Shown in pieces: positions 1-34,384 of a stretch of 34,384 nucleotides of DNA. The stretch spans positions 1-34,384 of the forward strand of contig CAITLA010000237.1 in assembly GCA_903893135.1 (NCBI GenBank). The letters run 5' to 3'. Below the pieces are notes generated by a model. That model saw only the letters and a program-made list of their open reading frames with translations. It had not been told where the DNA came from and ran no database searches. The translations under genes were made by a program, and so were the position numbers. Every line of letters begins with the position of its first letter. Position 1 is the first letter of the stretch. This DNA comes from an uncultured Syntrophaceae bacterium (GTDB lineage: Bacteria; Desulfobacterota; Syntrophia; Syntrophales; UBA2185).

Positions 1-357
1 AAAAGGGGCAAGAGGACACCTGATGATCTCTGGATCCTGGTCTATATTGTCTCAAAAATGCGTGACTATATTGTCCCGCAATCGATGCTGCGTCTTATAA
101 AAAATGAAGCGGATCGGACTATTATTCAATAACACGCCTGTCAAACAATGCTGCTCATAATGAAAAGGCTTAAATGAGCAGCGTTTCAACCGGAAATACC
201 GGAAACTCATTATCCCAGCACCGGATGACTGAACTTTGTGGCAGGAACTAATTGCAGGCTGTCATGTCGAGCGATGCGAGACATCTTTAATGAAGCATAT
301 ATAAGATTCCTCGCTCACGATCGGTGACAAGCTCTTCCAGGCCACTTCGTATAATCT
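1..357. other. Non-coding left edge
   Basis: No convincing gene lies in this stretch. It holds a near-direct repeat of 12 bases at 42-53 and 65-76 (CTATATTGTCTC and CTATATTGTCCC, 23 bp apart) and an inverted pair of dispersed repeats at 260-329. The repeated 12-mers resemble the multiple short repeats found at the ends of some insertion sequences, but no transposase is visible, so that origin is only a guess. The region is downstream of the lemA-like gene. Confidence 0.5.
260..329. repeat. Inverted pair of dispersed imperfect palindromic repeats
   Basis: A plus-oriented unit at 260-288 begins TGTCATGTCGAGCGATGCGA and a minus-oriented unit lies at 303-329 (AAGATTCCTCGCT... ending GGTGACA). 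They are degenerate copies of one element and are separated by about 14 bp, so the transcript could fold into a long imperfect hairpin. The pair sits just past the stop of the lemA-like gene at 358, where it could act as a 3' end structure. Related units occur at 6791-6878, 7187-7214 and 28293-28328. The resemblance to REP/BIME-type arrangements is by pattern only. Confidence 0.6.
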
Positions 358-921
358 TTAGAATTTGACCTGTGGAGCGGCCTTGGCCTGCGCCGGCGCC
401 TCAAAAAAGGCTACACTATGGAAACCGAACATTCCTGCAAATAGATTCCCCGGAAAGCTTCTTATCGCGATATTGTAAGTTCTCACTACGTCATTATATC
501 GCTTTCTTTCCACGGCAATCCGGTTTTCCGTTCCCGCAAGCTCATCCTGAAGGCGCATAAAATTCTGATTGGATTTGAGATCAGGATATCTTTCGACGAC
601 AACCAGGAGTCTGCTCAGGGCGCCTGACAATTCATTATTGGCGCTGATCTTATCCGGCACATTTGCTGCGCCGCCCACCTTTGCCCTGGCATTGGTAACT
701 TCGACGAGGACATCCTTTTCCTGCTTGGCGTAACCTTTTACTGTCTCCACAAGGTTTGGTATCAGGTCGTACCGTCGCTGCAACTGATTTTCCACCTGCG
801 CCCAGGACGCTTTTACAGTCTCATCCAGATTAACGAAGATGTTGTAATTGGAGTATAGAAAAAGTACAAGGATAAGAACAATTGCTCCTGCTATAATAAG
901 AATTTTCTTCCCGCTGGTCAT
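358..921 (-). CDS. lemA: LemA family protein
   Basis: The 187-aa product has an N-terminal membrane anchor (about residues 6-23, IIAGAIVLILVLFLYSNYNI) followed by the helical LemA domain. The diagnostic segments are a YDLIPNLVETVKGYA stretch near residue 50 and an ENRIAVERKRYNDVVRTYN stretch near residue 132. The start is supported by a GGAGGT ribosome site 5 nt upstream of the ATG. LemA proteins are membrane-anchored coiled helical proteins whose biochemical role is not settled. They often lie beside TPM-domain (YgcG-like) genes, as here, although a nucleotidyltransferase-fold gene lies between. It is probably the last gene of the proA-nadD-TPM-NTase-lemA run, about 70 bp after the NTase gene. 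Confidence 0.92.
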   Translation of the reverse strand: MTSGKKILIIAGAIVLILVLFLYSNYNIFVNLDETVKASWAQVENQLQRRYDLIPNLVETVKGYAKQEKDVLVEVTNARAKVGGAANVPDKISANNELSGALSRLLVVVERYPDLKSNQNFMRLQDELAGTENRIAVERKRYNDVVRTYNIAIRSFPGNLFAGMFGFHSVAFFEAPAQAKAAPQVKF

Positions 922-991
922 GTCGCACCTCCAAATATAATATGCAATTTTTTAGAAATCGCATTCACTACGCTTTGCAGCCAGAGTGTTT

Positions 992-1723
992 TCATACACT
1001 CATGCCGTCAACGACGGCGGATAGTTTTTCGATCTCCTTTACATAATCTATAAAAACATTCGTAATCTCGGAAGCGGTAATCCGGTCAATATCTTCCTTG
1101 ATATCTGCGCATTTCAGAAAAATAGCAGGATCGACGGAATATTCCCTGGCGACAGCATTGATTATATCCCTTCGCGCCTGCGGTATTTCAATTCCTTTGA
1201 GGTACAGGAGGGCTCTGAATATGGAGATGAATGCCGTGAAAGAGGCTTTGATAAGTTCGCGCATCTGCCGTGCCCGTCCTTCCGCTTCCAGAAAGCCCCT
1301 CCTCAAATGAACTAACTTCCCCTTAAATTCTCTCTCAGACTGCAAGCGGAGATGGGATGGATCGAAGGACAATCCATCGAGGACATCCTCACCGCTGACA
1401 AGGACATAATGTTTTTTCATAGAGAGGAACTCAATTGGATATGAATCACGGGAAGATAATATTTCCGCCTTCGTCATGAAAAGAGGAATTGCCACCTTCC
1501 GCTTCCGCCACCGGGCAACAGTACTGAAGGCCTTATCCAGATTATCGATCCCTCCTTCGGAGAGGACTATGAGAAAATTGAGATCTGATTTACCGGGAAC
1601 GTAATGACCGCTCGCCCCGCTTCCATAGAGAATAATGGAAATGAGATCACTGCCAAAAACATTCTTGAAGTCATCCGTGAGCTCTTCAAAAATCTCCTCA
1701 GGATTTTTCGGTACCTTTGCCAT
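992..1723 (-). CDS. Nucleotidyltransferase-fold protein, probably degenerate active site
   Basis: The product is about 243 aa. Its N-terminal part carries the nucleotidyltransferase signature ILYGSGASGHYVPGKSDLNF: a Gly-Ser turn followed, at the usual distance, by Asp-Leu-Asn where active enzymes have Asp-x-Asp. The rest is mainly helical, compatible with a substrate-binding C-terminal domain. An upstream GTG at 1732 directly abuts the GAGAGG ribosome site, so the ATG at 1723 (8 nt spacing) is the better start. The gene begins 15 bp after the TPM gene and is likely co-transcribed with it. The substrate cannot be told from sequence; an aminoglycoside-type, tRNA-type or regulatory role are all possible. 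The second metal ligand is replaced by Asn, so activity is uncertain. Confidence 0.65.
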   Translation of the reverse strand: MAKVPKNPEEIFEELTDDFKNVFGSDLISIILYGSGASGHYVPGKSDLNFLIVLSEGGIDNLDKAFSTVARWRKRKVAIPLFMTKAEILSSRDSYPIEFLSMKKHYVLVSGEDVLDGLSFDPSHLRLQSEREFKGKLVHLRRGFLEAEGRARQMRELIKASFTAFISIFRALLYLKGIEIPQARRDIINAVAREYSVDPAIFLKCADIKEDIDRITASEITNVFIDYVKEIEKLSAVVDGMSV

Positions 1724-1738
1724 GTCGATCACCTCTCG

Positions 1739-2554
1739 TTAGAAGTCGCCGCCCGCTCCGCCGCCCCCGCTTTCACCGCCGCCGAAGCCGCCGAAGCCAC
1801 CACCGCCAAAACTCCCAAAGCCACCACCACCACCGCCTCTACCGGTAAATACCAAGAGCAGCAGCCAGGGGAGCATGTCCCTCCCCTGCCTCGTGCCCAA
1901 GAGTGAAAGCAGTATCAGAAGAATGATGATCATAGGCCATACGCTGCCCTTCTGTCCGACTTTCTTCTCTGCCGGCTGCGTGACGGTTATACCGCCTGTG
2001 ATGGATACATTGGCAGCTTTTGCCACAACAGAAGCCACGGCGGTCACGGTATTGGAAAGTCCCGGCCCGAACTCACCCTTCTTGAAATACGGAATTGCGT
2101 ACCTGTCACGAATTTCACCAACAAGTCCATCGGGAAGGATGCCTTCAACACCGTATCCAGTTTCAATCCTGAATTTCCGCTCCTTCAGCGTGAGGAAAAT
2201 CAAAACGCCCTTGTCCTCGCCTTTTTTGCCGATGCCCCAGGCCTTGTATAAGCGGTTGACGTAATCGTTCAGTTCGTTATCCCCGATGCTTTCCACCGTG
2301 GCAACAACAATGGCAGTCCCTGTTTTTTCGAGGACCTCCTGAGCGAGGCCCTCCATGCGGTTCTTATAGTCCGGCGGGATCACGCGGGCAAAATCATTGA
2401 CAGCCCCAACCGGTTTAGGAAAATTGTCTGCGGCCCATGATGCGGCGGCGCCAAAAAGAAGTACGATAGTACCCAGGGCGAGGAAAATTTTCCCGGTTCG
2501 TATGGAGTGAGACCGATTGGCAGTATTCTTTGTATTAGACGTATGAGTACCTAT
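1739..2554 (-). CDS. TPM-domain (YgcG-like) secreted/membrane protein, non-canonical start
   Basis: This is a TPM-domain protein with a VNDFARVIPPDYKNRMEGLA opening, an internal GYGVEGILPD segment, one transmembrane helix (MIIILLILLSLLG) and the glycine-rich tail ending GGGGAGGDF. The only normal start codon, GTG at 2383, falls inside the TPM domain. In-frame sequence upstream of it encodes a clear signal peptide (IFLALGTIVLLFGAAASWA, then AD), so translation must start earlier. Between the in-frame stop at 2606-2608 and 2383 there is no ATG, GTG or TTG. The best candidate is ATA at 2554-2552, overlapping the nadD stop as TAATA with an AGGA about 10 nt upstream; a normal coupled arrangement would be TAATG. 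The 5' boundary is therefore inferred. The product is exported and probably anchored in the inner membrane with the domain outside. Its function is unknown; it neighbours a LemA protein, a common pairing. Confidence 0.7.
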   Translation of the reverse strand: MGTHTSNTKNTANRSHSIRTGKIFLALGTIVLLFGAAASWAADNFPKPVGAVNDFARVIPPDYKNRMEGLAQEVLEKTGTAIVVATVESIGDNELNDYVNRLYKAWGIGKKGEDKGVLIFLTLKERKFRIETGYGVEGILPDGLVGEIRDRYAIPYFKKGEFGPGLSNTVTAVASVVAKAANVSITGGITVTQPAEKKVGQKGSVWPMIIILLILLSLLGTRQGRDMLPWLLLLVFTGRGGGGGGFGSFGGGGFGGFGGGESGGGGAGGDF

Positions 2555-3207
2555 TATTTTGAGTTCCTGTACAGAGAGTTTTTCATAATGTAATGCCGGA
2601 CCGACTCAGGAACGAGGTATTTGATCGACCTGCCCTCTCTTGCCCTTTGCCTGATATCGCTGGACGAGATATCCAGAAAGGTGACACCCCTGAAATAAAT
2701 GACGTGCCCCGTTGGCCCCCTCAGTCCCTTCACGCTGTCGTCGTACTTAAATCGGGAAGCGAAATCGGCGGGAAGGATTCCATCCAGTCCCCTGTCTTCG
2801 TAACCGGGTCTTGTCATAACGACAAAATTACATAAGAGCAGCAGCCTTTGCCAGTCTTTCCAACTCTGGATGGCGTGAAAGGCATCCTGCCCCAGGATGA
2901 AATACAATTCCATATTTTTCATGTATTTCTTCAGTATGTAATCAACAGTTTCCACCGAGTAAGACTTGTCCTCACGCTGCTTCTCCACATCGGAGAATGT
3001 AAATACCGGGTTTCCTTCAATTACCAGCTTAATCATCTGCTCCCGGTGATGAAATGATGTGATATCGCCATCTATCTTGTGCGGCGGTTTCGCAGCGGGA
3101 ATAAAGACAATCCGGTTCAGATCAAAAATTTCGAGAACTTCCTCGGCGCATCTGAGATGGCCATTGTGTATCGGATCGAATGTGCCTCCCAATAATCCCC
3201 ATTTCAT
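2554..3207 (-). CDS. nadD: Nicotinate-nucleotide adenylyltransferase
   Basis: The enzyme joins nicotinate mononucleotide and ATP to give deamido-NAD in NAD biosynthesis, in the cytoplasm. The 217-aa product starts [17 protein letters not shown], the HxGH nucleotidyltransferase signature, and has the C-terminal ISSSDIRQR motif that binds ATP phosphates. The length is normal for the family. Its ATG overlaps the proA stop (ATGA, 3204-3207), so it is translationally coupled to proA. Its own stop is overlapped by the presumed start of the TPM gene. The proA-nadD order is a common bacterial arrangement, usually with obg and proB upstream; neither of those is present here. Confidence 0.97.
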
Positions 3208-4460
3208 GTTCTCACCTGTCCATTCCCGTAGATAATAAATTTTGTTGTTGTCAGCTCTTCCAGTCCCATGGGACCGAAGGCATGAAGTTTTGTAGTGCTG
3301 ATCCCTATTTCTGCGCCGAGGCCCAGTTCAAACCCATCGCTGAAGCGGGTGGACGCATTGACGAGGACAGTGGACGAGTTTACTTCATTCAAGAACCGTT
3401 GCGCATTTTGATAATTGTTCGTGACAATTGACTCCGTGTGCAGAGAACCGTACTTTTCAATATGGGCCACAGCCGCATCAAGATCATCAACGACGCGCAC
3501 GGATAAAACGAGATCGAGGTATTCCTGATACCAATCTTCCTCTTTTGCCTGTTCAATATCCTTGAGGATTCGTCTTGTCCTGTCACAGCCCCGGAGGACA
3601 ACTCCTGCTCCCTTGAGATGACTGGCAGCAAGCGGCAGAAATTTTCCTGCAATATCCTGATGGACAAGCAGGGTCTCCATGGCATTGCAAACCCCCGGAC
3701 GCTGGGTCTTCGCGTTCATGCAAATATTTACGGCCATGTCAAAATCAGCGCCGACATCCACAAATATGTGGCAGACCCCTTTGTAATGTTTGATGACAGG
3801 AATCTTCGATTCATTGACAACAGCCCTGATCAGGTCTTCGCCCCCTCTCGGGATGATCACGTCTATATATTCCTCAAGCTGCAGCATCTCGCGGACTGCT
3901 TCCCTCTCAGTCATGGGAATGACCTGGATGGCCTCCTCGGGAATGGCCCGCTTCGTCAAGACGCTCTGAAGGATCTTGGCAATGGCAATATTCGAGTTTA
4001 TAGCCTCAGATCCTCCGCGCAGGATGACGGCATTGCCTGATTTGAGACAAAGGGCGGCTGCGTCTGCAGTCACGTTGGGGCGGGATTCATAGATGATACC
4101 GATTACTCCCAGAGGTATCCTCATGCGACCGACGAGAAGGCCGTTCGGTCTTCGCCACATGGATGTTACTTTTCCGACCGGGTCCGGGAGACCGGCCACT
4201 TCCTTGAGACCTTTTGCAATGCCCTCGATTGTACTTTCGTTCAACACGAGCCTGTCAATCATGGCTGCGGAAAGGCCCATCTGCGTGGCTTTTTCGAGAT
4301 CCTTTGCATTTTCCCTCATGAGAAGGCCAGTTTGCCTGGTGAGCGCCTCGGCCATATCGAGGAGGGCCCTGTCTTTTGCGTCCGACGACAAGCGGGCGAG
4401 CGCCGTAGCCGCTTTCTTTGCATTTTTTGCTATTTCTGCCACACGGGCTTTGATATTCAT
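3204..4460 (-). CDS. proA: Gamma-glutamyl phosphate reductase
   Basis: This enzyme makes glutamate-5-semialdehyde from gamma-glutamyl phosphate with NADPH, the second step of proline synthesis. The 418-aa product carries the aldehyde-dehydrogenase-like signatures [13 protein letters not shown] and [13 protein letters not shown], with the catalytic Cys at about residue 258. Longer readings from 4505 or 4487 add residues not typical of the family. The ATG at 4460 begins [17 protein letters not shown] and has a GGAAAG ribosome site about 8 nt upstream, so I chose it. It is the first gene of the minus-strand operon ending with lemA. proB, its usual partner, is not in the window. Confidence 0.96.
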
Positions 4461-4518
4461 ACAAATACTTTCCCTGACTAGGCACATACTTTTTTGGGGA
4501 TACAACCAACAATAGACG

Positions 4519-4548
4519 TTGACAAGTGAGCCAGAGTTTATGTATTAA
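4519..4548 (+). promoter_or_regulatory. Candidate sigma-70 promoter upstream of patatin-like gene
   Basis: A perfect TTGACA (4519-4524) is followed after 18 bp by TATTAA (4543-4548), in the space between the divergent proA and patatin-like genes. It points toward the patatin-like gene, whose start is about 170 bp further on. Only pattern matching supports it. Confidence 0.35.
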
Positions 4549-4716
4549 CCGCCATCCAAATTAAGCAGCGGGTAAATCCCTCTCAGATGCGTTACTCTAC
4601 CGAACGGCCGGGATACTGTCAAGGTCATTTGTGGCGATTCCCGGTGATTCTCGGCATATCTGTAAGAACTTTTACCCGATGCTGCAAGATTTCGAAGTCA
4701 TCACCGGTTGAAAGCA

Positions 4717-5793
4717 ATGAACGATATCTGTATCAAAGCGGGCAAGCGGGCCTATGAAATCATCCAGGATGGCGGCTTTCACTTAGACCGCGTAACGACC
4801 TATTTCGCCCCGGCGACTGGTCCCCGGTGGCTGGTTGCAAGCGGCTTCGACCTGACTCTTTTGACGAATCGCCTCCTCGGATGCGTCAGGGCAACGCACC
4901 TCGTTGGTTCATCGGCAGGGGCATTGCGGTTCGCTGCCTGGCTGCAACCTGAGCCGGAAAAGAGTTACCGCACTCTTATGGAATCCTACATTGGCGCAAC
5001 TTACACGAGAGCCGACACTCCGGCCACTGTTCAGGAATCCCTGATAGGCATTGTAAATTCATATATTGAGGACGACGCCCTGCCCTTTGCACTGGCCAGT
5101 AAAAAGTATCGCCTTGCGATCATTACAGTCCGTGCAAGGAACCTTGTGGCTTCTGAATTGAAGTGGGTGCAGCAGCTCGGCCTCGGTATAGGCTTTCTCC
5201 TCAATGCCATTGAGAGATCATACATCCATTATTTTGCCGAGCGGGTTGTATTCTATAACGGGCCGAAGCCGCCGCATTTTTGCCTCAGGCCCGGTTTCCG
5301 TGGACGATACATTCCGCTCAACGAGATCAATTTCAAGTACGCCCTGGTCGCCTCGGGCGCCATTCCCATGGTAGTTGCCGGAGTCAGAAACATCTATAGG
5401 GCGCCTTTAGGAGTATACAGGGATGGCGGTATAACCGATTATCATCTGACCCATAACTATGCCGCGACAAATGACGATATCGTACTGTTCTTTAACCATC
5501 AGGAAAGAATTATACCGGGATGGTTGGATAAAAAGCTTTCCTATCGTCTGCCGCGAGCGGACGATCTTGATAATGTCTTGATGATTTATCCCTCCAACGG
5601 CTTTGTCGCGCAGCTCCCCGGAGGGAAAATACCTGATAGGGACGATTTCGCGATCTTCGTCGATGACCCGTCCACCAGGATCAAAAACTGGTGGAGTGCG
5701 GTGGAACGTGCACAGCCTCTGGGAGAAGAATTCCTGGAACTTATAGAAAGCAAAAAAATCAAAAACTTTGTGGAAAAGATAGAAATTCAGTGA
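4717..5793 (+). CDS. Patatin-like phospholipase family protein
   Basis: The 358-aa product has a patatin-type catalytic dyad: Ser66 in HLVGSSAGALRF (G-x-S-x-G) and Asp236 in YRDGGITDYH (D-G-G). Patatins are cytoplasmic or membrane-associated lipid acyl hydrolases. No signal peptide or transmembrane helix is evident. The usual glycine-rich oxyanion-hole motif ahead of the serine is not clear; the equivalent stretch reads WLVASGFDLTLLTN. A TTG at 4708 would add three residues; neither start has a strong ribosome site, so the ATG was preferred. It is followed 13 bp later by the radical SAM gene, suggesting co-transcription. The physiological lipid substrate is unknown. Confidence 0.8.
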   Translation: MNDICIKAGKRAYEIIQDGGFHLDRVTTYFAPATGPRWLVASGFDLTLLTNRLLGCVRATHLVGSSAGALRFAAWLQPEPEKSYRTLMESYIGATYTRADTPATVQESLIGIVNSYIEDDALPFALASKKYRLAIITVRARNLVASELKWVQQLGLGIGFLLNAIERSYIHYFAERVVFYNGPKPPHFCLRPGFRGRYIPLNEINFKYALVASGAIPMVVAGVRNIYRAPLGVYRDGGITDYHLTHNYAATNDDIVLFFNHQERIIPGWLDKKLSYRLPRADDLDNVLMIYPSNGFVAQLPGGKIPDRDDFAIFVDDPSTRIKNWWSAVERAQPLGEEFLELIESKKIKNFVEKIEIQ

Positions 5794-5806
5794 GGCATGA
5801 TCGGAA

Positions 5807-6751
5807 GTGAACGCTGAAACTATCTTGCGGCTACGTATTGACCGGCTGAAGGGAATCCTGAAGAGCTGTACACTGTGTCCCAGAAAGTGCCTGGTCGACA
5901 GGACAAGAGGTGAATCAGGGTTCTGCCGTCTCGCAGACGACGTCGTGGTAAGCCACGCCCTGCCCCATTATGGTGAGGAGCCTCCCATTTCGGGGACACG
6001 GGGCGCCGGAACTATCTTCCTGTCTTCCTGCAATCTCAAATGCATCTACTGCCAGAACTATCAGTTAAGCCATGATATTTTCGGGGAGCGCATAGACATT
6101 GAAGGACTTTCCCGTATCATGCTGGCGCTTGAGAAAAAGGACTGTCATAACATCGAGCCTGTTACGCCCACTCCCCAGATACCGCAGGTAATGGAGGCCC
6201 TTCTCATCGCCCGCCAAAGAGATTTGCGTCTTCCCCTCGTATACAATTGCGGCGGTTATGAGAACCCGGAGGTTTTGAAAATCCTGGAAGGCATGGTGGA
6301 TATCTACCTGCCAGACTTTAAATACGGCACAGAGAATGATGCTCTTGTCCTTTCCGGGGTGAAGGATTACACGGCGCATGCCATCCCTTCCATCAAAGAA
6401 ATGGTGCGCCAGGTCGGAGAAGAACTCTCGATGGGAGAGGGTGTAGCAAAGAGGGGAATGCTCATCCGCCATCTCATCATCCCCGGTTTTATATCGAACA
6501 GCCTGGAAGTCCTCGGATTAATCAAAAAGCATATATCCCTTTCTGTACCTCTAAGCATCATGTCCCAGTACACACCCATGCCCTCTGTTAAGAATCATCC
6601 CCATTTGAGAAAACGGATTACCCGCGACGAATATGAGCTTGTCATAAATCATGCCCTCGACATGGGCTTTGAAACCATCTTCACCCAGGATGTGGATGAC
6701 CGGGCGCTGGTTCCGGATTTCAGAAAGAAAGCACCGTTTGACTGGTCATGA
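5807..6751 (+). CDS. Radical SAM protein, PflX / pyruvate-formate-lyase-activase-like
   Basis: The 314-aa product carries the CX3CX2C radical SAM cluster motif in SSCNLKCIYCQNYQ (Cys75, Cys79, Cys82). A second, N-terminal set of cysteines (CTLCPRKC at 21-28 plus Cys40) is typical of PflX-type proteins (COG1313). Downstream segments VYNCGGYENPEVL and DIYLPDFKYG match the PflA-like fold. The start is GTG, just past the patatin-like gene. Radical SAM activases of this group generate a glycyl or similar radical on a partner protein, but the partner of PflX-type proteins is not established and no glycyl radical enzyme lies here. The function is therefore named only to family. Confidence 0.88.
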   Translation: MNAETILRLRIDRLKGILKSCTLCPRKCLVDRTRGESGFCRLADDVVVSHALPHYGEEPPISGTRGAGTIFLSSCNLKCIYCQNYQLSHDIFGERIDIEGLSRIMLALEKKDCHNIEPVTPTPQIPQVMEALLIARQRDLRLPLVYNCGGYENPEVLKILEGMVDIYLPDFKYGTENDALVLSGVKDYTAHAIPSIKEMVRQVGEELSMGEGVAKRGMLIRHLIIPGFISNSLEVLGLIKKHISLSVPLSIMSQYTPMPSVKNHPHLRKRITRDEYELVINHALDMGFETIFTQDVDDRALVPDFRKKAPFDWS

Positions 6752-6790
6752 TTTGTGATATAGTTAACTGATGGTCGTGATCCAAATACG

Positions 6791-6878
6791 GGATTGCTTC
6801 GCTGCGGTAGCAAGGCCAAATCGAGTATCAACACGACCTTGCTGTCATTGCGAGGAGCGGGAGCGACGTGGCAATCTC
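6791..6878. repeat. Inverted pair of dispersed palindromic repeats
   Basis: A minus-oriented degenerate unit at about 6791-6813 (GGATTGCTTCGCTGCGGTAG) faces a well-preserved plus-oriented unit at 6843-6878, which begins TGTCATTGCGAGGAGCGGGA and ends GCAATCTC. The second unit has ATTGC/GCAAT as short terminal inverted repeats. The pair lies between the radical SAM gene and the DUF2905 gene. It belongs to the same family as the units at 260-329, 7187-7214 and 28293-28328. Confidence 0.65.
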
Positions 6879-6911
6879 TTTTATGAAAGGCAGTCTAAAA
6901 GGAAAAGTTCT

Positions 6912-7136
6912 ATGCTTGATTTTTCCGGCTTCGGCAAGATTCTAATTCTTATCGGCTTGGTCATCGCAGGCTTGGGTTTCCTTCTCCTGCTGGGAGGGAA
7001 AATACCGTGGCTCGGAAAACTTCCCGGTGACTTCTTCTACAAAGGCAAGAATTTCACCTTCTATTTTCCCCTCGTCACATGCATAATCATCAGCATCGTC
7101 CTCACGATTATCCTGATGTTTATCAACCGCAAATAA
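6912..7136 (+). CDS. DUF2905 small membrane protein
   Basis: The 74-aa product starts MLDFSGFGKILILIGLVIAG and has two transmembrane helices (about residues 8-27 and 49-70) around the characteristic loop GGKIPWLGKLPGDFFYKGKN. That matches the DUF2905 family in length and motif; its function is not known. An in-frame extension back to 6771 would run through the dispersed repeat and is not believed. The ATG at 6912 gives the family-typical N-terminus. It converges with the glycogen synthase-phosphorylase gene, with a repeat between them. Confidence 0.88.
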   Translation: MLDFSGFGKILILIGLVIAGLGFLLLLGGKIPWLGKLPGDFFYKGKNFTFYFPLVTCIIISIVLTIILMFINRK

Positions 7137-7186
7137 CAGCGCAGTTATTAGTGCCGCGATACCGTTATGAAATGATATCTCATGTC

Positions 7187-7214
7187 AAGATTTCTCACTG
7201 CCTTCGAAATGACA
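7187..7214 (-). repeat. Dispersed palindromic repeat unit
   Basis: The segment AAGATTTCTCACTGCCTTCG followed by AAATGACA is a degenerate minus-oriented copy of the repeat family seen at 260-329 and 6791-6878. It lies between the convergent DUF2905 and glycogen synthase-phosphorylase genes, a typical place for such elements. Confidence 0.6.
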
Positions 7215-7288
7215 GTGGCATGTGCGAACTTCTGAGATGACGCGCCGCCGGAAAGTTTTATATCATGGTCACAGCAACGATCTCTCAT

Positions 7289-10200
7289 CTATGCCCAGAG
7301 AATAAGGCCGGTTGCGTGCTTGGCGGCAAGATTCTTATGGTACGGCAGCACCCTGATACCGTATAAATAGGGGCCATTGTTTTTCACGATGTATTCCGCA
7401 GAATATGTGAGGATCCCATCTGGCCCTTTTTTTGCTATGCTTAAAGGAATACAATCAGGAGATTCGGCAAATTCATATCCCTCCCTTCTTCCTATTATCA
7501 GCTCAACCAATATTTCTTCCGGCTCCACCTTCCCCGGATCGACCCTGGCGCTGATGATCAACGGCTGATCGACAAGCACGGCATCCCCGTGGATCCCTTC
7601 AATGCTGGCATCCAGGAGCCTGAGTGAGGAAAAACGCATGGGAATTTTGCGCCTCCAGTCCGCAAGCTCGCGGGACAGTCTGTGCGTATCCGTATAAAGT
7701 TCATGTTCCCTCTCCGCCGTGGGCAGATACATATCGTTGTAATAATCCAGGAGCATCCTTTCCGTGTTGAATCTGGGCATAAGGGTTTGTATGGATCTTT
7801 TAATCATGCTGATCCATTTTTCCGGCAGCCCTGATATTTCCCTGCTGTAGAATGCAGGTATCACTGAATTCTCGAGGATTGCATAAAGCGACTGGCTGTC
7901 CTCTTCATCGGCATTCGCCCTCTCTTCAATAAGCCCTTTACAGACAGGCCCTATGGTCCAGCCATTGGTTCCGTCATAGCCTTCGCACCACCACCCGTCA
8001 GATACGCTGACATTAAGCACGCCATTGGCGACGACCTTCTGACCGCTTGTACCGCTTGCCTCATAGGGTCTCCGGGGCGTATTCAGCCACACGTCGACAC
8101 CCTGGACAAGGCGCCGCGCTATGCTGATATCATAGTCCTCGATGAAAAATATCTTGCCTCTGAATCTTTCATCCCGGCAGACATCTATAACCTTCTTGAT
8201 GAGGCTTTTTCCCATGCCGTCGTTGGGATGCGCCTTTCCGGCCATAATTATATGAACAGGCCGCGTCGGATGATTCAGGATTCTGTCCAGACGGTCCAGA
8301 TCAGACAGGAGCATGTCGGCGCGCTTGTAAGGGGCAAAGCGTCTTGCGAATCCGATCATCAGGGCAGCGGGATTGATTTTTGAAAAGAATTCTTCCCGCC
8401 ACGTCTTCGTATAACCATATTTCACCCAGTGCTTGGAAAGATATTCCCGTAAAAAATTGATGGTCTTTTGCTTGAGTTCATATCTTGTGTCCCACAGCAG
8501 CGAATCGGGGATGTCTTTGACCTTTTCCCAGATTTCCGCGCTTCCCATGTTCTTTTCCCAATCTCCGAGATATGTATCAAAGAGGGATTGCATTCTCGGC
8601 GAGATATAGGACATCACGTGGACGCCGTTTGTGATGTGACGGATCGGGATGTCCGAGATGTTAAACCCCTTCCATACATCACGCCACATGCGCTTCGACA
8701 CTTCTCCATGAACGTGGCTTACGGCATTACTCATATGGGCCATCTTCAGGGCAAAAATGGCCATGAAAAATGTTCTCTCTTCTCCGCCCTCCTTCCGTCC
8801 CAGTTCCCAGAACTGTGACCAGGACATACCCGTTTTCTTGATGAAGCTGGAAAAGTAATGTTCCATCAAATCCCTGGGAAACCTCTCAATGCCTGCTTCA
8901 ACAGGCGTATGGGTGGTAAATGCCGTGCTGCCGCAAACGACCTCAATAGCCTCATCCAGGGAAAGTGCCTCCTCCGTCATCAGACCGGTGATTCGTTCGA
9001 ATATAAGAAATGCGGAATGACCCTCGTTGAGGTGGTAGACACGCGGCCGGATGCCCAACTTCTTTATCAGCCTGACACCGCCCATGCCTAAAAGGATCTC
9101 CTGTTCAATCCTTATTCTCTGGTCTGCCGGATAAAGCCGCTCCGTTATTTTCCGGTCCTGTACGGTATTACCCGGAACATCTGCATTCAGCAGGTATAAC
9201 GATACGCGCCCCGCCTTGACCTCCCAGATATTCGCATAGAGTGTTCTTCCGGGCAGTTCGAGAGATATCTGAACTTCATTTCCCATGTCGTCCCGAACAA
9301 TTTGAACAGGCATCATGGGGAATTCATTCTCCGGATATTCCTCTATCTGGATGCCGTTCTTATCAATAACCTGTTTGAAATAGCCGTTCTTATAAAGAAG
9401 GCCTATACCCACAAGCGGAATATTGAGATCACTGGCGGTTTTTAGATGATCACCGGAGAGCGTACCCAACCCCCCCGAATAGATGGGCATGCATTCATGA
9501 AGGCCGTATTCGGCAGAGAAATACGCAATCGGTGAAGACCATTTGATTGCCTGAGAGACCTGTACCCTTTCGTCGGGAGTCCTGTCATTCATGTATTCGT
9601 CGAACTGCTGCATGATCTGCGTATACATTGTCATATAGCTGGGGTTTTCTGATGCCTCCAATAACTTTTCCGGCGACACAGTCTCCAACATCCTGACAGG
9701 GTTATTTTCCATTTGCTCCCACACTTTGGGATCGAGGGAAATATAGAGGCTGCGGGCTTTGGGGTGCCACGTCCACCAGAGATTATAGGCGAGTTCCCGC
9801 AGCCGCTCAATCTTAAGGGGAAGATTCACGACGGCGGTAAATGCGCGAAAATGAGGCTGCGTAGATACACTGCCGGCAAAGACATATTTTTTTTCCATCC
9901 TGTAGTCTATCAGGACGAGCTTTTCCGCACGTTCACGGGCAGTGGAGATGGCCGCATCATACGCCTTGAGGTAAAACTTGAAGAAGTCTTTCCAGTTTGC
10001 CTGCAGGGCTACGCGCCTGGCGCTTTTTCGCCTCTCTTCAATTTCGTGATCAGTCCAGGATAGAACTCCCTTGAAGATATTATATAGATTTTCTTCGATT
10101 AACTCGATTTTCTGACCCTTGCGTTTCAAGAGGCTAACGCCGCTGTTCTCACCTGCCTTATCCTGGACCCATAGGCCGAAACCAGCCTGATCGGTAGTTA

Positions 10201-11545
10201 TCGTGGGTACGGAGTGGGCAACGCTCTCCAGGGGCGTATAACCCCACGGTTCATAGTATGACGGGAAAACGCCGAGATCGCATCCCGAGAGGGCTTCGTA
10301 ATAGGTCATGTTGATCAGGCCATCATGACCGTTTAAGTATGCCGGGTCAAAGATGACGTGAATCCTGTTTTGGGGCGTATTCATAAGTCCCAATCTGTTG
10401 CATGTCTGTAAAATAGGATCGGATGCCTCATAGTGGAGCCTGTGGGTGGCAACGGGAGGGTTGCCCGGTTCGGCTCTTCCGGGCTCGTGCTGCAGGGTGG
10501 GAATCAAATCCATATGTCCTCCAAGTACGAAAAGGCAGGCCAGAACTTCTTCATCTTTGGTCATGTCCTTCTCGAGGCGGCCCAGGGCATTTAGAAAAAT
10601 ATCAATGCCTTTATTATGGAATTCGTAGCGTCCCGATATGATCAAAATCTTCATATTCGAAGAAAAATCTTTTCTCAAGAACCGTGAAGCCGCGGCCAGG
10701 AGTTTTTCCCTCGATTTCAACGCCGGCGCTCTGTTTGCGGTGAGATCAGGAATGTGGTCCACATCAAGACCGTTGGGTGTAATAACATCCGGGTACCTGC
10801 CAAGAAAATTTTTTGCTTCAGAGGCGGTTATTTCACTGACTGTCGTGAAACAGTCTGCCTCCCTTGCAGAGGCCACTTCCATGGAATATTTAGCTTTGAT
10901 ATTGTGGGCACTCGCTTCTGCCAGCGGCGATATATTGTCCATGACTGTGTATATATCCACCCCTGAACCAGCGAGGGTTCTTCCGAGAATCGTTGCGTGT
11001 GTCGTAAATATGGTGCCTATTTCGGGAACCTTTTTTTTCACGCACAGGAGGCCCGCGCCGCACATCCATTCGTGAAACTGAGCGATGGCCGGTATGTTAT
11101 TATGCGGTCTGACCATCAGGTTATAGATCGTTTCGATTACTTCACCGCAGGCATAACTGAACATCAAGGGTTCCACGTAGTCCCATCCGCCGGCTATGGA
11201 ATCTATGCCGTAATCCTCCCAGAGCCTGTAAAGCAACTGGTCTTTGTCATATTTCTTTCCGAAATTGACAAGGATGACCTTCGGCTCTCCGGGAATTTTC
11301 CACCTGCCAAAACGGCACGGGATTTCCTTGATGGCCGTACTTTCCCTGATCTTGACCCAGCAGTCCTCGTCTGTTTCTTCAAAATCGGGGTTCGTCTTGA
11401 GATCAGGTCCCAGAAGGAAGTACCGTTCACCATAGTTGCGAATGGCCTCCCTCATCTTGCTGGCAATAACGGTATATATTCCTCCTACCTTATTGCATAC
11501 CTCCCAGCTGACCTCAAATAGATAGCCTTTAGTCTGCCTCTTCAT
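7289..11545 (-). CDS. Fused glycogen synthase (GT3) and alpha-glucan phosphorylase (GT35)
   Basis: The 1418-aa product joins two opposite activities. Residues 1-530 resemble the eukaryotic-type GT3 glycogen synthase: VSWEVCNKVGGIYTV at 12-26 and YYEPWGYTPLE at 430-440, giving the E-X7-E pair Glu432 and Glu440. GT3 enzymes use UDP-glucose. Residues about 575-1300 are a short-form GT35 phosphorylase: RELAYNLWWTWHP near 584, AYFSAEYGLHECMPIYSGGL at 674, and EASGTSGQKVVANG at 1162 with the pyridoxal-phosphate lysine at Lys1170. The last 110 residues form a beta-rich tail. All the key residues I can check are kept, so both halves may be active: one elongating alpha-1,4-glucan, the other releasing glucose-1-phosphate. 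The start has GAGGAG 8 nt upstream and overlaps the GH57 gene by 17 bp, implying coupled translation. The reading is unbroken, so it is a real fusion unless an undetected sequencing error joined two genes. Confidence 0.92.
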   Translation of the reverse strand: MKRQTKGYLFEVSWEVCNKVGGIYTVIASKMREAIRNYGERYFLLGPDLKTNPDFEETDEDCWVKIRESTAIKEIPCRFGRWKIPGEPKVILVNFGKKYDKDQLLYRLWEDYGIDSIAGGWDYVEPLMFSYACGEVIETIYNLMVRPHNNIPAIAQFHEWMCGAGLLCVKKKVPEIGTIFTTHATILGRTLAGSGVDIYTVMDNISPLAEASAHNIKAKYSMEVASAREADCFTTVSEITASEAKNFLGRYPDVITPNGLDVDHIPDLTANRAPALKSREKLLAAASRFLRKDFSSNMKILIISGRYEFHNKGIDIFLNALGRLEKDMTKDEEVLACLFVLGGHMDLIPTLQHEPGRAEPGNPPVATHRLHYEASDPILQTCNRLGLMNTPQNRIHVIFDPAYLNGHDGLINMTYYEALSGCDLGVFPSYYEPWGYTPLESVAHSVPTITTDQAGFGLWVQDKAGENSGVSLLKRKGQKIELIEENLYNIFKGVLSWTDHEIEERRKSARRVALQANWKDFFKFYLKAYDAAISTARERAEKLVLIDYRMEKKYVFAGSVSTQPHFRAFTAVVNLPLKIERLRELAYNLWWTWHPKARSLYISLDPKVWEQMENNPVRMLETVSPEKLLEASENPSYMTMYTQIMQQFDEYMNDRTPDERVQVSQAIKWSSPIAYFSAEYGLHECMPIYSGGLGTLSGDHLKTASDLNIPLVGIGLLYKNGYFKQVIDKNGIQIEEYPENEFPMMPVQIVRDDMGNEVQISLELPGRTLYANIWEVKAGRVSLYLLNADVPGNTVQDRKITERLYPADQRIRIEQEILLGMGGVRLIKKLGIRPRVYHLNEGHSAFLIFERITGLMTEEALSLDEAIEVVCGSTAFTTHTPVEAGIERFPRDLMEHYFSSFIKKTGMSWSQFWELGRKEGGEERTFFMAIFALKMAHMSNAVSHVHGEVSKRMWRDVWKGFNISDIPIRHITNGVHVMSYISPRMQSLFDTYLGDWEKNMGSAEIWEKVKDIPDSLLWDTRYELKQKTINFLREYLSKHWVKYGYTKTWREEFFSKINPAALMIGFARRFAPYKRADMLLSDLDRLDRILNHPTRPVHIIMAGKAHPNDGMGKSLIKKVIDVCRDERFRGKIFFIEDYDISIARRLVQGVDVWLNTPRRPYEASGTSGQKVVANGVLNVSVSDGWWCEGYDGTNGWTIGPVCKGLIEERANADEEDSQSLYAILENSVIPAFYSREISGLPEKWISMIKRSIQTLMPRFNTERMLLDYYNDMYLPTAEREHELYTDTHRLSRELADWRRKIPMRFSSLRLLDASIEGIHGDAVLVDQPLIISARVDPGKVEPEEILVELIIGRREGYEFAESPDCIPLSIAKKGPDGILTYSAEYIVKNNGPYLYGIRVLPYHKNLAAKHATGLILWA

Positions 11546-12740
11546 GGATTGCGCTCCTCTTTTTGCCTAAATATCCGGAAAAGTCGTCGATGATATTCAT
11601 ATAGTTGATATACGCATCATAGGGCGACCCGTAGGGATTGGAATGTTTATGGATGTCCCCGTCGGCAAGCTCTCTGGTGCGCATGTAGAAGAAATGATCC
11701 GATGCCTGGAGCATGCGCCACGTGTGGAGAAATATCGCGTCTTTCCGACTTCGCACTTTCGACTCCATACTGTAAAGCGCATCAATCGCGTCTTTCTGCA
11801 ATGCATTTCCCAGCCGCGTGTCTAAATCCCTTTCGGCATCTGCCCATGAGATATAATCCTCCACATCAAGTTCGTCAACAGGAGTGTAGTCTCCGGCAAT
11901 CTCCAACGGGGTCTGAAACCTGAAATCGGGATGCGCCAGAATTTCGCGGGGCAGGAGACGGAGAAAGTCAAGTATCCCCGTTTCATCCGGGTGATGTTCA
12001 CCAAAGGTCTCATAATTCATGAAAAGGTTTATGACATCCCCGGTATCGTTCATGCTGTGAATCCAGTTAGCATATTTGTCGGCCAAGAATGGGTGTGCAG
12101 ACCACGTTGGGTCCGAAAAATGAAAGGCAATATCATCGGAGAGACGGTAGTTTCTCAAGAGCAGTTTCAGATTCTTACACCCTGAGGGTCGGTAGACATA
12201 GTTGGGAGACCGCCATCCCAGGATCTTATCTACCCCTTCGGCCACAATGACATGGTATCCCATTTTTTCTGCGTATTTCGCGAGCGCGCTGTTATAGATG
12301 AGTTCAGTGTGACGAAGCGTCCTGGGTGTTTGACCAAACAGGGTCTTTATCTTCTTCTTATGCAACATGACCTGCTCTCTGAATTCCCGGACGGAATAGA
12401 GATATGCGAGGGAATGGTAATAAGTCTCACTTACAAACTCCACACATCCCGTATCGGCAAGTCGTTTAAAGCTTTCAAGAACGTCACCCCGATGTTTTTC
12501 AAACTGATCAAGGAGAACGCCTGTTATCGAAAACGCTACCCGGAAATCTCCCTTATACTGCTTGATCAGATCAAGCATGATGCGGTTGGCCGGAAGATAG
12601 CATTTTTCAGATGATATGTGCAGGTTCTTGAGGTTTCTTTCCGAATCCTCGTAAACGTGGTCATGGTCAATATCAAAAAAGGTATAGTGCTTCAGCCAGC
12701 GAGGCTTATTCACGTGAAAGAGCAGACAGATACTTGGCAT
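11529..12740 (-). CDS. Glycoside hydrolase family 57 protein, altered catalytic motifs
   Basis: The 403-aa product aligns end to end with the GH57 alpha-amylase-like group: MPSICLLFHVNKP at the start, EKCYLPANRIMLDLIK, FSITGVLLDQFEKH, the nucleophile region LRHTELIYN (Glu146), and SDDIAFHFSD. Two signatures are changed. The His-Gln-Pro of conserved region 1 (normally VHQPFRL) reads Asn-Lys-Pro at residues 11-13. The conserved region 4 motif DYETFGEH reads NYETFGEH, placing Asn242 where the family has the acid/base Asp. The fold looks intact but hydrolysis may be weak, altered or lost. It lies between the GT4 gene (12 bp) and the synthase-phosphorylase gene (overlapping), so it is surely part of the glycogen operon and may act on, or merely bind, alpha-glucan. 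Confidence 0.88.
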   Translation of the reverse strand: MPSICLLFHVNKPRWLKHYTFFDIDHDHVYEDSERNLKNLHISSEKCYLPANRIMLDLIKQYKGDFRVAFSITGVLLDQFEKHRGDVLESFKRLADTGCVEFVSETYYHSLAYLYSVREFREQVMLHKKKIKTLFGQTPRTLRHTELIYNSALAKYAEKMGYHVIVAEGVDKILGWRSPNYVYRPSGCKNLKLLLRNYRLSDDIAFHFSDPTWSAHPFLADKYANWIHSMNDTGDVINLFMNYETFGEHHPDETGILDFLRLLPREILAHPDFRFQTPLEIAGDYTPVDELDVEDYISWADAERDLDTRLGNALQKDAIDALYSMESKVRSRKDAIFLHTWRMLQASDHFFYMRTRELADGDIHKHSNPYGSPYDAYINYMNIIDDFSGYLGKKRSAIHEEAD

Positions 12741-12752
12741 TTTCCCACCTTT

Positions 12753-14045
12753 TCAATGCAACACGAGCCTGTAGACATCGACGATCTTTTCAGCAGCTTT
12801 TTCCCAGTGAACGCTTCGTAATTGCTCACGCGACCTCTCGACAATCTCCTCTACCAGACTCGGGTATCTTAGAATAGCAATTATCTTATTGGCAATTTCA
12901 TCCACATCCCAGAAGTCCACTTTCAAAACATGATCAAGGATCTCCGCTGCACCGGACTGTCTGGAAATAATGACAGGCACATCGTAAACCATCGCCTCAA
13001 GAGAAGATATACCGAAAGGTTCCGATACGCTGCACATGACATACATGTTGCTCATGGAGAATATACGCTCGACTTCTGTTCCCTGAAGAAAGCCGGTAAA
13101 GTGGAAATTCTTCCCTATATGGAGTTCGGCGACCCGCTCGATCATGCGGGGCATCATATCTCCGGCGCCCGCCATGACAAACGTCACTTCCGGAAATTCT
13201 TTCAAGACTCTTGCTGCCGCCTCGATAAAATAGTCAGGACCCTTTTGAAAGGTAATTCTGCCGAGAAAAAGTACAATCTTTTTGTCAGGATTTTTTTCCC
13301 AATGGTAAACCTTTGGCGCTTCATCTCGCGAAACGGCGTTATGAACAACGGATACCTTATCAGGATCAATACCATAGTGTTTGATTATCAAATTTTTTGT
13401 ATAATTGCTCACAGCAATAACATGATCGCATAACACCATGCCGCAGCGCTCCAGATAATAGATATCCTGATTTACATGTTCGCCGCTTCTGTCAAATTCC
13501 AGAGAATGAATGTGAAGAACAAGGGGCTTCCCGCTGACCTTCTTGGCATAGAGACCGGCAAAGACGGCCATCCAGTCATGGGCGTGGATGACATCAAACG
13601 ACTGCTCTCCGGCAATAACACCGGCTGCCCTTGCATACCTCATGACTTCGGCAATCAGATTTGGACCATAGTGCCCTGAGGTTCCCAAAACGTGGGAGCC
13701 CTCCGTTTCCATCGAGCCTTTTTCGTATGAGGGCAGGTCAAAATGTCGCCGCTGCGACCTTTCATACTCGCCCTTATTTAGATATGGCCTAAGAGTGGAA
13801 TTGATCAGCCTGACATCGAGTCCGGCAAAGATATCCATGGCGTCAATATCCTGAGCCCTCACGGGACTTGCCGGCGCCGAAATCAAATCCACGTGTGATG
13901 GCAGAGCCTCACCGGGCCATTCGGGAATGACGAAGGATATCTTGTGACCCAACGCGACGAGCGCCTTGGTGATACCGAAACAGGCCGTCCCGAGACCGCC
14001 ACTTACATGGGGCGGAAATTCCCACCCGAACATAAGGATTCTCAA
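12753..14045 (-). CDS. Glycosyltransferase family 4 (glycogen synthase-like)
   Basis: The product is about 430 aa with a two-domain GT-B fold. Near the N-terminus is ILMFGWEFPPHVSGGLGTAC. The C-terminal domain has VVHNAVSRDE, LFLGRITFQKGPDYFIEAA and SVSEPFGISSLEAM, the E-X7-E-type donor site. Similar GT4 proteins act as glycogen or other alpha-glucan synthases, but the donor and product are not fixed by sequence. An ATG at 14066 opens the frame, but an AAGGAGG ribosome site lies within its first codons. The TTG at 14045 is 9 nt past that site and gives the usual MRILMFGWEFPP start, so it is preferred. It follows the debranching gene by about 170 bp and precedes the GH57 gene by 12 bp. Confidence 0.88.
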   Translation of the reverse strand: MRILMFGWEFPPHVSGGLGTACFGITKALVALGHKISFVIPEWPGEALPSHVDLISAPASPVRAQDIDAMDIFAGLDVRLINSTLRPYLNKGEYERSQRRHFDLPSYEKGSMETEGSHVLGTSGHYGPNLIAEVMRYARAAGVIAGEQSFDVIHAHDWMAVFAGLYAKKVSGKPLVLHIHSLEFDRSGEHVNQDIYYLERCGMVLCDHVIAVSNYTKNLIIKHYGIDPDKVSVVHNAVSRDEAPKVYHWEKNPDKKIVLFLGRITFQKGPDYFIEAAARVLKEFPEVTFVMAGAGDMMPRMIERVAELHIGKNFHFTGFLQGTEVERIFSMSNMYVMCSVSEPFGISSLEAMVYDVPVIISRQSGAAEILDHVLKVDFWDVDEIANKIIAILRYPSLVEEIVERSREQLRSVHWEKAAEKIVDVYRLVLH

Positions 14046-14216
14046 GGCTCTCCGCCTCCTTAGCATAAAACAATTGTGTCTGTATCGGAATGTTATTACA
14101 GGGGTGACTCTTGCACGATACCGCTGAAATATATTTTTACTATAATGTCATAATGGAAGGTTAAAGTAAACCAGAAAATCCTTTCATTATATGCCATCGA
14201 ATGCCTTACTGGGAAT

Positions 14217-16217
14217 TTAAGTATCAGGAGTATCATTGAGAAGCATATACAGTCTGATTAGTCCGGCAGCGCTCCAGGCCTGCGAAATGCACCCGTTAGG
14301 GCGATGGGGAACGTCGCCATCGAAGATTTCAGATATGCAACCGATGCCGGCGTCCGGCATATGGTTGCGAAGAAATGCCCGAATGTAATTTAAGAGAAAT
14401 GTCTTTGCCGCCGCTTTATCTTCTGCGGCCTTGATATATGCCTCGCCGAAATGTGCTATCAGCCAGGGCCACACAGTGCCTTGATGATAGGCCGCATCCC
14501 TCGTCAAGCCATCGCCTTCGTACCGCCCTTTATAGCTTTTATCTTCCGGTGAGAGGGTTCTCAGGCCAACCGGCGTAAGGAGGTGCTTCTTGACTTTCTC
14601 GACCACACCCATCCATTTAGCTGTATCCAATGGCGAGTAGGGAAGCGAGACAGCCAGAATCTGATTCGGCCTTACGGCCTGATCCAGAAAACCGTCGCGG
14701 AAGACATCACCCAGATAGGCCTCGCCTTCGATCCAGAAGGTATCGACAAAGGATTTCCTTATCCTTGAGATCAGATCCCGGGGAAAAAACTCATGATCAT
14801 CAAAAAGCTGTCCGAGTTCATGGGCGAAGCAGATGGCGTTGTACCAGAGGGCATTGATCTCTACGGGATATCCCCATCGCGCGGTGACAGGCGTGCCTGC
14901 TACGGTTGCATCCATCCATGTTATATGCGTACCCTTATCACCCGCGTGGAGCAAACCGTTTTCGCCCATATAGATATTGAATGCCGTACCACCCACATAC
15001 CCTTTCAGAATCCTCTTCATGACCGGCCACAGCCGGCTTTTAATAAACCGGATGTCGCCTCCGTACTTCAGCATCTGTTGAATGGCCCAGAAATACCAGA
15101 GTGACGTATCGACCGTATTGTAAGCATTTTCCATCTCGTCATCGGAGAAATAATTGGGCAGAATGCCGTTCTTTTCATATGCGCTAATTGAGTCGAGGAT
15201 GGCCATCCCCTCCTCGGAACGGCCGCTCAAGAATGTCAAACCCGGAAGCGAGATGAGTGTATCCCGTCCCCAGTCGCCGAACCAGTGATATCCGGCAATG
15301 ATAGCCGGTCGGCCTGACGGTGAATTGATGAGAAACTGCTGACCAGAAGTAATCAGGTTTCGGACGTGAATCCTATCCTCCTCATTTTCAAACTTCTCCG
15401 CCATCTTCTCGTCTCTTGAGACCTCCTTAGAGCGCCTCGCCGTTTCCGTCATCCATATTTCTTCCAGCTTTTCACGGCAGGCGTCCGTCGATGCAGAAAT
15501 GATGACGGTACTTCCCTTTTCAATGGGAATCTCGAGAATGCCGGGACAGAAAAGATCCTCATGCCAGTCAAAGCCCCTGTCTTTCTCTCTCTCATATTCA
15601 AAATTATTGTACCAGACAGGAGAAGGGAAAATTTTCGCTTCTACATTCGTTTGAACAACAATGGGAGGCATGCCGTCATAAGGGTGTAGACTGAATCCCC
15701 TTTCCGTCTTGTATGTTTCCGTTTGAAGGAACATGTTCTCTTTGGTCAAGGCGTGATAACCACGAAATGCAACGAATGGTTTCAGACGTAAGGCGCCCGG
15801 AAACTGACAATGTTCGACGTCATACCTGATGAGTACGCGATCCTCGTTATGGATCATCATAATTGCCTTATGGATGCGTATCCCATCTGCCTCATAGGTA
15901 AACCGGGGGGAATAATCCAGGCTAAATTCCTTCAGGAAATGCTTCTCCTTGGGGAAAAAGAAACCGGGATATTGACAGCATGAAAGGAAGAATTCCTTTT
16001 CGCCTGAAATGACTGCGTCTTCGAGCCACGAAAGGAGGACATGCCTCCCTTTCGGCATCCTGAGATTTGCCACCAAGAGGCCATGATACTTTCTCGTATT
16101 GCAAGAGAGTATCGTACTGGATGCATACCCCCCCAAACCGTTGGTATCAAGCCACTCTAAGGTCAAGGCCCTTTCAAGATTCGAGGAGGAGGACTCATCC
16201 ACCGTATATCGTTTCAT
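14217..16217 (-). CDS. Amylo-alpha-1,6-glucosidase / glycogen debranching enzyme
   Basis: The 666-aa product has the GDE N-terminal domain (EWLDTNGLGGYASSTI and NTRKYHGLLVANLR) followed by the (alpha/alpha)6-barrel catalytic domain of GH133 type (AGYHWFGDWGRDTLISLPGL, TWMDATVAGTPVTARWGYPV and RDAAYHQGTVWPWLIAHFGE). It removes alpha-1,6 branch residues from glycogen. ATGs at 16241 and 16226 are possible, but the one at 16217 (MKRYTVDES) has GGAAGG 9 nt upstream. It sits about 100 bp after lolA and leads the run of glycan genes transcribed leftward. No signal peptide is seen, so it is cytoplasmic. Confidence 0.93.
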   Translation of the reverse strand: MKRYTVDESSSSNLERALTLEWLDTNGLGGYASSTILSCNTRKYHGLLVANLRMPKGRHVLLSWLEDAVISGEKEFFLSCCQYPGFFFPKEKHFLKEFSLDYSPRFTYEADGIRIHKAIMMIHNEDRVLIRYDVEHCQFPGALRLKPFVAFRGYHALTKENMFLQTETYKTERGFSLHPYDGMPPIVVQTNVEAKIFPSPVWYNNFEYEREKDRGFDWHEDLFCPGILEIPIEKGSTVIISASTDACREKLEEIWMTETARRSKEVSRDEKMAEKFENEEDRIHVRNLITSGQQFLINSPSGRPAIIAGYHWFGDWGRDTLISLPGLTFLSGRSEEGMAILDSISAYEKNGILPNYFSDDEMENAYNTVDTSLWYFWAIQQMLKYGGDIRFIKSRLWPVMKRILKGYVGGTAFNIYMGENGLLHAGDKGTHITWMDATVAGTPVTARWGYPVEINALWYNAICFAHELGQLFDDHEFFPRDLISRIRKSFVDTFWIEGEAYLGDVFRDGFLDQAVRPNQILAVSLPYSPLDTAKWMGVVEKVKKHLLTPVGLRTLSPEDKSYKGRYEGDGLTRDAAYHQGTVWPWLIAHFGEAYIKAAEDKAAAKTFLLNYIRAFLRNHMPDAGIGCISEIFDGDVPHRPNGCISQAWSAAGLIRLYMLLNDTPDT

Positions 16218-16319
16218 CTGTGTCATCCTTCCATGGGGCAAATCGAAAAGTCAAAAAAGCCCGCAGGGTATCAAATAATTTACGGCAATTGGCTGGGGAA
16301 AGGACGGCGCTACCATCAA

Positions 16320-17012
16320 TCATGGCATATTGAATACTTCTACGCCTGATGGGGGCTTGAAGTTAAAAAGCTTATCGTCAAGGTTGTTGTTGATTCTTAT
16401 ATCTGCGAGCCGGATACGGGTAACATTTCCATACAGGTCTGCAAAACTGCATTGTATGATCTGAAAGTTTTCCTTATCTATGGTGATATACAACTTGTCG
16501 ACGCCTGTGTCCGAAACTTTGGGAACAAGGGTAAGGAGATAGTCCCCATTCCTGTCCACAGTATCAGGCTTTGAAAAGCCTACATGGAAATCTTCACTCA
16601 GTTTGCCTATGCCTGAAAGAAACTTCACGGCCAGCTTCGACCTGTAGATATTTTCTGTATCCTGTACATAGGCAGCACGGTCCTCCGGAATATACAACCA
16701 TGCTTTTTTAGGATTGATGATTAATTTTTTTGCCTTTGGTTTTGAATAGACCCACAACATTCTCCTGGGATTTTTTACATAAACAACCCCTTCCTCCCTT
16801 TCTGTCTTATTCACTGATTTGATCGTCACTTCCTGTATGAATTGCGCTTTTATGTCCTGTGTTTTTTTATATCTCTCCTGTGTTCTTGCAATCAGCTCAT
16901 TGAGAGGCAGGATATCCGCGAATGATGTTCGCAAAGCAAAAAATAAAAGACAAATCAAGATGATAACTGTCTTTAATGAATAGCGATAATTTCGGTCACA
17001 TTTTTTTTTCAT
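16320..17012 (-). CDS. lolA: Outer-membrane lipoprotein carrier protein LolA
   Basis: The 230-aa product has a signal peptide (TVIILICLLFFALRTSFA, then DI). The mature part is LolA-like: ELIARTQERYKKTQDIKAQF, then a beta-rich half-barrel with PRRMLWVYSKPKAKKLI and a late FNFKPPSGVEVF. LolA ferries lipoproteins from the inner to the outer membrane across the periplasm. Its presence indicates a diderm cell and fits the lipoprotein at 29842-33030. The gene is on the same strand as the glycogen genes; whether it shares their transcript is unclear. Confidence 0.9.
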   Translation of the reverse strand: MKKKCDRNYRYSLKTVIILICLLFFALRTSFADILPLNELIARTQERYKKTQDIKAQFIQEVTIKSVNKTEREEGVVYVKNPRRMLWVYSKPKAKKLIINPKKAWLYIPEDRAAYVQDTENIYRSKLAVKFLSGIGKLSEDFHVGFSKPDTVDRNGDYLLTLVPKVSDTGVDKLYITIDKENFQIIQCSFADLYGNVTRIRLADIRINNNLDDKLFNFKPPSGVEVFNMP

Positions 17013-17294
17013 TTTTTTACATTAAACGAGAACAACAATGGCACATTTCTTTCCAAAAGCTTATATCTCATCGAGAGCTATCAATAAGTAGCAGAAATCA
17101 AATGGTACTTATATATATTATTGTAATTATTTAACTTATTCAGTGCCTCAATCGTATGCAATGAGGTATAAAATAGTCACAATTGAGGACTTACGCATGT
17201 TATCAACATGTTTATGAACAATCTTTTCCACACTTCTGTGGATTCCAATCGCAAGTGTATGTTACAAGAGGAATATCCCTCAAAAACATGTTTA
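17013..17294. other. AT-rich intergenic region
   Basis: This 282-bp gap between the ilvE stop and the lolA start is markedly AT-rich, especially 17095-17140. It should contain the lolA promoter, but I cannot pick out a convincing -35/-10 pair. Several short frames here lack recognisable protein character. Confidence 0.4.
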
Positions 17295-18371
17295 TCAGTC
17301 CGATAGAGGCACTCTCCAGCCAAAGGGGTCATCTTTTTCGCCGTACTGTATCTGGAGGATTTCATTGTATAATTTCTCAGTTAGTGCCCCTATTCCCCCT
17401 CCACTTATAGCCGTCGCCTTTCCTTTGTAAAAGATCTCCCCTATGGGTGAAACAATAGCCGCTGTCCCGGAGGCAAAGGCCTCCTTCAGTGTGCCTTTGG
17501 CGGATGCATCCATAAGCTCATCAATTGATATGGGCCTTTCGGAAACGGCGATATTCCACCTCCTGGCCATCTGTATCACTGAATCACGGGTCACACCGGG
17601 CAGGATGCTTCCCGTGAGGGGCGGTGTAATCAATTCATTCCCGACGAGGAAAAAGATATTGCTCGTCCCCACCTCTTCAATATATCTTCTTTCGATGGCA
17701 TCTAACCAAAGCACCTGCGTAAATCCCTTTTCAGCAGCTAATTTGCTTGCCAGGAGACTGGCGGCGTAATTGCCCGCAGCCTTAATGTACCCTATGCCCC
17801 CGCGCACGGCCCGGACATAATCCTCATCCACGTAAAGGCTCGTCGGGCTGAATCCCTGGGGATAGTATGGACCGACGGGACCAATGACAATAAAAAATAT
17901 GTATGCATTGGCGCTGTGCACACCTAAGGCCGCTTCCGTGGCAATCATCGTCGGCCTGATATAAAGGGATGCCCCACGGGATCGAGGCACCCAGTCCTTG
18001 TCGATGAGAACAAGCTTTTTCAGGGCCTCCATAAAAAGATCGGGGTCGATCCGCGGCATACAGAGCCTATCTGCGGAGTTATTCATTCGTTTTATATTCC
18101 GGTCTGGTCTGAAAAGGAAAAGAGCATTGTTCTTTCCGCGGTATGCCTTCAGTCCTTCAAATATTTCCTGTCCGTAGTGAAGGCACATGGCCGTGGGATC
18201 AAGGGACAAAGGCCGATAGGGTTCTATCATTGCGTCATACCACCCACGATCCGAATGGTATTGCATTGTAAAGATGTGATCCGTGAATATTTTCCCAAAC
18301 CCCAGCTTTGATTCGTCCTCGGGCTTCGCCTTCATTTGGTTTGGTTTGGCTCGAATAATCTTAATCTCCAT
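17295..18371 (-). CDS. ilvE: Branched-chain amino acid aminotransferase
   Basis: The 358-aa product is a class IV PLP-dependent aminotransferase of the longer bacterial type. It shows LHYGQEIFEGLKAYRG, the lysine-bearing GGIGYIKAAGNYAASL, EEVGTSNIFFLVG, and SILPGVTRDSVIQMA. It transfers the amino group between glutamate and the 2-oxo acids of leucine, isoleucine and valine. A GAGGGGG ribosome site lies about 7 nt upstream of the ATG. Its neighbour upstream is the comM-like ATPase, about 50 bp away on the same strand. Confidence 0.95.
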   Translation of the reverse strand: MEIKIIRAKPNQMKAKPEDESKLGFGKIFTDHIFTMQYHSDRGWYDAMIEPYRPLSLDPTAMCLHYGQEIFEGLKAYRGKNNALFLFRPDRNIKRMNNSADRLCMPRIDPDLFMEALKKLVLIDKDWVPRSRGASLYIRPTMIATEAALGVHSANAYIFFIVIGPVGPYYPQGFSPTSLYVDEDYVRAVRGGIGYIKAAGNYAASLLASKLAAEKGFTQVLWLDAIERRYIEEVGTSNIFFLVGNELITPPLTGSILPGVTRDSVIQMARRWNIAVSERPISIDELMDASAKGTLKEAFASGTAAIVSPIGEIFYKGKATAISGGGIGALTEKLYNEILQIQYGEKDDPFGWRVPLSD

Positions 18372-18422
18372 ACGTTCATCCCCCTCTTTGCTCTACCATC
18401 GGATAGGTAGAGTTCCTTATCA

Positions 18423-19952
18423 CTAAATCATTTTTCTATCAAGGCTTCTGTACTGGATGGCCTCGGCGACATGGCTCCCGCGAATCTTCTCATCTTCTTC
18501 AAGATCCGCAATAGTTCTGGCAATCTTCAGCACCTTGGTATAGGCCCGGGCTGAGAGCCCGAGTTTCTCTATGGCCATTTCGATTAGTTTCTGGGATTCC
18601 TCATCGACGGTGCAATATAGTTTTATCTCTTTGTCTGACATCCTCGCATTGAATTGCATGCTCCGGTCGGCAAATCTCCCCTTCTGCATGGATCTCGCCT
18701 GCTCAATTCTTTTCTTGATTACCCCGGACGATTCGCCGGAAGACCTCCCCGTAAGGTCCTTATATCTTACCGACGGGACCTCGATATGTATATCTATTCT
18801 ATCCAACAGGGGACCCGATATCCTTGCCTGATACTGGCGGATCTGCTGTGTTGTACATCTGCAAGCCCTCGTCTGATCGGTATAATAACCGCAGGGGCAG
18901 GGGTTCATAGCCGCCACAAGCATAAATCTTGCCGGATATGTGGCAGTAATGGAAGACCTCGTAATCGTGACATGTCCATCCTCCAAAGGTTGTCTCAATG
19001 CCTCAAGGACATTTCTCTTGAATTCCGGCAGCTCATCGAGAAACAAGACACCATTATGGGCGAGGCTGATCTCTCCCGGTCTGGGAGTGTGTCCTCCCCC
19101 CACGAGTCCGGCATCTGAAATTGTATGGTGGGGGGCTCGAAACGGTCTTGTCCCTAAAATGGTCTCTCTCTTGTTGAGCAGTCCCGTCACAGAAAATATC
19201 TTCGTAATATCAATTGCCTCAGGAAAAGAAAGGCCGGGAAGTATGGAAGGGAGCCTCTGTGCCAGCATCGTCTTTCCTGAACCCGGCGGACCTATCATTA
19301 TTATATTATGACCCCCCGCTGCGGCAACTTCCAATGCCCTTTTTGCGTGCTCCTGACCGCGGATCTCGCTGAAATCGAAGGGATAATTGCAGCTCTTATT
19401 GAATAGATCAGCAATGTCCAGCGTTAGCGGTATTATTTTCTTCCTGCCGTTAAGAAATTCAACGACGTCGGAAAGGGTATCAACAGGAATCACTTCGACA
19501 GCTTCCACCATGGCGGCTTCGTTGGCGTTTTCCCTTGCCACGATGATGCCCCTCTTCCCCATTTCCTTTGCCAGGAGGGCCGCGGAAAGGACTCCATCAA
19601 CCCCCTTGATGCTTCCGTCCAGGGACAGTTCTCCGATGAGGATGTAATCGAGGGTGTCCTTTAACTCGATACAGCCTTCGCCTGTCAAAATGCCTACTGC
19701 AATGGGAAGATCGAAACCGGTTCCTTCTTTTTTAATGTCGGCAGGTGCGAGATTTACGGTAACGTGGTTATTGGGGAATTTGTAGCCGGAATTTTTTATG
19801 GCTGCCTTGATTCTGTCTTTGCTTTCCTTGACTGCGACATCTGGAAGTCCCACCGTTAAAAATTGAGGAAGTCCCGGTGATATATCTACTTCCACATCGA
19901 CTGGATACGAATCTACACCGACAACGGCGCTGCTGATAACCTTTACAATCAA
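18423..19952 (-). CDS. comM: YifB/ComM family Mg-chelatase-like AAA+ ATPase
   Basis: The 509-aa product has the N-terminal ChlI-like domain (VEVDISPGLPQFLTVGLPD, NLAPADIKKEGTGFDLPIAV) and then the AAA+ core. Walker A is MIGPPGSGKTML, the Walker B region is NGVLFLDELPEF, and a four-cysteine patch begins MNPCPCGYYTDQTRAC. In naturally transformable bacteria ComM is a hexameric helicase promoting branch migration during recombination; homologues are widespread in non-competent species too. The start is TTG at 19952 with GGGGAG 7 nt upstream. The length is normal. Confidence 0.95.
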   Translation of the reverse strand: MIVKVISSAVVGVDSYPVDVEVDISPGLPQFLTVGLPDVAVKESKDRIKAAIKNSGYKFPNNHVTVNLAPADIKKEGTGFDLPIAVGILTGEGCIELKDTLDYILIGELSLDGSIKGVDGVLSAALLAKEMGKRGIIVARENANEAAMVEAVEVIPVDTLSDVVEFLNGRKKIIPLTLDIADLFNKSCNYPFDFSEIRGQEHAKRALEVAAAGGHNIIMIGPPGSGKTMLAQRLPSILPGLSFPEAIDITKIFSVTGLLNKRETILGTRPFRAPHHTISDAGLVGGGHTPRPGEISLAHNGVLFLDELPEFKRNVLEALRQPLEDGHVTITRSSITATYPARFMLVAAMNPCPCGYYTDQTRACRCTTQQIRQYQARISGPLLDRIDIHIEVPSVRYKDLTGRSSGESSGVIKKRIEQARSMQKGRFADRSMQFNARMSDKEIKLYCTVDEESQKLIEMAIEKLGLSARAYTKVLKIARTIADLEEDEKIRGSHVAEAIQYRSLDRKMI

Positions 19953-19991
19953 TTCGTGCTCCCCGAAACTTTCTCAAGAGTGGGCGAAAAT

Positions 19992-20018
19992 ACTATAAAA
20001 TAAGTTTTTTCATAGCAA
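19992..20018 (-). promoter_or_regulatory. Candidate promoter for comM-like gene
   Basis: On the minus strand TTGCTA (20018-20013) is followed after 15 bp by TATAGT (19997-19992), about 40 bp before the TTG start. The spacing is short, so this is tentative. It lies in the divergent gap with moaC. Confidence 0.25.
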
Positions 20019-20053
20019 GACATTTCTTTTGGAAAAGTATTTTTTTAACTCTC

Positions 20054-20082
20054 TTGACTGGGCAAAGGGGCTATGCTAATTT
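20054..20082 (+). promoter_or_regulatory. Candidate promoter for moaC
   Basis: TTGACT (20054-20059) is followed after 17 bp by TAATTT (20077-20082), preceded by TGC, an extended -10 pattern. It lies 38 bp before the moaC ATG. Pattern matching only. Confidence 0.35.
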
Positions 20083-20119
20083 CGGTACAACTTCTCGCAA
20101 CGAGGTTCAGAAAATCAGC

Positions 20120-20599
20120 ATGACTAAGTTCTCCCACTTCGATGAAAAAGGCAAGGCCAAGATGATTGATGTAACGGCAAAGGAACGGTCCGTACGAAAG
20201 GCCGTTGCCCGGGGGAAAGTCCTCATGAAAAAAAAGACACTGAGTCTCATCGAAAGGGGAGAAATGCCCAAGGGAGATGTCTTTGTTGTGGCCAAGATTG
20301 CGGGGATAATGGCAGCCAAAAAAACAAGCGAAATGATCCCTATGTGCCACCCCTTGGAATTGACAGGCATTGATATCAGTTTTATGAAAGATGCTGATCT
20401 GGGTGAAATCACCATTGAAGCGACAGTGCGGACTGTGGGAAGAACAGGGGTGGAGATGGAGGCCATGACAGCCGTCAGCGTTGCGGCTCTCACAATTTAC
20501 GATATGTGCAAATCTGCCGATAAAAACATAGTCCTTTCGGACATCAAATTAATCACAAAACATGGTGGCAAAAGCGGTCTCTTCATTAGAGATACGTAA
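20120..20599 (+). CDS. moaC: Cyclic pyranopterin monophosphate synthase
   Basis: MoaC converts the MoaA product to cyclic pyranopterin monophosphate in molybdenum cofactor synthesis. The 159-aa product has the expected KKTSEMIPMCHPLELTGIDI active-site stretch, GVEMEAMTAVSVAALTIYDM, and a C-terminal GGKSGLFIRD. An in-frame ATG at 20054 would overlap the likely promoter and add an atypical leader; the ATG at 20120 gives the family-typical MTKFSHFDEKGKAKMIDV. The other moa genes are not in the window. Confidence 0.96.
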   Translation: MTKFSHFDEKGKAKMIDVTAKERSVRKAVARGKVLMKKKTLSLIERGEMPKGDVFVVAKIAGIMAAKKTSEMIPMCHPLELTGIDISFMKDADLGEITIEATVRTVGRTGVEMEAMTAVSVAALTIYDMCKSADKNIVLSDIKLITKHGGKSGLFIRDT

Positions 20600-20636
20600 A
20601 TGAGAGATCCGCATCTATCTACCCATAGAAGAAGCT

Positions 20637-21155
20637 ATGTACCAAAACGTCTACAGAATAAGAAGATCGTTCTTAGTTCCCTTTTTCGTTGATTTTATTC
20701 TCCTCTTCTTCCTTCTCCTGCTGGCATACTTCCAGGGAGGTTCGAATTTAGAAAGAATATTACTTACGGTAATTTTCATACCCGTTCTTTATGTTCTATT
20801 CGAATCTTCATTCCGCATGGTCCAAACAGGAGACCATGGCATCATGATCAGGAAATTCATGCGGAAAAAGGAACTCCGCTGGGAGGATATCGCTCATATT
20901 GGCGCTCTGATCTTAAGAAAAAGGGTATATCTCCTATTGACTACGGTGAAGGGATTTTATATTCTATCGAACGGTTATGAAAAGTTTTCCACTCTCGTCA
21001 GTGATCTTGTCGGTCACATGGACAATGAAAAAGTGGAAGAACAAGTGAAAACACAGATGGAACATCCTGCAAAGAATATGTCGGATATCATTATGACATG
21101 GTTTACGGCTATGGTTCTTGCGGGAATCATAATAATAAAACTGTTTACCTCGTAA
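20637..21155 (+). CDS. Small membrane protein, PH-like domain, unknown function
   Basis: The 172-aa product has two N-terminal transmembrane helices (about 11-31 and 39-58), a soluble middle and a C-terminal helix (about 150-170). The middle segment (TGDHGIMIRKFMRKKELRWE and following) has the beta-rich look of bacterial PH-like membrane proteins, where a hydrophobic pair is followed by a beta sandwich. I do not recognise a specific family. It starts 37 bp after moaC and may be co-transcribed with it, but no molybdopterin role can be claimed. Confidence 0.7.
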   Translation: MYQNVYRIRRSFLVPFFVDFILLFFLLLLAYFQGGSNLERILLTVIFIPVLYVLFESSFRMVQTGDHGIMIRKFMRKKELRWEDIAHIGALILRKRVYLLLTTVKGFYILSNGYEKFSTLVSDLVGHMDNEKVEEQVKTQMEHPAKNMSDIIMTWFTAMVLAGIIIIKLFTS

Positions 21156-21247
21156 ATTTTCTGATCTTGTAAAAAGTCATGACCTGGGTTAAAAGTCATC
21201 GAACTTTCTTCACGACAAAAGCATGAGAGAAAGGGCCTGTCGTTATT

Positions 21248-21562
21248 ATGAAACGCAAAAAAACAAAAGCTGTAGCTGTCGATCAAAGTGTTCAGGCAAA
21301 GCCATATTCACTTATTGAAGAGAATATGGAAAAAAAGCTTGAAGACATTTCTACAGTCCTCTGTTCAGCCGGTGACGGGAAAAAAAGGAAAAGCAGATTG
21401 CATGAAGAAGTTTTAATCATGGTTGAAAGATGTCTTTTCAAAATTGCCCTCAAGCGGAATGGTCATGTCAAGAGTGCTGCAGCCAATTACCTTGGAATCA
21501 ACAGGAATACATTCCAGAAAAAAATGGCCAAGCTGGGCATCAGTCGTGAAAATAAAAGTTAG
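21248..21562 (+). CDS. Fis-type helix-turn-helix protein
   Basis: The 104-aa product ends in a Fis-like DNA-binding helix-turn-helix (KSAAANYLGINRNTFQKKMA). It is preceded by a helical stretch (LHEEVLIMVERCLFKIALKR) as in Fis and the C-terminal domains of NtrC-type activators, but has no receiver or AAA+ domain. The N-terminal 45 residues are charged and low in recognisable structure. Its final codons overlap the start of the beta-helix gene by about 17 bp, so it is probably translated with that gene and may regulate the operon or act as a nucleoid protein. Confidence 0.82.
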   Translation: MKRKKTKAVAVDQSVQAKPYSLIEENMEKKLEDISTVLCSAGDGKKRKSRLHEEVLIMVERCLFKIALKRNGHVKSAAANYLGINRNTFQKKMAKLGISRENKS

Positions 21563-22805
21563 CCTGTCACATAACATAGTTAAATTGATGGAAAAGGGGG
21601 TCCATATACCGAGCCCCTTTTCTATTGATATCGGGGAAGAAATAGTTCTGGAGAGGATTGCCGGCGACGGCGTAGCCATCTATCCCGGAACCAGGATCTA
21701 TGGGTCAAAAACCCTGATCTCTCGGGGAACCAAGCTGGGATATGAAGCGCCGGCAACCATCGTCGATTGTCAAACCGGCCCGCATGTTGAGCTTAGAGGG
21801 GGATTTTTCAAATCATCTGTCTTTCTGCGAAGGGCAGCCGTGGCATGTGGCGCGCAGGTCCGTGAAGGATGTATCTTAGAAGAAGAGGCCAATGCGAATC
21901 ATGCAGTCGGATTAAAGCAGACCATACTCTTCCCGTTTGTAACCTTGGGCAGCCTCATCAACTTTTGTGACTGTTTCATGGCAGGCGGAATAAGCCGGAA
22001 AAATCACAGCGAAGTCGGCAGTTCATATATACATTTCAATTACACACCCAATCAAGACAAGGCCACACCTTCACTCATCGGCGACGTACCCAGAGGCGTC
22101 ATGTTAAACCAACCGCCCATTTTTTTGGGGGGTCAGGGAGGCCTGGTCGGTCCTGTCAGGATCGGTTACGGCAGCGTAATTACGGCGGGCGTGGTTTGCA
22201 GGAGGGATTATTCTGAAGGAAATAGATTAATAACGGAAAGTGACATTTCCACCCACGACAAGTCATTTCGCGTGGGTTTTTACAGAAATATCAAGCATCG
22301 CGTCTATAATAACATCTGCTACATCGCAAACCTCTTAGCCCTGAGACAGTGGTATGCCCACGTCCGGCAACCTTTTTTCCGACGGGAAGATATGGGTGAG
22401 GAGCTTTATGCCGGGGCCATGGACAATCTTGAAATTTCTATTGATGAAAGATTGAAGCGATTCAGAGACCTGTCTCAAAAAATGCAAACATCGATAGAGC
22501 TGGGCAGGAATGCCGCAAAAAAAGGCACACAGGAAAAGCTTCTCAAACAGAAAAAGGAGTTCAGCGAAAATTGGCCGAGGCTTGAAGAGATTTTCACCTC
22601 TGGGAAAGAAATAACTGTTGATCTCACGAATCGGGACTCATTCATCAAAGTCATTCATAACAGAATGAAAGATGAAAGCGATTACATAAGAGTCATTCAG
22701 GGCCTGGATAGAGATGCGTCAATCATGGGAACGGCATGGCTGCAGAACATTGTAGATCACATCACCCGTACGGCATTAATCCATTTGCCATCCTGCAATT
22801 CCTGA
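21546..22805 (+). CDS. Left-handed beta-helix protein (UDP-GlcNAc pyrophosphorylase/acyltransferase-like)
   Basis: The product is about 419 aa. Residues about 20-260 form hexapeptide-type turns (EIVLERIAGDGVAIYPGTRI, FVTLGSLINFCDCFMAGGIS, SYIHFNYTPNQDKATPSLIG, GGQGGLVGPVRIGYGSVITA). This matches the left-handed beta-helix of sugar-nucleotide acyltransferases such as the C-terminal half of GlmU. No nucleotidyltransferase Rossmann domain precedes it. The C-terminal 140 residues are helical and may be coiled coil. The start is uncertain: GTG at 21546 overlaps the HTH gene, and ATG at 21588 is an alternative; neither has a strong ribosome site. Position directly before a GlmS-like gene and pyrG suggests amino-sugar or nucleotide-sugar chemistry. 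The exact reaction is unknown. Confidence 0.75.
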   Translation: MKIKVSLSHNIVKLMEKGVHIPSPFSIDIGEEIVLERIAGDGVAIYPGTRIYGSKTLISRGTKLGYEAPATIVDCQTGPHVELRGGFFKSSVFLRRAAVACGAQVREGCILEEEANANHAVGLKQTILFPFVTLGSLINFCDCFMAGGISRKNHSEVGSSYIHFNYTPNQDKATPSLIGDVPRGVMLNQPPIFLGGQGGLVGPVRIGYGSVITAGVVCRRDYSEGNRLITESDISTHDKSFRVGFYRNIKHRVYNNICYIANLLALRQWYAHVRQPFFRREDMGEELYAGAMDNLEISIDERLKRFRDLSQKMQTSIELGRNAAKKGTQEKLLKQKKEFSENWPRLEEIFTSGKEITVDLTNRDSFIKVIHNRMKDESDYIRVIQGLDRDASIMGTAWLQNIVDHITRTALIHLPSCNS

Positions 22806-22846
22806 CGCCATCAATTAAACGAGATCGGGACTTTGATAATTATTAT

Positions 22847-25800
22847 ATGCAGATATTAAGACAATGGTACGCTGAAATAATCAGCTATCTTATGAAATGG
22901 AAGATATATGTAGGAGTTGATGTATACAGCACTCCCGAATACTCGATAGTCTTCTTCCCGCTAATTCCTGATGTCGTCTGCTGCGGCTTCGCCGGTATCC
23001 TGGCAATTAAAGGCATTGGCAAGCGCGAAGAAGGCAATCTCATAAAGAAGCTTGCCCAACTCTTCCGGAACATCAAGAAAAATGACATGAAGGCTCTCTC
23101 TACCGGTTCTGTAAGACCGGGCCAATATCTGGGGGGGGACCGATATCTGAAAGAAATGGAAAAAACGCTTTTCCAGTTAAAGACAGGCGTCGCATATCAG
23201 GAAATCTATTTCAAGCCTCTCACGGCCGGACAACTTTCAGACATTACGGAAGAGATGAAGGCATTTTTCCTGGACGAAGAAAAATGCCTTGAAGAAAACG
23301 CCGGCAACTTTCCGACAGAGGAGACGGAAACGATAAACAGCAGACATATCCTGATGAAGGATATTATCTGGGGTCTCGAGAAAGATGTACTCGAAAATAT
23401 AGAAAAAATCAGGGGGCTCTCGGGAGCGGGCAGCGTCAACGAAATATCTCCCGAATCATTTATAAAATATAAGAAAATAAATTTTCTTCTGAACTGCCTC
23501 GACAGGTTGGAGGTAAGGGGAAGAGATTCGGCGGGTATACAGATATCCTTCAGGCTCCCCGATACGGCCTCATTTGAGAATATTTTAAGCGCGCTCAAAG
23601 AGAAAGGCCTGTATGATGATTATTCCACGAGAATCCGTGCAGGCGACCTCATCAATGGTTCAATCTGTCTCTCTCCTGCGGTCCCGTCCAAGGGTAGTCC
23701 GCGGGGCAAAGGGATTGATCTCGCGTTCGTGTATAAAACATCATCCATCATCGGCGAGCTCGGTCAAAATGTCAGGGATCTGAGAAAATTCATCTCCCAC
23801 GATAAGGTCTTCTATGAATTATCCAGGGAGGAGACAGAATTTGAAACGTCAATATCCCACACAAGATGGGCATCAGTGGGTTCCATTACGGAAGAAAACT
23901 GCCATCCGATTAATAACTTTACCATGAACAGAAACAGCGGCCATGAAGATGCTGCATGGCCGGAGATCGTGAAAAACTACCCTTTCTATGGCGAGGGAAG
24001 CTGGTTCATTAACGTTATCCTTAATGGAGATATAGACAACTATCAATCCCTCCGAAATGCAATTGAAAAGGGAGAAGACCTTATTGCTTCACATATTACG
24101 ACTGACACGAAGATCATCCCCCTGCAAATTGAAAAGCATCTCTCTGCCGGTCATGATCTGGCTGAGGCGTTCAGATTGGCCGTAAACGCATTTGAAGGCT
24201 CCCATGCCATTGCCATGACCAGCAATACGGAGCCGGGAAAGGTGTTTCTTGCCCTCAAGGGCAGCGGGCAATCCATTTATGTAGGCCTAGCCCCTGAGGA
24301 GTATATATTTTCATCGGAACTTTATGGTCTCGTGGAGGGCACTCCTTTTTTCCTGAAGATGGACGGCGAAAGACCTTCCTCAGCCGATGATCCTGAAGCG
24401 TCAGGCCAGATATTTATCCTTGAGCAGAACTCTCAAGGGGGTCTTTCGGGGATTAGAACGCTTTTTTACGACGGGACTTCTCTCTCCATTGGAAACGATT
24501 CCGTGCAGAAGGCAGAAATCACCACCCGCGATATAGATCGAGGGAATTTTCCACACTACTTTCTAAAAGAAATATCTGAAGCAACTCTCTCCGTAAGAAA
24601 AACCCTGCGCGGCAAATATAGAATCTCAAAAAAAGAAAACGGAAGATATTCAGTTACCTTCAATCTTGGCCGGGACATCATACCGGAAAAGTGGAGACAG
24701 GCCCTCACCCGTGGAGAGATCAAGAGAATTATCGTAATAGGTCACGGTACTGCCGCCGTTGCCGGAGAGGCTGTTGCCGACGGAATGAACAGATATCTGA
24801 AAGGCACTCACATCAAAATTGACGCCAAGGTCGCATCGGAATTGAGCGGCTTTTTCCTGGAGGATGACCTGAAAGATACGCTGGTAATCCCCATCACGCA
24901 GTCGGGCACGACGACAGACACCAACCGTGCCGTAGCTATGGCTGTGGAACGGGGGGCGACGGTAATCGCCATTGTCAACAGGAGGCAATCTGACATAACA
25001 GGGAAGGCAAACGGAGTTTTTTATACGAGCGACGGCAGGGACATCGAAATGTCTGTGGCTTCAACCAAGGCATTTTACTCCCAGGTTGTGGCAGGTCATG
25101 TCCTTGCACTCTGTCTTGCCCAGCTTCTGAAGAATGTCTCCGACGACTTTATTGCAGATGAGCTTCACAACCTCGAACAGGCGCCTAACTTGATGAACAG
25201 GGTGATAGAGAAGAAAGGGCAAATCAAGCAATCAGTCGAACTACTGGCAAAAAAGAGAAGGTACTGGGCCGTCGTGGGAGACGGGCCTAATAAGGCGGCA
25301 GCAGATGAGATCAGGATAAAACTGAGCGAGCTGTGTTATAAAACGATATCGTCAGATTTTATAGAAAATAAGAAGCATATTGACCTCTCTGCCGAACCCT
25401 TGATCATAGTCTGTGCAGCCGGCAGCCCGGAAACTGTGACGGGAGACATCATCAAAGATGTAGCCATCTTCAAGGCGCACAGGGCGGGTGTTGTCGTTTT
25501 TGCAGATGAAGGTGAAGGCCGGTTCGACGGCGTTGCCGATGCCGTTGTTGAGGTACCCAGGGCAGCAATGCCCATGCCTGTAATCTTAAATACCCTGGCC
25601 GGACATTTATGGGGTTATTATGCTGCCTGCAGCATTAACGAAGACGCCATTTTCTTGCGGGAATTCAGGAGTCATCTCGATTATATAATGGCAGAACATG
25701 AGAAAAGAAATTATTCCATTTACGAGAGGCTGGCCGACAGAAATTACCGGAAGCTGGTCAGAGATTTCTCGACTGAATTCAATCAAAAAAGAACGGATGG

Positions 25801-26644
25801 CGCCTTTTCATTCACTAACGTGAATACCATATCCGATATAGTTCTTCTTCTCAAATATGCAGCCGGAAAACTGCCCCTTGAAGACTACTGGAGCGATTTC
25901 AAGAGTGAGGAGGGGCTGCCATCTCCGGTCGAGATGCTTGACATCTCTCTCGGCCACTCGATAGATGAGCTCTCCAGACCGATAGACGCCATCAGACATC
26001 AGGCGAAGACAGTGACGGTCGGAACAAGCAGGAAGGAACAGCCTCTCAGAGGTATTATTTTTGACATATTAAGACAACTTGAATTTTCGATCAAATCCAC
26101 TGTCACCAAGAATGTATTGACCATCGCAAGGATTCAGCCGTCCATTGCCGCGTTAAGCGGTTATACCCTCTATGACATTAATAATCTGGACGCTGAAGGA
26201 AATCCCGTGGATACTTCAACGATAACTGTTAAAAACAGAGGGGGCATCTCACTCACGATGAAATCGAGGACGGAAGGTTCGAGTAATCTCATGGGGACAA
26301 AAAGGACGATAGTCAGCACCGGCCACGTCTATATTGGCCGCGGAAAATCCGATGGCGCTTCCATTGTCGTTATTCCCCTTCTCGGGGATGGGAGAGGCGT
26401 AGGGAGCTTGCTTTTGATCCATGTGGAATTTAACGAATCACTTTCCGTGAAAGGAAAGAAAGAAGTCTTAGGCTACAAATTTAACGACATCCGCAATCTC
26501 GTTAACGAATATAATCTACCGTGGGATGACCGCTATCTGGAAAATATATCCACAGGTGTTCTCCTGGGCGAACCGGTGGAGGTTATTGCGGGTCAGATAA
26601 GAAAATCTCTGGGGGGAAACAGCGGCAACTCTCAGGCCAAGTAA
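22847..26644 (+). CDS. Giant GlmS-like glutaminase-SIS protein (glucosamine-6-phosphate synthase-like)
   Basis: The product is about 1265 aa, twice normal GlmS. Glutaminase motifs, numbered from this ATG: CGFAG at 46, RLEVRGRDSAG at 220, HTRWAS at 338, NGDIDNY at 393 and D420. SIS1 has QSGTTTDT at 685 and VASTKAF at 737. SIS2 keeps the isomerase residues equivalent to E. coli Lys485, Glu488 and His504 (K825, E828, H844). A tail QAKTVTV around K1054 matches the conserved GlmS C-terminus. Oddities: the nucleophile Cys is not N-terminal, about 170 extra residues split the glutaminase after it, about 110 more separate SIS2 from the tail, and about 205 follow the tail. ATGs at 22736 (inside the preceding gene) and 22892 are alternative starts. 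It probably makes glucosamine-6-phosphate or a related amino sugar. Confidence 0.85.
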   Translation: MQILRQWYAEIISYLMKWKIYVGVDVYSTPEYSIVFFPLIPDVVCCGFAGILAIKGIGKREEGNLIKKLAQLFRNIKKNDMKALSTGSVRPGQYLGGDRYLKEMEKTLFQLKTGVAYQEIYFKPLTAGQLSDITEEMKAFFLDEEKCLEENAGNFPTEETETINSRHILMKDIIWGLEKDVLENIEKIRGLSGAGSVNEISPESFIKYKKINFLLNCLDRLEVRGRDSAGIQISFRLPDTASFENILSALKEKGLYDDYSTRIRAGDLINGSICLSPAVPSKGSPRGKGIDLAFVYKTSSIIGELGQNVRDLRKFISHDKVFYELSREETEFETSISHTRWASVGSITEENCHPINNFTMNRNSGHEDAAWPEIVKNYPFYGEGSWFINVILNGDIDNYQSLRNAIEKGEDLIASHITTDTKIIPLQIEKHLSAGHDLAEAFRLAVNAFEGSHAIAMTSNTEPGKVFLALKGSGQSIYVGLAPEEYIFSSELYGLVEGTPFFLKMDGERPSSADDPEASGQIFILEQNSQGGLSGIRTLFYDGTSLSIGNDSVQKAEITTRDIDRGNFPHYFLKEISEATLSVRKTLRGKYRISKKENGRYSVTFNLGRDIIPEKWRQALTRGEIKRIIVIGHGTAAVAGEAVADGMNRYLKGTHIKIDAKVASELSGFFLEDDLKDTLVIPITQSGTTTDTNRAVAMAVERGATVIAIVNRRQSDITGKANGVFYTSDGRDIEMSVASTKAFYSQVVAGHVLALCLAQLLKNVSDDFIADELHNLEQAPNLMNRVIEKKGQIKQSVELLAKKRRYWAVVGDGPNKAAADEIRIKLSELCYKTISSDFIENKKHIDLSAEPLIIVCAAGSPETVTGDIIKDVAIFKAHRAGVVVFADEGEGRFDGVADAVVEVPRAAMPMPVILNTLAGHLWGYYAACSINEDAIFLREFRSHLDYIMAEHEKRNYSIYERLADRNYRKLVRDFSTEFNQKRTDGAFSFTNVNTISDIVLLLKYAAGKLPLEDYWSDFKSEEGLPSPVEMLDISLGHSIDELSRPIDAIRHQAKTVTVGTSRKEQPLRGIIFDILRQLEFSIKSTVTKNVLTIARIQPSIAALSGYTLYDINNLDAEGNPVDTSTITVKNRGGISLTMKSRTEGSSNLMGTKRTIVSTGHVYIGRGKSDGASIVVIPLLGDGRGVGSLLLIHVEFNESLSVKGKKEVLGYKFNDIRNLVNEYNLPWDDRYLENISTGVLLGEPVEVIAGQIRKSLGGNSGNSQAK

Positions 26645-26659
26645 ATTTCAGGAGCAATC

Positions 26660-28264
26660 ATGAAGACAAAATTTATTTTTGTAACCGGTGGCGTTCTCTC
26701 TTCCCTTGGCAAAGGTTTGGCTGCTGCTTCTATTGGCGCCCTTCTTGAATGCCGGGGTCTCAGGGTAACCAATCAAAAGCTGGATCCATATATCAATGTC
26801 GATCCCGGCACCCTTAGTCCATTCCAGCATGGCGAGGTTTTTGTGACGGACGATGGCGCGGAAACAGACCTTGACTTAGGCCACTATGAGCGATTTACCT
26901 CGACCCGCATGGCGAAGTGCAACAACCTTACGTCGGGTCAGGTATATTTTTCGGTAATTACAAAGGAAAGGAAGGGGGAATATCTGGGGAAGACCGTGCA
27001 GGTTATTCCCCATGTTACCGATGAAATCAAAGATTATATCAAGAGCTGCGCCGCCGGGTTCGACGTCGCGATCGTGGAGATCGGTGGAACCGTCGGAGAC
27101 ATTGAGGGCCAGCCCTTTCTGGAGGCAATCAGACAATTCCGCAATGAGTCCGGAAAACAAAACGCCATATTTATACACCTGACATGGGTCCCCTTCATAA
27201 AGACCGCCGGGGAGGTTAAGACAAAACCGACGCAGCACAGTGTGAAGGCCCTCCGTGAAATCGGTATTCAACCGGATATTCTGTTATGCCGCACGGAAGA
27301 TTTTCTCTCTGAAGACATCAAGGCCAAGATAGCTCTTTTCTGTAATGTGGAAGTTTCATCCGTATTTACGGCAAAGGATGTGCAGTGCATCTATGAAGTG
27401 CCAATCGTTTTTCACAAGGAAGGGGTGGACAATAAAATTGTCGACCTCTTAAACATCTGGACTGGCAGGCCGCATCTGGAGGCATGGGAGGATGTGGCAG
27501 ACAAGATTAAGAATCCTCCCCACGAAGTGTGTATCGCCATAGTGGGCAAATATGTGAATTTGACGGATTCCTACAAGAGCCTCAATGAAGCATTAGTGCA
27601 TGGAGGCATCGCAAACAACTGCCGGGTAAACCTGCGTTTTGTCGATTCGGAAAAGATCGAAAAAGAAGGTATTGGTAATCTTCTTGACGACGCTGATGGC
27701 GTACTTGTGCCCGGAGGATTCGGAGAGAGGGGCATTGAGGGAATGATCACTGCCATTCAATTTGCCCGTGAGAACAAGATTCCGTATTTCGGCATCTGCC
27801 TGGGCATGCAGCTCGCCGTCGTGGAATTCGCCCGGCACGTATGCAGACTCGAAAGGGCAAACAGTTCCGAATTTGACAAGGAAACGGCGTATCCGGTAAT
27901 CGATTATCTGCCCGAGCAGAGAGACATCAAGGAGATGGGCGCAACAATGAGGCTGGGGGCCTACACCTGCCTCTTAGAGGCCGGGTCTTTCGCACTTGAT
28001 GCTTACGATGTCAGTGAAATCAGTGAAAGACACAGGCACCGTTACGAAGTGAACAACAGCTTCAGAGATATCCTTGTGGAGAAGGGGCTCTCCATTACAG
28101 GCACCTCGCCTGATCGCCGTCTTGTCGAGATTGTTGAGATCAAAGACCACCCGTGGTTTCTGGGATGTCAGTTTCATCCAGAATTCAAGTCGCGGCCTAC
28201 GAGCCCCCATCCGCTCTTCAGTAGATTTATCGGTGCGGCATTGAAGGGACATCTGCAGAAATAG
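26660..28264 (+). CDS. pyrG: CTP synthase
   Basis: CTP synthase aminates UTP to CTP with glutamine and ATP. The 534-aa product has the N-terminal synthase domain ([38 protein letters not shown]) and a C-terminal glutaminase domain with the nucleophile in [17 protein letters not shown] and a late [15 protein letters not shown]. Length and motifs are normal. An AGGAG ribosome site is 5 nt upstream. It begins 16 bp after the GlmS-like gene, which argues for one transcript serving nucleotide and nucleotide-sugar supply. Confidence 0.98.
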
Positions 28265-28292
28265 AAACTTCTCAAAATTTTTATTCCAAGTC

Positions 28293-28328
28293 ATTGCGAA
28301 GAAGATAGTTCTCTATCGTAATCGCAAT
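28293..28328. repeat. Imperfect palindrome (REP-like)
   Basis: The arms ATTGCGA (28293-28299) and TCGCAAT (28322-28328) pair, then a 4/4 internal loop, then GATAG (28304-28308) with CTATC (28313-28317) around a TTCT loop. The whole is a symmetric 36-bp hairpin. It begins with the TCATTGCGA start shared by the dispersed repeats elsewhere in the window. It lies 29 bp past the pyrG stop and has no T-tract, so it is a processing or repeat element rather than a standard terminator. Confidence 0.65.
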
Positions 28329-28356
28329 GTAGAGCAAACCTCCACGTCTGCCTGTC

Positions 28357-28390
28357 ATTGTTTCCTTCCGAAACGGTCTCGTGAAACAAT
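28357..28390. repeat. Second palindrome after pyrG
   Basis: The perfect 8-bp arms ATTGTTTC (28357-28364) and GAAACAAT (28383-28390) enclose an 18-base loop that contains a small CCG-AAA-CGG inner stem. It follows the palindrome at 28293-28328 by 28 bp. It could be an operator for the porin gene or an RNA hairpin; sequence alone does not decide. Confidence 0.5.
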
Positions 28391-28620
28391 TAAATAGGGA
28401 CCGTCGTATCCTGCAAGCCACCTCCATTTCGTTTAAATACAATTTCGTTATCACTCCATAGAAAAATCACATTCTTGTTTCTTTGTCGCGATTTCAACCA
28501 ACAGTGAGAGAAGACAAATAGTCCGCATATCCAATGGATTGTAGATGTAAACGCACTTCTTTGCATCTGGCATATATCTTGAGTTACAAAACTTCGAAAA
28601 TCAGATCAGGAGGAATTGTG

Positions 28621-29553
28621 ATGAAAAGATATATCTTCGTGAGAAATGCTTTTTTAAGTGTGATTGTGACTCTGCTCTTACTGACAGTGGGTGTGGCCTC
28701 CATTTTGGCTGAGGAGCAGAAACCCGCGGCAACTCCTGCCCCTGCAGCAGCAGCGGCTGCGCCTGCGGAAGATAAACCCACCGGTTCATTATCCATTTCC
28801 GGTTTGTCAAAATATGTATGGCGGGGATATGAAAACACCAAAAACAGCGTTGTAGTTCAACCTTCCCTGACAGTTGGTTACAAAGGGTTTAGCGCCAATA
28901 TATGGGGAAACATTGATACAAAGCCCTACTCGACAACAGACGCCAGTTATTCCAGCACCTGGACGGAAACGGATCTTGCTCTCTCTTATACCAAGACGTT
29001 TGGTATTTTAAACGCCGGTCTTGGTTACATCTATTATGGCTTGCAGGCTCCGAATGCCGGCGCTATAAAACCTCTTGATGCACAGGAAATATTTTTCACC
29101 TTAGGTCTTAATACGCTCCTGACGCCGACTTTGACTGCCTATAAGGAAATCGATCATTATCACCAGTATTATTTCCTGTTGGGGATTTCCCATACTTTTG
29201 AATTCAACAAAACCATTTCTCTACAATTGAGTGCATCCGCCAGTTATCTCCTCAGCGACTATGCCGATGCGACCCTCTATGGCGTCAATGCATCGTATGG
29301 CGGGTATCCAAAGTTTGATAACAATTATCAGGCGACAAACGACAAATTCAGTAATTTCCACGATGGTGTGATCACGGCGAGCCTTCCCATCAATGTGGCA
29401 AAATATCTAACCGTAGCCCCAACAGTATCCTACTCCTTCCCCCTATCAAGCGATGCAAAAAATGAGATTAAGGCTCGTGGCAAATTGACTAATCCGGCCG
29501 ATAACGACAGCAGTTACGTTTACGGCGGGCTGACTGTTACCTTAAGCTTCTGA
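28621..29553 (+). CDS. Outer-membrane beta-barrel protein, TorF-like porin
   Basis: The 310-aa product has a signal peptide (SVIVTLLLLTVGVASILAEE), an Ala/Pro linker (TPAPAAAAAAPAED), then alternating beta strands and a terminal Phe (YGGLTVTLSF), as in outer-membrane barrels. The opening SGLSKYVWRGYENTKNSVVV matches the gcw_chp/TorF putative porin family, whose members carry a similar S-x-Y-x-WRG segment. The ATG at 28621 is 5 nt past AGGAGG. The solute is unknown. It converges with the TPR-CHAT gene. Confidence 0.82.
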   Translation: MKRYIFVRNAFLSVIVTLLLLTVGVASILAEEQKPAATPAPAAAAAAPAEDKPTGSLSISGLSKYVWRGYENTKNSVVVQPSLTVGYKGFSANIWGNIDTKPYSTTDASYSSTWTETDLALSYTKTFGILNAGLGYIYYGLQAPNAGAIKPLDAQEIFFTLGLNTLLTPTLTAYKEIDHYHQYYFLLGISHTFEFNKTISLQLSASASYLLSDYADATLYGVNASYGGYPKFDNNYQATNDKFSNFHDGVITASLPINVAKYLTVAPTVSYSFPLSSDAKNEIKARGKLTNPADNDSSYVYGGLTVTLSF

Positions 29554-29841
29554 TACATCCACCGTCGCAGTCATCCATAACCCCCTCTCCCTTCGGGGTA
29601 TGTTTTCCCTTTCATGCCCTGATGCACAGCGATGGGCAAGACAAATGAGTTTTTTCATGGTGAGGGAAAATAGGAATAATTTTCCAGAAGAAAATAAAGA
29701 ACCATTTACGGTCTAATTTAAATCCAAGCGCTTCAGCACTTATAACACCTACTACTAAATAGTATCATTTAGCAACAAATTTGAGGATTTCTGATTGTAA
29801 CAAACGGACTTCCATAGAGGAAGCACAGGGTATGTCCATAG
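29554..29841. other. Convergent intergenic region with small hairpins
   Basis: This gap separates the stops of the porin and TPR-CHAT genes. It contains CCCC...GGGG at 29581-29598, TGCCC/GGGCA at 29615-29638 and GGAAAAT/ATTTTCC at 29665-29685. None is followed by a clean T-tract, so none is called as an intrinsic terminator, though one or more could serve to end transcription. Confidence 0.35.
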
Positions 29842-32800
29842 TTAACTACCACTGCCAGGATCACCCATCAGGACAAACGGTGCCCAAAACAGGGGATGGG
29901 CATAGCTGGCGACGATTTTACCTGTGGTCTGTTCTTGCAGAGTCTCGCTGTCGATCAGATTCAACATGGATTTCCTTAGTGCCTGTGAGCGGGTTAATCT
30001 ATTGTCACGGACCTCGAGTTCGAAAAGCCTCGTGATCAACTTCCTGGCTGATGTTGTTTCGACGGGATACATACTGGCCAGGATTGCTCGGCTGCCGGCA
30101 TAGAAAAAGGCCTGACCGAGTCCCGAAAGGGCTTCCGCGCCAGCACCGCTCGCGGCTCCCGTGTTACACGCCGAAAGAACGATCCAATCGGCATTCATTT
30201 TCAACTTCATGATTTCTGTCATCGTCAACAACCCATCCTCCTTATCTCCTGTGACAGAAGGCGAGGACAGTGCCAGGGCCGGCTGATCCAAACCATCCAC
30301 GTCACCGGGAACCAGGGCATGTGTAGCGAAGACAATGACCTTCCGGTCCGACAGGATCATTATTTTAATCTGATGTTTGGAAGCTTGCTCTCGTAAAAAA
30401 ACATCTTTGGTCAGATCGGCATTCAATACGCGGGCTACGTTTCTGATCTCTTCTGCTGTGTCGCGCAGACGGTTCAGATTTTCAGTTTGAATTGAGGTGA
30501 TCTTCTGATTATCAAGGGTTCCCTTCGGGGTGATACGGATACCCCTGACCTGAACACGATCTGCCGTTATGTAATTCGCAGAACCCCCTTCTTGAATTTT
30601 ACGTTCTTTATCCCCGCTCTGTTCTGTTTTCAGCAACGCCAGTTGTTCCCGGTTAAAGAGGGGATCGCCGAATCCCAGAAATGCCTTACGTCCAGGATCA
30701 CCGGGCGGAAGCGTCCTCAGATTAACAAGCGCCGACACGGAAGGCTCCATGGTAATAGAAAACTTGCGGATCAACCAGGGTGTCTGCCGGTAACGGGAAA
30801 ACAGTTCTCCTCGATCGCCGGCAAGTTGAAATGGAGCTGTCGGTAGAATAGCAAAGGGAATCTGATCAAGGGGGCTGTTGGTAATAATGAAAAGATCTGT
30901 GGCATCATTCAATGCCGACTCCACCGGGGAAAACAATTTAGTATAAAGATCATACGCCAGAGAGACATTAAAATCGGGTATATCTCCCAGCGTCTCCGGC
31001 TTCGGGTCAAGTGATTTTCTCAGTTTAGCCACAATGGGAATAAGAACGTCTCTGCCTATGGCAGCGGCGGCAAATATTGCGTCTCCTTTAGACGGAATGG
31101 CCCAAACAAAGGTCTGATCTTTCGTTGTATAAAGGGACAGGAGAACTTCCCCAGGCCGCAGGAAACCCTGGATGTAAGGAATGCTGCGCGGTGCTGGATT
31201 GACAAAATCGGCATATCTGGGGAAGCGTTTTTTTGTTTCTGCCAAAAAGGAGTCCCGTGCACGGCGCAGATTTTCAATATTAAGTTGGAGGTTCTGGACG
31301 GCTTTTGGATCATGTTCACCGGCCGGAGCCGCCAGAAGATCAAGTACCGTGTTTTCCATCACAACGAGCTGCCGGTCTGCGTCCTGTTCTTTCCGAACCA
31401 GATCCGCCAGTTGTGGCTCAGTAACGGCGGCACGGGCGCTGCTTGCCACGAGAGCGCCCTGGACGCTCCTGCTTCTATTTGCTTCTGCCAGCTTGAATGA
31501 TGTCCCCACCGTATCGATCCCAAGTTCTTTTTCGATGGAAGTACCCTTAATTTTCACCAACAGACCGATATAGTCATCAATAATGGTTCGCCGCAGTTTC
31601 TTGCGATGGGCAAATTCTCCTTCTTCAGCCCGTGATTGCATAAGTATGTCCGTCGCGGTGGAGAGGTCCTGAACTGCTTCACGAAGGTGATTCAAGTGTT
31701 CCTGGGCCATGCCTCTGAGTGCCAGCATCTCAGCCGTCCGTTCGTGCTTTTCGCCAAATCGTTTTCGAGAATTCTCATAGTTCTGCGACGCGAGTCTCAA
31801 CGCTTCATCATAACGGCCAGTCATGAGCATGGATAAGATCATCATTGAATTCTGCGTAAAAGACCTTTCATAGAGGAACTTATTCTCCTTCATGCCGGTT
31901 CTGGCCAGATCGTACTGTATCATCGCGCCGGTGTAATCTTCCTTTGCTGCCAAGATATCTCCTTTTGTGACCCTGGCAAGGCCCATAATATAGGAATCGG
32001 CAGATGTCCCGGCAGCCTCAAGAATACGGATGGCGGCATCGGACAACCTCTCCGCCTCTTCCAGACGACCTTGTGCCTGTAAAATGCGGGTAAGCAATAT
32101 GATCGCTTGGCCGAGCAGCGCCGATTCTTTTCCGGCATGCGCCAATGAGGCCATCAGTATCTTTCTGGACTCTACCTCCGCCTCCATCAGGCGCTGTTGA
32201 TTCAATAAATTCCGTGCATGCATCATATCTAGAGAGATTAGAAATAACGGGTAATTTTCCATGAGCACACGCCCAGGCCCTAATCCGAGACTGTTGATGT
32301 TTCGATACTGGACCTCGGCCGCAGCGTAACTTCCCTGTGCCTCCAGAATATTGGCATCCATGAGCATCGGATGTAGATTACACCAGAATCGTGCTTCCGA
32401 ATCTAAGCTGGTAATATAACTGCGGCAAACAAACTCAGAACTTCGCTTGGCGCTTTTCGCAGATTCCAGATCACCGACCATGGCGTAGACATGGACCAGG
32501 ATAGCGTTTGCAAGAAGGCTGCTGTATCGAGCGCCAGATGATGAGATAAATGGCGGATACTTCGAACTTTCTTTATATAATTCAATTGCTTTTTGAAAAT
32601 TACCATAAATGCTTTCTATTGCACCGAGACGGCCCTTAATGAATCCGTCGGAATCGTCCATAATACCATAAGACAAAGCTTTCTGTAGATCATTCCTTGC
32701 CTGAATATAGCGACCCAGTTCAAATGCGGCCTCCCCGCGGTCCCGGTAAAATCCTTTCAGTGTTCTTGTATTCTTTGTGTCAAGCGTGGTTGCATCGGTC

Positions 32801-33030
32801 TGTGCCTTGAATTTCTCCGTGATCCGGGTCTCGAACTGACCAGGCTGATCCAGAACGGACAGAATGTCGTCAATCCTGCGGGGTGGCGGGGTGAAGGCTG
32901 GTGATTCCGCCATTGAGATGGAAATCTTTTTCGCTTCCTCCAGAGACATTTTTGTTGCGCAGCCCGGAAAGAAGATCAGTGTTAGAAGGGCAAAAATGAA
33001 AAAGTTCAACTCATTTTTGCTTATAGTCAT
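29842..33030 (-). CDS. TPR-CHAT lipoprotein (caspase-like peptidase fold)
   Basis: The 1062-aa product starts with a lipoprotein-type signal (FFIFALLTLIFFPGC, lipid Cys about 24). Residues about 80-480 are helical TPR-like repeats (for example AAFELGRYIQARNDLQKAL and ILQAQGRLEEAERLSDAAIR). The C-terminal third is a CHAT domain with both expected catalytic residues: His904 in VIVFATHALVPGD and Cys955 in DWIVLSACNTGA, followed by GLGQAFFYAGSRAILASMYP and AHPLFWAPFVLMGDPG. The start has AGGAGG 7 nt upstream. CHAT proteins are clan CD peptidases related to caspases; some act in defence with TPR sensors, many have unknown targets. Export to the envelope is inferred from the signal and fits the presence of LolA. 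No gasdermin or other recognised CHAT substrate lies nearby. Confidence 0.9.
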   Translation of the reverse strand: MTISKNELNFFIFALLTLIFFPGCATKMSLEEAKKISISMAESPAFTPPPRRIDDILSVLDQPGQFETRITEKFKAQTDATTLDTKNTRTLKGFYRDRGEAAFELGRYIQARNDLQKALSYGIMDDSDGFIKGRLGAIESIYGNFQKAIELYKESSKYPPFISSSGARYSSLLANAILVHVYAMVGDLESAKSAKRSSEFVCRSYITSLDSEARFWCNLHPMLMDANILEAQGSYAAAEVQYRNINSLGLGPGRVLMENYPLFLISLDMMHARNLLNQQRLMEAEVESRKILMASLAHAGKESALLGQAIILLTRILQAQGRLEEAERLSDAAIRILEAAGTSADSYIMGLARVTKGDILAAKEDYTGAMIQYDLARTGMKENKFLYERSFTQNSMMILSMLMTGRYDEALRLASQNYENSRKRFGEKHERTAEMLALRGMAQEHLNHLREAVQDLSTATDILMQSRAEEGEFAHRKKLRRTIIDDYIGLLVKIKGTSIEKELGIDTVGTSFKLAEANRSRSVQGALVASSARAAVTEPQLADLVRKEQDADRQLVVMENTVLDLLAAPAGEHDPKAVQNLQLNIENLRRARDSFLAETKKRFPRYADFVNPAPRSIPYIQGFLRPGEVLLSLYTTKDQTFVWAIPSKGDAIFAAAAIGRDVLIPIVAKLRKSLDPKPETLGDIPDFNVSLAYDLYTKLFSPVESALNDATDLFIITNSPLDQIPFAILPTAPFQLAGDRGELFSRYRQTPWLIRKFSITMEPSVSALVNLRTLPPGDPGRKAFLGFGDPLFNREQLALLKTEQSGDKERKIQEGGSANYITADRVQVRGIRITPKGTLDNQKITSIQTENLNRLRDTAEEIRNVARVLNADLTKDVFLREQASKHQIKIMILSDRKVIVFATHALVPGDVDGLDQPALALSSPSVTGDKEDGLLTMTEIMKLKMNADWIVLSACNTGAASGAGAEALSGLGQAFFYAGSRAILASMYPVETTSARKLITRLFELEVRDNRLTRSQALRKSMLNLIDSETLQEQTTGKIVASYAHPLFWAPFVLMGDPGSGS

Positions 33031-33426
33031 TTGTGATCCTCCTATGAGATTTTTTGATCTTTACCCTGAAAAATTCTGTTGGCTCTATCAATCATTATTA
33101 ATGTTATCACATTTTAAATCGAAGTTCCGCTTTAATATACTATACATCATTGCAGATTATTTTCTGGTGGAACGTATTTTGTTTATTTACAATTGAAATC
33201 TTGTATCGACGAGCGAAATTGGAAAAACAACATTACAGGAAGTTGTCAATAAAAAAAGTTCCATTAAAAATTTTCAAGATCGCCATCCGCCGGAATCGCT
33301 GTCTACATCTACTAATGTTCAGCAGTGGATCAATATTAGAACTGAGGATAGAGCGGGTCGGGCAAAACTGGACAGGTGCATAAGTGAGGAAGTTGCTCTA
33401 TAATGACCCCCCTGGAGGATCAGTAT
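33031..33426. other. AT-rich gap and IS left flank
   Basis: No gene is supported. The left side carries the TPR-CHAT ribosome site and presumably its promoter. The right side, from roughly 33340, is probably the left end of the IS3-family element: a perfect TATAAT at 33399-33404 and a GGAGG at 33414-33418 precede its first gene. A 77-codon frame at 33150-33383 has no protein-like features. The exact IS boundary cannot be set because the other end is outside the window. Confidence 0.45.
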
Positions 33427-33729
33427 ATGAGCAAAAGACCAAGACGGAATCATTCACCGGCATTCAAGGCCAAGGTGGCGTTGGACGCCCAGATGGGTGA
33501 CCAGACGATCGTTGAGCTTGCCGAGCGTTACCAGGTACATCCCAACCAGATTACAGAGTGGAAGAAGCAGCTTCTGGCGCATGCGGAGGAAGTATTCAGC
33601 AAGGATAGGAAACCCGATCAAGGGCCAACCGTCAAAGATCTTCATGCCAAGATTGGTCAACTGTCGATGGAGAACGATTTTTTGGCAAGTGCGCTCGGTC
33701 GCATAGGCGATGCGAGCGCAAAGAAATGA
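33427..33729 (+). CDS. IS3-family transposase OrfA
   Basis: The 100-aa product is a helix-turn-helix protein (HSPAFKAKVALDAQMGDQTI, LAERYQVHPNQITEWKKQLL) followed by a leucine-zipper-like segment (KDLHAKIGQLSMENDFLASA), the usual OrfA layout. The ATG at 33427 is 8 nt past GGAGG; an ATG at 33403 lies before that site and is less likely. Its stop overlaps the orfB start (ATGA at 33726-33729). In IS3 elements a programmed -1 frameshift joins OrfA to OrfB into the active transposase; the overlap fits this but the slippery site was not identified. Confidence 0.9.
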   Translation: MSKRPRRNHSPAFKAKVALDAQMGDQTIVELAERYQVHPNQITEWKKQLLAHAEEVFSKDRKPDQGPTVKDLHAKIGQLSMENDFLASALGRIGDASAKK

Positions 33730-34384
33730 TCGACAGGACGGATAAGCTTCCCGTGAAACGGCAATGCGAGATTCTGGAGCTTTCCCGATCTGGCATTTAC
33801 TATACCCCAGTTCCCATCAGCGCGAAGGATATGGAGTTGATGCGTCAGATCGATGAGATTCATCTTGCCTATCCGTTCTATGGCAGCCGGAAGATCCGCA
33901 ACGAACTTTGGGCCAAGGGGTATGACATTGGATGTGACCGAGTACGTCGCCTGATGCGTCGGATGGGTATTGAAGCACTCTACGTGAAGCCGAGACTATC
34001 GTTGGCACATCCGGGACATGTGAAGTACCCCTATCTTCTCAGAGGTCTTGAGATCACAAGGGCGAATCATGTGTGGGCAGCCGATATCACCTATATTCCC
34101 ATGGCGAGAGGATTTTGCTACCTCGTAGCGATCATGGACTGGGCAAGCCGAATGGTTCTTTCCTGGAGACTTTCCAATACTCTGGACAGTGCATTCTGTA
34201 CCGATGCGTTGGAAGAGGCTATCGCAAAATATGGTTGTCCAGATATATTCAACACGGATCAGGGCAGTCAGTTCACAGCAGAAGCATTTACGAATACTCT
34301 TCGCTCAAACGATATTACCATCAGTATGGATGGAAAGGGCCGGTGGATGGACAACGTCTTTATAGAACGGTTATGGAAAAGCGT
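33726..34384 (+). CDS. IS3-family transposase OrfB (partial)
   Basis: The reading frame runs off the window after about 219 codons. It has the HTH_21-like region (ILELSRSGIYYTPVP and LAYPFYGSRKIRNELWAKG) and the rve integrase core with the catalytic triad: Asp in HVWAADITYIPMARG, Asp in FNTDQGSQFTAEAF, and Glu in MDNVFIERLWK. The triad is complete in the visible part. The frame is -1 relative to OrfA, as in other IS3 elements. Confidence 0.92.
   Translation, partial: MIDRTDKLPVKRQCEILELSRSGIYYTPVPISAKDMELMRQIDEIHLAYPFYGSRKIRNELWAKGYDIGCDRVRRLMRRMGIEALYVKPRLSLAHPGHVKYPYLLRGLEITRANHVWAADITYIPMARGFCYLVAIMDWASRMVLSWRLSNTLDSAFCTDALEEAIAKYGCPDIFNTDQGSQFTAEAFTNTLRSNDITISMDGKGRWMDNVFIERLWKS

Follow-up and report, generated by a model that had tools for sequence, protein, structure and literature searches.

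GlmS, a drug target, makes the first precursor for both peptidoglycan and LPS. Ntn glutaminases require the free amine of their catalytic Cys, and glutamate synthase (GltB), a class-II amidotransferase, loses a leader so that its Cys becomes the N-terminus. To our knowledge, no propeptide is known in GlmS/GFAT. The propeptides of PurF are removed autocatalytically (PMC7056826). The stretch of DNA analysed here (the window; 34,384 nucleotides of a contig from an uncultured Syntrophaceae bacterium) encodes a giant GlmS-like protein, which shares with the GlmS/GFAT enzymes (TIGR01135; PDB 2j6h, 6r4e) an identically ordered set of a glutaminase and two SIS domains, the overall fold, all the main catalytic residues and a catalytic Lys within an AKTVTV tail. 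It differs from these enzymes in its double length, in three insertions and about 205 residues following the tail, in the nucleophile Cys, which in most members is residue 46, in the replacement of some phosphate-loop residues, and in family-model scores that fall well under the cut-off. With the propeptide-bearing PurF of the Bacillus subtilis type (PMC7056826) it shares the class-II amidotransferase and, putatively, the exposure of the Cys through removal of a leader, whereas PurF and GltB have other synthase halves and do not carry the leader motif G..13..FP..7..C. The favoured reading, which is held with good confidence, is that the protein is a housekeeping glutamine:fructose-6-phosphate amidotransferase of double size, the leader of which would be cleaved off before Cys46, and which has displaced the canonical GlmS. 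No published description of such a giant GlmS family was found in the open-access literature.

Architecture of the giant GlmS

The giant GlmS gene is located on the forward strand (22847–26644), with its frame extending from the ATG at 22847 to a stop ending at 26644, and encodes 1265 amino acids. It is matched by the GlmS models TIGR01135 (E 2.7e-68, 230.9 bits) and NF001484 (E 2.3e-73, 247.6 bits), with neither match reaching the curated cut-off (418.05 bits and 381, respectively). An AlphaFold model spanning residues 17–1216 (mean pLDDT 78.5, pTM 0.69) is matched over both domains by the whole structures of human GFAT-1 and E. coli GlmS (best E 6e-24), which speaks in favour of a GlmS. Given E-values in the range of 1e-68 to 1e-73 for the GlmS models, and an architecture which is kept in dozens of genomes, the resemblance is not due to chance.

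All the GlmS catalytic motifs listed in the first-pass annotation could be located in the sequence, on the forward strand throughout. The glutaminase nucleophile, Cys46 (22982–22984; in CCGFAGIL), aligns with Cys1 of the canonical GlmS and is invariant in all complete homologues. The remaining glutaminase motifs (23516–24106) are RGRDSAG (residues 224–230), HTRWAS (338–343), NCHP, LNGD (392–395) and TDTK (Asp420), and the Cys, RG.DSAG, HTRWA, NG and Asp of a GlmS glutaminase are all represented, with the matches to the GATase_6/7 models falling slightly under the cut-off. The first SIS domain (24722–25111; PF01380, E 7.7e-14) contains QSGTTTDT (residues 685–692), while the second (25280–25638), aligned to the canonical GlmS, contains Lys825, Glu828 and His844 in invariant columns, so that the QSG.T.DT, Lys/Glu and His residues of the two GlmS SIS domains are likewise in place. 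The catalytic tail RPIDAIRHQAKTVTV (25976–26020), with Lys1054 in HQAKTVTV, is invariant and aligns with the RNLAKSVTVE of the canonical GlmS. Among 21 aligned homologues (44–95 % identity), all of these glutaminase residues from Cys46 to Asp420, as well as QSGTTTDT, VASTKAF, Lys825, Glu828, His844 and HQAKTVTV with Lys1054, are invariant or nearly so. Changes relative to the canonical enzyme occur in some substrate contacts, with the serine of GTS replaced by Ala (GTA) and SQSGETADT replaced by TQSGTTTDT; like the scores under the curated cut-offs, these changes count against the favoured reading. In addition, the canonical KHGPIAL aligns with KKHIDLS.

The canonical GlmS of a related genome served as the alignment reference for the departures in length, and the insertions which had been reported in the first-pass annotation are evident against it. 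The glutaminase is divided by an insertion of about 150 residues (about residues 58–208; 23018–23470) that follows the Cys strand and precedes RGRDSAG; its residues are predicted to be all-helical (mostly pLDDT 85–95), and a further 50–60 residues are found ahead of HTRWAS. About 110 extra residues separate the second SIS domain from the tail (about residues 932–1043; 25640–25975) and are again predicted as helices. The tail does not form the C-terminus of the protein, with about 205–207 residues lying beyond it (207 in the alignment to the canonical GlmS). These are predicted to form an alpha/beta domain (residues 1061–1265; 26027–26641), in which helices surround a five-stranded sheet (pLDDT mostly 84–92). 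Searches of the C-terminal 205 residues against Pfam and PDB sequences revealed no relative, in agreement with the new domain postulated in the first-pass annotation. A GAF identity was considered but found no significant support in the Pfam and fold searches. Foldseek returned PAS/Cache/GAF-type sensors, and since these matches are weak (best E 0.03, low TM-scores), a regulatory, ligand-sensing role for this domain is a guess. In more general terms, this domain, like the helical insertions, probably serves in assembly or allosteric control.

The extension preceding the nucleophile Cys

Residues 1–45 (22847–22981, forward strand) constitute an N-terminal extension which is a probable propeptide on the basis of its conservation at fixed spacing and the existence of three lineages with Met-Cys in its place. 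Across 48 distinct homologues, the 30 residues preceding the Cys can be aligned without gaps, with Pro(-8) present in 48/48, Phe(-9) in 47/48, Gly(-23) in 45/48 and Trp(-28) in 26/48; conservation ahead of the nucleophile, as would be expected of an Ntn propeptide, is thus found. A point against the favoured reading is that the residue at position -1 varies (Cys in 21, Phe in 11, Ala in seven and Asn in four homologues, with others in the remainder), so that a specific protease site cannot be assigned.

Three lineages within the family lack the extension, and in these the Cys occupies position 2 of the gene product. These comprise family f12, where three members start with MCGFAG (L012, L013 and L039), the genome G196 of family f86 (L087), where the start reads ATG TGC GGA two codons past the stop of the upstream frame, and family f73, where L066 and L068 read MCGIAGF and L067 reads VCGIAGF. 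Given its well-supported branches, the tree requires three changes between the extended and Met-Cys forms, so that at least some of these changes were independent. Selenocysteine was also considered, as one in-frame TGA is flagged in some of the homologues, and was rejected: the flagged stops in L087 and L088 do not lie inside the enzyme, being found at the gene ends or, in L087, just before the ATG-TGC start.

Since the extension is conserved without indels, and the leaderless lineages begin exactly with Met-Cys, propeptide removal provides the best reading of the extension, as had been suspected in the first-pass annotation. From this pattern, and by analogy with the leader-bearing amidotransferases, we infer that the extension is cleaved off before Cys46. 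The PurF of the host genome (G000:C71:20700-22700, L098) also has residues preceding its catalytic Cys (...SQYFIAESKPKEE-CGVFAVYG), as does PurF of the propeptide type. The simplest reading of the sequences is that the working enzyme needs an N-terminal Cys, which would be obtained through removal of the methionine in the Met-Cys forms or of the leader in the others.

An alternative is that the extension is retained as a structural strand pair, leaving Cys46 internal, with glutamine hydrolysis weak or absent and free ammonia used in the manner of a reversed deaminase. The good conservation of the extension sequence, and its prediction as ordered strands packed on the protein (pLDDT 74–84), would fit such a role. 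However, Ntn glutaminases need a free Cys amine, the invariance of Cys46 and of all the glutaminase residues would be hard to explain without glutaminase activity, and the lineages which lack the extension begin precisely at Met-Cys. Retention is thus considered unlikely, and removal of the extension as a propeptide is preferred.

Distribution of the giant and canonical GlmS

Relatives of the giant GlmS are encoded in 56 of 60 related genomes, mostly of the host order, usually as a single copy. A canonical GlmS scoring over the cut-off is found in 0/60 of these genomes, as opposed to 14/14 control genomes. The named relatives belong to Syntrophaceae/Syntrophales and other deltaproteobacterial metagenome-assembled genomes (MAGs). 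Four SIS matches occur in the host genome (99.99 % complete), three of which, besides that of the giant, are located in frames of 201–349 amino acids, and the SIS profile search revealed no second GlmS candidate in this genome; the search for a standard GlmS elsewhere, which had been recommended in the first-pass annotation, thus proved negative. Given that the host genome and the whole order are without another GlmS, the giant GlmS can be regarded as the housekeeping enzyme. The earlier proposal of a dedicated amino-sugar synthase accordingly holds as far as a GlmS-type synthase is concerned, but not for a special pathway.

The wider phylum was sampled through 345 genomes that are at least 90 % complete. 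The giant GlmS, for which all calls exceed 670 bits and every other match falls below 151 bits, is encoded in 44 of these, and a canonical GlmS over the cut-off in 280. Only one sampled genome, G214, carries both forms (C29 and C30; L069 and L076), a state which is possibly a snapshot of an exchange. Carriers and non-carriers of the giant are intermixed inside four families (f51, f66, f67 and f73) and even within a single genus, g100, where the giant is found in G124 and G378 and the canonical form in G362. Neither form is encoded in G012 and G056, both of the host order, or in G291 (f49), all of which are at least 97 % complete; the cases of G012 and G056, which are well assembled, speak against the favoured reading, as another source of glucosamine-6-phosphate (GlcN-6-P) is possible there, or the gene may have been missed. 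These counts derive from a sample made up mostly of MAGs, which covers one phylum outside the host order. The near-complete mutual exclusion of the two forms is the best evidence that they perform the same essential job. As judged from these distributions, the giant has taken the place of the canonical GlmS in the host order, as it has in isolated lineages elsewhere in the phylum, and from this displacement we infer that the giant forms GlcN-6-P from fructose-6-phosphate and glutamine.

The divergence of the phosphate-loop residues (GTA for GTS, TQSGTTTDT) and the large new C-terminal domain could also be accommodated by an enzyme which makes another amino sugar, destined for a special polysaccharide. 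Such a product is very improbable, considering the near-perfect mutual exclusion with the canonical GlmS, the single copy across the order, and the presence of GlmM in the same genome, together with the fact that, without the giant, these genomes would have no GlmS. With GlcN-6-P retained as the preferred product, an even chance is given to a more extensive proposal, namely that this is a GlmS family not described before, whose leader cleaves itself off and whose C-terminal domain, itself new, acts as an allosteric sensor regulating the supply of amino sugars, and that exchange of genes has repeatedly put it in place of the canonical enzyme across the Desulfobacterota.

Neighbouring genes and proposed pathway

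The giant GlmS gene is preceded on the forward strand by a gene for a beta-helix protein (21546–22805; GTG start at 21546), the start of which is overlapped by the gene for a small Fis-type HTH protein (21248–21562, forward strand; PF02954, E 1.1e-11), and is followed by an ORF named from sequence reading as pyrG (CTP synthase; 26660–28264, forward strand). The first-pass description of the upstream gene as a sugar acyltransferase-like gene without a nucleotidyltransferase domain was accurate, and the gene can be further specified, in that it corresponds to GlmU's acetyltransferase half, extended by a helical domain; GlmU models match through their C-terminal half only (E 1.6e-12) and the PDB profile matches are all to GlmU. 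The left-handed beta-helix is shared with the GlmU C-terminal acetyltransferase, whereas the uridyltransferase half is missing, a C-terminal helical domain is added and the active-site region is rearranged. In this protein the catalytic-His stretch of GlmU, GHLSYLGD, reads LGSLINFCD, with invariant Ser and Asn, and new invariant His residues are found in KNHSEVGSSYIHFNYTP. Further downstream in the window are a 339-amino-acid ORF without a Pfam match (28534–29553, forward strand) and a TPR and CHAT-domain protein of 1062 amino acids (29842–33030, reverse strand). No Rfam element, such as the riboswitch/ribozyme control of glmS, was matched anywhere in the window, and promoter and terminator patterns near the giant GlmS gene were at chance level.

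A canonical GlmU is found in 0/60 of the order genomes, most of which carry a separate uridyltransferase of about 250 amino acids (G000:C179:538-1254 in the host genome). The beta-helix gene occurs in 55/60 order genomes and in 27/31 carriers of the giant outside the order. The pairing of the two genes suggested in the first-pass annotation is, however, frequent rather than constant; because the beta-helix gene is often distant from that of the giant, and is found alongside a canonical GlmS as well, an obligate partnership was rejected, and the pairing is a common arrangement of genes belonging to a single pathway. Similarly, a canonical GlmU scores over the cut-off in 4/44 carriers of the giant, and in just 169/345 genomes overall, so that a split GlmU is not exclusive to the carriers.

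In the proposed mechanism, the chain would be synthesised with its conserved leader of about 45 residues. Translation from a non-standard start codon beside the Cys, with the extension never made as protein, might be entertained given the lack of a clear ribosome-binding site before the ATG at 22847, but has hardly any probability, considering that the window has GTC GTC TGC directly upstream of Cys46 while relatives have other codons there, that the amino acids at -28 to -1 are conserved without indels, and that the extension frame is open in relatives too. A standard start at the Cys was likewise ruled out, as there is no ATG, GTG or TTG near Cys46 in the window, which confirms the distance between nucleophile and start highlighted in the first-pass annotation. 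Past the stop of the preceding gene, start codons are limited to the ATGs at 22847 and 22892, of which close relatives share just the first. By its conservation, the extension is genuine coding sequence. This translated leader would then be cut off in front of Cys46, most likely autocatalytically, along the class-II (Ntn) route that PurF and glutamate synthase are known to take. The alpha-amine of the Cys would thereby be freed, and glutamine would be hydrolysed by Cys46. The ammonia would be delivered to the pair of SIS domains, and fructose-6-phosphate would be isomerised and aminated there with the participation of Lys1054 of the C-terminal tail. The resulting GlcN-6-P would be converted to UDP-GlcNAc by GlmM, which is encoded in the host genome, and by the split GlmU, consisting of the beta-helix acetyltransferase and the stand-alone uridyltransferase.

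On present sequence evidence, the giant and mostly leader-bearing GlmS is a variant of the known GlmS kind, which replaces an essential enzyme in Syntrophus-like bacteria and scattered relatives. As it scores under the thresholds of the standard models, annotation and pathway tools will report GlmS as missing from such bacteria. Should cleavage be confirmed, a propeptide-processed branch would be added to the GlmS family. The repeated return to Met-Cys after loss of the leader represents a natural experiment on the need of Ntn amidotransferases for a free N-terminal Cys.
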